From Nitrobacteraceae bacterium AZCC 2146 (GTDB taxonomy: Bacteria; Pseudomonadota; Alphaproteobacteria; Rhizobiales; Xanthobacteraceae), in contig JBAGRP010000001.1 in assembly GCA_036924855.1 (NCBI GenBank), positions 2,976,001-3,040,000 on the forward strand: DNA of 64,000 bases, written 5' to 3'. Shown here in pieces: positions 1-64,000 of this stretch; position 1 is the stretch's first letter; every line of letters begins with the position of its first letter. The notes below the pieces were generated by a model that saw only the letters and a list, made by a program, of their open reading frames with translations, was not told where the DNA came from and did no database searches. A program made the translations under genes and the position numbers.

Positions 1-172
1 TGAAAATCCCGCCCAGCACCAGCAGCAGCGCCAGTGGAATCCGCACCAGTTTCGACGACGGCTTGCGCAGCCAGCCGACAAATTTCGCCGGCCCTGGCGG
101 CAGCTTGGACTCGAACCACGCAAAATGACGGTCGATCTCGGCCTTGTAGTCGATGGTGTCGTCAGCGTTCAA
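1..172 (-). CDS. Small membrane protein, N-terminal part only (PGPGW-like hypothetical)
   Basis: The gene runs off the left edge, so only the first 57 codons are visible. I place the start at a TTG at 172, because AGGAG lies six bases upstream and no ATG fits the frame. The protein begins with a short charged segment (MNADDTIDYKAEIDRHF). A basic proline-containing stretch follows, then a hydrophobic run (IPLALLLVLGGIF) that looks like the start of a transmembrane helix. It resembles the small rhizobial membrane proteins of the PGPGW type, but no enzymatic motif is seen and the function is unknown. Confidence 0.6.
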   Translation of the reverse strand, partial: MNADDTIDYKAEIDRHFAWFESKLPPGPAKFVGWLRKPSSKLVRIPLALLLVLGGIF

Positions 173-245
173 ATGGCACTCCTGTCGTCAGGAGATGTTG
201 CTTCACGCTGCCGCGGCCAACGTGTCAGTTTGTCGCGCGCCGCAA

Positions 246-563
246 TCAGCTGACGCGGCGCGGCTTCTTCACCTTGCGCGGCTTGATGCTCTGCGGCGTG
301 CGCGCCCGCACCGGCATCAGCTCCGCCGCCGGCTCGCGGAAAAACTGCCTACAACCCGGGCTGAGCTGGGCCCGGTTCTGGATCATGCAGGCGGTGACGC
401 GATCGACATCGGGAATCGCCGAACTGCAAAGCCGGAACGCGTCGTTGGTGCACAATTGCTCCTGATCGGCGGTGTAGGCCTCGCTGGCGGTGGACAGCGT
501 CGAGACGACAATCGTCGTTGCGAGCATCAAACCAAATTGGCAAATCCCGGATCGCGCGATCAT
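246..563 (-). CDS. Exported cysteine-containing hypothetical protein
   Basis: This 105-residue product starts at MIARSGICQF; a purine-rich GGGGGTG precedes this ATG, while the longer reading adds an unlikely leader. Residues 1-30 form a signal-peptide-like hydrophobic segment ending near ASEAYT. The mature part has cysteines in the pattern C-x(6)-C (QLCTNDAFRLCSS), a second CMIQNRAQ and a third SPGCRQFF. This recalls the small periplasmic cysteine-repeat proteins of Bradyrhizobium. The C-terminus is very basic (KPRKVKKPRRVS). The function is unknown; disulfides in the periplasm are an inference from the cysteine spacing. Confidence 0.65.
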   Translation of the reverse strand: MIARSGICQFGLMLATTIVVSTLSTASEAYTADQEQLCTNDAFRLCSSAIPDVDRVTACMIQNRAQLSPGCRQFFREPAAELMPVRARTPQSIKPRKVKKPRRVS

Positions 564-1176
564 GACACCCCCTGTGATGCAAACGGGCGAAAGTGTGAGT
601 GAAGGCGGGCGGATTGGCAAGGCAAGCGCTGCGCCTTGCGGAAGCGTTGCCCCTTGAGACGGCGCTGCCGGATTGCGCGGACAGCCGGCGATGGGATGCC
701 GTGCCTCGCCGTCGCATCATCGAGGACGGCCCAATCTCACAAGCCGGCTGTCATGGAATCTACACGGTCGCGGCAATGGCAATCTATGCCGGAAAACTCG
801 GCCTTACGCGATCAAGCGAATAAGTACCGGCGCCATGCGTGTGAGGACCATGATCCGTTGATGGCAGCCAGGTACAGCTGGCTGCGAAATACGGTGCCAG
901 AGTACTCAAGACATTCGCATACGTCAGAAGCGTGCAATATTGAACAGCATATTAGCAATGAAAAGAGCATGCTTGATTCATCGCTGCATCGTCGATGCAA
1001 CATCGGCGCTGAGAGTGTTGCGATCACGCCGATGATGCAGCCTGCGCATTCCAGCGAGCGAGTGCGTGCAAAAAAGAGACGAGGCCGTCTATCGATGTAC
1101 CGGTGCGGGGAAGCCCCGTGAGCATGAAGACAGCGCACGCCAAAGGAGGGTTGCGTTACTTTGAGGAGGAAGGACG
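564..1176. other. Intergenic stretch without a convincing gene
   Basis: About 610 bases between the exported protein and the first small coiled-coil gene. Frames open on both strands (for example 636-1121 plus and 812-1138 minus), but none has a ribosome binding site, a recognisable domain or normal composition. The right end holds the strong GGAGGAAGG site of the next gene. I see no tRNA or terminator hairpin. Confidence 0.5.
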
Positions 1177-1368
1177 ATGATTACCGAACGAAGCAATCCA
1201 ACGCTCTGGCCACAGGGATTAAATGACGAGGTGCGAATGAAACTTGAAGCTCTCGAAAAGGAAAATAGCGTTTTAAAAGAACTGGTCGTGCGGCTTTCAG
1301 AAACTGTCCTGCGAAATCTTCCCGAAACGAGGCCAATAAATTTGTCGAAGAATTCCGGCGACCACTGA
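1177..1368 (+). CDS. Small coiled-coil protein, paralogue of the gene at 1789
   Basis: A 63-residue protein with a very strong ribosome binding site (GAGGAGGAAGG, seven bases before the ATG). The middle reads as an amphipathic coiled coil (LEALEKENSVLKELVVRLS), followed by ETVLRNLPETR. The core LxxENxxxKxLVxRLxExVxRxx is shared with the 56-residue protein encoded 420 bases downstream, so the two look like diverged duplicates. Base composition is lower in GC than the flanking genes. The function is unknown; a role as a small regulator or partner protein would be a guess. Confidence 0.6.
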   Translation: MITERSNPTLWPQGLNDEVRMKLEALEKENSVLKELVVRLSETVLRNLPETRPINLSKNSGDH

Positions 1369-1528
1369 AAGGCAGAATTTAACCTAGTTCTATTCAATGT
1401 CGGATGCCGGTCAATAATGAACAGCGAGGCCGAACCCGTAAGGTCAAGTTGGTTCCATCACCGCCCCGCGACCAGGCACTGCCGGTGACTGAGAGTCCTT
1501 GTGCTCCCGCCTGTTCGAGGGAAGCGCG

Positions 1529-1759
1529 ATGTCAGCACTGCCACCGTTGTCCGACTCAACGTGCCTTCCGCAATCTCCGTGTCCCAAGTGTCATTCGCAA
1601 ATGAAGCTTTGCCGCATCACGGCGGCGCGCCCGGCTTTCGACTTACGTTTGTTCGAGTGCGGTAAATGCAACCATGTTGAAAGAGTCCTCGTAAAGGCCG
1701 AACCGACTAAATCTCACGCTCTCGGTTGGCTCTTGGGAGAACTCAGGCCACCCGATTAG
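1529..1759 (+). CDS. Zinc-ribbon hypothetical protein
   Basis: A 76-residue protein starting at MSALPPLSD, with GAGGGAAGC ahead of the ATG. Two CxxC knuckles are visible, CPKC near residue 19 and CGKC near residue 44, separated by about 22 residues. This is the usual spacing of a small structural zinc ribbon. Between them lies RITAARPAFDLRLFE, a strand-like segment common in rhizobial proteins of this kind. It sits between the two paralogous coiled-coil genes and may be co-transcribed with the second. No catalytic residues are seen; nucleic acid or protein binding is the likeliest role by analogy. Confidence 0.7.
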   Translation: MSALPPLSDSTCLPQSPCPKCHSQMKLCRITAARPAFDLRLFECGKCNHVERVLVKAEPTKSHALGWLLGELRPPD

Positions 1760-1788
1760 GGCCGCCCTTCTCCAACAAAGAATGCAGC

Positions 1789-1959
1789 ATGGAACAAAAA
1801 CCTCACACGGAAAGGAAGCCCTCTTGTCTCGATCAATTTGAACGGGACGCAGGATCGAAGCAGTCGTGCGAAGACCTGAAAAACGAGAACGGCCGGTCGA
1901 AAAATCTTGTGAGCCGCCTTGTGGAAGCGGTCATCCGAAGCATTACGGGTGAAAAGTAA
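1789..1959 (+). CDS. Small charged coiled-coil protein, paralogue of the gene at 1177
   Basis: A 56-residue protein beginning MEQKPHTERK. Its C-terminal half (LKNENGRSKNLVSRLVEAV) aligns without gaps with the coiled-coil core of the upstream 63-residue protein. It follows the zinc-ribbon gene by 29 bases and a terminator-like hairpin starts at its stop codon. The ribosome binding site is weak (AAAGAATGCAGC), which fits translation coupled to the upstream gene. The function is unknown. Confidence 0.55.
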   Translation: MEQKPHTERKPSCLDQFERDAGSKQSCEDLKNENGRSKNLVSRLVEAVIRSITGEK

Positions 1960-1985
1960 GGCCGCCTCAGTTGGCGGTCTCTTTC
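1960..1985 (+). terminator. Probable intrinsic terminator of the small-gene cluster
   Basis: A stem GGCCGCC / GGCGGTC with a six-base loop begins at the stop codon of the 56-residue gene and is followed by TCTTTCGTT. The U-run is imperfect. Confidence 0.5.
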
Positions 1986-2253
1986 GTTACCGGATCACTC
2001 CGCAGATAGTCCCCTGCAACGCATTGATACCGGAGTGTCGGAGAAGCCGGCCGGCGCGAAGCTCCGGCTTGTCAGGACTCGTTGGCGCCAACGCCGCGAT
2101 CGTCGAGCAGTCGTTGCCACTTTCGGGTGATCGCGAATTTCGTGCCTTCGGTGGGCCTGGCCGATTTCGAGATTTCCACCAGGCCGACGCGGCTGCCGAC
2201 GTTGACAAGCCGTGCGCCGCAGACCGAAGTGCCGGTTCAACAAGGGACATCGC

Positions 2254-2538
2254 ATGAAGGCCTACGTCGTCAACGAAATCACCATCAGCAACCCGGCCTT
2301 GTACAAGACCTATGTCGATCAGATGCCGCAGACCCTGCTGCCGTTCGGTGGCGTGTTTCTGGCCCGCGGCACGCCCGAAGCGATCGCCGGCGAAATTCCC
2401 AGCCCGCGCGTGGTGCTGCTGGAATTCCCGAGCCTCGAGAATGCCAAGGCATGGCGCGATTCCGAGGCCTACACAGAGATCCTGAAGATCCGGAATCAGG
2501 CATCGACGTCGCGGGTGTATGTGATTGAGGGGCAATAG
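2254..2538 (+). CDS. DUF1330 family protein
   Basis: A 94-residue protein beginning MKAYVVNEITI, with AAGGGA seven bases ahead of the ATG. It shows the full DUF1330 pattern: the opening strand, the YKTYVDQMPQTLLPFGG segment, FLARGTPEAIAGE, RVVLLEFPSLENAKAWRDSEAY and a closing EGQ. Length matches the family (about 95 residues). DUF1330 proteins are small dimeric ferredoxin-like alpha/beta barrels related to the EthD/ABM group; their substrate is generally unknown. It appears to be a single-gene unit in a stretch of host chromosome left of the tRNA-His island. Confidence 0.85.
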   Translation: MKAYVVNEITISNPALYKTYVDQMPQTLLPFGGVFLARGTPEAIAGEIPSPRVVLLEFPSLENAKAWRDSEAYTEILKIRNQASTSRVYVIEGQ

Positions 2539-2696
2539 CAGCGAGCGGCTCAACAGCGGCCTCGCTCGCGATTCCTATGCGGCGACTATGCGACAGCCAC
2601 CGGGCCGCTCTCGCATTCCTATGTAAGCCCGTGTGATCACCCTGCTCCGCAGGAATCATCACCATCCGTACGTCCAGACCACGCGCTGACATCGGT

Positions 2697-3149
2697 GTGT
2701 TCGACCCACGAACGGAACGGCGCCATGCGCGCGGTGCCGATCGACATCGTGCAGCACCGTCGGACGCAACCCCGTTGCCCGACAGCAAGGAGGCCGCGAC
2801 GCTGCGGGCATGGTTGCTGTCGCTGCTGCGCTTCGCGGTGACGCTCGAGACCACCGACAGGATCATGGTTCTGGCAGCGGCTACTGAACTCGACAGGGCG
2901 AACCGCGACAACGCCCGGGCATCCGCGTTCCGGTTTTTCACCCGCGCCAGCCTCCAGCTGTGCGACGCGATCACCGAGCCGGCCCTGCCGACCAGCCCGG
3001 CCGTCATTCAGGCCCATCTCGCCCGCATCGCCGACCCGCGCCTGCAGCGCGCCTTCGCCGCGGCACTCGATACCAAGCTCGAAAAGAAAAAACGCGCGAG
3101 CAAATGCCCCGCGAAAAGTGTCGATCTGTGGAAGGGGCTGGAGCGTTAG
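2697..3149 (+). CDS. Hypothetical alpha-helical protein, start uncertain
   Basis: An open frame of up to 150 codons. The first 30 residues (from a GTG at 2697) look like non-coding translation, but from LPDSKEAATLRAWLLSLLRF onward the protein is helical and well composed, with FFTRASLQLCDAI, IQAHLARIADPRLQRAFAAAL and a basic tail (KKKRASKC). The true start is not resolved and the N-terminus may be in another frame. No family is recognised. The gene ends about 140 bases before the left attachment repeat of the island, so it belongs to the host chromosome. Confidence 0.45.
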   Translation: MFDPRTERRHARGADRHRAAPSDATPLPDSKEAATLRAWLLSLLRFAVTLETTDRIMVLAAATELDRANRDNARASAFRFFTRASLQLCDAITEPALPTSPAVIQAHLARIADPRLQRAFAAALDTKLEKKKRASKCPAKSVDLWKGLER

Positions 3150-3287
3150 CGCAACTGCGATGCCTGGCGCCCGGTCAGCCCAGCGATGCCCAGTCCGATG
3201 GCTTGTCAGACTATTTCCAAAGACAGCGCGACCGGCGTAACCGACCGTTTTTGAAGCATTTGCGGGGATGATGAGGGATATCTTGAA

Positions 3288-3304
3288 TGGTACAGTTGGG
3301 TGGG
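3288..3304. repeat. Distal attachment repeat (att) of the tRNA-His island
   Basis: Seventeen bases identical to the 3' end of the tRNA-His gene at 12439-12455. Identity stops abruptly on both sides (TGAA/TACTG here against GGTG/CTCGA at the tRNA), as expected for recombination inside a short core. Confidence 0.88.
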
Positions 3305-3480
3305 TACTGCCAATGCCCAGCTTCAGCGTTGATAAATCTATCGAATTTGGCCGCCTATTGGTGTGGTTTGTAGCGCGATTTTGTATTCGGGGAAAGCCCG
3401 TCACCGCCGTCCGAGAGGTTTCTGCGTTTCGACCCAGTGTTGTGTATGCTGCAGACTGATTCCTTCAGCGAGCATTCACA

Positions 3481-5718
3481 ATGTCCTCTTCATGGGTCAC
3501 ATTCGAAGACAAGGTACGGGCTGTAGCCGAGTCAATTTGGAATAACGCCTGCAATCCCCAGAACATCGGTGGTGTTGACGTCGATGGCGTCATGATCCTG
3601 TCCCGAGACGCTCAGATTTTCATCGAGATGACGGTGCGCCGAGAACTGGACAAGGTTCGGGAAGACATCAACAAGTTACATCTCGCGCGGACCGCCTACC
3701 TGAGCTCCAATCAGTCCTATCCACGGTGCTATTGTGTCGTGAACGGCTCGATTACCCGGGCCATGAAGGACGCTGGAACCGCGCTTAACATCCAGGTCCT
3801 CTCATTTGACGGTTTTGCCAACATTTTCTTTGATTTCGAGAAATACTCGCACGCACGTTTAGCAATGGCCTTCGGAAGCGCCATCAATCCCCTAACCGGG
3901 GCCAGAGATGAAAGAGACTATGTTCCCGTCTCGTATCTGTCTGAAGACTACTCCAAGGATGTGACGCTCTCGGGAGTGGCAGACCTACTGAGGGACGGAC
4001 GAAAAGTCGTTTTGCTCGGCGAATACGGCACGGGGAAGAGCCGGTGTTCGCGAGAGCTCTTTTCGCTGCTCGCAAGCTCTGCAGCTTCTACAAACCTCTA
4101 CCCTTTCGCTTTGGACTTGAGAGATTTTTGGGGCCTGCGCCGCGCCCCAGAAATAATCAATCGACACATTAATGAGTTGGGGCTTGAACCGTCGCTCCAG
4201 ACTGCTGCTATCCGGGCTCTAAATGCCGACCGAGTGATCTTGCTTCTCGACGGATTCGACGAGCTCGGGTCGCAGGCATGGAGCGATGACAGCGAAAAGC
4301 TGCGGGCGATTCGCGCCAAGTCCTTGGAAGGCGTCAAGGAGCTGCTGTCCCGCAGCAAAAAGGGCGCGCTCATCTCAGGTCGTGAGCACTACTTCAACAA
4401 CAACGAAGAGATGTTCACTGCTTTGGGCTTGACAGCCTCTTCAACGGTAGTCGTCCGATGCAAGAACGAATTTACCGAAGAGGAAATGAAGGAGTTCTTC
4501 AAGCGTTATGTGACGGAAGAGCTCTTGATGCCTGATTGGCTTCCTCGTCGACCTCTGGTCTGCCAGACCATTGCCGACATGGAAGAAGATGATCTCGACC
4601 AGATGTTTGGGGTTGGGCAGGACGAACTCAGCTTCTTTGACCACTTCATAAGTGTACTATGCCAAAGAGACGCACGCATCAGCGCTTCGTTTGATGCCGC
4701 TACGATAGAACGCGTTCTTGGCAGGCTCGCGCGCCTAACCCGCAACCGGCCCGCAAACGTCGGCCCGATAACCCTTGGAGATGTCCAGAGCGCGTTCGAG
4801 TCGGTTGTAGGTCAGATGCCCGTCGACGAGGCATCGCTGATGTTGCAAAGACTTCCCGCGCTCGGTCGCGTCAAGTCCGAAACGAATGACCGACAGTTCA
4901 TCGACAGCTACATTCTTGACGGCCTGCGCGCGCGTGATTCGGGCGCTCTGTTCAAAATGGTCGACCGTTCCATGGAGGGTCTGTTTAGCACATCGTTCCT
5001 CAACCCACTTGATGAGTTGGGGCAGCGATTGCTGGCACGCGACATTGTTCCGCACCCCAAGAACGCGCTTGAGATTGCAAAGCGGGCGGCCGCTGGCTCC
5101 AACCGGGTGCTCGCTTGTGACATCGTCGCTGGCTTTCTTCAAACCGAAAACTCGCACGTGAATTTCGAAGGACTGGTCATTAACGATGGCAACTTCCTTA
5201 AACTGGACCTTCGAAAAGCAAGTCCTCAAAACCTCACTATCACCGATACGGCTTTCGGCACGCTGGTTTTGCCTTCTTCGGCACCTTACAACACACTGAT
5301 CAAAGACTCGGTCGCGGAACGCGTCGTGGGTGTTTCATCCCCAACGGCACTCCCCGCTTGGATTACCGGTTTTGAGGCGGACAAGTTCGACTCAACGGAT
5401 AGCATTTCGCGTATCCGACAAATCGGGCTTAAGGCCAACCACGCCATCTTGACAACCATCATTCGGAAAACGTTCTTTCAAAAGGGATCGGGGCGCAAAG
5501 AAGAAGCGCTTTTGCGAGGCTTGGGAGAAGTTGCTGACAAAGGGATGGCCCCCAAGATTGTCAACTATCTGCTGAGCCATGACGTGTTGACCAAATTCAA
5601 GGGGAACGAAGGTTGGGTATACGCGCCGAACAGGAAGCTCGCTGGCAGAATGCGCCAGATGCTGTATGAGCTTCAAACCAGCCAAGACCAGATTTGGAAT
5701 GATGTAGCGTCGCTGTAA
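3481..5718 (+). CDS. STAND NTPase: REase-like N-terminus plus NACHT-type NTPase, probable phage defence
   Basis: A 745-residue protein. Residues 1-120 look like a PD-(D/E)xK-related domain: D33 and D35 in GGVDVDG, then IFIEMT with E49, a basic helix (RRELDKVREDI), and strands CYCVVNG and IQVLSFD. The motif is E-x-T rather than E-x-K, so nuclease activity is not assured. Residues about 150-400 are a NACHT-type P-loop NTPase: Walker A GEYGTGKS at 180-187, Walker B ILLLDGFDE ending at 261, and a sensor-like segment GALISGRE. A helical region follows, then a short strand-rich segment (about 555-595) and a helical C-terminal tail. Bacterial NACHT/STAND proteins with effector N-termini sense phage and trigger self-directed damage; assigning that role here is inference. 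It stands alone, is the gene nearest the distal att repeat and has lower GC than the host. Confidence 0.8.
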   Translation: MSSSWVTFEDKVRAVAESIWNNACNPQNIGGVDVDGVMILSRDAQIFIEMTVRRELDKVREDINKLHLARTAYLSSNQSYPRCYCVVNGSITRAMKDAGTALNIQVLSFDGFANIFFDFEKYSHARLAMAFGSAINPLTGARDERDYVPVSYLSEDYSKDVTLSGVADLLRDGRKVVLLGEYGTGKSRCSRELFSLLASSAASTNLYPFALDLRDFWGLRRAPEIINRHINELGLEPSLQTAAIRALNADRVILLLDGFDELGSQAWSDDSEKLRAIRAKSLEGVKELLSRSKKGALISGREHYFNNNEEMFTALGLTASSTVVVRCKNEFTEEEMKEFFKRYVTEELLMPDWLPRRPLVCQTIADMEEDDLDQMFGVGQDELSFFDHFISVLCQRDARISASFDAATIERVLGRLARLTRNRPANVGPITLGDVQSAFESVVGQMPVDEASLMLQRLPALGRVKSETNDRQFIDSYILDGLRARDSGALFKMVDRSMEGLFSTSFLNPLDELGQRLLARDIVPHPKNALEIAKRAAAGSNRVLACDIVAGFLQTENSHVNFEGLVINDGNFLKLDLRKASPQNLTITDTAFGTLVLPSSAPYNTLIKDSVAERVVGVSSPTALPAWITGFEADKFDSTDSISRIRQIGLKANHAILTTIIRKTFFQKGSGRKEEALLRGLGEVADKGMAPKIVNYLLSHDVLTKFKGNEGWVYAPNRKLAGRMRQMLYELQTSQDQIWNDVASL

Positions 5719-5777
5719 AGGACCCTCTGGTCGCCTTCGGCTTTACCAAAGCTCACTTCGCAGTCGGCCGTTCCTTC

Positions 5778-5819
5778 TACGGTGAGCAAAGACGAGCCAC
5801 GCGCGCGTGGCCTACCGTA
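5778..5819. repeat. Nested palindrome downstream of the NACHT gene
   Basis: A perfect 16-base palindrome GCCACGCGCGCGTGGC at 5796-5811 lies inside an outer inverted pair TACGGT (5778-5783) and ACCGTA (5814-5819). It could terminate the NACHT transcript, although no T-run follows, or be a recombination or operator site for the serine recombinase 114 bases downstream. Confidence 0.6.
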
Positions 5820-5839
5820 ACTCCTCAAGTCATGCAAAA

Positions 5840-5858
5840 CGGAATCCCAGAGATTCCG
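5840..5858. repeat. Inverted repeat upstream of the serine recombinase
   Basis: CGGAATC and GATTCCG separated by five bases, 74 bases before the recombinase start. It is a candidate binding or crossover site, or part of the promoter region; the sequence alone does not decide. Confidence 0.45.
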
Positions 5859-5932
5859 AAACGTTGCTTTTCTTGTCAGCTGCGTTTGTTACAAATTGAT
5901 CTAACGTTCGTTGCGGCATTATGTAACACGGG

Positions 5933-6634
5933 ATGTCTATGGTGGCTGAGGGCAAATTCGTTTCTTACCTACGCGTGTCGACCGACAAGCAAGGGCGCAG
6001 TGGCCTCGGCCTTGAGGCGCAGCGGGAGGCGGTCTCTCGGTATCTCAACGGTGGCCGATGGAAACTGGTGGCCGAATACGTTGAGGTGGAAAGCGGCAAG
6101 CGCAACTCCCGCCCTCAGCTCCAAGCAGCGATCAGCCACGCCAAGGCGACGGGTGCGAAGCTGGTGATTGCCCGCCTCGACCGGCTTGCTCGCAACCTAC
6201 ACTTCGTCTCAAGCCTTCAGGAGCGCGGTGTTGACTTCGTCGCGGCTGACATGCCCGACGCCAACCGCCTCACCATCCACATCATCGCTGCCGTGGCCGA
6301 GGCCGTGGGCCGCACCATCTCTGAGAACACGAAGAATGCCCTGGCCGCCGCCAAGGCCCGGGGGGTGAAGCTGGGCAATCCCAACGGTGCCCGTGCTCTC
6401 CGTGGCAAGCAAACCGGCAATGCGGAAGCCGTGGCAGCGCTCAAGGAAGCCGCTACGCAGAAAGCCGCCGACCTCAAGGGTATCGTGGATGACATACGCC
6501 GCTCGGGCATTACCACGACACGGGGGATTGCCGATGAACTTCACGCGCGGGGCATCAGGGCTCCTCGGGGGGCCGTGTGGCACCCGACTGCGGTGTCGCG
6601 GCTGCTCGCCCGGCTCAACGTCCCCGCCAAGTGA
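5933..6634 (+). CDS. Serine site-specific recombinase (resolvase family)
   Basis: A 233-residue protein with the resolvase/invertase N-terminal domain. Catalytic Ser16 is in YLRVST, followed by GLGLEAQ, and the arginine motif RLDRLAR is at 81-87. The long helix region IAAVAEAVGRTISENTKNALAAAKARG leads into a short Recombinase-type DNA-binding region, ending with a helix-turn-helix-like segment (TTTRGIADELHARGI then HPTAVSRLLARL). Length fits small serine recombinases rather than the large phage integrases. The start could be ATG 5933 or the ATG two codons later. It lies inside a tyrosine-integrase island, so it may be a resolvase or DNA invertase of the element, or a remnant of a second element. 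Inverted repeats precede it. Confidence 0.9.
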   Translation: MSMVAEGKFVSYLRVSTDKQGRSGLGLEAQREAVSRYLNGGRWKLVAEYVEVESGKRNSRPQLQAAISHAKATGAKLVIARLDRLARNLHFVSSLQERGVDFVAADMPDANRLTIHIIAAVAEAVGRTISENTKNALAAAKARGVKLGNPNGARALRGKQTGNAEAVAALKEAATQKAADLKGIVDDIRRSGITTTRGIADELHARGIRAPRGAVWHPTAVSRLLARLNVPAK

Positions 6635-6659
6635 AACCGCTGTACAGGAGAGACCGACC

Positions 6660-6776
6660 ATGACGCCCGCAGCGCTCCTATCCGCCCTTGCGGCAGTTGC
6701 GATTTCGCTGGAGATGACTTTAACCGCTGCGGTGCTTGGCGCGGCAGCACTTTTGATCGCGGGGTATGGCGGGTAG
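6660..6776 (+). CDS. 38-residue hydrophobic membrane peptide
   Basis: A short gene 25 bases after the recombinase stop, with a good AGGAGA site seven bases before its ATG. The product (MTPAALLSALAAVAISLEM...) is almost wholly hydrophobic, with one or two membrane-spanning segments split by a single acidic residue and ending IAGYGG. It is too small to assign. Its position suggests co-transcription with the recombinase. Hydrophobic peptides of this size in mobile elements are often toxins or holin-like, but nothing here proves that. Confidence 0.5.
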   Translation: MTPAALLSALAAVAISLEMTLTAAVLGAAALLIAGYGG

Positions 6777-7130
6777 CGGCCCCTCCCGCGAAACCTTGAG
6801 GCTCCCTACGAATGAGCCTCTCCCACGACACCGGACCCTACTTTGCCCGCCCCCGGCCCCCCGGGCTTCAAATAGTTCCGGTTCAAGGGGCGGGCCGCCG
6901 CCTGACTTACTGCTGTGGTGTGCGCGCTGGAGCCTCAGATTTGAGCCTCATAGATCGGTCGCTGGAAACGCCGCGGCCCCCCGCCTCCCTTTGCACGCTC
7001 ACCTCCATTGATTTCGTTGAGTATTCCTGAAGGCATCAATGGGTTAGCTGGCGAACTACCGGAGTTACGTAGGAAAGGCACCGAGTTGCCTTTCGCTCAT
7101 CACCGCCGCCCACCGATCACAACACCACGA
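6777..7130. other. Intergenic island DNA without a clear gene
   Basis: A 350-base stretch with C-rich segments. A frame at 6812-7030 codes for 72 residues but is proline- and arginine-rich with no family likeness. A hairpin GAGGCTC / GAGCCTC (6798-6820) overlaps its start. I see no RNA gene. Confidence 0.4.
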
Positions 7131-7646
7131 ATGCCTGAACCCGAATCGATTCCCGACACCGCCCCTGACTTCAAGCAAGTCCGCTCCTACCTCCGCACCA
7201 TCCAACAACGTGAGGCCCTCGGTGGCTTCATGAGAGCGGGTTGGTCTCCCGTTGAACTCGCTGAATTCGCACGCCGGACCTGCCTCGTTCCCGGCAAGAC
7301 CCGCGCCGCCGCCGCGTCCTATCGATACGCAATCGAGAGAGGCGCCACCGATCCCTTCGCAGTGGAAACCTTGGCCATCCTGCGTGCTCTGCCGAATCGA
7401 CCGGAGGTACGCTCGGCGGTAAGCCAGCAGAGGCCTGAGGAAACCGATGCGCGCTTTGGGGAGGCTTGTGCTGAACACCAACAACACCTCAACCATGACA
7501 GCCACCCTGAAGGCTCAGGGGAATCCACTGATGCGTTTTTGGTAGCTGGTTGCTGGTTGGAGCACCAAGGCTCCCAAGTCGAATCCTTGGGGCTCTCTCT
7601 GGCCCCCAAAGGGGCACCATTTGAGCCCGCCGAGGCACTCACCTAA
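7131..7646 (+). CDS. Hypothetical island protein
   Basis: Up to 171 residues from an ATG at 7131 (MPEPESIPD); the frame stays open further upstream, so the start is uncertain and no good ribosome binding site is seen. Residues about 15-90 are helical and well composed (FKQVRSYLRTIQQREALGGF, WSPVELAEFARRTC, YRYAIERGATDPFAVETL). The last third is rich in E, H, G and S and probably disordered. I do not recognise a family. It precedes the helicase-like gene by about 190 bases and could belong to the replication or regulation part of the island. Confidence 0.45.
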   Translation: MPEPESIPDTAPDFKQVRSYLRTIQQREALGGFMRAGWSPVELAEFARRTCLVPGKTRAAAASYRYAIERGATDPFAVETLAILRALPNRPEVRSAVSQQRPEETDARFGEACAEHQQHLNHDSHPEGSGESTDAFLVAGCWLEHQGSQVESLGLSLAPKGAPFEPAEALT

Positions 7647-7833
7647 GAGCGGCCCCAGCTCGGTAATAAACAATACTCTACCTCTATGTGCATAAGCCGC
7701 CGACTTGCACGCAGTAGTTGGCACGGTCGCCCAGCGGCCCAATGTGCCATCCCGATCCCAACAATGGGGGGCCAACCTCTAAGAGATAATTCATTAGAGG
7801 GTTCACCCCCATTACTTCTCCGAAGCACCACTC

Positions 7834-9779
7834 ATGACAGACCACATCGGCTTGCACGAGCAATACGCCCTCGTGCCGCCGCAGACCTTTGTTGACAGGT
7901 TCACCCACCAGTGGACCAAAGAATTCGACATGCCCGCCAGTGAGCCCCTCAGGAAGCTCTGGCGCATCATGGCCAGCACCTACAATCAATCATCGACGCA
8001 GTTCAAGATAAACCAAGTCGCTGGCGTGTTCTCCAACCACCAACCGGCTCAGGCAAAACGATGGGAGCTGTGGTCTACTCAGGTCTCCAAGCCGAACTCA
8101 ATGCATCTGTAGCTGACGGTGTCCTGCCCGTAGGGCTTATGATCGTGACACGCCTCAAGGCTCAGGTTGATGAGGTTGTGTCTGACATCAACGCTTACGT
8201 TGGCCGACAGGTTGCCATCGCTGACCACACCGATCATCGGGCCACCGCAGAGCAGCTTCATGACAGCGACATCGTGGTTATTACGCATGAGGCTTACACC
8301 AGAGCGAAGAAGACCCTGTCTGGTGTCAAGGCCGAGCGGTGGAAAAAGCTAACGCATTGGCGCGGTGGGCAACGGCTCCTTACCATCGTAGACGAGGCGT
8401 TAGCGAATGTCGTTGAGCAGAGCCAAGTGAAGCTCGATGACCTCACGTTCCTCATCGGTCTCATTCCGCATGAACTGCGGCTGGCCCACGTCGCCGAGGT
8501 GGAAGCCTTGGAGGTGCTGCGGGAAAGCATGTTGGTTCAGGCCGGGATCAATGACGGCTTCGAGATTGGCACTTCGCTGGCATGGGTTGAGGGCGAGGCG
8601 CCCACTGCGGCCAACCTGACAGCCTTGAGAGCCGCCCTGCTCAAGCTGCCGTATGACAAGCAGATCGGCAAGGAGGATGAGAAGGAGCGCCAGCGTCTCG
8701 CCGGGCGCTATGACAAGGTGCTCGGTGCCGCAGAAGCGCTGCTGGATCAGTACGCCTTCATGGCGCGCACCGGCAATCAGCATTCGCTGAATTCGGCGGC
8801 GCTTGCGGTGCCTTTGGAGCTGCCGGGGCCGGTGGTGTTGGATGCCACCGCTGGCGTTGACCTGATGTACCAGCTCATGGAGGACCGCGCTGACATCATC
8901 CCGACGCCTCCCGGTGTTCGAGACTACAGCAACGTCACGCTCCATGTGGCTCGCGCCGCCAGCATCGGTAAGACCAAGATGGAGGAACTGGCCGCGACGC
9001 GGTTTCCACAGCTACAAGCGAATCTGGCTGAGCGATTATCACCAGACCGGAAGGTTCTGTTCTGCGTGCACAAGCGTGTGGAGCATCTGGTGCCTGCGCA
9101 AGCAGACCTTGGGGTCACCGAGGTAGCCTCGGCCCACTGGGGCGCAATCGACGGCAGCAATGCTTATAAGGACTTCGATACTGCCGTCATCTTCGGGCTT
9201 CCTTTCATGGATCACATTTGGGGGACAAACGTCTTCTTCTCCTTCCAAGGTGTCCGGGGTGACGATTGGCTCGACAATCCATCGTGGAAGGAGCACGCGA
9301 ATGTCCGAGAGCTGTTGCAGCGCAGGCATCTCGCCACCTCCATCATCCAAGCCATGGGCCGGGTGCGCCTTCGCAAAGTGGTCGACGCACAGGGGCGGTG
9401 CGCGCCTGCTGACGTGTTCATCGTATTGCCCAGCGGCGAACGCGGCACGGAGATACTTCGCTACATTCGCCAAGAGCTGCCGCACATCTCGGTAAAGGAC
9501 TGGGCGTTTGATCTGGATGGCCCCAAGGCACGCGTCAAACGCAGCGGGTTGCCTCACGGCCAATTGGTGACCTTCATGGCGAACCGAAACCCGGGCCGCA
9601 CGTACATGAACGTTATCAGCCGCGAGTTTGGCCTGAAGCCACACCAGCGTAAGGACCTTCAGAAGGCGCTACGTGATGAGAACCATGCCACCACCCTTGC
9701 GCTCAAGTCGCTGGGCGTCACGTATGGCTCCGAAGGCAATGGTAGGGGAGCAAAGAGCTACCTCGTGAAGGCGGCCTGA
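7834..9779 (+). pseudogene. SF2 helicase-like NTPase split by a -1 frameshift
   Basis: Two overlapping frames make one protein of about 648 residues. The start ATG at 7834 (MTDHIGLHEQYAL) reads 38 codons to GAG-CCC at 7942-7947. The rest lies in the -1 frame from 7947 (PQEALAHHGQHLQ...) to 9779. The second frame has no start codon before the methionine at 8061, which is inside the Walker A motif PTGSGKTM, so it cannot be an independent full gene. Helicase motifs are visible: P-loop, motif II-like TIVDEALAN, motif VI-like QAMGRVRLRK and a VFIVLPSGERG strand. The switch point is a run of four C (7945-7948); a fifth C would restore one frame. It may be a true mutation, a sequence error or programmed frameshifting. 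A role in island replication is inference. Confidence 0.75.
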
Positions 9780-9789
9780 TCAGCACTGG

Positions 9790-9825
9790 CCGCACCAAGG
9801 TTTCCATTCGGAGCCTCAGGTGCGG
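9790..9825 (+). terminator. Possible terminator after the helicase-like gene
   Basis: CCGCACC and GGTGCGG pair across a 22-base loop and are followed by the pyrimidine stretch TCTTCCTCTC. The loop is long and the T-run poor. The remaining 240 bases to the next gene show nothing else I can assign. Confidence 0.3.
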
Positions 9826-10020
9826 TCTTCCTCTCGCAACGTCCGCTTAAAAAGTCAAAGCCGGCGCAGGAATAGGTCCGCCGACGAGGCGCGATGGGCC
9901 ACCAGCGCAAACGGACGAGAGACAGGATCCACTCTTGCGCCCTCTCGGAGCCGAGGATAGCAATGGTTGAGCATGATTTTGAGCGATCAACTGCACTCAT
10001 TGTTTTTCGGGTGAACACTC

Positions 10021-10680
10021 ATGAAAGCGTACGTGCTCTTCTCGGTAGCAATAGCGACGCTAGTGCTCGCAAGTTGGAATGAATCATACGCTGAGTCGGT
10101 ATACTCGCCGGGCACAGGTGGAGCGTATCAACCCGGTACCGGCGGCGCTTACAAACCATCAACCGGTGGCGCGTATCAGCCGGGCACAGGGGGCGCGTAT
10201 CGGCCAGGCACAGGCGGTGCGTATCAACCGGGCACGGGCGGCGCGTATCAACCGGGCACGGGCGGCGCGTATCAACCGGGCACAGGCGGCGCGTATCAAC
10301 CGGGCACAGGCGGTGCGTATCAACCGGGCACGGGCGGCGCGTATCAACCGGGCACGGGCGGCGCGTATCAACCGGGCACAGGCGGCGCGTATCAACCGGG
10401 CACGGGCGGCGCGTATCAACCGGGCACAGGCGGCGCGTATCAACCGGGCACAGGCGGCGCGTATCAGCCCGGTATCTGCTGGACCGCAAACAAGGCCCCC
10501 ACCGATCGCTCGGCGCGTCAGGAAGCTCTGATTCTACCGGACCGTGACTCGCTCCGGCGTCAAACTGCGACTTCCCGAGCTACTCCTGCCTCGCCCGCTT
10601 CTCGTGCTTCAGCCGACGCGAACTCGCGAGCCCCCGAGCGGCCTTGCGCCATCATCGGGTCACCTTGGTGCCACGCGTAA
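10021..10680 (+). CDS. Exported repeat protein with 15 GGAYQPGT-type octapeptides
   Basis: A 219-residue product. Residues 1-24 (MKAYVLFSVAIATLVLASWN...) are a signal peptide with likely cleavage after SYA. Residues 33-152 are 15 tandem octapeptides of consensus GGAYQPGT, with only the first, second and fourth units showing substitutions (Q to K or R, G to S). The last 65 residues are unlike the repeats: basic, alanine-rich, with three cysteines. The repeats are nearly identical at the DNA level, so the array expanded recently. Such glycine-tyrosine-proline repeats form extended, flexible surface or matrix proteins in other systems; the role here is unknown. It is the last cargo gene before the convergent integrase. 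Confidence 0.65.
   Translation: MKAYVLFSVAIATLVLASWNESYAESVYSPGTGGAYQPGTGGAYKPSTGGAYQPGTGGAYRPGTGGAYQPGTGGAYQPGTGGAYQPGTGGAYQPGTGGAYQPGTGGAYQPGTGGAYQPGTGGAYQPGTGGAYQPGTGGAYQPGTGGAYQPGICWTANKAPTDRSARQEALILPDRDSLRRQTATSRATPASPASRASADANSRAPERPCAIIGSPWCHA
10117..10476 (+). repeat. Tandem array of 15 x 24-bp units
   Basis: Units follow the codon pattern GGC-GGC-GCG-TAT-CAA-CCG-GGC-ACA/ACG. The 11 units from 10213 onward differ almost only by synonymous changes at the third base of the last codon (ACA or ACG) and in one glycine or alanine position. This is a coding minisatellite prone to copy-number change. Confidence 0.95.
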
Positions 10681-10728
10681 TGCGCGCAGCAGGGGATGAG
10701 GTGCGGACACGCGGCCGTTGTTGAAAGT

Positions 10729-12354
10729 TCAATCCAGCTTGTATCTCGGGAATTTCGAGAGCGCGGCAGCCATAGCCGCAACGGATGGTGGTCCGTATTT
10801 CCTCCCCTCGGTGGCTTGCGTATGTCCCGTGATGGCGTCGTTCATCTTCTCCGGCATCCCAATCTCATCGGCAATGCGCTTGAACGTGTGACGCCAAGCG
10901 TGGTTCGGGCTGATGTGAGGATCATCGACACCCAACCCACGAACCCACGTCCCCAGATGAGCGCGCGCCGTGTCAGCCCGAGGTCGCGGGGGCTTCAACG
11001 GATCTGCACTGGGCCGTTGCGGTGTCGTATCATTGTAGAACAGCGCGCCCTTCCCAACCTGCTTGACCATCTCAATGAAGCCTTGAGCGATCAGGTGTTC
11101 GTGGATGGGCAAAACACGCGGCTTCCCTGTCTTGATCGTGCCGGCCTCGGGCGTCAGCTTCATTACGTAGAGGCCCTTACGGTCCTCGACGTCGATCCCG
11201 CGCAACTGCGTGATTTCGCCCGGTCTTGCGCCAGAATACGCACAGAGCCAAGGCACCCAGCGGCGTGTTCTCTCTGTGGGCGTGATAGGCTTCTCAAAGG
11301 CCAAGCTGGCGTTGAGAATGATCTTTGCCTCAGCGTCTGTGAAACTCCGGCCTTCTTCTCGTGTCTGGGCCTTGCGCGGAACGTCGACGCGCACTTCCTT
11401 GAACGGATTTTGCCTAACGTGCTTGTGCTCGCGCGCCCAACCGAACACACGACGGGCGGAGGACAACCAGACCTCGCGAACGGTTATTGCCTGACGTTCT
11501 TCATTGATGAGCCCCCGTATCCACGCGCGGGCGGCGTCCTCCGTTATCCCATTTGCCCCGACCTCAGCAAACTCGCGTTGCATCTCAAGGAAAACGGAGC
11601 GCCATCTGGTCACCGTCTTGTCGGCGGGCTTGACCGCAAGAACGAAGGCTTCGAACAATTCCCAGCAGCTCGCGCCCGAAGCTCGCACGGGACCATCAGT
11701 GAACTCTGGGAAAGTGTCCGGGGTATCGTCAAGGGAGTAATCGCCGTTGGCGCGCCGTTCAAGCAACGTTATGGCGGGCAAGAGATTGTCGCTAACAGCA
11801 TCGACAAAGAGCGCATAGGCAGTGGCATTCAGCGTTTTACCCTCGCTGGCAAGAAATGTTGCCACACGCGCCAACTCGGCAACCTGCGGCCTCACTGCTT
11901 CCCGAACCTGGGGCTCCTTTTGCCATTCCCAGTGAGGATCGGCCTTGGGATTCTCGTGGTAGCTTTCGGGCGCCTCGGGGTAGATCACGTTCCACACGAG
12001 GTGTTCGCTCATCTCGTGCCAACGCTTGGCTGAGCCGGGGTCGTTCTCATGCTGCCCGACGAACCAAGTGTACCACCGGCCAGCTAATGCGATTGCGTTG
12101 AGCTTGGTGAGCGGTTGGCCGTCTCCGTTACTCTGAGCACGCAACGTGGCGATGCGCGTTTCGACGTCGGCTATCCATTCCGCGCACCGCGTCTTTGCCT
12201 CGTGGTGCGGGGTGTCCTTTGGCAGCCTCAGATGGGCTTCCCTACGAACGCCAAAGAGCCGAGCGTATGGGTCGCGTATGTCTGCTGGGATGCCCTTGCG
12301 GGCGAACCAACTACCGTCTTTTGCTCGAACTAACGCGACCATCCGCAATGCCAT
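10729..12354 (-). CDS. Tyrosine site-specific recombinase (island integrase)
   Basis: About 541 residues from ATG 12354 (MALRMVALVRAKDGSWFARK); the ATG four codons later is an alternative. The N-terminal 60 residues form an arm-binding-like region (GSWFARKGIPADIRDPYARLFG), then a core-binding SAM-like domain around WELFEAFVLAVKPADKTVTRW. The C-terminal catalytic domain shows the tyrosine recombinase set: Arg in YSGARPGEI, His and Arg in HAWRHTF, the histidine of GHTQ and the tyrosine nucleophile in RKYGPP. It is transcribed away from the tRNA-His gene and its start is 84 bases from the tRNA 3' end, the normal arrangement for an element that integrates there. It presumably catalyses integration and excision at the 17-bp core. 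Confidence 0.93.
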   Translation of the reverse strand: MALRMVALVRAKDGSWFARKGIPADIRDPYARLFGVRREAHLRLPKDTPHHEAKTRCAEWIADVETRIATLRAQSNGDGQPLTKLNAIALAGRWYTWFVGQHENDPGSAKRWHEMSEHLVWNVIYPEAPESYHENPKADPHWEWQKEPQVREAVRPQVAELARVATFLASEGKTLNATAYALFVDAVSDNLLPAITLLERRANGDYSLDDTPDTFPEFTDGPVRASGASCWELFEAFVLAVKPADKTVTRWRSVFLEMQREFAEVGANGITEDAARAWIRGLINEERQAITVREVWLSSARRVFGWAREHKHVRQNPFKEVRVDVPRKAQTREEGRSFTDAEAKIILNASLAFEKPITPTERTRRWVPWLCAYSGARPGEITQLRGIDVEDRKGLYVMKLTPEAGTIKTGKPRVLPIHEHLIAQGFIEMVKQVGKGALFYNDTTPQRPSADPLKPPRPRADTARAHLGTWVRGLGVDDPHISPNHAWRHTFKRIADEIGMPEKMNDAITGHTQATEGRKYGPPSVAAMAAALSKFPRYKLD

Positions 12355-12438
12355 TTGTATGCGCCTTTTGTATTTAGCGCGGGCAAATACGTCAGGTCTA
12401 TCAGTAGGTTGCTGAAACCACAGGGGATTTTTTTGGTG

Positions 12439-12455
12439 TGGTACAGTTGGGTGGG
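12439..12455. repeat. tRNA-proximal attachment repeat (att) of the island
   Basis: The 3' terminal 17 bases of tRNA-His (CCCACCCAACTGTACCA read on the minus strand), identical to 3288-3304. Integration leaves the tRNA intact. Confidence 0.88.
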
Positions 12456-12515
12456 CTCGAACCACCGACCTCCTGTTCCACAGACAGGCGCTCTAACCAA
12501 CTGAGCTACAACTGC
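12439..12515 (-). tRNA. tRNA-His (anticodon GTG)
   Basis: A full cloverleaf can be folded: acceptor GCAGTTG with CAACTGT, D-arm in TAGCTCAGTTGGTTAGAGC, anticodon stem CCTGT/ACAGG around loop CTGTGGA (anticodon GTG), T-arm GGTGG-TTCGAGC-CCACC, discriminator A73 and encoded CCA. The base before G1 is T, so there is no encoded G-1. A73 without G-1 is the known alphaproteobacterial form of tRNA-His. The 3' end serves as the island attachment site. Confidence 0.96.
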
Positions 12516-12627
12516 ATCCTTGATCGGCCCCGGCGAGGGGGCGCGAACGGGCGGGAAACTAGGTGCAACGCACCTCTTTGGCAAGGCCGCGCAGGCGCCC
12601 AAAACCACGATTGTCGGGCCTAAAACG

Positions 12628-12654
12628 AAAGCCCGGGCTGGTAGCCCGGGCTTT
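12628..12654 (-). terminator. Intrinsic terminator of the first phasin gene
   Basis: A perfect 12-bp stem (AAAGCCCGGGCT / AGCCCGGGCTTT) with a three-base loop, followed on the minus strand by CGTTTTA. It lies 25 bases after the phasin stop codon. Confidence 0.85.
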
Positions 12655-12679
12655 CGGCAGTCTTAAAGGCTCAATCCGC

Positions 12680-13114
12680 TCAGGCGGCGGGCTTGAACAG
12701 TTTTGCGGCACCAGTCTTGATCGGCTCGGCGGTATCGGAGGCGATCTTCTGGGTCAGCTCGGCGAGCTCCTTGGTCTGGCCGGTGAAGGCCTCAACCTGC
12801 TTGCGCACGAACGCGGTCCACAGCTCCATCGCCACCGACGGCGATTTCACGCTGACCAGCTCCTGGGCGAAATCGAGCGTTGCACCGGTGTTGGTCTTCA
12901 CGATGTCGAGCAGCTTGGTGGAATATTCGGTGACGCCCTTGGTGGCGCTGCCGAACACGGCTTCCACAGTGCTGTTGTGCGTCTCGGCGGCGTCCTTGAA
13001 CTTGGCGTAGCCCTCGCGGGCCTGCGACACGCCCTTTTCGGCGAACGCGCGGACCTGCTCGGGGACCTGGAAGGGAATGACGGAAGCTGAGAACGGATCG
13101 GTCGATTCGGCCAT
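12680..13114 (-). CDS. Phasin family protein (PHB granule-associated)
   Basis: A 144-residue helical protein starting at MAESTDPFSA; AAGGA lies eight bases before this ATG, too close to serve the ATG three codons upstream. It has the Phasin_2 pattern: an N-terminal FQVPEQVRAFAEKGVSQAREGYAKF, then ETHNSTVEAVFGSATKGVTEY, LDFAQELVSVKS and a closing KELAELTQKIASDTAEPIKTG. Phasins coat polyhydroxybutyrate granules and set their size and number; they also affect stress tolerance. A second phasin gene follows upstream on the same strand with its own promoter region. The tail ends KLFKPAA. No catalytic function is expected. Confidence 0.88.
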   Translation of the reverse strand: MAESTDPFSASVIPFQVPEQVRAFAEKGVSQAREGYAKFKDAAETHNSTVEAVFGSATKGVTEYSTKLLDIVKTNTGATLDFAQELVSVKSPSVAMELWTAFVRKQVEAFTGQTKELAELTQKIASDTAEPIKTGAAKLFKPAA

Positions 13115-13260
13115 AACGTGCATCCTTCATGTTGCGGTGAACAAGGTATAACCCGCGGCTACCGTCGAAAGCGTCGCTGCTTGCGGTCGGAAGACGGGAG
13201 GTCACGAACGCCCCGTTGAAGAGGCGTTGGACATGTCTAACGTAATATCATGTCAAATTT

Positions 13261-13271
13261 TTGCAATGCAA
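13261..13271. promoter_or_regulatory. Candidate PhaR/AniA-type operator upstream of the phasin
   Basis: TTGCAATGCAA is an inverted repeat of TTGCA and TGCAA around one base, located about 150 bases before the phasin start in an A+T-rich intergenic region that also holds a second half-site (ATTGCAT at 13278-13284). PhaR regulators of phasin genes bind TGC/GCA-type inverted repeats in other alphaproteobacteria; assignment here is by resemblance only. Confidence 0.35.
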
Positions 13272-13363
13272 CAGAATATTGCATCGCGAACTTGCTTGCA
13301 GGCCGAACAGAATACACGTTTCGGTCAACAAGATTAATTTTTTGCAACTTTCGATAGGCCAAT

Positions 13364-13735
13364 TCAGCTCTTCGGCTTGGCGGCGTCCATTGCGGCTCGG
13401 CTCATGATCTGGCCCATTTCGCTGGCCTGTTCGGCCAGGGCCTTCATCTGGCTCTGCACATATTCGCTGTGCAGCCGCATCACGTCGCCGAGGTCTTTTG
13501 CGTGCAGCAACTGCTGGGCGTAATCCAGCGACGCCGCCACGTTCTTTTCGGCAAAAGTGATGGCCTTGGCGCTGATATCCTTGGCGCCGGCACGCACCGT
13601 AGCACCGCGGTCCTCCATCGAAGAGGCGGTGGTCTGCGCGCTGGCCAGAAACTTCTCGAATGCCTGGCGGGCCTGCTCGAAGCTGGCTTCAGCCATCGAT
13701 CGCATCTCTTTCGGAATCTCGAACTTGTCGCTCAT
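13364..13735 (-). CDS. Second phasin family protein
   Basis: A 123-residue helical protein beginning MSDKFEIPKEMRSMAEAS, with AAGGGAGTGG ahead of the ATG. It keeps the phasin layout: IPKEMRSMAEASFEQARQAFEKF, a central helix, ITFAEKNVAASLDYAQQLLHAKD and SEYVQSQMKALAEQASEMGQ. It differs enough from the neighbouring phasin to be an old paralogue rather than a recent copy. The pair is expected to act at the surface of polyhydroxyalkanoate granules. The 250 bases between the two genes suggest separate promoters. Confidence 0.87.
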   Translation of the reverse strand: MSDKFEIPKEMRSMAEASFEQARQAFEKFLASAQTTASSMEDRGATVRAGAKDISAKAITFAEKNVAASLDYAQQLLHAKDLGDVMRLHSEYVQSQMKALAEQASEMGQIMSRAAMDAAKPKS

Positions 13736-14086
13736 GTCCCACTCCCTTGCGTTAACGGAGCCATCCACAGCTCCGATTGCCCATCACCCGTTGCAATCTA
13801 ACGAAGCCAGACATCGCCAATGTGACGCGGCATCCCTTCCCCGTCGATCCCATCGTGGACGTTTGTTCTGGTTTTGCAACTCTTCAACGCGAGGGCTGAC
13901 CAATGGTTCGGCAGACCAGCCGGAATTAACGGTAATCCCGCTTTGGCCTGTGCGAAACCCCTGACAACATGGACCTGCGAGCCCCCGCGCGCGATACTAA
14001 CGAAGTGTTAAGGCTGTCATCGTTTGGACGGCAATCTGTGCCCTCCTCACCCAGAGAGTGACAAACCGGTAAGTCATGAAGTGCCG
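13736..14086. promoter_or_regulatory. Divergent intergenic region between phasin and histidine kinase
   Basis: About 350 bases expected to hold the promoters of both genes. It includes isolated TTAA-containing words (GAATTAACGG near 13923, GTGTTAAGG near 14005), but no full TTAA-N7-TTAA CtrA site. No gene or hairpin stands out. Confidence 0.35.
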
Positions 14087-17000
14087 ATGAACAGTGCGGA
14101 ATTCCAGTTGCGGGGCGTCGAAGATGCCAGGCTGGCCGTGCACGCCACCAGCAACCAGCCGGCCTGGTTGTGGTCGCTGGATGGCACGCGGATCCTGTGG
14201 GCCAATCCGGTCAGCGCCAAGCTGTTCGGCGCGCGCAATGCCGCAGCCCTGTTCGCCAAGACCTTCGGTCCCGCCGATCAACATCGCCGCCAAATAGCGC
14301 AGCTGGGCAGCCGGCTGCCGCCGAACGCCACGGCCCGGCTGGAGCGCTTGCGCGGTTTTGGCGCGGCGCTCGGCAGCCTGATGACCTGCGCCTGCACCAG
14401 GCTGGAATTTCCCGATGGCGGTGCCGGCATTCTGGTGGTCGCGGTCGAGCCGACCGGCCGCTTCATGCCGCTGGTGGAGCGGCTGCAAAATCTGGTCGAA
14501 GGCATCGACACGCCGATCGCGGCCTTTGCGCGCGACGGCCTGTTCATCGGCGCCAGCGAAGCCGCCCGCGCCCTGCTCGGCTTTCGCAATCTGTCCGACG
14601 CCGGCCTCGATGCCGCGCGCAGCAACGCGCTGAAGGACGGCCGCGTCGAAACCCCGATCGGCTTCGGCCACATGGTGCTGCAGCGGGTCGGCAGCGGCGC
14701 CGATGTCGGCCTGGTCGCGCTGATCGCACCCGGCGCGGTGCACGCCGCCCTGCGCAAGCATCAGGCGGATGAAACTGTTGAGCCGCCGCACGAGATTCAC
14801 GCGACTGACGAGGCGGCGCCGGCGGTTACCGAACCGCCGGTCGAACTCGCAGATGTGGTCGAGGTCGATCCCGCGCTGGCGCCGTCCGAACTGATCGAGC
14901 ATGCCGCCGAAGTCGAGCGCCTGCCCGAAGAAGAAGTTGTGGCCGAGCATCACGAGACTGCGCCGCTCGATGAGCCGGTCGCGCAAGATGTCGAACACAT
15001 CGCCGAGCAGGTCGAGCCCGAGACAACGTCACAGCTCGAAGCCGCGATTGCCGAGACCATCGCACAGGCCGAGACGCCCTACGAGACGCAGGAGCACGAG
15101 CCTTCGCCTTACGTCGAAGCTGTCGCCGATGAACCAGCTCCCCTCGCCCCAGCACCGCTTGAGCCCCGCACCTCCCCGCTGCGCTTCACGTGGCAGATCG
15201 ATGCCGATGGCCATTTCGTGCTCGGCTCCGACGAATTCACCAAACTGATCGGCGCCCGCACCGCGGCGGCCTTCGGCCGCAAGTGGAACGACATCGCCGC
15301 GGAATTCGAACTCGATCCCGATGGTCGCGTCGTCAAGGCGATGGCGACGCATCAGACCTGGAGCGGCATCACGCTGCTGTGGCCGGTGGACGGCGGCGGT
15401 CGATTGCCGGTCGAATTGTCCGGCCTGCCGCTGTTCGATCGCGAACGCCATTTCGCCGGCTATCGCGGTTTTGGCATCTGCCGGGATCTCGACGGCATGG
15501 CGCGGCTCGCCGAACTACGCCGCCATGAAATCATCAGCGACCCGCCACCGAGGTCGCTGTCCGCCGATATCGCCCAGGCCGGGCCGGTCGGCGACAGGCT
15601 CGACGATCCACTCGCACCCACCACCGAACCCGCACCTGAACCACCACCAACCGAGCCGGACAGCACCGTGGAACCTCCCAAGAACGTCGTGCCGTTTCGA
15701 CCGGGTGATCAGAAATCGCCGGTGCTGACGCCCGTCGAGAACAGCGCCTTCAACGAGTTGGCACGGCAATTGTCGCAGCGGCTGGAGGCCGAAACCGGCC
15801 TCACCACCGATCAGCGCGAGCCGCAGCCGGTGCAGGTCGAGGAGCCGGAAGTCATGCCCGAGCAGATCGCTTCTCCGGAAATGATCCCGGCGTCAGGCAC
15901 GCAACCCGCTTGGCTGGCGACACCACCGGCGCCGGCGCGCGGCGAGATGCTGCGCGACAAGACGCTGCTCGATCTGCTGCCGGTCGGCGTGCTGATCTAC
16001 CGGCTCGACCGCCTGCTGTTCGCCAATCCGGCGTTCCTCGCCCGCATGAACTATCCGACCCTGCAGGCGCTGGAAGAAGCCGGCGGCCTCGACGCGCTCT
16101 ATGTCGAACCCGACGTTTCCTCGACATCAAGCACGTCGGACGGCGGCACCGCGGTGACGATTTCGGCGACCGAAAAATCCGGCGACGCCGCGGCACGGGC
16201 GCCGACCGAGGCGCGGCTGTTCTCCATCGCCTGGGATAATGAACCGGCCCACGCGTTGATCTTTTCCAGTTCACGCGCCGAGCCCGCTGTCGAGCCTGCC
16301 GCCGTCGCCGCTCCCGCCATGACAGCGGACGAGCCGTTGCCGGCTGGTGCTATCGATGGCGAAGAGCTGGCCGCGATCCTCGACACCACCGCCGAGGGCG
16401 TCATCATGTTCGACGCCGAGGGCAACATCAATTCCTGCAACCGCAGCGCCGAGGCGCTGTTCGGCTATAATGGCGAGCAGCTGACGCAGCGCAATGTCAC
16501 CGATCTGTTCGCGCCGGAAAGCCGCCGCGTGGTGCGCGACTATCTCGACAGCATCAAGGAGGCCGGCGTCGCCAGCCTGCTCGATCACGGCCGCGAGGCG
16601 CTCGGCCAGGCCCGCGCCGGCGGTCTGATTCCGCTGTCGATGATGATGGGCCGCACCCGGCCCGATGGCCCGAATTTCTTCGCCGTGTTCCGCGATCTCA
16701 CCCAGGCCAAGAAGACCGAGAGCGAGTTGCTGCATGCGCGGCGGCAGGCCGATCGTGCCGCCACCGCGAAAGCCGACGTGCTGGCGCGGATCAGCCACGA
16801 GGTTCGCACGCCACTCAACGCCATCATCGGCTTTGCCGAAGTGATGATCGACCAGCGCTTCGGCCCGCTCGGCAACGAGCGCTATGTCGAATACATGAAG
16901 GACATCCGCGCCTCCGGCGAGCGCGTCATCGCCATCGTCAACGACCTGCTGGATCTGTCGCGGATCGAGACCGGCAAGCTCGATCTCGCCTTCACCACGC

Positions 17001-17461
17001 AAAACCTCAACGAGATGGTGGAGCAATGCGTCGCGGTGATGCAGCCGCAGGCCAATCGCGGCCGCATCATCATCCGCACCTCGCTGGCGCACCTGCTGCC
17101 GACCATCGTCGCCGACGCCCGCGCGCTGCGCCAGATTACGCTGAACCTGATCGGCAATTCGATCCACCTCGCCAATGCCGGGGGTCAGGTGATCGTCTCG
17201 ACCGCTCTGTCGGATTTCGGCGAGGTGGTGCTGCGCGTCCGTGACACAGGCCACAGCCTCAACGACAATGAACTCGCCGCCGCAATGGAGCCGTTCGGCA
17301 GCCAAGCCCCGGCGGATCAGTCCTCGGAGAGTTCGGGCGTCAGCCTGTCGCTCACCAAGGCGCTGGTCGAAGCCAACCGCGCCCGCTTCCAGATCAAGAC
17401 CGCGCCGAGTTCGGGCACGCTGATCGAAGTGGTGTTTTCCAACGCGACGGTGAAGGCGTAG
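14087..17461 (+). CDS. Large PAS-containing sensor histidine kinase, PdhS/DivJ/PleC-like
   Basis: From MNSAEFQLRG the product is 1124 residues; a TTG 21 codons upstream is the longer option. No membrane segments are seen. PAS-like units occur near 25-220, 365-480, 620-740 and 760-880 (the last has ILDTTAEGVIMFDAEGNINSCNRSAE), separated by long Glu/Pro/Ala-rich linkers. The dimerisation box ISHEVRTPLNAIIGF contains the phospho-acceptor His904, and LSRIETGKLDL follows. The N-box NLIGNSIHLA is present. The ATP-lid boxes are unusual: DTGHSLND replaces DTGxGM, and SGVSLSLTKALVEAN replaces GTGLGLPLTKAL. The tail TKALVEANRARFQIKT and H-box place it with the PdhS/DivJ/PleC kinases that signal to DivK in cell-cycle control. 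Reduced kinase or predominantly phosphatase activity is possible but unproven. Confidence 0.85.
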   Translation: MNSAEFQLRGVEDARLAVHATSNQPAWLWSLDGTRILWANPVSAKLFGARNAAALFAKTFGPADQHRRQIAQLGSRLPPNATARLERLRGFGAALGSLMTCACTRLEFPDGGAGILVVAVEPTGRFMPLVERLQNLVEGIDTPIAAFARDGLFIGASEAARALLGFRNLSDAGLDAARSNALKDGRVETPIGFGHMVLQRVGSGADVGLVALIAPGAVHAALRKHQADETVEPPHEIHATDEAAPAVTEPPVELADVVEVDPALAPSELIEHAAEVERLPEEEVVAEHHETAPLDEPVAQDVEHIAEQVEPETTSQLEAAIAETIAQAETPYETQEHEPSPYVEAVADEPAPLAPAPLEPRTSPLRFTWQIDADGHFVLGSDEFTKLIGARTAAAFGRKWNDIAAEFELDPDGRVVKAMATHQTWSGITLLWPVDGGGRLPVELSGLPLFDRERHFAGYRGFGICRDLDGMARLAELRRHEIISDPPPRSLSADIAQAGPVGDRLDDPLAPTTEPAPEPPPTEPDSTVEPPKNVVPFRPGDQKSPVLTPVENSAFNELARQLSQRLEAETGLTTDQREPQPVQVEEPEVMPEQIASPEMIPASGTQPAWLATPPAPARGEMLRDKTLLDLLPVGVLIYRLDRLLFANPAFLARMNYPTLQALEEAGGLDALYVEPDVSSTSSTSDGGTAVTISATEKSGDAAARAPTEARLFSIAWDNEPAHALIFSSSRAEPAVEPAAVAAPAMTADEPLPAGAIDGEELAAILDTTAEGVIMFDAEGNINSCNRSAEALFGYNGEQLTQRNVTDLFAPESRRVVRDYLDSIKEAGVASLLDHGREALGQARAGGLIPLSMMMGRTRPDGPNFFAVFRDLTQAKKTESELLHARRQADRAATAKADVLARISHEVRTPLNAIIGFAEVMIDQRFGPLGNERYVEYMKDIRASGERVIAIVNDLLDLSRIETGKLDLAFTTQNLNEMVEQCVAVMQPQANRGRIIIRTSLAHLLPTIVADARALRQITLNLIGNSIHLANAGGQVIVSTALSDFGEVVLRVRDTGHSLNDNELAAAMEPFGSQAPADQSSESSGVSLSLTKALVEANRARFQIKTAPSSGTLIEVVFSNATVKA

Positions 17462-17512
17462 GGGCGCGTCTCGGTCACGCACGCCCTCTCAACGCGCACG
17501 CCCTCTCAATAT

Positions 17513-17562
17513 GTCGTCCCGGACACCCGGCTTGTGCTCGCACGCTCGCTTGCCGGGACGAC
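17513..17562. repeat. Intergenic palindromic element (GTCGTCCCGG type)
   Basis: GTCGTCCCGG at 17513-17522 and CCGGGACGAC at 17553-17562 form a perfect 10-bp stem. The same ends recur at 32077-32191, so this is a dispersed repeat family. Here it follows the kinase gene and could act as its terminator. Confidence 0.8.
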
Positions 17563-17586
17563 GGTTTTCCTCAAGCTGGAATCCCT

Positions 17587-18880
17587 CTAGCAGTTTGCTG
17601 AAAAACCCACTGGCGACGGCGATGGCTTGATGATTCACTTCATTCATCTCGAATCGATGGGGCGAACATGCGAGGCGGATTTTTGGATCAGGGCGGGTTG
17701 TTCTCGTACATCTCGCCGGAGGCACGAGTACCTCCGCACCATCCGCTGAGGAAGATCCGGGAGCTTGTCCGCGATGTGCTGAGCGAGCTGAACCGCAGCC
17801 TTGGGAGGCTCTATGCCAGCGAAGGGCGTCCCTCGATCCCTCCGGAGCAGTTGCTGAGCGCGTTGCTGCTACAGGTGTTCTACGGCATTCGGTCGGAACG
17901 CCAGTTGATGGAGCAACTGGACTACAATCTTTTGTACCGCTGGTTCGTGGGGCTTTCGCCGGACGATCGGGTCTGGGATCCTACCACCTTCACCAAGAAC
18001 CGAGACCGGCTGCAGAACGGCGAGGTGTTTACGAAGTTCATGACCAGGCTTCTGAACCATCCACAGGTCAAGCCGCTGTTGTCGGACGAGCATTTTTCGG
18101 TAGACGGAACGCTGATCGAAGCCTGGGCATCACAGAAGAGCTTTCGCCCAAAGGACGGCAGCGGTGATGGCGACGGCGGCGCGAACTTCCATGGCCAGAA
18201 GCGCAAGAACGACACGCATGCGAGTGCGACCGATCCCGACAGCCGGCTCTACCGCAAGGCCGCCGGGCGGGAGGCGAAGCTTTGCTATATGGGCCACGCC
18301 ACCATGGAGAACCGGCATGGGCTGGCGGTGGCCGGCATGGTCACGCACGCCAATGGCACCGCCGAGCGCCGCGCCGCGGAGATCATGCTGAAGGCCAGGA
18401 GCAAAGCCGCTGGCCACCGCATCACCGCCGGTGAGGACAAGGCCTATGACACCGCCGATCATGTGACCACTCTTCGTGCCATGAAGGTCACACCGCATGT
18501 GACGCAGAACAACGGCATCACCAAAACCGGAACAGCCCGCAAGAGTGCCATCGATGAGCGCACCACGCGGCATCAAGGTTATGGCATGTCGCAATCACGC
18601 CGTGCGATGATCGAGTGCATGTTCGGTTGGGGCAAGCAACACGGGACTATGCGCAAGACCAAACATCGCGGCATCGGTCGCGTCGCCGCAAACTTCATGC
18701 TCAATCTGATCGCCTATAACCTGATCCGCATTCCCAAACTGGTTGCTGCGTAGCCAAGCCGGTATCCAAACCACCAAAGCACCTCAACCAGCGAACGCTC
18801 CGCCCCAGAAAAAGGACCCGCGACACAATAATCGCCAATCGCCAATCGCCGCTTTCTTAAGTTTTTCCGCAGACTGCTAG
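17587..18880 (+). mobile_element. IS5-like insertion sequence with CTAG flanks
   Basis: One transposase gene is bounded by imperfect 15-bp terminal inverted repeats, CAGTTTGCTGAAAAA at 17591-17605 and TTTTTCCGCAGACTG at 18862-18876 (13 of 15 match). Each end is followed outward by CTAG (17587-17590 and 18877-18880), which fits the YTAR target duplication of the IS5 group, although CTAG could also be part of the inverted repeat. The element is about 1.29 kb and appears intact. It sits 95 bases before the start of the iron-binding protein gene. Confidence 0.88.
17668..18753 (+). CDS. IS5 family DDE transposase
   Basis: A complete 361-residue transposase. The N-terminal DUF772-type domain (RKIRELVRDVLSEL, then LLSALLLQVFYGIRSERQL) is followed by a DDE catalytic domain: first Asp in FSVDGTLIEAW, second Asp in AGEDKAYDTADH, and Glu in MIECMFGWGKQ. 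A glycine- and aspartate-rich insert (GSGDGDGGANF) precedes the KRKNDTHASATDPD segment typical of this group. The reading frame is uninterrupted and inverted repeats are present, so the copy may be active. The start ATG is 62 bases inside the left inverted repeat. Confidence 0.94.
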   Translation: MRGGFLDQGGLFSYISPEARVPPHHPLRKIRELVRDVLSELNRSLGRLYASEGRPSIPPEQLLSALLLQVFYGIRSERQLMEQLDYNLLYRWFVGLSPDDRVWDPTTFTKNRDRLQNGEVFTKFMTRLLNHPQVKPLLSDEHFSVDGTLIEAWASQKSFRPKDGSGDGDGGANFHGQKRKNDTHASATDPDSRLYRKAAGREAKLCYMGHATMENRHGLAVAGMVTHANGTAERRAAEIMLKARSKAAGHRITAGEDKAYDTADHVTTLRAMKVTPHVTQNNGITKTGTARKSAIDERTTRHQGYGMSQSRRAMIECMFGWGKQHGTMRKTKHRGIGRVAANFMLNLIAYNLIRIPKLVAA

Positions 18881-18974
18881 AACGCCCGGATCGCGACATT
18901 CCGTCGCGGGATGCCCGCGAGCCGCTGCGCTACTGACACCGGCATTGCCACCCGCTTTTTGCCGGAGCCCATTC

Positions 18975-19997
18975 ATGATCAAACGCCACATCCTCGCCGT
19001 GGCCTCCGCCGTCGTCTTTGCCGCGCTTGGCGCTTCCGCGCTGCAGGCCGCCGAGGAAGTCAACGTCTACACCTATCGCGAGACCAAACTGGTGCAGCCG
19101 CTGTTCGATGCGTTCAGCAAGGACACCGGCGTCAAGGTCAATGTGATCTCCGCCAGTTCCGGCCTCGAGCAGCGCATGAAAGCCGAGGGTGCCAACAGCC
19201 CCGCCGACGTGCTGCTGACGGTGGACATCGGCCGCATCGACGATGCCGTGCAGGCCGGGGTAACACAGCCGATCAAGTCTGACGTGATCGACAAGATCGT
19301 CCCGGCGCAATACCGCGATCCCGACGGCCAATGGGCCGGCATCTCGATGCGCGCCCGCGTGATCTATGCCTCGAAGGACCGGGTCAAGCAGGACGCCATC
19401 ACCTATGAAGAACTCGCCGATCCGAAGTGGAAGGGCAAGATCTGCATCCGTTCCGGCCAGCACATCTACAACAACGGCCTGTTCGCCGCCTATGTGGCCA
19501 AGCACGGCGAAGCCAAGGCCGAGGAATGGCTGCGCGGCGTCAAGGCCAACCTCGCGCAAAAACCGTCGGGCGGCGACCGCGAGACCGCGCGCGACGTGGC
19601 GGCCGGCAAATGCGACATCGGCATCGGCAACACCTATTACTGGGCGCTGATGATGAACGCCGATCCCGAGAAGAAGCCGTGGGCCGAAGCCACCCGCGTC
19701 ATCCTGCCGACCTTCGAAGGCGGCGGCACCCATGTGAATCTCTCTGCCGTGCTGCTGGCCAAGCATGCGCCGAACAAGGCCAATGCGATCAAGCTGATCG
19801 AATGGCTGGCCGGCGAACACGCGCAGCAGATGTATGCCGACTCCAACTACGAATACCCGATCCGCGCCGGCGTCGCCGTCAATCCGACCATCGCCGGCTA
19901 CGGCAAGCTGAATGCCGACCCGATGCCGGTCGCCAAGATTGCGGCGAACCGCAAGGCGGCGGCGACGCTGGTGGACAAGGTCGGGTTCGATAATTGA
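18975..19997 (+). CDS. fbpA: Iron(III) ABC transporter substrate-binding protein
   Basis: A 340-residue periplasmic protein from MIKRHILAV; residues 1-25 are a signal peptide cleaved near ALQA-AEEV. The mature protein opens VNVYTYRETKLVQPLFDAF as in FbpA/FutA/IdiA ferric-binding proteins. The paired tyrosines that coordinate iron are in GNTYYWALMM, and the TFEGGGTHVNLS loop is typical. It delivers ferric iron to the permease encoded 67 bases downstream. No ATPase gene follows in this window. An IS element sits just upstream, so only about 95 bases remain for a native promoter. The intergenic gap to fbpB holds a strong hairpin that may favour expression of the binding protein over the permease. 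Confidence 0.9.
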   Translation: MIKRHILAVASAVVFAALGASALQAAEEVNVYTYRETKLVQPLFDAFSKDTGVKVNVISASSGLEQRMKAEGANSPADVLLTVDIGRIDDAVQAGVTQPIKSDVIDKIVPAQYRDPDGQWAGISMRARVIYASKDRVKQDAITYEELADPKWKGKICIRSGQHIYNNGLFAAYVAKHGEAKAEEWLRGVKANLAQKPSGGDRETARDVAAGKCDIGIGNTYYWALMMNADPEKKPWAEATRVILPTFEGGGTHVNLSAVLLAKHAPNKANAIKLIEWLAGEHAQQMYADSNYEYPIRAGVAVNPTIAGYGKLNADPMPVAKIAANRKAAATLVDKVGFDN

Positions 19998-20025
19998 TCT
20001 TGTCACCTCGTCCTGCGCTTCTTCC

Positions 20026-20052
20026 TTCCCTCTCCCGTTGTGGGAGAGGGAA
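20026..20052 (+). repeat. Intercistronic hairpin between fbpA and fbpB
   Basis: TTCCCTCTCCC and GGGAGAGGGAA form a perfect 11-bp stem with a five-base loop between the fbpA stop and the fbpB start. It could stabilise the upstream mRNA or attenuate read-through, giving more binding protein than permease. Similar G/C-purine blocks occur at 28814-28925. Confidence 0.8.
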
Positions 20053-20064
20053 AACAGGCGCCGC

Positions 20065-21705
20065 GTGAAAAACTCCCGTCCCGAAATCATCGCCACCACC
20101 ATCGCCGCGCTCACCGCGCTGGCGGTCGCAGCGCCGGTGATCAGCATCGCCATGCTGGCGCTGCAGCCGGCGCCCGATCTGTGGCAGCACCTGATCGCCT
20201 ATGTGCTGCCGCAAGCGCTACGCGACACTGCGCTGCTGTTATTCGGCGTCGGCTGCGTCGCGCTTGGGATCGGCGCCGGCTCCGCGTGGCTGATCTCGTC
20301 GCATGAATTTCCCGGCCGCGCTTTGCTGCTCTGGCTGATGCCGCTGCCGCTGGCGATCCCGACCTACCTGGCGGCTTATGTGTATGTCGACCTGTTCGAG
20401 CCGCTCGGCCTCGTGCACCGCGCGCTTGCCACGACAATGCCGCTGCGCGACGCCGTCGCCTGGCTGCCAACCATGCGCTCGCTGCCCGGCGCCATCTTCG
20501 TGATCGGTCTCGTGCTATACCCTTACGTCTATCTCTCCGCGCGCGCGATGTTTCAGCATCGCAGCGCGGAGTTTGCCGAAGCGGCAAAGGTGCTCGGCGC
20601 CAGCGGCTGGACAACATTTCGTCGAATCTCGCTGCCGATGGCGCGCCCCGCGCTCGCGGTCGGCCTCGCGCTGGTGTCGCTGGAAACGCTGAACGACATC
20701 GGCGCCAGCGAATATCTGGGGGTCCGCACGCTGACCGTCTCGATCTTCACCACCTGGCTCAATCGCGGCAGCCTTGCCGGCGCGGCGCAGCTGTCACTGT
20801 TCATGCTGGCGATCATCGGCGTGCTGATCGCCATGGAACGCGCCGGGCGTCGCAATGTCAGTGTCGAATTTTCAGCGGAGAATCCGCGGCTGGCGCCGCG
20901 TACGCTGCTGGTTGGCATCAAGGGCTGGCTCGCCTTCGTCGCCTGCCTGATCCCGGCGCTGCTCGGCTTCGCGGTGCCGGTGCTTTATCTGCTGCGCGAA
21001 AGCCTTCGCCGCGGGTTGTTGTCGAGCGAAACCTCGGTGTGGCGCGATGCCGGCCATACCATCACGCTGGCGGCGATCGCCACGGCCATCGCGCTGCTGC
21101 TCGGCCTCATCGTGATCATTGCGCAGCGCTGGCAATCGTCGCGGCTGACCAACCTCTCGCTCGCGGTCGCGCAGGCCGGCTACGCGCTGCCCGGCCTGGT
21201 GCTGGCATTGGGCCTGTTGACGCCGGTGCTGGCGATCGACGGCGCGTTCAATACGCTGGTGGCATGGCTCGGCCTGAGTTCACCGGGCCTTGTCATGGTC
21301 GGCTCGGGCGCCGCGGTGGTGATCGCCTATGTGATCCGCTTTCTTGCGGTACCGACCGGCTTCATCAAGGCCGGATTCGAGCGCATCCCGCTCGACTATG
21401 ACGACAGCGCCCGCACCGCCGGCGCGCCACAACTCACCACGCTGCGCCGCGTGCAGCTGCCGCTCCTGCAGCCGGCGCTGCTCGGCGCCGTCATCGTGGT
21501 GTTCGTCGATTGCCTGAAGGAGTTGCCGGCGACGCTGCTGTTGCGCCCGCTCAATGTCGAGACGCTGGCAACGTCGATCTACCAATACGCCAGTCGCGGC
21601 AGCTTCGAGGAAGGCTCATTGGCTGCGCTCTTGATCGTTGCCGCGAGCATCGGCCCGGTGGCGTGGCTGACGCGCTTTGCCGATGTGCCGAAGGGGCCGG
21701 TGTGA
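20065..21705 (+). CDS. fbpB: Iron(III) ABC transporter permease
   Basis: A 546-residue integral membrane protein, the fused double-permease type of the FbpB/SfuB family. I start it at GTG 20065 (KNSRPEIIATT) because upstream codons overlap the hairpin region and read as non-coding. Two MetI-like permease domains are visible, each with the EAA-type cytoplasmic loop: EFAEAAKVLGASGWTTFRRISLP in the first half and DYDDSARTAGAPQLTTLRRVQLP in the second. About 12 transmembrane helices are expected. It forms the channel for ferric iron delivered by FbpA; the ATPase FbpC is not adjacent and must be encoded elsewhere or shared. Confidence 0.9.
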   Translation: MKNSRPEIIATTIAALTALAVAAPVISIAMLALQPAPDLWQHLIAYVLPQALRDTALLLFGVGCVALGIGAGSAWLISSHEFPGRALLLWLMPLPLAIPTYLAAYVYVDLFEPLGLVHRALATTMPLRDAVAWLPTMRSLPGAIFVIGLVLYPYVYLSARAMFQHRSAEFAEAAKVLGASGWTTFRRISLPMARPALAVGLALVSLETLNDIGASEYLGVRTLTVSIFTTWLNRGSLAGAAQLSLFMLAIIGVLIAMERAGRRNVSVEFSAENPRLAPRTLLVGIKGWLAFVACLIPALLGFAVPVLYLLRESLRRGLLSSETSVWRDAGHTITLAAIATAIALLLGLIVIIAQRWQSSRLTNLSLAVAQAGYALPGLVLALGLLTPVLAIDGAFNTLVAWLGLSSPGLVMVGSGAAVVIAYVIRFLAVPTGFIKAGFERIPLDYDDSARTAGAPQLTTLRRVQLPLLQPALLGAVIVVFVDCLKELPATLLLRPLNVETLATSIYQYASRGSFEEGSLAALLIVAASIGPVAWLTRFADVPKGPV

Positions 21706-21917
21706 CGACTAGTTGGCAGACTTCCGGGCCGTGATGATGACGAGCTTCGCCAGGTGGATCATTGAGTCGCTGGGGATAATTTATTACGCAGTCGGCGGCG
21801 CCCGCATTTGAACGAAACGGAGCGAGCTGATTAAATCGCCTTGCTCCCGGTTGACAAGAAGCAGGTGGGTTGCGCAACTCGGATACGTTGCTTCACGCTC
21901 AGCCTGGACCCGCCTGA

Positions 21918-23624
21918 ATGACAATCCGCAAGAAAATCTTTCTTCTCGCCGGCATTCTGCTTGCGCTGTTTGGCGTCGTGGTCGGCGCACTCGCCGTTAT
22001 GCAAAAGCTGGACAGCGACCAAATCAACAACATTGCTGAATACGAGCTGCCGTTGACGCGGCTGGTCGCAGAGATCGATGTCGGTACCGACAGGTACGAA
22101 CTCGAGATCTTGCGTGCGCTGCGACTTGATCCCCTGAATCCTCCGGACCTCGCGGAGGCCATTTCCGCCAAGCAGACGACCACCGACGAGTTGCGCGCGG
22201 ATGTTGACGCAGCCACCGTATTGCTCGCCAAGGCGATCCGGGATTCGAGCTACCGGACCGCCGAGCGCGTCGAACTGGCGCGCATAGAGGGATCGTTCAA
22301 GTACCTCAGCCGTAACCTCGAGGGATTTCTGGCCGCTGGCGACCTAACGATGGCGGCCCTTGCCGATGGCCGACGCGAGGATGCCCGGACGGCCTCACTT
22401 GGCTTCGTCAGGTTTGCGCAGGCCTTCGGACCGGACCTTTCCGAGATTCGCCATAACCTTGCCAGCCTGACGGATCGGGCAACCCGCGCTGTTCTGGCGA
22501 GACAACTGCTTAACACTTATCTGAGCTTTGCCTTGTTCGTGGCCGCCTGTGGCGTCGGCATCGGCATCAGCGCAGTGGGATCGGCTCGCGTGGTCCGCGG
22601 TTTGCGCCAGCTGGTGATCCGCACCCGCGCCATCGAATCCGGTACGGATTCGGAGCCCTTGCCGATTCTCACGCGCGACGAGGTTGGCGAACTCGCACGA
22701 TCGTTCAACCGCATGGTCGAGGAGCTTCGCGCGCGGGAACGCATCAAGGATACGTTCGGCAAGTTTATCGACCCGCGCATCGTCAGCCGCCTGATCGGCA
22801 GCGGAGCCGAACAGGCTGAGCGCCGCACGCTGACTATCTTCTTTTCGGACATCAAGGACTTCAGCGGCATCAGCGAGCAGCTGACCGCCAGCGCCGTCAT
22901 CAATCTGCTGAACAGCTATTTCGGAACGGTCGCCGACGTTATTCATGCCCATCACGGCTTCATCGACAAGTACATCGGCGACGCTGTCATGGCGTTCTGG
23001 GTCTCACCGTTTTCCGCCGGCGATGATCACGCCAGCGACGCCTGCCTCGCTGCGATTGCACAACAGGAAGCGATCGCCCTGCTTCGTGCCCGGTTGCCCG
23101 AGATCACCGGGATGCGACGCAACCCGCCCAGGCTTGCTATCCGGATGGGAATCGCTACCGGCGAGGCCTTGGTCGGGACCATCGGCTCGGATTCGGCACG
23201 GTCCTATACCGTGATCGGCGACACGGTGAACCTCGCCTCGCGTCTCGAGGGCATCAACAAACTCTACGGCACCTCGCTCATCCTCAGCGAGGAAACCTAT
23301 CGAATGGCGCAACAGGTCGTTGAGGCACGCGAACTTGATCTTATCACGGTCGCGGGCAAGACCGAGCCGGTTCGTATCTACGAGGCAATGGGCCGCGTTG
23401 GCGCGCTCACGCCGGAACGAATTCAGCTTCGCGAGATGTTCGCCAACGGTCTCGCGGCCTATCGCCGGCAGGATTGGGACGAGGCACAGACGTGCTTCGA
23501 AAACTGCCTCCTCCGTGAGGCGGAGGACGGACCTTCGCGCCTGTTTATCGACCGCGTCAGCCAATTGCGCAGCGTTCCGCCGCCAGTCGACTGGGACGGG
23601 GTCTGGCATTTTATTAAGAAATGA
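21918..23624 (+). CDS. Membrane-bound class III adenylate/guanylate cyclase with HAMP domain
   Basis: A 568-residue protein. A membrane helix at residues 7-28, a periplasmic helical sensor region of about 165 residues, and a second membrane helix near 195-218 lead into a HAMP domain (VVRGLRQLVIRTRAIESG... ARSFNRMVEEL). The catalytic domain spans about 295-480: metal-binding Asp in TIFFSDIKDFSGISE and the second in DKYIGDAVMAFW, with SYTVIGDTVNLASRLEG near the end. These are the motifs of class III cyclases making cAMP or cGMP. The C-terminal 90 residues are helical and TPR-like. It is monocistronic and converges on the hydrolase gene. Confidence 0.9.
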   Translation: MTIRKKIFLLAGILLALFGVVVGALAVMQKLDSDQINNIAEYELPLTRLVAEIDVGTDRYELEILRALRLDPLNPPDLAEAISAKQTTTDELRADVDAATVLLAKAIRDSSYRTAERVELARIEGSFKYLSRNLEGFLAAGDLTMAALADGRREDARTASLGFVRFAQAFGPDLSEIRHNLASLTDRATRAVLARQLLNTYLSFALFVAACGVGIGISAVGSARVVRGLRQLVIRTRAIESGTDSEPLPILTRDEVGELARSFNRMVEELRARERIKDTFGKFIDPRIVSRLIGSGAEQAERRTLTIFFSDIKDFSGISEQLTASAVINLLNSYFGTVADVIHAHHGFIDKYIGDAVMAFWVSPFSAGDDHASDACLAAIAQQEAIALLRARLPEITGMRRNPPRLAIRMGIATGEALVGTIGSDSARSYTVIGDTVNLASRLEGINKLYGTSLILSEETYRMAQQVVEARELDLITVAGKTEPVRIYEAMGRVGALTPERIQLREMFANGLAAYRRQDWDEAQTCFENCLLREAEDGPSRLFIDRVSQLRSVPPPVDWDGVWHFIKK

Positions 23625-23637
23625 CCCGTTGGTGGGT

Positions 23638-24444
23638 TCACGCGCGCGCCCGGGTCATATGTTGCGAGATCAACCGGGCCGCTTCACGGGCGTGCGTCGA
23701 AATCATGAAATGCGCAGCTCCGGCGACGGTTGCGACAACGGCGTTCGGGATGCACCGGCCGAGAAGCGCATTCGCGCGTTGCACGGTCGGGTGACTATCC
23801 CCGCCCCAGAAAACAAGCGTTGGGATATCGACGGTCGCAAGCAAGTCGGGTGTCAGCTGAAAGCCATATGCACTTTCCCAATCCAGAAGATTGACCGGCG
23901 TCGTTTCAGCCGCGTAGTCGCGAACGCGTTGCGGCCAGGCGGCGAAAGTGCCGGCGCCGCCATAGAAGTCGATCATCTGTTCGATCGCGGCTGTCTCGCC
24001 AGCCTGGAACGCAGCGAAATAAGCGTCGGTCATCTCCCGAAATACCTGATAGTGCCGGCACTCTCCCATCGAGCGCAATATTTCCAGCGCCGGCGCTTCG
24101 ACAATCGTCAGACTCAACAATGGCACGCGCTTTCGAAGCGCGACGGCGAGCGCCGTCAGTCCGCCAAACGAATGGCCGACCAGATGCACCGGACTGGCTG
24201 CGCGTCGAATCACCGCTTCAATGACCTCTGCCTCGTGAGCGATATCGACATCCAGAGCCGTGCGACGTTCCGCCGTGCCGCCGTATCCGAGCAGACTGGT
24301 GGTCACGCAGCGAAGGCCGTAGGCCCACTGCGTGACCACAGGCCGCCATGCAGCACCTGTGCTGCATGACCCCGGTACCAAGACGACCGTAGGGCCTTCT
24401 CCACTTTCGTCATATTCGATGCGTCCGCGTTCATCTTCGATCAC
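23638..24444 (-). CDS. Alpha/beta hydrolase
   Basis: A 268-residue single-domain hydrolase. The oxyanion region VVLVPGSCSTGAAW, the nucleophile elbow VGHSFGGLTAL (Ser in GHSFG), an acid in VFWGGDSHPTV and the terminal His in AGAAHFMISTH outline a complete Ser-Asp-His triad. The start MIEDERGRIEYDESG is preceded by AGGAACTTTAAC. It follows the methyltransferase gene by 30 bases on the same strand, so the two are probably co-transcribed, and the cap region around ETAAIEQMIDFYGG gives no clear substrate. Esterase, lactonase or C-C hydrolase are all possible. Confidence 0.85.
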   Translation of the reverse strand: MIEDERGRIEYDESGEGPTVVLVPGSCSTGAAWRPVVTQWAYGLRCVTTSLLGYGGTAERRTALDVDIAHEAEVIEAVIRRAASPVHLVGHSFGGLTALAVALRKRVPLLSLTIVEAPALEILRSMGECRHYQVFREMTDAYFAAFQAGETAAIEQMIDFYGGAGTFAAWPQRVRDYAAETTPVNLLDWESAYGFQLTPDLLATVDIPTLVFWGGDSHPTVQRANALLGRCIPNAVVATVAGAAHFMISTHAREAARLISQHMTRARA

Positions 24445-24474
24445 TGTTAAAGTTCCTCGGAACTGACGATCTGG

Positions 24475-25323
24475 TCAGCGTTTGATGATCACAATCTCAA
24501 GGTATTCGCTCGGAATGACCACCGTGCCGTCGTCAGCGCGGTTCATCCGCCCGATCAGCGCCAGCAAATCGTTTCTCAATTCCTGCTGCTTCGCCTCGTC
24601 GAGCGCGGCAAAGGCCTTGAGTATTGGACCGTAGTAGCTGTTGAATATCTCCAGGAAGTGCTCAGGAGACCGGTAGCGGAACGAGAAATTGCGAGGCTCA
24701 GCGTTGATCGAAGCAGCCTTCGCTCCAAACATCTCCGCGATGCGCGCCTGCGTGCCCCACAGCGCCGGCGATTTCGCTCCTGCCGGCGGCGGCAGGTACT
24801 TGCCGAGGGTTTTGAAGACCTGGCCGATAAAACCATCCGGCGTCCAATTCGCCAGGCCGATCTTGCCTCCGCTCCTGCACACCCTCAGAAGTTCAGCCGC
24901 CGCCTGATCCTGGTTGGGCGTAAACATGACCCCGAAGGTCGAGACGACCACATCGAAACTGGCGTCGGCAAAACTCAACGCCTCTGCGTCCGCTTCCTTG
25001 AATTCAACCGACAGGCCTTCCGCCGCGGCGCGAATCCGGCCACGCTCGAGCAGGCTCGGCACGTAGTCGGTGGACACGACATCGCACCAGCGGCGCGCCG
25101 CAGCGAGCGTGACATTGCCGTTTCCGGCCGCGACGTCGAGAACCTTCTGTCCGGAGCGCAGATCGAGCGCTTCGCAGAGATCCTCGCCGACGATCTGCAG
25201 CGTGGTACCGACGACGGCGTAATCACCGGACGACCATGCGCCGTGCTGGCGAGCCTTCAGCGCTTCAAGGTCGGGATGGCCGGACTGGGCGGTCTGATGG
25301 TAAGCGGCGGATGATGTAGCCAT
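24475..25323 (-). CDS. Class I SAM-dependent methyltransferase
   Basis: A 282-residue protein from MATSSAAYHQTA; GAAGGAGT sits eight bases ahead, whereas the longer reading overlaps the upstream small gene. Motif I is VLDVAAGNGNVTLAAA, motif II-like DYVPSLLERGR follows, motif post-I is EADAEALSFADASFDVVVSTFGVMF, and LLRVCRSGGKIGLANWTPDG is the usual motif III. This is the UbiE/COQ5-like fold. The C-terminal part (FRYRSPEHFLEIFNSYYGP) is seen in rhizobial methyltransferases of unknown substrate. The gene is the second of a small operon: 52-aa peptide, methyltransferase, hydrolase. It is divergent from an AraC-TPR regulator that may control it. Confidence 0.87.
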   Translation of the reverse strand: MATSSAAYHQTAQSGHPDLEALKARQHGAWSSGDYAVVGTTLQIVGEDLCEALDLRSGQKVLDVAAGNGNVTLAAARRWCDVVSTDYVPSLLERGRIRAAAEGLSVEFKEADAEALSFADASFDVVVSTFGVMFTPNQDQAAAELLRVCRSGGKIGLANWTPDGFIGQVFKTLGKYLPPPAGAKSPALWGTQARIAEMFGAKAASINAEPRNFSFRYRSPEHFLEIFNSYYGPILKAFAALDEAKQQELRNDLLALIGRMNRADDGTVVIPSEYLEIVIIKR

Positions 25324-25410
25324 GATTGTTACTCCTTCGGTGGTGGTTTTCGATGGTTTCGTTTGGTGCGCGACAAGCGCACCATGACCGTCAATGCCGT
25401 AGCTCGGCAT

Positions 25411-25569
25411 TCAACGGTTCGCGTTATCCATGTCGGACTGGTCCGCCGCGGCGTCGGTCGTTTTCGGGACGACCCCATTCCCAGCGAAGCCGATCGCGGA
25501 ACGTAACGAGTCAAGGACGACCGCATAGGCGCTGATGCCGTAGCAGATACACGTCAGTAGAGCTGTCAT
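25411..25569 (-). CDS. 52-residue small protein, first gene of the methyltransferase operon
   Basis: A short gene with a clear ribosome binding site (CAGGAG seven bases before ATG). The product begins MTALLTCICYGISAYAVVLD, a hydrophobic segment with two cysteines that could be a signal peptide or single membrane anchor, and ends with a polar tail (TTDAAADQSDMDNANR). It lies 87 bases before the methyltransferase start on the same strand and faces the regulator gene. No family is recognised. Its good translation signal, position and sequence shape argue for a real gene. Confidence 0.55.
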   Translation of the reverse strand: MTALLTCICYGISAYAVVLDSLRSAIGFAGNGVVPKTTDAAADQSDMDNANR

Positions 25570-25722
25570 TGCCTGCTCCTGAGTCAATTGAACCTCACCC
25601 TCCCAGGAACAGACTTAGGTCAGACGGCGGTTGCCCCCTATCCGGTTTGCGCCACGGCTATCCCGGACGCGAAATTTTCCGCCGCAATCGGGGTTCAACC
25701 TCGGATGGTCAAGGATCTGGCA

Positions 25723-27258
25723 ATGGATGCACGTCCCCACGGCTCTCCAGGCGCATCGCCGCTGCCGCGCGGTGTCCGGCGTGCGCTCGATGCGATGCGC
25801 GCCAACGTCGGGCGTGACTGGAGCGTGAGCGATCTGGCGAATACCGCGAGCGTGTCCAGCAGAACGCTGCAGCGGCAGTTTCTCGCCTTCCTCGGCAAGG
25901 CCCCGCGCAACGTGCTTCGCGATATCAGGTTCGACAGCGCACGCCGCGAACTGCTGCAGGGCTTGTCGAGCGCGAAGGTGATGGACGTCGCGCTGCGCTG
26001 CGGCTTTCCGCATTGCGGGCGATTTTCCGTCGAGTACCGCCGCCGTTATGGCGAAACACCGTCGCAGACTTTGAAACGACAAGCGGTCTTCAGCGGCGCG
26101 CTGACGTCAATGCCTTCGTTTCTTGTCTCGGGCCGCGACCGGCCGACGATCGCGCTGGGGCTGATCGACACGAGCCCGGAGCATAGCGACGTCGCACGCA
26201 GCATCGCGGATGAGCTTGCGACGGCGCTCACGCGAGCCGGCATCTCCGTCAGCCATCAGCCGGGATCGGCGCGCTACCATTTGGCGGGTGTCGTCCGCGG
26301 ATCGGACAAGCAAATGCACCTGACCTTCCGGCTGATCGATGCCGAAACGGGCCGTCATTTGTCGGCGCATCGCTCCGACGGCACCTTCGGAGATGACGCG
26401 GCTCCCGACGAACACCTCGCCACACGAATCGTCGCGGCGCTGCAGCCGTGCCTGCGTCTAGCCGAAATCGATCGCGCCCTGCGCAAGCAGGACGTCGATC
26501 TAAGCGCGCACGATCTGGCACTGAGAGCGATGCCCGGGGTTCTCTCGCTCGACGCGGTGGGGAACGCGCACGCGCTCGAATTGCTGGAGCGCGCAATGGA
26601 TCGCGATCCCGACCATGCACTGGCGACCGCGCTCGCGGCCTGGGCGCATATCCAGCGCGTCGTCTACCATTTCACCGCCGACCCGCTTGCCGAACGCGCG
26701 CGAAGCATCGATCTGGCGCAGAAGGCACGAGCGCTCGGCGGAGACGCGACCGTGCTTGCCATCCTCGGCAATGCCCTCACCTTGCTGGACGACCTCGACA
26801 ATGCGGACATGGTGATCCGCAAGGCGCTCTCGGTCGATGGCGGCTCGGCCTGGGCCTGGAGCCGCAGCGGATGGCTCGACGTCTACAAGGGAGACCCTGA
26901 ATCGGCCATCGAGCGGTTCAAGATTGCGCTCGACCTTGCACCGAACGATAGCCTCGGGTTCAACAGCCTGGTCGGGATCGGCTGCGCGCATTTCAAGGTT
27001 GGCAACTATCTCGAGGCGGCCCGCTGGCAGGAACGCGCGCTGATCGAACATCCATCATCGACCTGGGTCCACCGGACGCTGTGCCCCGCTTATTTGCTTG
27101 GCGGCGCCAAGTCCGAAGCCAACCGCAGCCTCGTCGCGCTGCGGAATCAGTATCCGGAACTGACGATCTCGGAGGTGCAGCAGGGCATGCCGCCGCTGCC
27201 GCAAAGCTATCGCGATCTTGTCGTCGATGCCCTGCACAGCGTCGGGCTGCCGTCATAG
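25723..27258 (+). CDS. AraC-type HTH regulator fused to a TPR domain
   Basis: I place the start at ATG 25723 (MDARPHGSPGAS), with AAGGA seven bases ahead, giving 511 residues; ATG 25705 and TTG 25588 are alternatives. Residues about 15-125 are an AraC/XylS helix-turn-helix domain (WSVSDLANTASVSSRTLQRQF then FDSARRELLQG and VALRCGFPHCGRFSVEYRRRYGETP). This is N-terminal, unlike most AraC proteins. A middle segment of about 100 residues recalls the TolB-like region of CadC-type regulators (VARSIADELATALTRAG, then FRLIDAETGRHL). The C-terminal half holds TPR repeats (ALELLERAMDRDPDHALA, SAIERFKIALDLAPNDSLG, YLEAARWQERALIEHPSS). It is divergent from the small-protein/methyltransferase/hydrolase operon and may regulate it. 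Confidence 0.85.
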   Translation: MDARPHGSPGASPLPRGVRRALDAMRANVGRDWSVSDLANTASVSSRTLQRQFLAFLGKAPRNVLRDIRFDSARRELLQGLSSAKVMDVALRCGFPHCGRFSVEYRRRYGETPSQTLKRQAVFSGALTSMPSFLVSGRDRPTIALGLIDTSPEHSDVARSIADELATALTRAGISVSHQPGSARYHLAGVVRGSDKQMHLTFRLIDAETGRHLSAHRSDGTFGDDAAPDEHLATRIVAALQPCLRLAEIDRALRKQDVDLSAHDLALRAMPGVLSLDAVGNAHALELLERAMDRDPDHALATALAAWAHIQRVVYHFTADPLAERARSIDLAQKARALGGDATVLAILGNALTLLDDLDNADMVIRKALSVDGGSAWAWSRSGWLDVYKGDPESAIERFKIALDLAPNDSLGFNSLVGIGCAHFKVGNYLEAARWQERALIEHPSSTWVHRTLCPAYLLGGAKSEANRSLVALRNQYPELTISEVQQGMPPLPQSYRDLVVDALHSVGLPS

Positions 27259-27333
27259 GCCTGCACGCGCGGAAATCGGCACCTTCGGGGAGCGCGGCGG
27301 GTCGTGGGACCGTTGCCGTGCCTTTTGTTCGGT

Positions 27334-27984
27334 TCAGGCGTTCTTCAGCGCCACCCGGAATTCGGCCTCGGTCTTGGCCTTCACCTCGTCGAGCGTGACG
27401 CCGTCGGCGAGCTCGATCAGCGCCATGCCGTCCTTGCCATGCTTGTCGATGGTAAACACCGCAAGATCGGTAACGACCATATCGACCACCCGCTCGCCGG
27501 TCAGCGGCAGGTTGCAGCTCTTCAGGAGTTTGGCGCCGTCCTTGGCGGAATGCTCCATCACCACGACGACGCGCTTGACGCCGGCGACGAGATCCATGGC
27601 GCCGCCCATGCCCTTGACCATCTTGCCGGGGATCATCCAGTTGGCGAGGTCACCGTTCTGGGCCACCTGCATGGCGCCGAGGATCGACAGGTCGATATGG
27701 CCACCGCGCACCATGCCGAACGATTCGGCTGACGAGAAATAGCTGGTGCTCGGCAGTTCGCTGACGGTCTGCTTACCGGCATTGATCAGGTCGGCGTCTT
27801 CTTCGCCTTCATAGGGGAACGGGCCCATGCCGAGCATGCCGTTCTCGCTCTGAAGGTTCACGTCGATGCCGTCTGGAATGTAGTTCGAGACCAGCGTCGG
27901 AATACCGATGCCGAGATTGACGTAGTAACCGTCGCGCAACTCTTTCGCGGCACGAGCTGCCATCTGTTCACGGGTCCAGGCCAT
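27334..27984 (-). CDS. scoB: 3-oxoacid CoA-transferase subunit B
   Basis: A 216-residue beta subunit. The catalytic glutamate is in [12 protein letters not shown], the SENG motif of family I CoA-transferases. [19 protein letters not shown] and [27 protein letters not shown] are diagnostic of the SCOT/acetoacetate or 3-oxoadipate CoA-transferase B chain. It follows the A-subunit gene by 23 bases and the two form a heterodimer pair or tetramer. The reaction moves CoA from succinyl-CoA to acetoacetate or a related 3-oxoacid, so it could serve ketone-body or PHB-derived acetoacetate use. That would suit a PHB-storing cell, but substrate is not decided by sequence alone. Confidence 0.92.
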
Positions 27985-28007
27985 GGGGCTATCCTGCTAA
28001 GAGTACG

Positions 28008-28715
28008 TTACGCCGCGGGGCGCGGGCGAGTGTTACGGAATTCGATGCGTTTCTTGGCTGTACCGACTTCAATGATGCGGTTCACGAAAATGCCGGGCGT
28101 ATGGATATGGTCGGGATCGATCTCGCCGGCCGGCACCAGGTGCTCGACTTCGGCCACGGTGATCTTTGCCGCGGTCGCCATCATCGGGTTAAAGTTGCGC
28201 GCGGTCTTGCGGTAGACGAGATTGCCGGCGGTGTCGCCCTTCCAGGCATGCACAATGGCGAGATCGCCGAACAGCCCGCGCTCCATCAGATATTTTTCAC
28301 CGTCGAATTCTTTCACTTCCTTGCCCTCGGCAATCAGGGTGCCGACGCCAGTCTTGGTGTAGAAGGCCGGGATGCCCGCACCGCCCGCGCGGATGCGCTC
28401 GGCCAGCGTGCCCTGCGGTGTGAATTCGAGTTCCAGTTCCCCGGCGAGATACTGCTGGGCGAACAGCTTGTTCTCGCCAACATAGGACGAGATCATTTTC
28501 TTGATCTGGCGGGTTTCGAGCAGCCGGGAGAGGCCAATACCATCGACGCCGGCGTTATTGGAAACCACTGTGAGGTTCTTCACCCCGGAGTCGCGCAGTG
28601 CGTCGGATAGCTCCTCGGCGATGCCGCACAGGCCGAAACCGCCGGACATGACCATCATGCCGTCCTTGAGAATGCCGTCGAGTGCCGATTTGGCGTCGGG
28701 ATAGACCTTGTTCAT
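28008..28715 (-). CDS. scoA: 3-oxoacid CoA-transferase subunit A
   Basis: A 235-residue alpha subunit starting MNKVYPDAKSALDGIL, the usual N-terminus; the frame continues 14 codons upstream but without a plausible start. Family signatures include MMVMSGGFGLCGIAEELSDAL, LTVVSNNAGVDGIGLSRLLE and ISSYVGENKLFAQQYLAGELELEF. GVGTLIAEGKEVKEFDGE and ARNFNPMMATAA are also typical of SCOT alpha chains. It lies upstream of scoB in a two-gene operon. The promoter must lie in the repeat-containing region 28716-28813. Confidence 0.92.
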   Translation of the reverse strand: MNKVYPDAKSALDGILKDGMMVMSGGFGLCGIAEELSDALRDSGVKNLTVVSNNAGVDGIGLSRLLETRQIKKMISSYVGENKLFAQQYLAGELELEFTPQGTLAERIRAGGAGIPAFYTKTGVGTLIAEGKEVKEFDGEKYLMERGLFGDLAIVHAWKGDTAGNLVYRKTARNFNPMMATAAKITVAEVEHLVPAGEIDPDHIHTPGIFVNRIIEVGTAKKRIEFRNTRPRPAA

Positions 28716-28813
28716 GGGGAATCGACCTGATGAGAAAATGCGCTGAAAGGCCAGCAAGCCCGGCGATGCGTTGGATTATTAGGCGGAATCTTTGCGGCGC
28801 GTCAATCTGGCGG

Positions 28814-28925
28814 CTTTTCCCCTTCCCCCTGGGAGAATGGGGCGCGACGGAACGGAGCCGCCGTCCCCTCACCCGGCTTCGCTTCGCGAAGCCACCCTCT
28901 CCCCCACAAGGAAGGAGGGGAAAAG
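28814..28925. repeat. Composite palindromic element between scoA and the AsmA gene
   Basis: CTTTTCCCC (28814-28822) and GGGGAAAAG (28917-28925) are the outer arms. Inside are purine/pyrimidine blocks and a GGCTTCGCTTCGCGAAGCC hairpin (28875-28893). The 366 bases between the two genes otherwise hold only promoter DNA; no gene is seen. The layout is like dispersed intergenic elements of Bradyrhizobium and Rhodopseudomonas. Confidence 0.7.
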
Positions 28926-29081
28926 GGCCACCGCTGCGACCCCATAACCCCCGCTATGGCCTTGAAAGCGTCAAGAAAACCGATCAAGTTGCGGGCCTTG
29001 GACGCGGGCCGCACGCGAAGACGCCCTCTCCTGTTTTGACCGTCAACCAACCCGGATAGATCATTGACGATAGCCCAAGGA

Positions 29082-31007
29082 ATGAAACGCCTGGGGATGC
29101 CGATTGCGGCCCTCCTGGGCGTCGCGCTGATCGGGCTGTTCGCCATGTCCTGGCTGCTCAACCGCGACGCGCTGCGTCACGCGGTGGAGGCGCAGATCCG
29201 CGCCGTGACCGGGCTCGACCTCGTGGTCAACGGCCAGGTCGACGTCTCGGTATTCCCCGGCAGCTATGTGTCGTTTCACGATGTCGGGCTGAAGGGCGGC
29301 GGCTCGATCGATCCGGCCCTGTCGGTGGACGTCCTCACCGCGAACCTGCGGCTGCTGCCGCTGCTGCTGCAGCGCTTCGAGATCGCCGACATGATGATGC
29401 TGCGGCCGCGCATCCGCGTGGTCCGCGACGCCTCCGGCGACAGCAACTGGACGCCGTTCATCGAGTCGATCGCCCGAACCATGCAGCCGGGCGCCGACCA
29501 TCCGCTGTCGTTCTCCGAAATCCGCATCCAGGACGGCGTACTGAGCTATCAGGACCCGCATAATTCCGAGCAGCTTGGCGACATCGATCTGTCGCTGGCC
29601 TGGCCTTCGATCTCGCGCTCCTTTGCCGCCACCGGCCAGTTTGACTGGCGCGGCGAACGCATCGACGGCAGCCTCAGCGTCAGCGATTTCATCGCCGCCT
29701 TGTCCGGCGACCGCTCCGGGCTGAAGGCGCGGATGGTCAGCGCGCCGATCAAGCTCGCTTTCGACGGCACCGTGGCCAACCGCGCCAGCCTGATGATGGA
29801 AGGCACGCTCACCGCCGACAGCCTGTCACTGCGCAACGCGCTGCGCTGGGCCGGCCAGGGTCCGCCCGGCACCGGCGGCTTCGGGCGCTTCGCCCTGAAG
29901 GCCCGCGCCAGCCTGGTCGGGCCGTCGATCGCGCTCACCAACGTCAATGTCGAGCTCGACGGCAATGTCGCCGAAGGCGTCATGACCTACAGCAACAACG
30001 GCCGCCAGACCCTGCAGGCGACGCTGGCCGCCGGCGCGCTCGATTTCACGCCCTATGTTTCGACGGTGCGGCTGCTGGCCTCTGGCGCACGCGATTGGAA
30101 CCGGCAGCTGTTCGATCTCAACGCGCTGTCCACCACCGACCTCGACATGCGGCTGTCGGCCGCCAAGGTCACCGTCGGCTCTTCGGTGCTCGGCCGCACC
30201 GCGCTCGGCGCCAATCTGCGCGGCGGCACGCTGGCGCTGTCCGTCGGCGAGGCGCAGATGTATGGCGGCATCGTCCGCGGCTCGTTCGGCGTCGCGCATT
30301 CCGACGCGGTCGCCGATGTGAAGGCGCAGTTCCAGTTCACCGACGTCGACCTGCAGGCCTGCGCCAGCGACCTGTTCGGCGTCAACAAGCTGTCCGGCCG
30401 TGGCAACCTGACGATGGCGCTGGAAGCCTCGGGGTCGTCGCCGTTCGGCCTCGCGCAATCGCTCGACGGCACAGCGACCCTCACCGGCCATGACGGCGCC
30501 ATCAGCGGTTTCAATGTCGAACAGCTGCTGAAGCGGCTGGAGCGGCGGCCTTTGTCCGGCGCCGGCAACTTCCGCAGCGGCAATACGCCGTTCTCGACCC
30601 TCAACATGGCGGTGAAATTCAACGACGGCGTCGCCACCGCGCAGGACATCCGCATTGACGGGCCGGCGGCGCGCCTGACGCTGACCGGCACCGCCTCGGT
30701 GCCTTCCAGGGAATACGACCTCAAGGGCGTCGCCAGCCTCAACTCGGTGCCGAACGCCCCGCCCGGCTTCGACCTGCCCTTCGTGATCCAGGGCCCGTGG
30801 GATGACCCGCTGATCTTTCCCGATCCGGAAAGCCTGATCCGCCGCTCGCCCGGCGCAGCTCCTTTGCTCGATGCGGTGAAAGACCGCAAGACCCGTGATG
30901 CCGTGCGCTCGGTGCTGGAGCGGTTTACGGGCGGCGCGAAGCCTGCGCCGGATGCGGCAGCTAACAAGCCAGTGGATGTGCCGGCTGACGCGCCGAAGGC
31001 GAATTGA
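29082..31007 (+). CDS. AsmA family protein
   Basis: About 641 residues from ATG 29082 (MKRLGMPIAAL); a TTG six codons upstream is an alternative, since AAGGA directly abuts this ATG. Residues 8-28 form an N-terminal membrane anchor, followed by the AsmA signature (NRDALRHAVEAQIRAVTGLDLVVNGQVDVSVFPGSYVSFHDV). The large remainder is strand-rich, and the C-terminal AsmA_2 part (LSGRGNLTMALEASGSS, SGFNVEQLLKRLERRPLSGAG) ends with SLNSVPNAPPGFDLPFVIQGPWDDP. AsmA-like proteins sit in the inner membrane with a periplasmic beta-rich groove. They are implicated in phospholipid transport to, and assembly of, the outer membrane. Confidence 0.88.
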   Translation: MKRLGMPIAALLGVALIGLFAMSWLLNRDALRHAVEAQIRAVTGLDLVVNGQVDVSVFPGSYVSFHDVGLKGGGSIDPALSVDVLTANLRLLPLLLQRFEIADMMMLRPRIRVVRDASGDSNWTPFIESIARTMQPGADHPLSFSEIRIQDGVLSYQDPHNSEQLGDIDLSLAWPSISRSFAATGQFDWRGERIDGSLSVSDFIAALSGDRSGLKARMVSAPIKLAFDGTVANRASLMMEGTLTADSLSLRNALRWAGQGPPGTGGFGRFALKARASLVGPSIALTNVNVELDGNVAEGVMTYSNNGRQTLQATLAAGALDFTPYVSTVRLLASGARDWNRQLFDLNALSTTDLDMRLSAAKVTVGSSVLGRTALGANLRGGTLALSVGEAQMYGGIVRGSFGVAHSDAVADVKAQFQFTDVDLQACASDLFGVNKLSGRGNLTMALEASGSSPFGLAQSLDGTATLTGHDGAISGFNVEQLLKRLERRPLSGAGNFRSGNTPFSTLNMAVKFNDGVATAQDIRIDGPAARLTLTGTASVPSREYDLKGVASLNSVPNAPPGFDLPFVIQGPWDDPLIFPDPESLIRRSPGAAPLLDAVKDRKTRDAVRSVLERFTGGAKPAPDAAANKPVDVPADAPKAN

Positions 31008-31053
31008 GCCAACGGCAAATCGCTTCCTTGCGAATGGCGGCGCGAGAGCCGCG

Positions 31054-32055
31054 ATGAAAGTCGGATTCCGGCAAGGCCACCTGCAAGATCAGCGACGACC
31101 GAACTGGGATGGCACCGGGCCGCGCCCGCTCAACTGGACGGCGTGGTATCCAACGTCCGACGCCGCTATCGAACACGAGCGCTTCCACGGCCCGCCATCC
31201 GACCCCTGGTTCAGCATCGGCCTGATGGCGCCGGATGAACCGTTGCTCGCAACACCACGCCGGTATCCCGTCGTGATGTTGTCGCACGGCACCGGCGGCA
31301 GCGCGCTCGGTCTCGGCTGGCTCGGTCGGCGGTTGGCGCAGCGCGGCTTCGTCGCTATCGGCATCGATCACCATGGCAACACACTCAGCGAGCCCTACCG
31401 GGCCGAGGGCTTTCTGTGCTGGTGGGAGCGTGCACGTGACCTCGCCGTGTTGCTCGATCAGATCGCGCAACACGGCGAATTCGCGGATCACCTCGACATC
31501 GACCGGGTCTTCGTGGCCGGATATTCGCTGGGCGGATGTACCGCGGCAGCGCTGCTCGGCGCGATCACCGAGCACTCACGATTCCAGCGCTCCGAGACCA
31601 GCCGCGACTTCGCCCGCGGCGTGCCGGAATTTCCCGACCTGGCGGATCATCTCCCGAACCTGCTCGAGCGCAGCGCGATCTTTCGTGACTCCTGGGCGCG
31701 GATGTCGGTTTCGTATCGCGATGCCCGCTTCAAGGCGGCGCTGATGCTGGCGCCCGGCCGCGGATTGCTAGGGTTCAACGAGGCAAGCCTTGCTGCGATA
31801 GAGGCACCGTCACGCATCGTCATCGGCGGCGCCGATCCGACACTGCACGCCGCGACATGGCTGCATCGGTACATGCGCGGCAGCTCGCTTGATGTGCTGG
31901 CACCGGAGGTCGGACATTACGTGTTTCTGCCGGAAGCCACGGAGGCCGGTCGCCGTATTGTACCGGCCACATGCGTCGATGCACCGGGCGTGAATCGTGC
32001 AGCGATCCATGAACGCGTCGCCGCGGCAGCGAAAGAACTGTTTGGCGCGCGTTAG
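31054..32055 (+). CDS. Alpha/beta hydrolase, PAF-acetylhydrolase/dienelactone hydrolase-like
   Basis: A 333-residue protein starting MKVGFRQGHLQDQ (ATG 31054); a longer reading overlaps the AsmA gene and looks non-coding. It has LNWTAWYPTSDAA, YPVVMLSHGTGGSALGLGWLGRRLAQRGFV, IGIDHHGN, and the nucleophile elbow VAGYSLGGCTAAA. An acid is likely in IGGADPTL and the final His in PEVGHYVF. The N-terminal shape fits the predicted dienelactone/platelet-activating-factor acetylhydrolase group of bacterial esterases. No signal peptide is evident. It follows the AsmA gene by about 46 bases and may be co-transcribed. Confidence 0.83.
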   Translation: MKVGFRQGHLQDQRRPNWDGTGPRPLNWTAWYPTSDAAIEHERFHGPPSDPWFSIGLMAPDEPLLATPRRYPVVMLSHGTGGSALGLGWLGRRLAQRGFVAIGIDHHGNTLSEPYRAEGFLCWWERARDLAVLLDQIAQHGEFADHLDIDRVFVAGYSLGGCTAAALLGAITEHSRFQRSETSRDFARGVPEFPDLADHLPNLLERSAIFRDSWARMSVSYRDARFKAALMLAPGRGLLGFNEASLAAIEAPSRIVIGGADPTLHAATWLHRYMRGSSLDVLAPEVGHYVFLPEATEAGRRIVPATCVDAPGVNRAAIHERVAAAAKELFGAR

Positions 32056-32076
32056 ATACCGACATCGACCAGTGTT

Positions 32077-32191
32077 GTCGTCCCGGACAAGTGAGCGCGA
32101 GCGAACGCCGACGGGATTGGGACCAAGTCCATTTATGGACCTTGTCCCAATCCCTTGGGCTTGCGCTCGCAAGCGAGCTTGCCGGGACGAC
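32077..32191. repeat. Composite palindromic element between convergent genes
   Basis: Outer arms GTCGTCCCGG (32077-32086) and CCGGGACGAC (32182-32191) match the element at 17513-17562. An inner imperfect 20-bp inverted repeat has GGGATTGGGACC and GTCCCAATCCC on either side of a TTATGGACC centre. It separates the hydrolase and potI, which converge, and could form a two-way terminator. Confidence 0.82.
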
Positions 32192-32206
32192 AGCTGAGTT
32201 TCACAT

Positions 32207-33022
32207 CTACAACGGAGCCGCGCTCTCGCCCCGCACGCTGGACAGCTTCGACGCCAGCGACGCGCCGACGATCAGCACCGCGATGAAGCCGATGATCAGC
32301 GTGCAGATCGCATTGATCTCCGGCTTCACGCCGAGCCGGACTTCGGAATAGATCCGGATCGGCAGCGTCGCCGAGCCAGGCCCGGTGGTGAAGCTGGCGA
32401 TGACGAGATCGTCCAGCGACAACGTGAAGGCCAGCATCCAGCCGGCGGCAATGGCCGGCCAGATCAGTGGCAGTGTTACGCGAAGAAACGCCCGCGCAGG
32501 ATCGCAGCCCAGATCCATCGCGGCTTCCTCCAGACTACGGTCGAGGCCCGCCAGGCGCGACTGCACGACGACGGTGACGAAGCAGATGGTCAGCGTGGTG
32601 TGGGCGATGGTCACGGTCCAGAAACCGCGCTCGGCGTCGAGCGCGACGAACAACAATAACAACGACAGCCCGGTGATCACTTCCGGCATCACCAGCGGCG
32701 CATAGAGCATGCCGGACATCAGCGTGCGGCCGCGAAACCGTTCGCCGCGGGTCAGCGCCACTGCCGCCAGCGTGCCAAGAAATGTCGCCAGCGTTGCCGA
32801 GACCACCGCGACGCGAGCGCTCATCCAGGCCGCGTCGAGCATCGCGCGGTCATTGAAGAACTCCGTGTACCAGCGCGTCGACCAGCCGCCCCACACCGTC
32901 ACCAGACGGGAGGCGTTGAACGAATAGATCACCAGAATGACGATCGGCAGATAGAGAAACGCCAGCCCCAGCACCAGCGCGGTGACGTTGAAGCGGGACA
33001 GGCGCGGAGCGCTTGCAGGCAT
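32207..33022 (-). CDS. potI: Spermidine/putrescine-type ABC permease, PotI/PotC-like
   Basis: A 271-residue permease with about six membrane helices. It starts LGLAFLYLPIVILVIYSFN, and the EAA loop is EEAAMDLGCDPARAFLRVTLPLIWP, followed by LAFTLSLDDLVIASFTTGPGS. These are hallmarks of the second permease of polyamine transporters. Its ATG shares one base with the stop codon of potH (TGATG), so the two are translationally coupled. It works with PotH and PotG to import putrescine or spermidine. The closely related subfamily for mannopine/opine or other cationic amines is not excluded. Confidence 0.88.
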   Translation of the reverse strand: MPASAPRLSRFNVTALVLGLAFLYLPIVILVIYSFNASRLVTVWGGWSTRWYTEFFNDRAMLDAAWMSARVAVVSATLATFLGTLAAVALTRGERFRGRTLMSGMLYAPLVMPEVITGLSLLLLFVALDAERGFWTVTIAHTTLTICFVTVVVQSRLAGLDRSLEEAAMDLGCDPARAFLRVTLPLIWPAIAAGWMLAFTLSLDDLVIASFTTGPGSATLPIRIYSEVRLGVKPEINAICTLIIGFIAVLIVGASLASKLSSVRGESAAPL

Positions 33023-33933
33023 CAGCGCGCCTCCAGCTGGCGACGCTGCAGCCGATCATAGACCAGCAACGGGATCAGCAGCAGCGCCAGCAGCACGATG
33101 GCGGTGGCGGAGGCCACCGGCCAGTCCTTGTTGGTGAAGAATTCCAGCCACAGCGTCTGGCCGATCATCATCGAGTCCGAGCCGGCGAGCAGATCCGGGA
33201 TCACGAATTCGCCGACGATCGGAATGAAGCACAGCAGCACGCCGGCGCCGATGCCGGGCAGCGACAGCGGGAACGTCACCAGCCAGAACGCCTGCAGCCG
33301 CGAGGCGCCGAGATCGGCGGCGGCCTCCAGCAGCGCCTCGTCCTGCTTCGCCAGCGTGGCGTAGAGCGGCAGGATCATGAACGGCAGATAGGAATAGACG
33401 ATGCCGAGATACATGGCGGTGTCGGTGGAGAGCCACACCACCGGCGCGGAGACGATATGCAGCGCCAGCAGGATTTTATTGAGCAGGCCATCGTGCTGCA
33501 GGATGTTGATCCAGGCATAGACGCGGATCAGGAACGAGGTCCAGAACGGCACGATCACCAGCGTCATGGCGATGGGTTGCCAGCGCTGCGGCAACCGCGC
33601 CATGGCATAGGCGATAGGATAGCCGAGCGCCAGCAGCAGCGCGGTGGAGATCACAGCGACCGCGAGGCTGCGCAGGTAGGACGCGATGTAAAGGTTGTCG
33701 GCGACCAGCAACCGGAAATTGTCCAGCGACAGTGCCGCGAACGACGTCTTCAGGCCGGCAACGCCGTCCGCGAATCCGAACAGCGGCAGATAAGGCGGCT
33801 GCGCGATCGCCGTCTGCGACAGGCCGATCTTCAGCACAAATCCGAACGGCACCAGGAAGAACAGCACCATCCACACATAGGGCGCGATTGCCGCCAGCCG
33901 TGCCGGGCGCGTGAAAATATGGCGCGCGCTCAT
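33022..33933 (-). CDS. potH: Spermidine/putrescine-type ABC permease, PotH/PotB-like
   Basis: A 303-residue permease from MSARHIFTRPARL; this ATG overlaps the potG stop by four bases (ATGA), supporting it over the longer reading. Features are IAPYVWMVLFFLVPFGFVLKIGLS at the start, WTSFLIRVYAWINIL, YLPFMILPLYATLAKQDEALLEAAADLGASRLQAFWLVTFPLSLP (the EAA loop) and IPIVGEFVIPDLLAGSDSMMIG. This is the PotB/PotH family. It pairs with PotI to make the channel. The order potG-potH-potI with overlapping ends shows one operon, but the usual binding protein gene potF is not present next to them. Confidence 0.9.
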   Translation of the reverse strand: MSARHIFTRPARLAAIAPYVWMVLFFLVPFGFVLKIGLSQTAIAQPPYLPLFGFADGVAGLKTSFAALSLDNFRLLVADNLYIASYLRSLAVAVISTALLLALGYPIAYAMARLPQRWQPIAMTLVIVPFWTSFLIRVYAWINILQHDGLLNKILLALHIVSAPVVWLSTDTAMYLGIVYSYLPFMILPLYATLAKQDEALLEAAADLGASRLQAFWLVTFPLSLPGIGAGVLLCFIPIVGEFVIPDLLAGSDSMMIGQTLWLEFFTNKDWPVASATAIVLLALLLIPLLVYDRLQRRQLEAR

Positions 33934-35099
33934 CTCCCCAGCACCACGCAGTCGTCCGGCGCGAACCACGCCACCACACGCTCGCCGACGCTGTAGGCAT
34001 CGACATCGAGCCGCGCGGTGTTGGCAAGCGCCACACGCAAGGTGGCGCCGTAACCGAGCCTGACCTTGTAGACCGACAGCCCGCCGAGATAGCCGACCTC
34101 GGTCACCACGCCCTCCACGCTGTTCATCGCGCCGGCATGGCCGTGATCAGAAGCCGGCGCCCGCCGCGACAGCTTGATTTTTTCCGGCCGGATCGCGACG
34201 CAGATCGCGCGGCCCAGCAGCGGCGCTCGCGGTTCAGCGGCGGACAGCATGCCGGCCCCGGCGGTGGCAATCGTCAGGCGGTGATCGTCATGAAACGTCA
34301 CCTCGCCCTCGATGAGATTGATGTCGCCGACGAAGCCGGCGATCCAGCGCGACACCGGCGCCTCATAGAGTTGCCGTGGCGTCGCCACCTGTTCGAGCCG
34401 GCCGTCCTTCATGACGCCGATGCGGTCGGCCATGGTCATCGCCTCCTCCTGATCGTGGGTGACGATCACGAAGGTGGTGCCGAGCCGGCGCTGCAGCTCC
34501 ATCAGTTCGGCCTGCGTCTCCTCGCGCAGCTTCTTGTCGAGCGCCGCCAGCGGCTCATCAAGCAACAGCAGTTGCGGCCGCCGCGCCAATGCCCGCGCCA
34601 GAGCGACGCGCTGCTTCTGCCCACCGGAGAGCTGGTCCGGCCGTCGCTTCTCCAGCCCGTTCAATTTGACCAGCGCCACCATCTCGGCGACGCGGCTGTC
34701 GATCTCGGCGCGCGGCAGCTTTGCGCGCTTCAGGCCGAAGGCGATGTTGTTCTGCACGGACAGATGCGGAAACAGCGCGTAGTTCTGGAACATGATGTTG
34801 ACCGGCCGCTGATGCGGCAGCACCGCGGCGATGTCCTCGCCGTTGAGCAGGACTTTTCCGGCGTCGGGCGCCTCGAAGCCGGCCAGCATCCGCAGCAAGG
34901 TGGTCTTGCCGCAGCCGGAGGGGCCCAGCAGCGCAAAGAACTCGCCGGCCTGGATGTCGAGCGAGAGTTGATCGACCGCCGAAAAGCTGCCGAATTTCTT
35001 CGTCACCGCGTCGATGCGCAACAGCGGAACGGGGAATGCAACAATCGGCGCGGGGTCTTTCGCGATCTCGGCGCTGATGATGTCAGTGGATGTCGTCAT
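33930..35099 (-). CDS. potG: Polyamine-type ABC transporter ATP-binding protein
   Basis: A 389-residue ATPase. Walker A is GPSGCGKTTLLRML, the signature is LSGGQKQRVALARALA, Walker B is LLLLDEPLAALDKKLREE and the switch His is in VIVTHDQEEAMTMADRIGVM. Q-loop: FQNYALFPHLSVQNN. The C-terminal TOBE domain (CVAIRPEKIKLSRR ... VGERVVAWFAPDDCVVL) is typical of PotA/PotG. It drives import through PotH/PotI. It is the first gene of the three-gene operon; its promoter lies in the 90 bases before the EAL protein gene, or the operon is read through from that gene. Confidence 0.93.
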   Translation of the reverse strand: MTTSTDIISAEIAKDPAPIVAFPVPLLRIDAVTKKFGSFSAVDQLSLDIQAGEFFALLGPSGCGKTTLLRMLAGFEAPDAGKVLLNGEDIAAVLPHQRPVNIMFQNYALFPHLSVQNNIAFGLKRAKLPRAEIDSRVAEMVALVKLNGLEKRRPDQLSGGQKQRVALARALARRPQLLLLDEPLAALDKKLREETQAELMELQRRLGTTFVIVTHDQEEAMTMADRIGVMKDGRLEQVATPRQLYEAPVSRWIAGFVGDINLIEGEVTFHDDHRLTIATAGAGMLSAAEPRAPLLGRAICVAIRPEKIKLSRRAPASDHGHAGAMNSVEGVVTEVGYLGGLSVYKVRLGYGATLRVALANTARLDVDAYSVGERVVAWFAPDDCVVLGR

Positions 35100-35192
35100 C
35101 GCCGCACGCTAGCGGCGGAACGGCGCGGGCTCAACCATTGGCTTGTCGCTTCGTCGGCGCGGCGGCTGGCGGGGGTGAAGAAGCGCCCGGCC

Positions 35193-37493
35193 TCACCCCA
35201 CCTTGCGCGCCGGTGCAGGCGCGCCGCGTCCGACCAGCCCGGAATATTGCGCGATCGGCGCGGGGCGGCCGATGAAATAGCCCTGCACGCCGTCACAGCC
35301 TTCGTTGGCGAGGAAGCACAGTTGCTCGTGGGTCTCGACGCCCTCGGCGACGATCGAGACGTCGAGGCCGTGGCCAAGCCCGATCACCGCGCGGACGATC
35401 GCAGCGGATTGCGGATTGCGCCCAAGGTTCATCACAAAGGCGCGGTCGATCTTGATCTTGTCGAACGGGAACGCCTGCAGGTAGGTCAGCGAGGAATAGC
35501 CGCTGCCGAAATCATCCATCGAGATTCGCACGCCGAGCGCCTTCAGCCGCCGCAGCAGCGCGACGCCGCGGTCAAAATCCTCGATCAGCACGCCTTCGGT
35601 GATTTCCAGCTCCAGCCGACCGGGCTGCAGGCCAGTCTCGAGCAGGATCGAATGCACCAGGCCGACCAGATCGCCGTGCATGAATTGCGCCGGCGACAGG
35701 TTGACGGCGATCTGCAGCGGCACCGGCCATGAGGCTGCTTCCAGGCAGGCCTGCCGCAGAATCCATTCGCCCATCTCGACGATCAGGCCGCTTTCTTCCG
35801 CCAGCGGAATGAACTCGCCGGGCGGCACGAAACCGCGGGTGGGATGGATCCAGCGCGCCAGCGCCTCGAACCCGGTGATGTCGGCATCGACGACACTCTG
35901 TCCGGCACGGGCCTGCGGCTGGTAGTGCAGCGAGAGTTCGCCATTGCGGATCGCTACCGAAAGGTCCTGATGCAGCACGCGGCGGTCGCGCAGTTGCTGG
36001 TCCATCTCGGGCGCGAAGATGCTGATCGAGCCGCGCGAGGTGGCCTTGGCGCGGAACAGCGCCGCGCCGGCATTGGCGAGCAAGGACGCAGCGTCCGAGC
36101 CGTCACGCGGAAACAGCGCAATGCCAGTGGTGACGCCGGTTTGCACCGACTTGCCATCGATGGGAAAACCTTGTGAGAGCGCCGCGGCGATGCGCTCGGC
36201 GGTTGCCTGGCCGGCCTCCGGCTGTTTGCCATCGATGATGACGCCGAATTCGTCGCCGCCGAGCCGCGCCACCACGCCGCCGCGGGCCGCTGCCTCGATC
36301 CGGCGCGAGACGTCGATCAGCAACTTGTCGCCGGTGGCGTGGCCGAACACATCGTTGATTTCCTTCAGCCCGTCGAGATCGATCGACAGCACCGCGAATT
36401 CTTCCGACACATCGCTACAGGCGTCGATCATCTGCGACAGCGCCTGCAGGAATGCGGCGCGGTTCGGCAGATCGGTGAGGCCATCGTGATAGGCCATGTG
36501 GGCCATCCGCGCCTCGGTCTGGCGCCGGTCGGTGACATCCTCGTGAGTCTTGATCAGGTATTGCGGGGCACCGGCGTCGTCGAGCACCGTCACCCGCCGG
36601 GTCAGGAACAGCCGCAGCCCGTCTCGGGTGCTGATCGGATGCTCCTCGGCGACGGTTGTCCCGCTCCTGATCGCGGCCTGGTCGCGGCCGATGATCAGCT
36701 TCGCTTCCTCCGGCTTGAGCATGTCAGCGATGGTCAAGCCGATGGCGTCTTCACGGCGCCGGTTGAGGATGACCTCGGCGTTGCGGTTGACGAACAGGTA
36801 CCGGCCGTCGCTGATCCGCTGCACCATCAGCGACACCGGGATGTTGTCGAGCACCGTTTCGAGAAATTTCTTGGTGCTTTCCAGCTCGACGGACAGATGG
36901 CGCTGATCGGTGCAATCCTCGTGGATTCCGATCACGCCGCCGTTCGGCAACTGATTGACCTTGACCCGGATCGATCGCCCGTTCTGCAATTCGGCAATAA
37001 AACCCTCTGCCGAAGTGCCGTGTTCGTAGAACGTCGCACTGGCGGTATCCAGCGTACCGTGCTGACGTCGCAGTTCGCGCAGGCCCGGACCGGTGATGTC
37101 CTTGGTGAGGTCCGCGCGCGACAGTCCGTAGATCTCGAGATAGCGGTCGTTGCAGAACATCACGCGCTTCTGCGCATCGACCATGACGATGCCCTGGCTG
37201 AGATGATTGAGCGCCGAGCCGACGAAGGCATTGCGCCGCTGCTGCTGACGCTTGACGTCACGCAGTGCCGAGACCACCCACAACACAACGGCGCCGAGGA
37301 ACGCCAGCCCGACGAGACCGCCGAGCAGGATTTCCCAGATCATCTGCGGATCGAGTTCGCCGATATAGCTGGGCGGTGAAAATTCGGCTCTGGCATCGGC
37401 GACATCGGAGGCGACCGCGATGGCGAGCAGGCACACCCCGGCTGCGGTGAAAATTGCCGCGTTGCCTCCTGTTCGCCAGATCTTGCCAGTCAT
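35193..37493 (-). CDS. PAS-GGDEF-EAL cyclic-di-GMP protein with two membrane helices
   Basis: From MTGKIWRTGGNAA the protein has 766 residues; the longer frame adds an arginine-rich non-coding-looking leader. Two hydrophobic helices (about 10-27 and 50-75) are followed by two PAS domains (GIVMVDAQKRVMFCNDRYLE; FLETVLDNIPVSLMVQRI) and a PAC-type segment. GGDEF: YHDGLTDLPNRAAFLQAL, ID(L)DGLKEINDVFGHATGDKLL, with an intact active site RLGGDEFG. EAL: ITGFEALARWIHP (EAL intact), VNLSPAQF, LEITEGVLIED, SMDDFGSGYSSL and KIDRAFVMNL. Both catalytic cores look complete, so it may make and degrade c-di-GMP, which governs motility and biofilm choice. Confidence 0.93.
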   Translation of the reverse strand: MTGKIWRTGGNAAIFTAAGVCLLAIAVASDVADARAEFSPPSYIGELDPQMIWEILLGGLVGLAFLGAVVLWVVSALRDVKRQQQRRNAFVGSALNHLSQGIVMVDAQKRVMFCNDRYLEIYGLSRADLTKDITGPGLRELRRQHGTLDTASATFYEHGTSAEGFIAELQNGRSIRVKVNQLPNGGVIGIHEDCTDQRHLSVELESTKKFLETVLDNIPVSLMVQRISDGRYLFVNRNAEVILNRRREDAIGLTIADMLKPEEAKLIIGRDQAAIRSGTTVAEEHPISTRDGLRLFLTRRVTVLDDAGAPQYLIKTHEDVTDRRQTEARMAHMAYHDGLTDLPNRAAFLQALSQMIDACSDVSEEFAVLSIDLDGLKEINDVFGHATGDKLLIDVSRRIEAAARGGVVARLGGDEFGVIIDGKQPEAGQATAERIAAALSQGFPIDGKSVQTGVTTGIALFPRDGSDAASLLANAGAALFRAKATSRGSISIFAPEMDQQLRDRRVLHQDLSVAIRNGELSLHYQPQARAGQSVVDADITGFEALARWIHPTRGFVPPGEFIPLAEESGLIVEMGEWILRQACLEAASWPVPLQIAVNLSPAQFMHGDLVGLVHSILLETGLQPGRLELEITEGVLIEDFDRGVALLRRLKALGVRISMDDFGSGYSSLTYLQAFPFDKIKIDRAFVMNLGRNPQSAAIVRAVIGLGHGLDVSIVAEGVETHEQLCFLANEGCDGVQGYFIGRPAPIAQYSGLVGRGAPAPARKVG

Positions 37494-37696
37494 TCCACAC
37501 CCGCGTATTCGCAGGGGTGAGCTTCCAACCACAGGTATTGGGATCAGGTAAACGTGAACGTGTACAATCACACAACACGTCGGAAAACGGCGGCAATCCG
37601 GTTCGATGCTTAACGTTTGGCTAATATCCGCGGGGCGCGATTCGTCGCGGTACCTTGCCGCGAACCTGACCCTACAGATGAACGACCGGACGGCAC

Positions 37697-38800
37697 ATGG
37701 ACAAGGTTGAATGTATCGTGATCGGCGCCGGCGTCGTCGGCCTCGCCATCGCACGGCGGCTGGCGCAGGCCGGCCGCGAGGTGATCGTGCTGGAGGCGGC
37801 CGATGCGATCGGCACCGTCACCTCGTCGCGCAACAGCGAGGTGATTCACGCCGGCATCTATTATCCCGCCGGCAGCCTGATGGCGCGGTTCTGTGTCGCC
37901 GGCAAGCATGCACTGTATGACTACTGCCGCGCCCGCGGCATCCCGCATCGCAATTCCGGCAAGCTGATCGTCGCCACCCGGCCCGAAGAGATCGCGAAAC
38001 TGCAGGCCATCAAGGCCCATGCCGAGGCCAACGGCGTGGACGATCTGCGGGTGCTGTCAGGCGCCGAGGCCCGCGCGCTGGAGCCGCAGCTTTCCTGCGA
38101 GGCCGCACTGCTGTCGCCCTCCACCGGTATCGTCGACAGCCATGGCTACATGCTGTCGCTACGCGGCGAGGCAGAAGCAGCAGGCGCGGCGTTCGCGTTC
38201 CTGGCGCCGCTGACGCGCGGCAGGGTCACCGCGGACGACTTCGAGATCGAGGTCGGCGGCGACGCGCCGATGATGCTGTCCTGCGACATGCTGGTCAATT
38301 CGGCCGGGCTGTCAGCGTCTGCGATCGCCCGCAGCCTCGACGGCATGCCGCTGGATCTGATCCCGCCGGCCTATCTCGCAAAGGGTTGTTACTTCAGCTG
38401 CAGCGCCAAGGCGCCGTTCTCGCACCTGATCTATCCGGTGCCGGAGCCCGGCGGGCTCGGCGTGCATCTGACGCTGGATCTCGCCGGACGGGCACGGTTC
38501 GGCCCCGACGTCGAATGGGTCGATCATATCGACTACACCGTCGATCCCGCGCGCGGCGAAAAGTTCTATCCGGCGATCCGGCGCTATTGGCCGGCGCTGC
38601 CGGACGGCGCACTGATGCCGAGCTATTCCGGGATGCGGCCGAAGATCGTGCCGCCCGCGGTGGCGGTGCAGGATTTCATGATCCAGGGACCGCAGGCGCA
38701 CGGCGTGCGCGGGCTGGTCAACCTGTTCGGCATCGAATCGCCGGGGCTGACGTCGTCGCTGGCGATCGCGGAGTATGTAGCTGACATGGTGAAGTCGTAG
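37697..38800 (+). CDS. FAD-dependent oxidoreductase, L-2-hydroxyglutarate oxidase-like
   Basis: A 367-residue flavoprotein starting [35 protein letters not shown]: the GxGxxG Rossmann motif and terminal acid for FAD binding. [33 protein letters not shown] is the signature of the LhgO/L2HGDH clade of DAO-like oxidases; [31 protein letters not shown] and SYSGMRPKI follow the family order. L-2-hydroxyglutarate oxidases return electrons to the membrane quinone pool while making 2-oxoglutarate. It is divergent from the GGDEF-EAL gene with about 200 bases between. Another 2-hydroxyacid or glycine oxidase substrate is possible. Confidence 0.85.
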
Positions 38801-38819
38801 TCGAAGGGCGACCGCGCCG

Positions 38820-38996
38820 TCGTTGCGAGCCAATGGGTCGGCGCAAAACAAAACGGGGTCGGCGCAAAACGCCGCCCGCTAGCAAGCTCCGCGAAGCAGT
38901 CCAGCCAGTCCACGGAGAACTGGATTGCTTCGTCGCAAGCCCCTCGTAACGATGAAGTGACGGCACACTGCATCCTTCGAGGCGCACGCAGGATGC
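38820..38996. repeat. Composite intergenic palindromic repeat
   Basis: Three nested features: outer arms TCGTTGCGAG (38820-38829) and CTCGTAACGA (38943-38952); an inner pair CGAAGCAGTCCAG and CTGGATTGCTTCG; and a separate GCATCCT/AGGATGC pair (38970-38996). GGGTCGGCGCAAAAC occurs twice in tandem near 38836-38870. Similar elements are dispersed in Bradyrhizobium-type genomes. No gene is seen in the 247 bases 38801-39047. Confidence 0.7.
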
Positions 38997-39047
38997 GCAC
39001 TCCTATGGATGAGGTCAGTGATGTGATATACTGAGAAAATATTTCCG

Positions 39048-39233
39048 CTAATGCAGCGTGTCGCTGGCGACGAGCTTGAGACGTTGGATTTCGTCCCGGA
39101 CCATCAGTTTGCGGCGCTTGAGTTCGACGATGCGAAGGTCGTCTGTCGAAAGATGCACGAGGGCTTCGTGCAATTCTGTTTCCAAGATCTTGTGCTTGCG
39201 TTCCAGTTCAACGAGATGCGCCTGAAGTGCCAT
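39048..39233 (-). CDS. DUF465 (YdcH-like) small protein
   Basis: A 61-residue helical protein from MALQAHLVELERKHKILETEL. The pattern is a coiled coil of Leu/Glu/Lys heptads with the family hallmark DDLRIVELKRRKLMVRDEIQRL near the end. DUF465 proteins are short, abundant in alphaproteobacteria, and of unknown function. The gene is divergent from a second DUF465 gene 243 bases away. The longer reading upstream would overlap the intergenic region and lacks a site. Confidence 0.85.
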   Translation of the reverse strand: MALQAHLVELERKHKILETELHEALVHLSTDDLRIVELKRRKLMVRDEIQRLKLVASDTLH

Positions 39234-39476
39234 TCGAAATCTCCTGGGTAGGATTGAACCTCGGATTCGGTGGACGATGAAGTCTACATGACAGTGGACA
39301 TCTGTCGATGGGTCTTGCAAATTGCATTTTCAGTTTTCCGCATCATATGAAACGAATCGTGACCGGGTTACCTTGCATCGGGTTGGAACCGGATGCTTGC
39401 GCGGTGCGCGTGCACCGGCGATAGTCCTGCGACAAATTCCCCTCGCAATCACCCGCGAATCCAGTCAGCTAGACCC

Positions 39477-39683
39477 ATGAACGACGACGAAGATCGCGCA
39501 CTCCCCGCCGAACTGGCGAAACTACAACAGGAACACCGGGACCTCGATGCAGCGATCGACGCCCTGCATCATTCGCCGGCACCGGATCTGCTGCGCCTGC
39601 AGCGGCTGAAGAAACGCAAGCTGCAACTGCGCGACCGCATCGCCTTCATCGAAGACCAGATCACCCCTGATATCATTGCGTGA
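39477..39683 (+). CDS. DUF465 (YdcH-like) small protein, second copy
   Basis: A 68-residue protein from MNDDEDRALPAELAKLQ. It shares LxxLxxEHRDLDAAIDAL and the LLRLQRLKKRKLQLRDRIAFIEDQI closing helix with the divergent DUF465 gene. Such paired short coiled-coil proteins often lie next to purE in rhizobial chromosomes, and purE is about 1.6 kb downstream here. The function is not known. Confidence 0.85.
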   Translation: MNDDEDRALPAELAKLQQEHRDLDAAIDALHHSPAPDLLRLQRLKKRKLQLRDRIAFIEDQITPDIIA

Positions 39684-39903
39684 GACAACGCGTCGCATCG
39701 TGGCCGTCCCGTTTGGAGCGGCGATGCCGAACCCCACACGCCTCGGCGTCATCGCCGCAGCTCTCGCGCTCGGCGAACCGCTCGACCTGCGCGAGGTGAG
39801 CGCGATGGCGGGACGGCGTCATACCGGCAGTGGTGGTGTGAGCGGGTTCCGGCCTCCGAACAGGAGCCGCGCCGGGGCAGCCGACAGCAGACGCCGGCAA
39901 ATG

Positions 39904-40047
39904 TTACTTGCGTCCGATTTGCACGGCGAGCGATGCCAGTCCGGTGATCGCCTTTTGACTATCGTTCAGGTAACGCCCCTTGAAGAATGCGGCGTCCACC
40001 ACGGCCGTGATGGCGAACATGATCGCAAAAATGACTAACCCGCGCAT
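39904..40047 (-). CDS. 47-residue small membrane protein
   Basis: A short gene with GAGGTAAAC upstream of its ATG. The product begins MRGLVIFAIMFAITAVVDAA, a single membrane helix, and continues FFKGRYLNDSQKAITGLASL to a basic end (IGRK). Such sequences recur as annotated hypothetical proteins near purEK in this family. No function is known. The opposing 120-codon frame on the plus strand is non-coding in composition. Confidence 0.6.
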   Translation of the reverse strand: MRGLVIFAIMFAITAVVDAAFFKGRYLNDSQKAITGLASLAVQIGRK

Positions 40048-40254
40048 GCCTGTTTACCTCACCTGAGTCAGCCCGCAGACGCCGCGCACTGCAACGGTGG
40101 TGCAATGGATGCGGCACAATCTTAAAGATCTGGTTGCCGATCGCAAAGAACCCGGAGACGACAGCGTCAGTCAGACATGGTGGGCGGCAACCTGGCTTGA
40201 CAAAGAACAAAATAGGAACATTGTGGCTTAACCTATCACCCGCGAGTCCCGCCC

Positions 40255-40506
40255 ATGCCCGATGTCACCTATTACGTAGCGCTGCCGTTCCTGCAGGACG
40301 ACGCCGGTTCGCCAGTCGCAGGGGCTGCGGAAGAATGCCAGAGTTCGTCGGGCGCGATCCGTCGCGCCGAGGTGCTGTCGCGGGTGCCCGGTAGCATCGG
40401 CGCGGTGGCGTTCAGCCGCACTGGCGATCCGATGATGGGCGAGTTCAGCGACGCCCAGGTGATCCAGAAATTCGGCGATGTGCCGGGCGATCTCAGCGGG
40501 CTGTGA
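40255..40506 (+). CDS. Small hypothetical protein
   Basis: An 83-residue protein from MPDVTYYVALPFLQDDAGSPVAGAAEECQS. It has a normal composition with strand-like and helical segments (AIRRAEVLSRVPGSIGAVAF, DAQVIQKFGDVPGDLSGL). No domain is recognised. It converges on the diguanylate cyclase gene with 41 bases between the stops. Possibly a genus-restricted protein. Confidence 0.6.
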   Translation: MPDVTYYVALPFLQDDAGSPVAGAAEECQSSSGAIRRAEVLSRVPGSIGAVAFSRTGDPMMGEFSDAQVIQKFGDVPGDLSGL

Positions 40507-40547
40507 TGACCGGCGGTGCGCCTGATATGGCGACTGGCCCTCTTCAC

Positions 40548-41198
40548 TCACCCCCCGCCCCGTCTCTCCTTCTTTCGCGCGTACATCACGCGGTCGGCCT
40601 CTTCCAGTGCGGCGCTGCCGGGGATGTCCGGCCCGAGCAATGCAACGCCGGCCGAGGCGCCGGCAGAAACAGGCTTGTCGCGAAACACGAAGGTGAGCCG
40701 GTCGATGGCGGCTTCCAGCTGCAACGCCTTGGCGCGGGCGTCGGCCTCGCTGAGATTCCACAGCAGCAGCACGAATTCGTCGCCGCCAAGCCGCCCGATC
40801 ACATCGGAGGCGCGAACGTGGCGGCGGAGCACGCCAACCACCGCCTGCAGCACGGCATCGCCGGCGGCGTGGCCGAAGGCGTCGTTGATCGGCTTCAGGC
40901 GGTCGACGTCGAGCACGATCAGCGCGCCTGACGCGCGGTAGCGCGTGATGTAGGCGACGGCGCGGGTCAGCTCGCGGGCAAAGCCGCGGCGGTTCAGGAT
41001 ATCGAGCAGGAAGTCGGTCTCGGCGGAAGCCCGCAGTTCGTCGATTCGGGTCTGCGCCTCGGCCAGTTGCGCCTCCAGTCGCCGAATCGTCAGCGCGGCT
41101 GCGGGCGCGTAGGTTTTACCCAAAGATAACAGCGGCTTGACGCCCCGCATCGGGCGCTTCGCCAGCTTCAACGCCAGCGTGGGGGGTTTCTTTTTCAT
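40548..41198 (-). CDS. GGDEF domain diguanylate cyclase
   Basis: A 216-residue soluble protein. A basic N-terminal region ([20 protein letters not shown]) and a coiled coil ([20 protein letters not shown]) lead into a GGDEF domain starting [46 protein letters not shown] is motif-complete, and the active site is [19 protein letters not shown]. No I-site RxxD is evident next to it. It likely makes c-di-GMP, with the coiled coil providing dimer formation or partner binding. It lies near purE on the opposite strand and is otherwise isolated. Two c-di-GMP proteins in this 6-kb region suggest local signalling density only by chance. Confidence 0.9.
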
Positions 41199-41324
41199 GA
41201 GGTTTGCTACAAGACTTGGCGGTCTTCACCAAGACAGCATCATCCCTTCGATGCGCCTTGCCACGCAAGGCCCCGACCCTGTATTTCCAGCCTATCTTTC
41301 TGGATTCGCGAAAGAAATAACGGA

Positions 41325-41813
41325 ATGCCCGCGCCCGTCGCCATCATCATGGGAAGCCAGTCGGACTGGGAGACCATGCGCCACGCCGCCGAGACGCTGA
41401 CCGCCCTCGGTGTATCCAGCGACAAGCGAGTCGTCTCCGCGCACCGCACCCCGGAGCGGCTGTACGCGTTTGCGAAAGGCGCCAAGGCGGCCGGCTTCCA
41501 GATCATCATCGCCGGCGCCGGCGGCGCCGCGCACCTGCCCGGCATGGCGGCGGCGTTGACCGAGCTGCCGGTGTTCGGCGTTCCCGTGGAATCCAGGACG
41601 CTGTCCGGCGTCGATTCGCTGTATTCGATCGTGCAGATGCCGGCCGGCATTCCCGTGGGCACGCTGGCGATCGGCAAGGCCGGCGCGATCAATGCGGCGC
41701 TGCTCGCCGCAAGCGTGCTGGCGCTGCACGACAAGGCGCTGGCGACAAGACTCGCCGCCTGGCGCAAGGCACAGACCGATGCCGTCGCCGAACGCCCGGA
41801 GGAATCGGCGTGA
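41325..41813 (+). CDS. purE: N5-carboxyaminoimidazole ribonucleotide mutase
   Basis: A 162-residue class I PurE starting [18 protein letters not shown]. The nucleotide-binding signature [16 protein letters not shown] and catalytic region [13 protein letters not shown], then [31 protein letters not shown], are complete. It converts N5-CAIR to CAIR in purine biosynthesis, using the product of PurK. Its stop TGA overlaps the PurK GTG start (GTGA), so both are translated from one message. Confidence 0.97.
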
Positions 41814-42922
41814 CGGCTTCCGCATTGAAGAAGCTGAAGCCCGGCGACACCATCGGCATTCTCGGCGGCGGCCAGCTCGGCCGCATGCTGGCGATGGCGG
41901 CGGCACGATTGGGCTTGCGCTGCCAGGTGTTCTCGCCGGATCCGGATTCGCCAGCCTTCGACGTGGTGCAGAACGCGACCTGCGCGGAATATGCCGATGT
42001 CGAGGCGCTCGAATTGTTCGCCAATGACTGCGATGTCATCACCTACGAATTCGAGAATGTGCCTGCGGCCACCGCGATGATCCTCGATGCCCGCCGCCCG
42101 GTGTTGCCAGCGCAGGCGATCCTGACGACCACGCAGGATCGCCTGATCGAAAAGGATTTTATCACCCAGCTCGGCATCGGCACGGCCGGCTATGCCGATG
42201 TGTCGTCGGCCGCCGGGCTGCGCAAAGCGATTGCGAAGATCGGCCTGCCCGCCGTCATCAAAACCCGCCGCTTCGGCTATGACGGCAAGGGCCAGGCGAT
42301 CATTCGCGAAGGCGACGATCCCGATCAGGTCTGGAATGACCTTGCCACCAAGTCGGCAATCCTCGAAGCCTTCGTGCCGTTCGAGCGAGAGATCTCGGTG
42401 ATCGCCGCGCGCGGCGCCGATGGCCACGTCGAATGTTTCGACGTCACCGAAAACGAGCATCGCGATCACATCCTGAAATTCTCCTACGCGCCCGCGGAGA
42501 TTTCCGACCCCCTCGCCGAGCAGGCGCGCGGCATTGCGGAAAAAATCGCGAGCGCGCTGGACTATGTCGGCGTGCTCGCGGTCGAGCTGTTCGTGGTGCC
42601 AGGCAAAAACGGCGCGACGCTGCTGGTCAACGAGATCGCGCCGCGGGTACACAATTCCGGGCACTGGACCCTCGACGGCGCCTCGGTGTCGCAATTCGAG
42701 CAGCACATCCGCGCCATCGCCGGCTGGCCGCTCGGCAAGCCCGTGCGCCATGGCCAGGTCACCATGACCAACCTGATCGGCGACGACATCCTCGACTACG
42801 AAAAGTGGATGACCATCCCCGGCGCCACCGTGCATCTCTATGGCAAGGGCGCGCCGAAGCCGGGCCGCAAGATGGGTCACGTTACCGAAGTGGCGCCTTT
42901 GGGCTCAAAATCGCGGCCCTGA
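41810..42922 (+). CDS. purK: N5-carboxyaminoimidazole ribonucleotide synthase
   Basis: A 370-residue ATP-grasp enzyme with a GTG start four bases into the purE stop. [24 protein letters not shown] is the N-terminal PurK motif; [52 protein letters not shown] and [18 protein letters not shown] follow in order. [44 protein letters not shown] is the conserved ATP-grasp end. It makes N5-CAIR from AIR, bicarbonate and ATP for PurE. A stem-loop follows the stop codon. Confidence 0.97.
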
Positions 42923-42961
42923 TTCCGTCGCTGTTTCGCCGCAACGCCGTCGCAACGAAAA

Positions 42962-42996
42962 GCGGGACCATGGCAAGCCCTGGTCCCGTGGTTTTT
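42962..42996. terminator. Bidirectional terminator between purK and aqpZ
   Basis: GGGACCA and TGGTCCC (with inner TGG/CCC pairing) make a strong stem, followed by GTGGTTTTT on the plus strand. It reaches the aqpZ stop codon at 42996. Confidence 0.8.
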
Positions 42997-43718
42997 CAGG
43001 TCGCTATCTTGCCTTCGACGACACCGGTCGGCTCGTCGCTGAGCCAGCGATAGATCGCTCCGCCCAGGACGCCGCCGATCAGCGGCGCGACCCAGAACAG
43101 CCACAACTGCTGGATTGCCCAGCCGCCGACGAACAGCGCCGGGCCGGTGCTGCGCGCAGGGTTCACCGAGGTATTGGTAACGGGAATGCTGACCAGATGG
43201 ATCATCACCAGCGCCAGGCCGATCGCCAGCGGAGCGAAGCCCGCCGGCGCCTTGCCATGGGTGGCGCCCATGATGATGAAGAGGAACATCATGGTCATCA
43301 CCACTTCCATGAGGAAGCACGCCACCATGCTGTATTTACCGGGCGAATGCGCATCGAAGCCGTTCGAGGCGAAGCCCTTGGCGACATCGAAGCCGGCGGC
43401 GCCGCTGGCAATCACATAGAGCAGCGCGGACGCCGCGATGGCGCCGACAACCTGCGCGACGATGTAGGGAAGAATCTGTCCGGCCGGAAAACGCCCGCCC
43501 GCGGCAAGGCCCACGGTGACGGCGGGATTGAGATGACAGCCCGAGATGTGGCCAATCGCGTAGGCCATGGTCACGACGCTAAGCCCGAACGCCAGCGATA
43601 CGCCGACCAGGCCGATGCCGACCTCCGGAAAACCCGCTGCGATTACCGCGCTGCCGCAGCCGGCAAATGTCAGCCAAAACGTGCCGATGGCTTCGGCAGC
43701 GTATTTTTTCGCGTTCAT
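42996..43718 (-). CDS. aqpZ: Aquaporin Z
   Basis: A 240-residue six-helix channel starting [22 protein letters not shown], the usual MIP N-terminus. Both NPA boxes are present: [17 protein letters not shown] and [17 protein letters not shown]. The arginine after the second NPA and the histidine in [10 protein letters not shown] belong to the aquaporin selectivity filter (Phe/His/Arg type), supporting a water channel rather than a glycerol facilitator. It is transcribed toward purK, with which it shares a terminator. Confidence 0.95.
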
Positions 43719-43966
43719 GGTGCTCTCCCTGCGTTCATGCGCACTCTAGAAACGGTGCGTTAAGAGACATTAAAGGAGTGGAACCGGGTTCGCGGAAGAC
43801 GAGATGCCGTGCATTTTCGGGCTTTTCCACTCCATAAAACGGCCGCCGCAGGTGGACAATCCGGTTTTCATCTGGTACATCCGCGCCCTTGAGGTTGAGG
43901 GCATGGCTGTTTGTCGGCCCTTCGCTTTACCCGAATTCCAATCCGATCAATTGAAGAGGATGCCGC

Positions 43967-44272
43967 GTGCAGGTTCTCGTTCGCGATAATAACGTCGATC
44001 AGGCTCTCAAGGCGCTGAAGAAGAAGATGCAGCGTGAGGGTATTTTCCGCGAGATGAAGCTCCGCGGCCATTACGAAAAGCCCTCTGAGAAGAAGGCCCG
44101 CGAGAAGGCTGAAGCCGTGCGCCGTGCGCGCAAGCTCGCCCGCAAGAAGCTGCAGCGCGAAGGCCTGCTGCCGATGAAGCCGAAGCCGGTTTTCGGCGCC
44201 GGTCCCGGCGCAGAGCGCGGCGGCCGTCCGGGTGCTGCCGGTGCAAGCGCAGGTCCGCGCGGTCCGCGCTGA
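43967..44272 (+). CDS. rpsU: Small ribosomal subunit protein bS21
   Basis: A 101-residue S21 with a GTG start ([20 protein letters not shown]), preceded by GAAGAGGA. The conserved core [41 protein letters not shown] is intact. The C-terminal extension is longer than in enterobacteria and glycine/arginine-rich ([20 protein letters not shown]), as found in Rhizobiales. S21 sits near the anti-Shine-Dalgarno region of 16S rRNA. It is monocistronic with a perfect terminator. Confidence 0.97.
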
Positions 44273-44295
44273 ACCATCTGCACCGTTCTGAATTG

Positions 44296-44329
44296 AATAA
44301 CGCGGGCCCTGGGCCCGCGTTATTTTTTT
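44296..44329 (+). terminator. Intrinsic terminator of rpsU
   Basis: A near-perfect palindrome (AATAACGCGGGCCC / GGGCCCGCGTTATT) with a minimal central loop followed by seven T. It lies 23 bases after the rpsU stop. Confidence 0.93.
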
Positions 44330-44386
44330 GACCGGATGCATTTCGCGGCGTGCCGGGCTACCAATACCCGGCCGCCGCGTGAGATT

Positions 44387-45064
44387 ATGGCATTCATGGC
44401 ATTTCCCGTTCGCGAACACCTCCACCGCATCGGCGCCCGCTCGGTTGCGCTGATCGCGTTGCTTGCCACGGGTCTTTGCAGCGCGGGATGCTCCTTCGAC
44501 CTGTCGTCGCTGACACCGGGCTCCAACAAGGAGCCGTCACCGCAGGTGGCGCCCACGCCGCCCGCCAGCACGACGCCAGCCGACGCCAGCGGCACCAATC
44601 CCAAGGACGCGCAGGTCCACGCCGTACGCGCGCAAACGCTGGCGCAAGCGGGAAAGACCGATGAGGCACTCACCGAGTTCAACACGGCGCTCGATCTCGA
44701 CCCGCATAATGCGAAGGCGTTTTACTACCGCGGGCTGCTCTACCAATCCGAAAAGCAATACGAGCTCGCGATTGCGGATTTCACCTCGGCCAATGGCCTG
44801 ACGCCGCTGCAAGCTGACCCGCTGCTGGGCCGCGCAACCAGCTATCTTGCCATGGGCAAGGCCACGGAAGCTGCAGCCGACCTGGATGAGGCGGTCCAGG
44901 CATGGCCGCAGAACGGATTGCTCTGGGTCACCCGCGGCGCCGCTTACGAGAAGCTCGGCGACAAGGACAAGGCTGCCGATTCCTACAGCCGTGCCATCCT
45001 GCTGCGTCCGAAGGACGAATCCGCCCGCAACGGCTTGGCGCGAGTTGGCGGCAGGGCCGGCTAG
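44387..45064 (+). CDS. TPR lipoprotein
   Basis: From MAFMAFPVREHL the product is 225 residues. A signal region (SVALIALLATGLCSAGC) ends in a lipobox with the acylated Cys after SAG. A proline/threonine-rich linker follows, then TPR repeats (LAQAGKTDEALTEFNTALDLDPHNAKAFYYRG; YELAIADFTSANGLTPLQADPL; ATEAAADLDEAVQAWPQN; DKAADSYSRAILLRPKDESA). It is likely anchored in a membrane and acts in protein-protein contacts at the envelope, for example as a scaffold. Two adjacent ATGs allow a start three codons later. It converges on the next gene. Confidence 0.85.
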   Translation: MAFMAFPVREHLHRIGARSVALIALLATGLCSAGCSFDLSSLTPGSNKEPSPQVAPTPPASTTPADASGTNPKDAQVHAVRAQTLAQAGKTDEALTEFNTALDLDPHNAKAFYYRGLLYQSEKQYELAIADFTSANGLTPLQADPLLGRATSYLAMGKATEAAADLDEAVQAWPQNGLLWVTRGAAYEKLGDKDKAADSYSRAILLRPKDESARNGLARVGGRAG

Positions 45065-45074
45065 CGCGAAGGCG

Positions 45075-45935
45075 TTATCGCTCGAATTGCCGCGGAATGA
45101 CCGAGTGAAACACCGACTTTGCCGCGGACAGCACGTCCTCGGCGACGCTGGGGCGATCTGGCCGCGTCGATCCCGTCGCGTCAGCCTGCAGATCCAGCGG
45201 CGGCGGCGTCGGAATTTCGCCGGGCGGGCGCGGGCGGCGCGGATCGGCGGTTTGCTCCGTCGGTGCGTAAGGCGGGCGCGACGGCGCTGAACCGTAGGTC
45301 TCGATGCTGGGCGTCGATACCATGATTGGCGGCGGCAGCTGCTGCACCTGCTGCGGCGGCGACACGGCTCGCGCAGCATCCTGCACGCGCGGTGCTTCAG
45401 GCACCCTAGGGGCTTCCTGGGGGCGCTGCTGTGGCTCGCTGACACGCAGGCGCTCGATGGCCGCGCGGGCAAGGTCATTGGCGTCGCGGCGCTCTTCGGG
45501 CGTCGGCGGGGTCTCGGTCGGCGCGACACTGGCCGTCGCCACCGGCGGCGTCGCGACAGGCGCAGCAGGCGGCGCTACCTTGGCAACGGCCTTTTCGCGA
45601 ATCGCCGGCTGGTGCCGGCGCGTCTCTGCCGGTGCACTCGCAGTCTCTGATTTTTCGGATTTCTCGATGCTCGCCTTGTCGACTACCGGCTTCTCGCCCT
45701 TGGTTTTGGTCGGAGCCGGATCAGGTACATTGGCCACGTCGGAGGAAGTCTCGGCCGGCTTGGCGCTGGCAGCCTTGCTGTCCGCCTTCGGATCGGGCGT
45801 CGACGCCACAGCCGCGGCCGGCTTGTCGGAGCCGGCCTTCGGGATGATGTAATGATTAACGATATACGCACCGACGATGGTCGCGACCACCGACGGCAGG
45901 ATATCGAGAACGAATTTCGAGACGAATTTGAGCAT
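45075..45935 (-). CDS. Membrane-anchored proline/alanine-rich hypothetical protein
   Basis: A 286-residue protein. One N-terminal helix (FVLDILPSVVATIVGAYIVNHYII) is the only structured segment; the rest is low complexity: Ala/Pro/Lys/Glu blocks, then QQVQQLPPPIMV and PPYAPTEQTADPRRPRPPG. The C-terminal end (SVAEDVLSAAKSVFHSVIPRQFER) may be amphipathic. It is probably an inner-membrane protein with a disordered periplasmic or cytoplasmic tail. No family is recognised. Confidence 0.7.
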   Translation of the reverse strand: MLKFVSKFVLDILPSVVATIVGAYIVNHYIIPKAGSDKPAAAVASTPDPKADSKAASAKPAETSSDVANVPDPAPTKTKGEKPVVDKASIEKSEKSETASAPAETRRHQPAIREKAVAKVAPPAAPVATPPVATASVAPTETPPTPEERRDANDLARAAIERLRVSEPQQRPQEAPRVPEAPRVQDAARAVSPPQQVQQLPPPIMVSTPSIETYGSAPSRPPYAPTEQTADPRRPRPPGEIPTPPPLDLQADATGSTRPDRPSVAEDVLSAAKSVFHSVIPRQFER

Positions 45936-46086
45936 CAGGCCTCTCCCCGCCGGTTGATGCGGGAACTTTGAGGCTGATTAAGGGATCAATCGCGACAGAT
46001 CGGTGGCAATCGCCGATCTGCCGCGATGAATTTTTTGATGAATTGTTTCAAGGCAACTGCAGGCGGGCAGCCCGGAGGCGCATGGC

Positions 46087-46389
46087 TTACGGCTTCTTCA
46101 CCTCGACTTCGAGAAAGACGATTTCCTTGTCGGTTTCGTTGAGCACGTCGTGCTCGACGCCGGCCTTGCGGAAATAGGATTTTCCGGTGGTGATCGGCGC
46201 CTGCGAGCGGGTGCCGTCCGGAGCCACGATGGTCATCACACTCGTCGTGATCGGTACGATCACATAATCCATGCCGTGGGTGTGGTGGCCGGTCGCAGCG
46301 CCAGGCGCGAGGCGCCATTCGGTGACACGGACTTCGGCGGTGTCCTGCTGAACGTCGGACTGGGCAGCGAGCATCACTTCATTCTCCAT
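46087..46389 (-). CDS. Small cupin-domain protein
   Basis: A 100-residue single cupin beginning MENEVMLAAQSDVQQDTAEV. Motif 1 is seen as WRLAPGAATGHHTHGMDYVIVPI (metal-binding His) and motif 2 as GKSYFRKAGVEHDVLNETD. Compact cupins of this size bind a metal or small ligand without being a known enzyme. It is 6 bases from the ChaA gene upstream on the same strand and could be co-transcribed with it. Confidence 0.87.
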   Translation of the reverse strand: MENEVMLAAQSDVQQDTAEVRVTEWRLAPGAATGHHTHGMDYVIVPITTSVMTIVAPDGTRSQAPITTGKSYFRKAGVEHDVLNETDKEIVFLEVEVKKP

Positions 46390-46395
46390 CGGGGA

Positions 46396-47493
46396 TCACG
46401 GTATGAAAACCATGAAGATGAATAGCGCAAAGACCACCACATGGACCAGCCCGAACAGAATGTTTGTGCGCCCGGTGCCGAAGGTCAGCATGCTCAGGAT
46501 GAAAGTCATCACCAGCAGCACCATCTTCTGCGGGCTTAATCCGAGCACCAGTTCCTTGTTCAGCGCATAGGCCGCAACGGCGACTGCGGGAATCGTCAGG
46601 CCGATGGTGGCGAGCGACGAGCCGAGCGCCAGGTTGATGCTCTTTTGCAAATCGTTGCCGCGCGCCGCAGAAATCGCAGCCACGCTTTCCGGCAGCAGGA
46701 TCAGCAGCGCGACCAGGATGCCGGCGAAAGCTTCCGGCGCCCCAAGCAGTTCGACGCCAGCATCCACCACCAGCGAGAACTTCTTCGCCAGCAGCACCAC
46801 CGCCAACAAAGAGACCAGCAGCAAGACCGCGCTGACGGCCAGCATCCGACCGGAAATATGCGCGCCGTTGTCACCATCGCCAGCGCTCTCGGCGACGAAG
46901 TAATCCTGATGCCGGATGGTCTGGGTATAGAGGAACACCGCGTAAAGCACGATAGTGACGACGCTGACAAAAGCGAGCTGTGCTGCCGAAAAGAACGGCC
47001 CCGGCGTCGACAGTGTAAAGTTCGGCAGGATCAGCGTGATGGTCGCCATCACGATCAGCACGCTGAGATAAATATTGGAGCCTGAGACCTGGAAATCCTG
47101 CTCGCGGTAGCGCAGACCGCCCACCAGGATGCAGATGCCGACCAGCCCGTTGCAAACAATCATCACCACTGCGAACACGGTGTCGCGTGCCAGGGTCGGA
47201 ACCGCCTTGTCGCCGAGCATGATCGTGGCGATCAGCGCCACTTCGATGATCGTCACAGCCAGCGTGAGCAGCAGCGTGCCGAACGGCTCGCCGATCTTGT
47301 GCGCGATGACTTCGGCATGATACACGGCGGCGAACACCGTACCGAACAGGATGATGAGCAGGACGACGGCAAAGGCGATGCCAGCCGCCGTCGGGGTAAA
47401 GGAGATACCGGCGACAACAGTCGCTGCGAACAGCGAAACGGCCAGCGCGGGGAAAACCCAGGCTGACCGCGGCATGTCGGAATGTGCACTCAT
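46396..47493 (-). CDS. chaA: Calcium/proton antiporter
   Basis: A 365-residue integral membrane protein with about 11 helices. The two inverted CaCA repeats carry the family acids: TIIEVALIATIMLGD in the first half and LLPESVAAISAARGNDLQKSINLALGSSLATIGLTIPAV in the second. The layout (short N-terminus, central charged loop SAGDGDNGAHISG) matches ChaA Ca2+(Na+)/H+ antiporters. It exports Ca2+ or Na+ using the proton gradient. It is next to the cupin and separated by 25 bases from the transhydrogenase beta gene. Confidence 0.92.
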   Translation of the reverse strand: MSAHSDMPRSAWVFPALAVSLFAATVVAGISFTPTAAGIAFAVVLLIILFGTVFAAVYHAEVIAHKIGEPFGTLLLTLAVTIIEVALIATIMLGDKAVPTLARDTVFAVVMIVCNGLVGICILVGGLRYREQDFQVSGSNIYLSVLIVMATITLILPNFTLSTPGPFFSAAQLAFVSVVTIVLYAVFLYTQTIRHQDYFVAESAGDGDNGAHISGRMLAVSAVLLLVSLLAVVLLAKKFSLVVDAGVELLGAPEAFAGILVALLILLPESVAAISAARGNDLQKSINLALGSSLATIGLTIPAVAVAAYALNKELVLGLSPQKMVLLVMTFILSMLTFGTGRTNILFGLVHVVVFALFIFMVFIP

Positions 47494-47518
47494 AAAACGG
47501 TCCCCGAAAATGGGGACG

Positions 47519-48919
47519 TCACATCCCCTTGACGATGTTCTCGGTCATCTTCTTGGCGTCACCGAGCAGCATCATAGTATTGTCGCGGTAGAACAAAGGA
47601 TTGTCGATGCCGGCATAGCCTGATGCCAGCGAACGCTTGATGAACATCACGGTGCCGGCCTTCCAGACCTGCAGCACCGGCATGCCGTAGATCGGCGAGG
47701 TCTTGTCGTCCTCCGCCGCCGGATTGGTGACGTCGTTGGCGCCGATCACGAAGGCGACGTCGGCCTGGGCGAATTCCGAGTTGATGTCCTCGAGTTCAAA
47801 CACCTCGTCATAGGGCACGTTGGCTTCGGCGAGCAGCACGTTCATGTGACCGGGCATGCGGCCTGCCACCGGGTGGATCGCGTATTTGACCTCGACGCCT
47901 TCCTTCTTGAGCTGGTCGGCCATCTCGCGCAGCGCGTGCTGCGCCTGCGCCACCGCCATGCCGTAGCCGGGCACGATGATGACCTTCTGCGCGTTCTTCA
48001 TGATGAAGGCCGCATCGTCAGCCGAACCGAGCTTGACCGGGCGCACTTCGCCACCGGCGCCTGCACCGGCCGTCGCGGTCTCGCCGCCGAAACCACCAAG
48101 AATCACCGAGATGAAGGAGCGGTTCATGGCGTGACACATGATGTAGGACAGGATCGCGCCTGACGATCCGACCAACGCGCCAGTGATGATCAGCGCGGAG
48201 TTGCCGAGCGTAAAGCCGATGCCGGCCGCGGCCCAGCCGGAATAGGAGTTCAGCATCGAGATCACGACCGGCATGTCGGCGCCGCCGATCGGGATGATCA
48301 GGAGCGCGCCGAGCACCAGCGCGATGATGGTGATGAGCCAGAAGTCGAGCGCGCTGCCCGACATCACCAGGCCGACGATGAACACCACCAGCGCAATCGC
48401 CAGTGCGATGTTGATGAGGTGGCGCGCCGGCAGGATGATCGGGGCGCCGCTCATGCGGCCCGACAGTTTCAGGAACGCAATCACCGAGCCGGTGAAGGTC
48501 AGCGCGCCGATGGCGACGCCGAGCGACATTTCCACGAGGCTCGCGCCATGGATATTGCCGGGGGTGCCGATGTCGAAAGCTTCGGGTGCGTAGAACGCGC
48601 CAGCGGCGACCAGCACCGCAGCCATGCCGACCAGCGAGTGGAAGGCCGCGACCAGTTCGGGCATCGAGGTCATCGGCACGCGACGGGCGATCACCGCACC
48701 GATGCCGCCGCCGATAGCGACGCCGAGGATCACCAGCACCCAGCCGATGCCATCGGCCGGCGGATGCGCGGCCAGCGTAGTGGCGACCGCGATGGCCATG
48801 CCGGCCATGCCGAGGAAATTGCCCCGGCGGCTGCTGGCCGGGCTGGAGAGCCCGCGCAGCGACAGAATGAACAGGACGCCTGCAACGAGATACAGGACTG
48901 CAGCGAGATTGGCGTTCAT
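47519..48919 (-). CDS. pntB: NAD(P) transhydrogenase subunit beta
   Basis: A 466-residue protein from MNANLAAVLYLVAGVLFILSLRGLSSP. The membrane domain (GLVGMAAVLVAAG, GALTFTGSVIAFLKLSG) is followed by the NADP-binding domain III: VIIVPGYGMAVAQAQHALREM (GxGxxA/V), AIHPVAGRMPGHMNVLLAEA, and DVAFVIGANDVTNPAAEDDKTSPIYGMPVLQVWKA. It binds NADP and couples hydride transfer from NADH to proton entry, producing NADPH. It is the last gene of the pnt group before ChaA. Confidence 0.96.
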   Translation of the reverse strand: MNANLAAVLYLVAGVLFILSLRGLSSPASSRRGNFLGMAGMAIAVATTLAAHPPADGIGWVLVILGVAIGGGIGAVIARRVPMTSMPELVAAFHSLVGMAAVLVAAGAFYAPEAFDIGTPGNIHGASLVEMSLGVAIGALTFTGSVIAFLKLSGRMSGAPIILPARHLINIALAIALVVFIVGLVMSGSALDFWLITIIALVLGALLIIPIGGADMPVVISMLNSYSGWAAAGIGFTLGNSALIITGALVGSSGAILSYIMCHAMNRSFISVILGGFGGETATAGAGAGGEVRPVKLGSADDAAFIMKNAQKVIIVPGYGMAVAQAQHALREMADQLKKEGVEVKYAIHPVAGRMPGHMNVLLAEANVPYDEVFELEDINSEFAQADVAFVIGANDVTNPAAEDDKTSPIYGMPVLQVWKAGTVMFIKRSLASGYAGIDNPLFYRDNTMMLLGDAKKMTENIVKGM

Positions 48920-48929
48920 CGGGCTGCCC

Positions 48930-49247
48930 TTACTTCTTTTTCTTCTGGTACATCGCCAGCATGCGCTGCGTGACCAGGAAGCCGCCAAAAATATTCACGG
49001 ATGCGAAAATCAGCGCGATGAAGCCGAAGCCGCGCGCCCAGACGCCACCGCTACCGACCATCGCGACGCCGACTGCGAGCAGCGCGCCGACCACGATCAC
49101 CGAAGAGATCGCGTTGGTCACAGACATCAGCGGCGTATGCAGCGCGGGGGTCACCGACCACACCACGAAATAGCCGACGAACACGGCGAGTACGAAAATC
49201 GAGAGCCGAAACACGAACGGATCGACGGCCTGTGCGATATGATCCAT
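48930..49247 (-). CDS. pntAB: NAD(P) transhydrogenase subunit alpha part 2
   Basis: A 105-residue membrane protein from [30 protein letters not shown]. It has about four helices with [26 protein letters not shown], the transmembrane signature of the alpha subunit C-terminal domain. In alphaproteobacteria and Rhodospirillum, alpha is split in two, as here. It lies between pntAA and pntB with short gaps of about 10 bases. Confidence 0.95.
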
Positions 49248-49258
49248 GGCGGCGCTCC

Positions 49259-50389
49259 TTAAGCGGTCTTTGGCTGGAAATTCGGATGGATGACGGCGCC
49301 GTCCTTGGTCAAAGCAGTGGCCTTAACCAGTTCGTCGTCCCAGTTCACCGCGAGCGCCTTGGTGGTCTTGTCGACCAGCGTCTCGATGAAGGAGAACAGG
49401 TTGCGCGCATACAGGCTCGAGGCCGAGGCGGCGACGCGGCCGGCGACATTGGTGTAGCCGACGATCTTGATGCCGCCGACATCGGCGACCTCGCCGGCCT
49501 TGGCACCTTCGATATTGCCGCCGCGCTCGACGGCCAGATCGACCAGCACCGAACCGGGCTTCATCGACGCCACCATTTCAGCGGTGACGAGGCGCGGCGC
49601 AGGCCGGCCCGGGATCAGCGCCGTGGTGATGATGATGTCCTGCTTCTTGATGTGCTCGGCGGTGAGCGCGGCCTGCTTGGCCTGATACTCTTTCGACATT
49701 TCCTTGGCGTAACCGCCGGCGGTCTGCGCATTCTTGAACTCGTCATCCTCGACCGCCAGGAACTTGGCGCCGAGGCTTTCGACCTGCTCCTTGGTGGCGG
49801 GACGCACGTCGGTGGCGGTGACCACGGCGCCGAGACGGCGCGCGGTGGCGATCGCCTGCAGGCCGGCGACGCCGACGCCCATCACGAACACCTTCGCGGC
49901 AGGAATCGTGCCCGCCGCGGTCATCATCATCGGGAAGGCGCGGCCAAAGGATTCGGCGGCCTCGATCACGGCGCGGTAGCCGGCCAGGTTGGCCTGGCTC
50001 GACAGCACGTCCATGACCTGGGCGCGGGTGATGCGCGGCATCAGTTCCATCGCGAAGGCGGAGACGCCGGCATCGGCCATTGCCTTCAGCGCGGCGTCGT
50101 TGCCGTAGGGATCCATGATCGCGATCACCAGCGCACCGCGCTTGTAGTTGACAAGCTCAGAGGCTTCGGGACGCTTCACCTTGATGACAATGTCGGCATC
50201 CTTCACCGCATCGGCGCTAATGGTGGCGCCGACCGCGGTGAATTCCGAGTCCGGCAGGCCGGACTTGATGCCGGCGCCCGGCTCGATGGCGATCTCGACG
50301 CCCAACGCCTTGAACTTCTTCACCGTGTCGGGCGAGATCGCCACGCGCGGCTCGGACGGATCGATTTCCTTGGCAACGGCAATCTTCAT
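49259..50389 (-). CDS. pntAA: NAD(P) transhydrogenase subunit alpha part 1
   Basis: A 376-residue soluble NAD-binding subunit from [26 protein letters not shown]; upstream codons are not a credible start. [25 protein letters not shown] ending [21 protein letters not shown], and [30 protein letters not shown] show the alanine-dehydrogenase-like fold. It carries the NAD(H) site of the enzyme. A COX-IV-like gene precedes it by 78 bases. Confidence 0.96.
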
Positions 50390-50467
50390 AGGGCCTCCGG
50401 CGGCGCATGGCACGCGCGTGAGCAAATCAGTCTAATGGCACCCAACAGCGGCGCTATCAGCGATGGA

Positions 50468-50620
50468 TCAGGTGAGGAAAATGCCCATCAGGGCGACGAT
50501 GGCGATGACGCCAATGGTGCCGTACTTCACCAGCAGGATGAACCCTTCATAGGTCTGCTCATGGGCCGGGTAATCATTACCGTCCGCGGTGGTGTAGGCG
50601 ATTTCGTTGTGATCTGACAT
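50468..50620 (-). CDS. aa3-type cytochrome c oxidase subunit IV
   Basis: A 50-residue single-helix protein from MSDHNEIAYTTADGNDYPAHEQTYEGF. HEQTYEGFILLVKYGTIGVIAIVALMGIFL is the pattern of the bacterial aa3 oxidase subunit IV (Pfam COX4_pro_2). Its major oxidase genes are not in this window. It lies just upstream of pntAA and could be co-transcribed, a layout common in this family. Confidence 0.87.
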   Translation of the reverse strand: MSDHNEIAYTTADGNDYPAHEQTYEGFILLVKYGTIGVIAIVALMGIFLT

Positions 50621-50728
50621 CGGGTGTCTCCAACCTGAGTGCGCGAGTTGCCACGGAATTAGCGCAATCGGTGGGGGAGAGCAACGGCGGTAAGGGACAC
50701 CGCGCATCTTTGCTCATGCCGCAGTGCA

Positions 50729-51112
50729 TCAAGCCGGCCAGTTATCCCTGATCCAGCGCGTCAGGCTCTCCTCGCTGACTTCACCGGCGGCGAGGGAGAT
50801 GATGATGGAGGCAGCTTCGGCCTCGGGCACGTCGAAGTCGATGCCATTCACGCCGAGGAAGGTGTAGAGCGCCAGGAGCGCGGTGCGCTTGTTGCCATCG
50901 ATAAAGGGATGGTTGCGGGCGATGCCGAAAGCATAGGCGGCGGCGAGTTCGGCCAATTCGCCCTTCTCGTAGGTCCATTTGTTGCGCGCCCGATCGAGCG
51001 CCGACTCGAGCATCCCCTCGTCGCGCAATCCGCTTGCCCCGCCGTGGATCGTCAGTTGCTCATCGTGAATGGCAACGATCATCTGGCGGCTTAGCCAGAA
51101 CGGCTCGCTCAT
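50729..51112 (-). CDS. doc: Doc-type toxin (Fic/death-on-curing family)
   Basis: A 127-residue protein with the Doc active-site motif HPFIDGNKRTALLALYTFL and the N-terminal LSRQMIVAIHDEQLTIHGGASGLRDEGMLESALDRARN typical of chromosomal Doc proteins. Doc phosphorylates EF-Tu and stops translation until neutralised. The start overlaps the antitoxin stop by four bases (ATGA), giving coupled expression. Antitoxin first, toxin second is the standard order. Confidence 0.92.
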   Translation of the reverse strand: MSEPFWLSRQMIVAIHDEQLTIHGGASGLRDEGMLESALDRARNKWTYEKGELAELAAAYAFGIARNHPFIDGNKRTALLALYTFLGVNGIDFDVPEAEAASIIISLAAGEVSEESLTRWIRDNWPA

Positions 51113-51381
51113 TTGGCCAGTTCAGCCAATGCATTGTGATAGCGCTTCATGCCACGCCGGGCGATTTCCATCGCCTTTTCGAAGTCTGGGTCATACGGCG
51201 TGAACCGAATGCCGCCATCGGGCGTCAGCGTCGCGTAAAGCTCGTCACCGACGCTGAGGTTCAGCCGAGCCATGACTTCCTTGGGCAGAATAAAGCCCGA
51301 AGAATTGCCAATCTTCTTGATCTCGACCGTCGCGATCACCTGACTACGTTGGTCCGGAATAATTTTCGTGTGGTCGTTCAT
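51109..51381 (-). CDS. AbrB/MazE-type antitoxin
   Basis: A 90-residue protein from MNDHTKIIPDQRSQ, with GGAGG seven bases ahead. The core TVEIKKIGNSSGFILPKEVMARLNLSVGDELYATLTPDGGIRF is the SpoVT/AbrB swapped-hairpin DNA-binding domain of MazE-type antitoxins. The C-terminal tail (YDPDFEKAMEIARRGMKRYHNALAEL) is the usual toxin-binding segment. It should repress its own promoter at the inverted repeat just upstream and neutralise Doc. Confidence 0.9.
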   Translation of the reverse strand: MNDHTKIIPDQRSQVIATVEIKKIGNSSGFILPKEVMARLNLSVGDELYATLTPDGGIRFTPYDPDFEKAMEIARRGMKRYHNALAELAK

Positions 51382-51393
51382 AGCTGAACCTCC

Positions 51394-51412
51394 GTTATAC
51401 GTTGAGTATAAC
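51394..51412. promoter_or_regulatory. Operator palindrome of the toxin-antitoxin operon
   Basis: GTTATAC-gttga-GTATAAC is a perfect 7-bp inverted repeat with a five-base centre, 13 bases upstream of the antitoxin start. It contains TATAAC-like -10 material on both strands. Autoregulation by the AbrB-type antitoxin is the natural reading. Confidence 0.8.
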
Positions 51413-51455
51413 AGAAAGCCCGCAATGTTCAACACTTGTAATACGGGATTTCAGC

Positions 51456-53351
51456 CTACCCCATCGCCTCCAGCTCATCGATCATCCCCGCAATCACAGA
51501 TAGCCCGCCGTCCCAGAAGGTCGGGTCTTTGGCGTCGAGGCCGAACGGCTTCAGCAGCTCGGAATAGTGCTTGGTGCCGCCGGCGGCGAGCATGGCCAGA
51601 TAGCGTTCGGCAAAGCCTTCCTGGGCATTTTCGTAGACCGCGTAGAGCGAGTTCACCAGGCAGTCACCGAAGGCATAGGCATAGACGTAGAACGGCGAAT
51701 GGATGAAGTGCGGGATGTACATCCAGAAGTTCTCGTAACCCGGCTTGATATCGATCGCCGGGCCGAGGCTCTCGCGCTGAACGCTGAGCCAGATCTCGCC
51801 GATCCGCTCGGCGGTCAGCTCGCCGTTGCGGCGCTCGGTGTGGATCGCGCGCTCGAAGGAATAGAACGCGATCTGCCGCACCACCGTGTTGATCATGTCC
51901 TCGACCTTGCCGGCCAATAGCGCCTGGCGCTGCCTGGCGTTCTTGGTCTGGGACAATAGCCGCTTGAAGGTCAGCATCTCGCCGAACACGCTGGCGGTCT
52001 CAGCCAAGGTCAAAGGCGTCGGCGCCATCAGCGCGCCGTTCTTCGCAGCGAGCACCTGGTGCACACCGTGGCCGAGTTCGTGGGCCAGCGTCATCACGTC
52101 GCGCGGCTTGCCCTGGTAATTCATCAGCACATAGGGATGTGCCGACGGCGTGGTCGGATGCGAGAACGCGCCGGGCGCCTTGCCCGGCCGCACTGAGGCG
52201 TCGATCCAGCGATCGTCGAAGAAACGTTTGGCGATGTCGGCCATCTCCGGCGAGAACGCGCTGTAGGCGGTCAGCACCATGCTTTTCGCGTCCGGCCAGC
52301 CGATACTGCCGGTGGCCGCGAACGGCAGCGGCGCGTTGCGGTCCCAATGCGCCAGCTTCTTCTTGTTGAACCAGCGTGCCTTCAACGCGTAGTAGCGATG
52401 CGACAGCCGCGGATAGGCCGCGCGGACCGAACTCACCAGCGCATCGACGACTTCGCGCTCGACCCGGTTGGCGAGATGCCGGGAATCCGCGACGTCCTTG
52501 AAGCCGCGCCAGCGATCGGAGATTTCCTTGTCCTTGGCGAGCGTATTGGTGACCAGCGCGAAGGTGCGCTCATTGGCCTTGAAGGTTTTCGCCAGCGCCT
52601 GCCCGGCCGCCTTGCGCTTCGCCGGCGCGCGGTCCTGCAGCATGGTCAGCGTCGGCTCGATCGCCAGTTCCTTGCCGCCGACCTTGAAACGCAGGCTGGA
52701 GATGGTCTGGTCGAACAATCGGTTGAAGGCGCCATAGCCGGTCTGGGATTTCTCGTGGAACAGCTGCTCGACGCGGTCTTCCAGCTGGTACGGCTTGTCC
52801 TTGCGGCTGTCCTCGATCCACGGCCGGTAATGGCCGAGCTCAGGTGTCTGCATCGCCTGCTCGATCACCGCGTCATCGACGCGGTTCAGCTCGAGCCCGA
52901 AGAACAGCAGATGTACCGACGCCGCGGTGATCCGCTCTGAAACGTCGCCGTAGAATTTCGAAATCGCGGGATCGACGCTGTCGCCGGCGTGGATCAGGCC
53001 GGCATAGGAGCCGAGCCGTCCGGCCAGATCGTCGATCGCCTCATAGCGCTTCACAGCGCCAGCGAGCCAGGCGCCGCCGCCGGGTTTTGCGGTCTCTTCA
53101 GCAAGCTTTCCCTTGTAGTCAGCTTCAAACGTCGCGCAATCCGCATCGATCTTGTCGAGGTCGCGGGCGACCTCCGGGGCGTCGATCGCCGAATACAGAT
53201 CTCCCAAATTCCATTCCGGCAGCTTGGCCGGTTGCGACTTGCCCGATGACTTGCCGGACGATTTGCGCGCCGTCTTGCCGGCGGCTGCAGCCTTGCTCGA
53301 AATCGGCTTGCGGGAGGATTTTGTCGTCCGGGAGGTCGCAGATTTCGTCAT
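51456..53351 (-). CDS. pepF: M3 family oligoendopeptidase F
   Basis: A 631-residue zinc peptidase from MTKSATSRTTK. The basic, Ser/Lys/Ala-rich first 50 residues may be an unstructured tail. The catalytic site HELGHGVHQVLA (HExxH-type) lies in YVLMNYQGKPRDVMTLAHELGHG, with the third ligand Glu in LAETASVFGEML. WNLGDLYSAIDAPEV and IPHFIHSPFYVYAYAFG are family segments. It degrades peptides of about 6-13 residues in the cytoplasm. The C-terminus ends VIAGMIDELEAMG. Confidence 0.95.
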   Translation of the reverse strand: MTKSATSRTTKSSRKPISSKAAAAGKTARKSSGKSSGKSQPAKLPEWNLGDLYSAIDAPEVARDLDKIDADCATFEADYKGKLAEETAKPGGGAWLAGAVKRYEAIDDLAGRLGSYAGLIHAGDSVDPAISKFYGDVSERITAASVHLLFFGLELNRVDDAVIEQAMQTPELGHYRPWIEDSRKDKPYQLEDRVEQLFHEKSQTGYGAFNRLFDQTISSLRFKVGGKELAIEPTLTMLQDRAPAKRKAAGQALAKTFKANERTFALVTNTLAKDKEISDRWRGFKDVADSRHLANRVEREVVDALVSSVRAAYPRLSHRYYALKARWFNKKKLAHWDRNAPLPFAATGSIGWPDAKSMVLTAYSAFSPEMADIAKRFFDDRWIDASVRPGKAPGAFSHPTTPSAHPYVLMNYQGKPRDVMTLAHELGHGVHQVLAAKNGALMAPTPLTLAETASVFGEMLTFKRLLSQTKNARQRQALLAGKVEDMINTVVRQIAFYSFERAIHTERRNGELTAERIGEIWLSVQRESLGPAIDIKPGYENFWMYIPHFIHSPFYVYAYAFGDCLVNSLYAVYENAQEGFAERYLAMLAAGGTKHYSELLKPFGLDAKDPTFWDGGLSVIAGMIDELEAMG

Positions 53352-53376
53352 GAGCACTTTCAAATTGGCGCAGCGA

Positions 53377-53814
53377 TCACACGAAGGCGGCGAGCTGCGG
53401 CGTCAGATCGACAAGCAGCTCTTCGCTCTCGGTGAGCAAGGGCTCGATCCTGTCATGAATCACATCCCGAATCGTACACCACAACAGAACGATCCGTGCG
53501 ACAACCCACCACCGCGTGGCGCGCAGCGCACTTCTGGCATGCAGCGCGAGCAGCGGCAGGCTGCGATGCTCGAACAGCAGCCGGCCTGCGCCATCCTCCA
53601 GAATGTAGCGCCCGCCGATCCGCGACACGCATAATTCACAGGCCTGTTCCGGCCCCGGACCCAGCAGATACAGCTGCGCATCGCCGTTTTCGGTCAGGCC
53701 GGTGTCCCAGTCGCGGCCGTTACGAGCCACGTTGAGCGTGCCGGCGATGATGTTCAGCTCAGCCTCGCTCCACGCGCCCTGGATCTGTTTGCGCTCGAAT
53801 GCGATCACGTTCAT
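53377..53814 (-). CDS. Hypothetical protein coupled to an XRE regulator
   Basis: A 145-residue protein from MNVIAFERKQIQGAWSEAELNII, whose ATG overlaps the regulator stop (ATGA). The N-terminal two-thirds is strand-rich (AQLYLLGPGPEQACELCVSRIGGRYILEDG); WWVVARIVLLWCTI may be a membrane-associated segment. It is common in rhizobia as the second gene after this XRE type, without a known role. A toxin-like or sensor role is conceivable, but no motif shows it. Confidence 0.7.
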   Translation of the reverse strand: MNVIAFERKQIQGAWSEAELNIIAGTLNVARNGRDWDTGLTENGDAQLYLLGPGPEQACELCVSRIGGRYILEDGAGRLLFEHRSLPLLALHARSALRATRWWVVARIVLLWCTIRDVIHDRIEPLLTESEELLVDLTPQLAAFV

Positions 53815-54140
53815 TTTGACGCTCCGAAAAGCAGCCGGTGCAATTCCGGCTCGTAATAGACCAGCAAATGTTTGGCGAAGGCCGCCGGATCAAGCCCGAG
53901 CTGGGTTGCCCAGGCTTCCATGGTCTCGGTCGGCACCCGGCTGAAGCCGTTCTCAACCTGCGAAATGAACGTGTAATATTTGAGACCGAGTTTGGCGGCG
54001 AGATCGACCTGCGACAGGCCGGCATCCGCCCGCCGCTGCTTCAGCCAATCTCCCGCCTGTTTTCGCAATAACCGGGCTTCCGGCACGGCCTTGCCTTGCC
54101 GGCTTTCGGCAAAAATCTCTTGATTTTTTTCTAGTTTCAT
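53811..54140 (-). CDS. XRE-family helix-turn-helix regulator
   Basis: A 109-residue protein from MKLEKNQEIFAESRQGK. The HTH domain is WLKQRRADAGLSQVDLAAKLGLKYYTFISQVENGFSRVPTETMEAWATQLG, a complete XRE fold. The C-terminal tail (FAKHLLVYYEPELHRLLFG) resembles regulators paired with a partner protein. It heads a two-gene operon, with A+T-rich DNA just upstream that includes poly-T tracts on the plus strand. Confidence 0.88.
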   Translation of the reverse strand: MKLEKNQEIFAESRQGKAVPEARLLRKQAGDWLKQRRADAGLSQVDLAAKLGLKYYTFISQVENGFSRVPTETMEAWATQLGLDPAAFAKHLLVYYEPELHRLLFGASK

Positions 54141-54237
54141 GATTACGAAACTATCCAATACGAATTAATCAACCCGACGACTTTGCATAGCACGGATTCC
54201 GGGCTGGGTGAACGCCGTCGGGCACGGCGAGACGACC

Positions 54238-54579
54238 ATGGCGTTCACGGACCGCAGCCATATTGCTCGCAAGCATCCGCGCCCAAGCCCCGGCCGGATC
54301 AGGGAGTTGTTTGCTGCGATCCTGCTGGTGGCGCTAACCGCGGCGCTCGCGCTGCGCGCCGTTCTCTCACTGGACGCACTGGCGCCCGCGGTCGCGACGC
54401 TGCTGTTCGCGCTTGCCGCAGCAACGGCCGGGATTGCGCTGCTGTGCCGGCGCGACCGGCTGCGCATGACGTGGTTCGACATCGCCGGCGTGCTGACCTT
54501 TGTCGGCGTCGCCATCAGTATCCTGATCGAGCCGGACCAGATGGTCAGGCTGATCACGCTCTCGGAGCAACCTGACTAA
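54238..54579 (+). CDS. Small membrane protein with three to four helices
   Basis: A 113-residue protein from MAFTDRSHIARKHPRPSPG, preceded by GGCGAGACGACC. Hydrophobic segments are LFAAILLVALTAALALRAVL, AVATLLFALAAATAGIALLC and FDIAGVLTFVGVAISILI. The soluble ends are basic and then acidic. No family is recognised; it is followed by a hairpin and the TerC gene. Confidence 0.7.
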   Translation: MAFTDRSHIARKHPRPSPGRIRELFAAILLVALTAALALRAVLSLDALAPAVATLLFALAAATAGIALLCRRDRLRMTWFDIAGVLTFVGVAISILIEPDQMVRLITLSEQPD

Positions 54580-54593
54580 CGGATCGAACTTCC

Positions 54594-54614
54594 CGCGGGT
54601 TTGAGCCCGCGTTT
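54594..54614 (+). terminator. Weak intrinsic terminator
   Basis: CGCGGG-tttgag-CCCGCG followed by TTT, 15 bases after the small membrane protein gene. The run of T is short. Confidence 0.5.
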
Positions 54615-54698
54615 CTCAAGCAAGCACGTCCAGGCCCGGGCCCCTCTGGCAGTTCAAGCGAACTGTGATGTCGGACTGGACGTTCAACGGAGTGGCCC

Positions 54699-55352
54699 GT
54701 GATCGAACTACTTTCCCCGCAAGCCCTGACTGCTTTTTTCCAGGTCGTGATGATCGACCTCGTTCTCGCCGGCGACAACGCGATCGTCATCGGCCTCGCC
54801 GCCGCCGGCCTGCCCAAGGAACAGCGCGGCAAGGCAATCCTGATCGGCATCATCGCCGCCACCATCCTGCGGATCGGCTTCGCCAGCGTCACAGTGCAAC
54901 TGCTGCAGATCATCGGCCTGCTGCTGGCCGGCGGCGTGCTGTTGCTGTGGGTGTGCTGGAAGATGTGGCGCGAACTGCGCGTCCCGCCCGAGCACGATCT
55001 CGATGCGCTGGAAAACCAGCTCAACGCCGACGGGTCGCCGGCCGGTCCGCGCAAGACGCTCGGCCAGGCGATCTGGCAGATCACCGTCGCCGACGTGTCG
55101 ATGTCGCTGGACAATGTGCTCGCCGTCGCCGGCGCCGCGCGCGAACATCCGATGATCCTGATCTTCGGCCTCGCGCTCTCCATCGCGCTGATGGGCCTTG
55201 CCGCGAGCTTCATCGCGCGGCTGCTGCAGAAGCACCGCTGGATCGCCTATGTCGGCCTCGCCATCATCCTCTATGTGGCGTTCGACATGTGCTACCGCGG
55301 CGCCCGCGAGGTGTGGCCGTATGCGACGGCCCACCTCGCCTCACTGTTATGA
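54699..55352 (+). CDS. TerC family integral membrane protein
   Basis: A 217-residue protein with a GTG start (MIELLSPQALTAFFQVVMIDLVLAGDNAIVIGLAAAGLP), preceded by GGAG. The diagnostic acids in LAGDNAIVIG and SLDNVLAVAGAA and about seven helices match the YjbE/TerC family. Members move metal ions, notably Mn2+, across the membrane in concert with secreted metalloproteins. I looked for a yybP-ykoY Mn riboswitch upstream and did not see one. Confidence 0.9.
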   Translation: MIELLSPQALTAFFQVVMIDLVLAGDNAIVIGLAAAGLPKEQRGKAILIGIIAATILRIGFASVTVQLLQIIGLLLAGGVLLLWVCWKMWRELRVPPEHDLDALENQLNADGSPAGPRKTLGQAIWQITVADVSMSLDNVLAVAGAAREHPMILIFGLALSIALMGLAASFIARLLQKHRWIAYVGLAIILYVAFDMCYRGAREVWPYATAHLASLL

Positions 55353-55415
55353 AAGCATTAACGCTTTCGTCGCCATGGTGGCCCAAATCGGGACAATCCC
55401 GCTCTGGAGCTTGCT

Positions 55416-56918
55416 ATGGTCGAACAAATCCTCGTCGCGGATGACGATGCGGTGCAGCGCCGTTTGGTCGAGAACATGGTGCAGCGCTGCGGCTACGAAG
55501 CCATCGTGGTCGACTCCGGCGACGCCGCCATTGCCCGGCTGACCGATCCGGACGTGCCGGCGATCGACGCCTTGGTGCTCGATCTGGTGATGCCCGGTCT
55601 CGACGGCATGGGCGTGCTGACCAAGATCCGTGACGCCGGGCTCAGTATTCCCGTGATCGTGCAGACCGCCCATGGCGGCATCGACAATGTGGTGTCGGCG
55701 ATGCGCGCCGGCGCCCATGATTTCGTGGTCAAGCCGGTCGGCGTCGAGCGCCTGCAGGTGTCGTTGCGCAACGCGCTCAATGCCAGCGCGCTGAAGGGCG
55801 AATTGCAGCGCATCAAGCATAGCCGCGAAGGCAAGCTGACTTTCGCCGACATCGTCACCCGCAGTGCGGCGATGGACAACGTGCTGCGCACCGCGCGCAA
55901 GGCTGCGACTTCGACGATTCCCGTGCTGATCGAAGGCGAATCCGGCGTCGGCAAGGAATTGATCGCGCGCGCCATCCACGGCTCCGGCGAGCGCAGCAGC
56001 AAGCCGTTCGTTGCCGTCAATTGCGGCGCGATCCCCGACAATCTCGTGGAGTCGATCCTGTTCGGCCACGAGAAGGGCTCGTTCACCGGCGCCACCGAAC
56101 GGCATCTCGGCAAGTTCGTCGAAGCCTCCGGCGGCACGCTGTTTCTCGACGAGGTCAGCGAATTGCCGCTGACCGCGCAGGTCAAATTGCTCCGCGCGCT
56201 GCAGGAAGGTTCGGTCGAAGCCGTCGGCGGCCGCAAACCTGTGAAGGTCGATGTCCGCATCGTCTCGGCGACCAATCGCAAACTGCTCGACCGGGTCAAG
56301 GAAGGCCACTTCCGCGAGGACCTGTTCTATCGCCTGCATGTGCTGCCGCTGACGATCCCGCCGCTGCGCGCCCGGCGCGAGGATATCCCGCATCTGCTGC
56401 GGCATTTCCTGGCGCGGTTCTGTGCCGAGGAAAACCGCCCGATCACCGGCATATCAGGCGAGGCGATGACGCTGCTGGCGCAACTCGATTGGCCCGGCAA
56501 CATCCGCCAGCTCGAAAACGCGATTTATCGCGCGGTGGTGATGAGCGAAGGCGACCAGCTCGGGCTCGCGGACTTTCCGCAGGCTGCAGCCCAGGCTTCG
56601 GCCGCCGCCGGTCCTTCCGGCGAGCCGCTGCTGATGGAGCCAGCGTTCCATTCTGCGCCCGCCATCGTGCCGGCGATCGAGCTCCCGGCGGTCCCGTTCT
56701 TCGCGGCCGGCACTCTGGCCATGCTCACACATGGCGGCGACGTCAGGCCGCTGGAAGAGATGGAAGCCGAGATCATCCGCTTCGCGATCGCGCATTATCG
56801 CGGCCAGATGTCCGAAGTGGCGCGCCGCCTGAAGATCGGACGCTCGACGCTGTATCGCAAGCTCGACGAAGCCGCCGAGAAGGACTCAGCGACCTTAGAA
56901 TCTGAACAAACAGACTAA
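55416..56918 (+). CDS. Sigma-54-dependent response regulator (NtrC family)
   Basis: A 500-residue three-domain activator. Receiver: ILVADDDAVQRRLVENM (acid pocket), phospho-acceptor in ALVLDLVMPGLDGMG, Thr/Ala in VIVQTAHGG and Lys in FVVKPV. AAA+: Walker A GESGVGKELIARAIHG, sigma-54 contact GSFTGA (a serine variant of GAFTGA), Walker B GGTLFLDEVSELPL and the sensor RVSATNRKL. C-terminal Fis-type HTH: MSEVARRLKIGRSTLYRKLDE. No partner kinase is adjacent, so it is an orphan regulator in this window. It activates sigma-54 promoters for unknown targets. Confidence 0.94.
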   Translation: MVEQILVADDDAVQRRLVENMVQRCGYEAIVVDSGDAAIARLTDPDVPAIDALVLDLVMPGLDGMGVLTKIRDAGLSIPVIVQTAHGGIDNVVSAMRAGAHDFVVKPVGVERLQVSLRNALNASALKGELQRIKHSREGKLTFADIVTRSAAMDNVLRTARKAATSTIPVLIEGESGVGKELIARAIHGSGERSSKPFVAVNCGAIPDNLVESILFGHEKGSFTGATERHLGKFVEASGGTLFLDEVSELPLTAQVKLLRALQEGSVEAVGGRKPVKVDVRIVSATNRKLLDRVKEGHFREDLFYRLHVLPLTIPPLRARREDIPHLLRHFLARFCAEENRPITGISGEAMTLLAQLDWPGNIRQLENAIYRAVVMSEGDQLGLADFPQAAAQASAAAGPSGEPLLMEPAFHSAPAIVPAIELPAVPFFAAGTLAMLTHGGDVRPLEEMEAEIIRFAIAHYRGQMSEVARRLKIGRSTLYRKLDEAAEKDSATLESEQTD

Positions 56919-57233
56919 CGCGCTCACGCACTGCGCGATCGAACAGGTCGTTGCCATCCAAGGGAACTTTGAACCGTTGCGGCGCGGTGACACACTAACT
57001 GAAAAGCGCGTGTGAAAACCGCGGAATACATTGCAAATGGGGTATGTTGCGGTCAGTTTGTCGTGAGGCACCTCGTCGGGCGCTAGCCGCTCGTACAAGG
57101 CGTGTGTATCGTCTGCGTATGATGCGTATGAATCGCGACGTGCAGACTGACAACGCGGGCGCTTCAGCCGAAGTTGTGATGTGAGACAGGGAACTGTTCC
57201 ATGCCGGAGCAGTTTCATCCAAGAGGTGCGAGA
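56919..57233. promoter_or_regulatory. Intergenic region upstream of the L,D-transpeptidase
   Basis: About 315 bases with no gene. It should hold the L,D-transpeptidase promoter. A+T-rich segments occur near 57010-57060. No sigma-54 (GG-N10-GC) element or operator could be fixed with confidence. Confidence 0.35.
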
Positions 57234-59327
57234 ATGCGTGACTACTTGAATCGCCGCTCCGGATTTGACCGCGTGCTGATGGCCGTGGCCGCAACTTTCC
57301 TGACGGTCTCCGCCGGCGCAGCTTTCGCCCAGCCCTCTTCCTCCCCCCGCGACAGCGTCTCGGAACTGGCAATCGACGCCGCGGTGCCGCGCCCCGAACC
57401 CGCCAATGTGCCGCCGCCGACCGCCAGCGACTTCAAAATCGACACCACCGCCTCTGTGCCCGCCGATGCGGCGAAGGCCACCGAAAAGACGGTAGAGAGC
57501 AAACCGGCAGATGCGCCCGTCAAGAAGGACGAGACCGCGACCGCCCCCGTGCCGGCCGCTGAACCTGCCAAGGAGCAGGCCAAGGAAACAACCAAGGAAA
57601 TCGCCAAGCCGGCGACCACCGTCGCCTCCGCCGATCAGCCGGTCGCCGACAAGCTCCGCGAGATGCTCGGTGCGAAATCGTCGCGCTATTTCGACCGCAA
57701 GGGCGAGCGCGCCGCGGTCGAGAAATTCTACACCGGCCGCGACTACGCGCCGCTGTGGACGCAGGGCGGCACCCCGACCACCGCCGCCAAGGGCGTGATG
57801 ACGCGCCTGAAGGACGCCGGCACCGACGGTCTCAACGCTGCCGATTATCCGGTGCCCGATTTTGCCGCCGCGACCTCCCCGGACGCGCTGGCCGAAGCCG
57901 AACTGAAGCTGACCGCGAGCATGCTGGACTACGCCCGCCAGGCGCAGAGCGGCCGGATGCACTGGTCGCAGATCTCAGGCGATATCGCCTTCCCCGAGCA
58001 TCCGATCGATCCGAACGAAGTGCTGGTCAACGTCTCGACCGCAAGAAACACCTCCATCGCGCTCGACAGCTACAATCCGCCCCACAAGGCGTATCAGGAA
58101 CTGAAGAAGAAGCTCGCCGAACTGCGCGGCGAAACCGGCCTGCCGGTGCAGCCGATCGGCGAAGGCCCGGCGCTGAAATTCGTCAAGTCGAAGAAGAACC
58201 CGGTCGTCATGGAAGACCCGCGCGTGCCGCTGCTGCGCGCCCGGCTCAATGTCGAAAATCCCGACGACACCAAATACGATGCCGCCGTCGCCGAGGCCGT
58301 CCGCAAATTCCAGGCCAGCAACGAGCTGAAGGTCAGCGGCGTGCTGGATGACGCCACCGTGCGCGCAATGAATTCGCCGAAGCGCGATCGCCAGATCGAC
58401 ACCGTGATCGTCAACATGGAGCGCTGGCGCTGGCTGCCGCGCCAGCTTGGCGCCGCATCGATCGGCAACGCCTATGTGATCCTGAACATCCCCGACTACA
58501 CGCTGAAGGTGATGCACAACGACGCGCAGGTCTGGACCACGCGCGTGGTCACCGGCAAGCCGGGCCAGCACGCCACGCCGCTGATGACCGAGACCATGAA
58601 GTACATCACGGTCAACCCGACCTGGAACGTGCCGCCCTCGATCATCTACAATGAATACCTGCCCGCTCTGCAGCAGGACCCCACCGTGCTGCAGCGCATG
58701 GGCCTCAAGCTCACGCGCAACCCCGACGGCAGCATCCACATTGCGCAGCCGCCCGGCGAAGCCAATGCGCTCGGCCGCATCCGCTTCAACTTCCCGAACA
58801 AGTTCCTGGTCTATCAGCACGACACCCCGGACAAGAACCTGTTCGCCCGCGACGAGCGCGCCTTCAGCCATGGCTGCATGCGCGTGCAGAATCCGGATCA
58901 GTACGCCGCGACGCTGCTCAACCTCACCATGCCCGGCGAGCGCTACACCCCGGAAAAGATCCGCGGCATGTACGGCCACAGCGAAATCGACCTGAAATTC
59001 CCGACGCCGATCCCGGTCAACATCACCTACCAGACCGCCTTCGTGGATGACGCCGGCAAGCTGCAGCTGCGCAAGGACGTCTACGGCCGTGACGCGCAGA
59101 TGCTGGCGATCCTGCGCAACACCAAGGGCAAGGACCTCGAAAGCGTGGTGGCGCATTCGCAGCCGAGCTATTCCCGCCCCCGCGCCGACATCCCGCAGGG
59201 CGTCGCCTTTAACGACAACGGCCCCGGCTTCAGCAGCGGCCCGTCCTTCTTCGAGCGTCTGTTCGGCGGCCCGACCCCGCCGCCCGCCGCGCCGGGCCTG
59301 AGGCCGCGCCGAACCGTGACCCGCTAA
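57234..59327 (+). CDS. L,D-transpeptidase, YcbB/LdtD-like
   Basis: From MRDYLNRRSGFDRVLM (ATG 57234, with AGAGGT upstream) the protein has 697 residues. Residues 1-33 are a signal peptide cleaved near AAFA-QPS. A long Pro/Ala/Lys-rich linker is followed by YFDRKGERAAVEKFYTGRDYAPLW, a peptidoglycan-binding unit (RARLNVENPDDTKYDAAVAEAVRKFQ), and the YkuD catalytic domain with the active-site motif SHGCMRVQN (Cys nucleophile) and RWRWLPRQLG. YcbB-type enzymes form 3-3 crosslinks in peptidoglycan. The neighbouring DUF882 gene also looks cell-wall directed. A strong terminator follows. Confidence 0.93.
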   Translation: MRDYLNRRSGFDRVLMAVAATFLTVSAGAAFAQPSSSPRDSVSELAIDAAVPRPEPANVPPPTASDFKIDTTASVPADAAKATEKTVESKPADAPVKKDETATAPVPAAEPAKEQAKETTKEIAKPATTVASADQPVADKLREMLGAKSSRYFDRKGERAAVEKFYTGRDYAPLWTQGGTPTTAAKGVMTRLKDAGTDGLNAADYPVPDFAAATSPDALAEAELKLTASMLDYARQAQSGRMHWSQISGDIAFPEHPIDPNEVLVNVSTARNTSIALDSYNPPHKAYQELKKKLAELRGETGLPVQPIGEGPALKFVKSKKNPVVMEDPRVPLLRARLNVENPDDTKYDAAVAEAVRKFQASNELKVSGVLDDATVRAMNSPKRDRQIDTVIVNMERWRWLPRQLGAASIGNAYVILNIPDYTLKVMHNDAQVWTTRVVTGKPGQHATPLMTETMKYITVNPTWNVPPSIIYNEYLPALQQDPTVLQRMGLKLTRNPDGSIHIAQPPGEANALGRIRFNFPNKFLVYQHDTPDKNLFARDERAFSHGCMRVQNPDQYAATLLNLTMPGERYTPEKIRGMYGHSEIDLKFPTPIPVNITYQTAFVDDAGKLQLRKDVYGRDAQMLAILRNTKGKDLESVVAHSQPSYSRPRADIPQGVAFNDNGPGFSSGPSFFERLFGGPTPPPAAPGLRPRRTVTR

Positions 59328-59366
59328 GCAGCGGCCTCCGGCGAACCTGAATTACCCAGATCTATC

Positions 59367-59397
59367 AAGGGCTTCATCCTCGGATGGAGCCCTTTTT
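59367..59397 (+). terminator. Intrinsic terminator of the L,D-transpeptidase gene
   Basis: AAGGGCTTCATCC pairs with GGATGGAGCCCTT (one G-T) around a two-base centre and is followed by TTTTT. Confidence 0.92.
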
Positions 59398-59410
59398 CGC
59401 GGACCCCGGC

Positions 59411-59426
59411 GTTAACCTAGGTTAAC
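59411..59426. promoter_or_regulatory. Perfect TTAA palindrome upstream of the DUF882 gene
   Basis: GTTAACCTAGGTTAAC is a perfect 16-base palindrome with two TTAA words six bases apart, in a region with further TTAA words (near 59480, 59533, 59548). CtrA sites are TTAA-N7-TTAA, so the spacing is one short; other regulators are possible. Confidence 0.5.
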
Positions 59427-59594
59427 CATCCTCCATCTGCATTTCGGCAGAGGGCTATTTTTCGCCATACTCGGTGGGTTAAGTTTAATGACCGGCTTGA
59501 ACAACCGGCGGGGGATAGGACGTAAATCTCCATTAACCGTCGTGTCTTAAGACTGCGTTCACTCTCTTTCGCCGCATGGGGTAGCGGGAGAGTT

Positions 59595-61247
59595 TTGCGA
59601 CTGACTTGGGTGGGCTCATACGTGCTGGCTGGTTTCGCACGCCGTTTCAAAACGCTGCCCTCGCGCGCCGGCTTCCATGCCGGAGTGACGTCGCTGTTGC
59701 TGATGGCAGGCGCGAGCACGGTTCACGATGCGACGGCGCTGGGCGACAGCCGGACCCTCTCCTTCCACCACACCCATTCCGGCGAAGACCTCACCGTCAC
59801 GTTCAAGCGCAACGGCCGCTACGACGATGAGGCGATGAAGCAGATCAACCACTTCCTCCGCGACTGGCGCAGCCAGGACCAGGCCACCATGGACCGTCGC
59901 CTGTTCGACATCCTCTGGGAAGTCTACCGCGACGTCGACGGCAAACAGCCCATCCAGATTATCTCCGCCTACCGCTCCCCCGCCACCAACGCCATGCTCC
60001 GCCGCCGCTCCTCCGGCGTCGCACGCGCCAGCCAGCACATGCTCGGCCACGCCATGGACTTCTTCATCCCGGGAGTTCCGCTCGAGCAGATCCGCTTCGC
60101 CGGGCTTCGCCTGCAGCGTGGCGGCGTCGGCTTCTACCCGACCTCGGGCTCGCCCTTCGTCCATCTCGACACCGGCAGCATCCGGCACTGGCCGCGCATG
60201 ACCCATGACCAGCTGGCCCGCGTCTTCCCCGATGGCCGCACCGTGCATGTACCGTCCGACGGCAATCCACTGCCCGGCTATCAGCTGGCGATGGCTGACA
60301 TCGAGAAGCGCGGCGATAGCGACGATGCCGCTCTGGCCAGGAGCAAGCCCGGCCTGTTCACCTCGCTGTTCAGGAGCAAGTCCAGCGACGACGAGGATGA
60401 GGGTGCGGCTCCCGCGATCGCTCCGTCCAGGCCTTCTGCTGTTGGCTTGATGGCCGCGGCGATGCCGGCGAAATCTGCCGATCCGATCCCGATGCCGCGC
60501 GCCAAGCCGGCACGGGCCACCGCGGGCTTCCAGGTGGCTTCGGCCGACGTGCAGTCGCTGCCGCGGGCCGCGTCGGAGGCCAATCCGCCGCGGCCGCCCG
60601 CCGCCATTCCCGACGAGGTGGCCAATTCGAAGCCGCAGACCCCGGCTGACATCATCAACGCCCGCGGATTCTGGGGCGATACGCCGGCAACGCCGAAGCA
60701 GGCCGAACCCCAACTGGTCGCCGCCATCAGCGCCCGCCAGGCCCTCGCCAACGCCGCTGATCCGCAGCCCACCGCCAGCATTTCCGCCTTCCAGCAGGCG
60801 CTCGCCTACGCGCCGCCGGCCTCGCCGGTCGATCGCACCAATGTCGTCGCCGCCAGCGCGCCGATCCCGCGCAGCGCGCGTTCGGCTTCGGTGGCCCGCA
60901 ATCCGATGGCGGTCAACAATATCACCACCGTGGTTGCCAAGGGGTCGCAGGGACAGGGCCGAGTGGTCTCGATCTCGACCCGCCTCGCCGCTGCGGCCGT
61001 GCCGGACAACAATGTCTGGCTGCGTGCAATGATCCTGGCGCCGAGCGCCAGCACCTCGATGTCCGCAACGGTCATGGGCGACAGCGACCTTACTGTGCTG
61101 CGCGCCCAGTTCGCCAAGCCGCAGGCGGTGGTGGCGATGAGCTTCTCGGACGATCCGCAGCTCGGTCTGGTCTGCGAACAGTTCACGGGATCGGTGGTTG
61201 CGACGCTGACGACGACGCCGTTCGTGCGCACGGCCGCGCTGCGCTGA
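59595..61247 (+). CDS. DUF882 / M15-like peptidase, cell-wall protein
   Basis: A 550-residue protein with a TTG start (GGGAG seven bases upstream) and a signal-like helix (FHAGVTSLLLMAGAS). The DUF882 domain spans about 50-215: SFHHTHSGEDLTVTFKRNGRYD, ISAYRSPATNAMLRRRSSGVARASQHMLGHAMDFFIPG (His and Asp of the M15-like metal site) and SGSPFVHLDTGSIRHWP. The remainder is a long low-complexity Pro/Ala/Ser region ending in a conserved terminal segment (LVCEQFTGSVVATLTTTPFVR). Related proteins are murein carboxy- or endopeptidases. It stands alone after a palindrome-containing region and may act with the L,D-transpeptidase just upstream. Confidence 0.88.
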   Translation: MRLTWVGSYVLAGFARRFKTLPSRAGFHAGVTSLLLMAGASTVHDATALGDSRTLSFHHTHSGEDLTVTFKRNGRYDDEAMKQINHFLRDWRSQDQATMDRRLFDILWEVYRDVDGKQPIQIISAYRSPATNAMLRRRSSGVARASQHMLGHAMDFFIPGVPLEQIRFAGLRLQRGGVGFYPTSGSPFVHLDTGSIRHWPRMTHDQLARVFPDGRTVHVPSDGNPLPGYQLAMADIEKRGDSDDAALARSKPGLFTSLFRSKSSDDEDEGAAPAIAPSRPSAVGLMAAAMPAKSADPIPMPRAKPARATAGFQVASADVQSLPRAASEANPPRPPAAIPDEVANSKPQTPADIINARGFWGDTPATPKQAEPQLVAAISARQALANAADPQPTASISAFQQALAYAPPASPVDRTNVVAASAPIPRSARSASVARNPMAVNNITTVVAKGSQGQGRVVSISTRLAAAAVPDNNVWLRAMILAPSASTSMSATVMGDSDLTVLRAQFAKPQAVVAMSFSDDPQLGLVCEQFTGSVVATLTTTPFVRTAALR

Positions 61248-61368
61248 GCGCAGGCAATCCTAAATTTTCAGGGCATCAACGTTCGTCAATCCGAGCCTGC
61301 GCCAACAGGCGCATCCCGGAACGACGAATGTTGAACTTAGGGTTCGACGAAGCCGGTCGGTTACGGCC

Positions 61369-61644
61369 TCACAGCATCCCCAGTGCCTGCAGATAGGTAT
61401 CCAGGATGGTTTCCTGCTCGGCGCGCTCGTTGGCGTCCTGCTTGCGCATGCGGATGATGGTGCGCAGCGCCTTGACGTCGTAGCCGTTGCCTTTGGCTTC
61501 GCCGTAGACGTCCTTGATATCGTCGGAAATCGTCTTCTTTTCTTCTTCCAGTCGCTCGATGCGCTCGACGATGGCCTTGAGCTGGTCCTTGGCGAAGGAA
61601 TGGGTCGCCTGATCGTCCAGAACGGACGCTGCAGAGGTGGCCAT
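61369..61644 (-). CDS. gapR: DUF2312 nucleoid protein, GapR-like
   Basis: A 91-residue coiled-coil protein from [20 protein letters not shown], with AGGAG eight bases before the ATG. The family core [57 protein letters not shown] is intact. Caulobacter GapR is a DUF2312 protein that binds overtwisted A+T-rich DNA ahead of replication forks and supports replication and chromosome segregation. That role is known for the family and inferred here. The longer upstream frame is not credible. Confidence 0.92.
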
Positions 61645-61818
61645 CGAATACTCCTGATAAAACTGATGCTTGAAGGTGGGAACGGAGCACGGCACGCGCG
61701 CCCGTCTTTCGAAAATGACACTCAATACCGGGACGCCCTGCGTCAAGACGCCATCGCGCTCATCCACAGCGCCCCCACAGCTTTGATCCGCATCCTCCGA
61801 AAAGGCGCGAAGCCAGCA

Positions 61819-62121
61819 TCAATGTCCGCTATGAGTCTTCTTCATGGCGTCGAGCTGCTGCGGGCTCGCTTCGGCCTGATGCAGCGATTTCCAGGTCTCG
61901 TAGGGCATGCCATACACCGCCTCGCGGCTGTCGTCCTTGCTCATGGCCACGCCCTTGGCGTCGGCCGCGTCCTTCAACCAGTTCGACAGGCAGTTGCGGC
62001 AGAAGCCGGCCAGATTCATCAGGTCGATGTTCTGCACGTCGGTGCGATTGCGCAAATGTTCAACCAGACGGCGGAAAACCGCGGCTTCCAACTCGGTCTG
62101 GGTCCTGTCGTCAATCGCCAT
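61819..62121 (-). CDS. DUF1244 family protein
   Basis: A 100-residue protein from MAIDDRTQTELEAAVFRRLVEHLR. The DUF1244 pattern includes DVQNIDLMNLAGFCRNCLSNWLKDAADAKGVAMSKDDSREAVYGMPYETWKSLHQ with a CRNC motif. These proteins are small, conserved in alpha- and gammaproteobacteria, and of unknown function; the CxxC might bind a metal. It is divergent from the DUF1036 gene and its short distance to pyk is a conserved neighbourhood. Confidence 0.92.
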   Translation of the reverse strand: MAIDDRTQTELEAAVFRRLVEHLRNRTDVQNIDLMNLAGFCRNCLSNWLKDAADAKGVAMSKDDSREAVYGMPYETWKSLHQAEASPQQLDAMKKTHSGH

Positions 62122-62289
62122 GCTCGCTCTCGCTGTTGCGCCCGGATATGGGTCTAACATGGGCGCTGTCACAGATTTTGCCACATTGCAGCGCAAACCG
62201 GGTCACGTCAGCGCAAATTAGGTTCCGCGGCCGTTGACAGTTCCGACGGGTGACGCGAAATCATCAATGAATTGATATAGCTTCGCCCG

Positions 62290-62889
62290 ATGACCACAGC
62301 AGATTCTTGCCGCCGCCCCCTATTGAGACGCAGCCTCGCCGCCGGCCTGTTGCCGGCGCTGGCGCTTGCCTGGATGTGCCTGTGGACGAGCCCCGCCGCG
62401 GCGGATTTCCGCCTCTGCAACAACACCTCGAGCCGGGTCGGCATCGCGCTGGGCTACAAGGACGCCGAGGGCTGGACCACCGAGGGCTGGTGGAACGTGT
62501 CGTCGCGGGCCTGCGAGACCCTGCTGCGCGGTACGCTGGTGGCGCGGTTCTATTACATCTACGCGCTCGATTATGACCGCGGCGGCGAATGGTCCGGCCA
62601 GGCCTTCATGTGCTCGCGCGACAAGGAATTCACCATCAAGGGCACCGAGAACTGCCTGGCGCGCGGCTTCGATCGCACCGGGTTCTTCGAGGTCGATACC
62701 GGCGAGCAGCGGGCCTGGACGGTGCAGCTGACCGAGACCAACGAGCAGCCGCCACCGCGCCTGCCCGGCGTTCCCGGACCGGTCGGGCCGCCCGGCCAGG
62801 GATTCCCGGGAATACCGAATACCCCAGGTGGAACACCGCCCGGCGGGGCTGGCCTGCCGCCAGCCGTCACGCCGGGAGGCAAGCCATGA
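62290..62889 (+). CDS. DUF1036 family exported protein
   Basis: A 199-residue protein. A signal region ([18 protein letters not shown]) ends near [10 protein letters not shown]. The DUF1036 domain follows: [43 protein letters not shown] and YYIYALDY, then [33 protein letters not shown], with conserved cysteines. The last 50 residues are Gly/Pro-rich with collagen-like triplets ([12 protein letters not shown]). Its stop overlaps the pyruvate kinase ATG by four bases, so translation is coupled. The function is unknown. Confidence 0.9.
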
Positions 62890-64000
62890 GACGCCAGCGC
62901 CGCATCAAGATTCTCGCCACGCTGGGCCCCGCCTCTTCCGACAGTGCGATGATCCGCAAACTGTTCGAGGCCGGCGCCGACGTGTTCCGCATCAATATGA
63001 GCCACACCTCGCACGACAAGATGCGCGAGCTGGTGAAGACGATCCGCAACGTCGAGAGCAGCTATGGCCGGCCGATCGGCATCCTGGTCGACCTGCAAGG
63101 CCCGAAGCTGCGCGTCGGCGCCTTTGCCGACGGTGGCGTGCAGCTCAAGAACGGCGAGACCTTCACACTGGATTCCAGCCCGGCGCCTGGCGACAACACC
63201 CGCGTGCAGCTGCCACATCCGGAAATTCTGATGGCGCTCCGTCCCGGCCACGCCTTGCTGATCGACGACGGCAAACTGCGGCTGATCGCCGAGGAAACCT
63301 CATCGGACCGCGCCGTCACCCGCGTGGTGATCGGCGGGCGGATATCGGATCGCAAGGGCGTCAGCCTGCCCGACACCGACTTGCCCGTATCGGCAATGAC
63401 ACCGAAGGACCGGTTGGACCTCGAAGCAGCATTGGAGACCGGCATCGACTGGGTGGCGCTGTCCTTCGTGCAGCGCGCCGAAGACGTCATCGAGGCCAAG
63501 CGGCTGGTGCGCGGCCGCGCCTCGATCATGTCGAAGATCGAAAAGCCTCAGGCGATTGATCGTCTTGGTGACATCCTCGAAGCCTCCGACGCGCTGATGG
63601 TGGCACGCGGCGATCTCGGCGTCGAGCTGCCGCTGGAGCGGGTGCCGAGCCTGCAAAAGCGAATGACGCGCATGGCGCGTCGCGCCGGCAAGCCGGTGGT
63701 CGTGGCGACGCAGATGCTGGAATCGATGATCCTGAGCCCGGTGCCGACCCGCGCCGAAGTTTCCGACGTCGCGACCGCGATCTATGAAGGCGCCGACGCC
63801 GTCATGCTGTCGGCCGAATCCGCCGCCGGCAAATTCCCGGTCGAGGCCGTCGCCACCATGGACCGGATCGGCGAGGAGGTGGAGCGCGATCCGACCTATC
63901 GCACCGTGCTAACCGCGCAGCGCCCCGACCCCGAACCCACTGCCGGCGACGCCATCGCCGACGCCGCGCGGCAAATCGCCGAGACGCTGGATCTATCCGC
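62886..64000 (+). CDS. pyk: Pyruvate kinase (partial, runs off the right edge)
   Basis: The first 371 codons are visible, from [19 protein letters not shown] (ATG overlapping the upstream stop). Substrate and metal motifs are [33 protein letters not shown], the catalytic Lys in [13 protein letters not shown] and metal Glu/Asp in [28 protein letters not shown] and [30 protein letters not shown] are conserved. It converts phosphoenolpyruvate and ADP to pyruvate and ATP at the end of glycolysis. The C-terminal allosteric domain begins near the window end. Confidence 0.97.

Follow-up and report, generated by a model that had tools for sequence, protein, structure and literature searches.

Results

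The window analysed here is a stretch of 64,000 nucleotides from Nitrobacteraceae bacterium AZCC 2146 (contig JBAGRP010000001.1, positions 2,976,001 to 3,040,000). Near its left end an intact open reading frame on the forward strand (3481-5718) encodes a STAND/NACHT protein of 745 residues. A protein search that scored 7995 candidates returned 518 relatives at E≤1e-3, of which the best 120 were used. Most of these 120 (103) were 725-770 residues long and aligned over their full length, with invariant positions throughout; the 518 relatives together with these invariant positions rule out a chance reading frame. Conservation was calculated from an alignment of 145 non-identical sequences, made up of 114 of the best 120 relatives (at least 690 amino acids) and 31 locus proteins (at least 640 amino acids). 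A few of the locus proteins differ from one of the best 120 relatives at the N-terminus only, so that the 145 sequences are partly non-independent. The member at locus L020, which is split over two frames, dropped out of this alignment.

No PADLOC profile matched the 745-residue protein at E≤1, and no family of NCBIfam, PADLOC or PHROG covered it with a score above cut-off. DS8_antiphage and EruA were considered as names for the protein and rejected, their E values being only about 0.04. Residues 162-283 matched phrog_18297, a family without a function, at 1.2e-6. A sequence search against solved structures gave nothing useful for the N-terminus, the whole family or the C-terminus, and a promoter scan of positions 3200-6000 revealed no sigma-70-like site, the sigma-70 model not being informative for this host. 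Among titles and the opening lines of abstracts we found no paper on the family and no functional data on any member; the founding bNACHT paper, reportedly that of Kibby et al. 2023, lies outside that scope, and the family may be among its tables.

The surroundings of the gene were resolved by a 17-bp direct repeat, TGGTACAGTTGGGTGGG, present at 3288-3304 and 12439-12455. The right-hand copy belongs to an intact tRNA-His gene (GTG anticodon; 12439-12515, reverse strand; identified by ARAGORN and, at 71.2 bits, by Rfam), the integration target, whose last 17 nucleotides including CCA are reproduced in the distal copy. A search of the window and a further 60 kb leftward found this single repeat partner for the tRNA 3' end. 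The distal copy ends 176 bp upstream of the start codon of the NACHT gene, which confirms the proposal of the initial annotation that the gene lies beside an att site. Downstream of the NACHT gene, and within the repeats, follow a serine recombinase (5933-6634, forward; Pfam Resolvase, 3e-29), a 212-residue reading frame with no Pfam family at E≤1 (7008-7646, forward), a gene called helicase-like by eye (7834-9779, forward) that is split over two frames (7834-8112 and 8061-9779), and a tyrosine integrase (10729-12354, reverse) that abuts the tRNA-His gene. The integrase matched a PHROG integrase at 3.1e-22 and Pfam Phage_integrase at 4.3e-4, below the cut-off; its reading frame opens at 12465, and the start near 12354 is a guess by eye. 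The longer helicase-like frame (8061-9779) matched no Pfam family at E≤1, and a Walker-A-like stretch lies near the break. The element, with its broken helicase-like gene, may be decaying. The interval that separates the helicase-like gene from the integrase has a reading frame (10021-10680) with 15 tandem P(G/S)TGGA units.

At locus L118, window positions 3147-3303 are joined to positions 12439-14500 with a 16-bp overlap within one copy of the repeat, and L118 therefore has an empty site. The element interior had no match at E≤1e-5 in any of 19 loci from 17 genomes of the same genus, 4 of these loci also being without a match to the left flank. The integrase beside the tRNA gene, the att repeat and the empty site show that the NACHT gene is cargo of a tRNA-targeting integrative element of about 9.15 kb. 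The gene had been described as standing alone and as low in GC. The former does not hold in this element, which it shares with the serine recombinase, the split helicase-like gene and the integrase, although no partner is conserved across loci (see below). The latter is correct in relative terms, since the gene has 54.0% GC (63.4% at third codon positions) as compared with 58.7% for the element and 63.9% for the window to the right of the tRNA gene.

Related elements were recognised elsewhere. In L013, from a Sphingomonas assembly, the same layout occurs at a tRNA-Thr gene, with the NACHT gene at the far end, a serine recombinase, an integrase and a 17-bp tRNA-end repeat. Five stretches that carry relatives of the integrase (L074-L078) have them adjoining tRNA-His (two), tRNA-Leu (one) or tRNA-Pro (two); tRNA-end repeats were found in three of the five (L075, L077 and L078) and none was found in L074 or L076. 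The small elements that could be delimited are those in the window (3288-12455), L013 (9182-19088), L077 (5101-17947), L075 (6794-12239) and L078 (7545-9889). In all five the att repeat is the last 17 nucleotides of the tRNA with CCA (in L075 a 20-bp repeat that includes those 17), and three of them (window, L013 and L077) have a related serine recombinase. What is left in L078 (7545-9949), in a different genome of the family, is a remnant with a fragmented integrase, lying at the tRNA-His site that is also used here. The related element in L075 includes a reverse-transcriptase gene (9693-10481) resembling retron-type models (3e-18), possibly a further defence gene.

In other hosts the NACHT gene occurs as a lone gene, a prophage gene or a plasmid gene. 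Across 30 loci, two of which (L028 and L029) are nearly alike, there was no conserved operon partner: no gene beyond the family itself was common to more than 5 loci, and the largest shared cluster outside the family, a UmuD-like phage gene, was found in 5 of the 30. At L025 (Mesorhizobium) the gene lies in a 2581-bp stretch (9664-12244) that is absent from L115, beside what by eye is a malic enzyme gene. Within this insertion are 113 bp that partly duplicate the end of the malic enzyme gene, and there is no integrase; ten other genomes of its genus held no second copy of the stretch, only scattered matches of 26-53 bp. The lack of a conserved partner and this one-gene insertion bear out the earlier description of the gene as a single-gene unit. 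At L010 and L021 the gene follows uvrA, as judged by eye. Family members were also found in a phage, Pseudomonas phage Haddon (25% identity), on a plasmid of Erwinia (40% identity) and on 7 viral contigs, of which two are near-identical in the region surrounding the gene. The distribution of the gene is sparse. None of 17 sampled genomes of the same genus carried it; it was present in 3 of 101 genomes of relatives and in 6 of 289 genomes of the class, both counts including its own genome and one weak partial match, and in 4 of 398 genomes of the phylum at E≤1e-20, its own included.

The initial annotation had called the protein a NACHT-type STAND ATPase with an N-terminal domain like that of restriction endonucleases, and both assignments are supported. 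Pfam NACHT scored 36.0 bits over residues 175-290, where the cut-off is 26.7, and 42 of the 43 family members that were scanned matched it at E≤0.05. Walker A (GEYGTGKS, residues 180-187; 4018-4041, forward) and Walker B (DGFDE, residues 257-261; 4249-4263, forward) are where they had been placed, and K186, D257 and E261 are present in all 145 sequences. In a full-length model (pLDDT 84.9), residues 118-562 resemble NLRC4 and NLRP3 by fold search, and the NACHT with the helical domains that follow it is thus predicted to have an NLR-like fold. By Foldseek the full model is closest to NLRC4, NAIP5, NLRP3 and NOD2, with Avs4 at rank 8; whole-chain TM-scores are low (0.22-0.31 over the first eight matches), and Avs4 is a whole-chain match only (TM 0.22/0.12). 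The viral structure library returned one phage protein named after NLRs (5.2e-11), its other named matches being mostly AAA-type ATPases. The models place effector, NACHT and C-terminal part in that order, an arrangement in which sensing would fall to the C-terminus.

The effector domain (residues 1-120; 3481-3840, forward) is predicted to be PD-(D/E)XK-like. Residues 1-135 folded alone (pLDDT 89.7) gave a restriction-endonuclease-like fold of this type, nearest to Cdn1, EndoMS, Can2 and Card1. Fold matches were mostly nucleases of the PD-(D/E)XK superfamily, only two of them reaching an E value of 0.001 in Foldseek, and viral cap-snatching RNA endonucleases were among them. The proposed layout of D-x-D (residues 33-35) followed by E49-x-T51 is present, and its second aspartate, D35, is conserved in 139 of the 140 sequences with a letter at that column; D33, in contrast, is aspartate in 52 of 145 and does not belong to the conserved pattern. 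E49 is found in 142 of 143 sequences. At position 51, 134 of the 145 sequences have T, 10 have S and one has A, and the canonical motif-III lysine, expected two residues after the second acid, is absent from every one. At the start of the next helix, K58 is present in 143 of 145 (T in L014 and N in L072), accompanied by R60 (140/145), D62 (139/145) and K or R at position 65 (144/145). The Haddon relative, despite 25% identity overall, retains the D, ExT, K and R. The domain thus has the two acidic active-site residues of PD-(D/E)XK enzymes, D35 and E49, and not the canonical lysine, and for that reason we assign it to the fold with a variant site and not to the canonical members. One sequence stands apart: in L014 (Sphingomonas; 10001-12238) E49, T51 and K58 have been lost, although the Walker A lysine and the NACHT motifs are intact. 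This is a natural active-site loss, and nuclease activity is therefore not retained everywhere in the family. The accessible part of one report describes DUF1626, in which motif III often has Thr and the lysine has probably moved to the following helix (PMC1913061), and migration of active-site residues has been described for PD-(D/E)XK nucleases in general, again in the part accessible (PMC1189080). From the sequence pattern, we take D35, E49, T51 and K58 to form an active variant site that is probably catalytic.

The strand-rich C-terminal segment of the initial annotation is visible in the full-length model, whose secondary structure has strands over residues 559-636 and then a winged-helix-like end. 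Of six regions compared, the beta-rich segment (residues 556-640; 5146-5400, forward) is the least conserved, with 34% mean pairwise identity over the 145 sequences, and the end (residues 641-745; 5401-5715, forward) shares the highest conservation, 53%, with the linker. The reading of residues 641-745 as a winged helix is a prediction from the secondary structure of the model; similarity to BlaI-type repressors was weak (E 0.19, and 0.038 in one of 43 members). Solely because the variable segment contrasts with the conserved end, we guess that residues 556-640 could form the sensor face. Pentapeptide_4, found in one of 43 members at 0.025, was too weak to be accepted.

We also looked at what lies near family members. 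Within 6 kb of the gene in 20 loci, some of which stop at contig ends, there were 159 reading frames of at least 150 amino acids; 132 were scanned against PADLOC and 27 were left out by size. Considering the best 25 of 89 and the best 25 of 53 matched families, restriction or SIR2-HerA genes were near the family in 4 of the 20 loci among the matches listed: type I M and R genes (L018), a type III methylase and nuclease (L021), a type II/IIG pair with SIR2 and HerA (L016), and a 644-residue gene like a type I restriction subunit (L008). Several further PADLOC matches were set aside by eye as housekeeping look-alikes, namely mad3/mad8 on UvrA (L010) and on an ABC ATPase (L014), RTasPolA on PolA (L017), DpdF and others on a DEAD-box-type helicase (L007), and PDC-S33 on a stringent-response-type protein (L011).

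The same restriction or SIR2-HerA families were found by PADLOC in none of 27 control regions. One control set had 12 regions with 101 reading frames (13 of 20 requested regions were obtained and one was dropped because of a single giant reading frame), lying near contig starts; its other hits were Pycsar-cyclase-like (2.8e-17), QatA (3.5e-13), TIR-like (1.1e-10) and mad models. The other had 15 mid-genome regions with 135 reading frames, cut at a residue limit, and gave RtcR (2.1e-112), PDC-S31 (1.1e-41), an HTH model (2.9e-13), RmrA (1.7e-10) and mad models. For 4/20, among the matches listed, against 0/27, a one-sided Fisher test gave p 0.027, or 0.070 with L008 dropped, where the controls are small and the restriction/SIR2-HerA criterion was fixed after the hits were seen. 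Three control hits are ambiguous (PDC-S31, Pycsar-cyclase-like and TIR-like), and with one, two or three control regions counted as defence, p becomes 0.095, 0.20 or 0.33. The enrichment in defence islands by which the initial annotation would have its defence call judged is therefore seen in the plain comparison and fades once ambiguous control hits are counted; the excess lends weak support to a defence role.

Discussion

We infer that the protein is probably an NLR-like antiphage system encoded by one gene. In the resting state, it would be kept inactive by its NACHT module. Upon phage infection the C-terminal part, most plausibly the beta segment at residues 556-640, would detect either a product of the phage or a disturbance of some host process, and nucleotide-driven oligomerisation through the NLRC4-like core, as expected from the family, would bring the N-terminal nuclease domains together. 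These domains, whose fold is predicted and whose key residues are conserved, may then cut DNA by means of D35, E49 and K58, with T51 in place of the motif lysine, and the cell would stop growing or die ahead of phage release. The gene itself travels as cargo of a small integrase-driven tRNA-His element, and in other hosts as a lone, prophage or plasmid gene.

We think it unlikely that the endonuclease fold spares DNA, cleaving RNA or binding nucleic acid as a sensor while signalling or killing proceeds by other means. Such a role would accommodate the lack of the motif-III lysine in all 145 sequences, the loss of E49, T51 and K58 in L014, the viral cap-snatching RNA endonucleases among the fold matches and a conserved C-terminal winged helix that, if the model is right, could bind nucleic acid. 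However, D35, E49 and K58 are near-invariant elsewhere, which binding alone rarely demands, and a motif-III Thr with a moved lysine is a variant already described for predicted nucleases, according to the accessible part of PMC1913061.

The remaining alternatives concern what the protein is for. Its occurrence between apparent housekeeping genes with no element evident (uvrA at L010 and L021 and malic enzyme at L025, by eye) makes it quite unlikely that the protein guards its mobile element or excludes competitors such as plasmids and rival integrative elements, protecting against phage only incidentally, even though the gene lies at the far end of its integrative element here and is also found on viral contigs, a phage and a plasmid, and even though a related element has left a remnant at this tRNA-His site in another genome. 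A regulatory STAND ATPase that serves the host in, for instance, DNA repair or transcription, and not in immunity, might be suspected from the weak likeness of the C-terminal winged helix to BlaI-type repressors and from the two copies that follow uvrA; the sporadic distribution (6 of 289 genomes of the class, a count that takes in its own and one weak partial match), the mobile carriers and the lack of a conserved partner make this very improbable.

Returning to the antiphage reading, a more specific version can be put forward tentatively, although we consider the balance to be against it. The family may form a distinct, unnamed subfamily of bacterial NLRs with a nuclease that has its catalytic lysine on the helix and no longer on the strand. 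It would sense through the fast-changing beta segment, would be held or armed by an unusually conserved BlaI-like winged helix recognising either DNA or an invariable host partner, and would spread as the smallest immune unit, down to one gene plus a piece of its target gene.

If the antiphage reading is true, a family with 518 relatives (E≤1e-3, one search) joins the bacterial counterparts of the inflammasome receptors. The protein would then be a compact single-chain model, in 745 residues, for sensing, nucleotide switching and nuclease firing together, one for which the closest solved structures are animal NLRs. The variable beta segment set against the conserved end also gives a testable prediction of the part that reads the phage.

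Comparison with known systems

Animal NLRs have a CARD or PYD effector and a leucine-rich repeat. The closest of them by fold (NLRC4, NAIP5, NLRP3 and NOD2) show 13-14% identity in the top two matches of the fold search, and they differ in that the model of this protein has neither a CARD/PYD effector nor a leucine-rich repeat. Avs/AVAST proteins share the STAND ATPase, Avs4 being at rank 8 of the fold matches to the full model, and several Avs/AVAST types have a nuclease-type effector. However, the Avs4 chain has 1534 amino acids against 745 here, and PADLOC gave no match at E≤1. Cdn1, Can2, Card1 and EndoMS, the nearest folds to the effector domain, either come with a fused sensor domain for cyclic oligoadenylates or serve in mismatch repair, whereas here the nuclease fold is joined to a NACHT and has T or S for the motif lysine in 144 of 145 sequences. 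With the predicted nucleases DUF1626 and DUF790 the active-site variant alone is in common, a likeness by description in the accessible part of the source (PMC1913061).

Other bacterial systems come nearer in architecture, as far as the accessible parts of their reports describe them. P4-like satellites have STAND proteins with the N-terminal nuclease domains Mrr_cat and BpuSI_N (PMC9122126), DS-8 joins a NACHT to a metallophosphatase (PMC13092281), and LypABC of Caulobacter is a CARD-NLR-like system for the release of gene transfer agents (PMC13236601). The most similar in layout are bNACHT25 and bNACHT32 (clade 6), which share with this protein, by description, a PD-(D/E)XK-fold N-terminus and a central NACHT in one chain. 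They are described as antiphage proteins with an N-terminal PD-(D/E)XK DNase, a NACHT and an NCH1 C-terminus; their defence is lost with the nuclease mutation D48A, and DNA is degraded upon infection (PMC12169576). The C-termini differ by the same comparison, NCH1 being helical and the present protein having a predicted beta segment and winged helix; NCH1 had no Pfam match here at E≤1, in a library that may not contain an NCH1 model. Since bNACHT25 and bNACHT32 already join both domains and defend against phage, the nuclease-NACHT pairing is, on the accessible part of that report, already known as antiphage, and the suggestion of the initial annotation that the pairing might define an uncharacterised subfamily is not supported. 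A subfamily may still be defined by the active-site variant and by the C-terminus. What is new here is the Lys-to-Thr active site together with a C-terminus that combines a variable beta segment, as modelled, with a conserved predicted winged helix.
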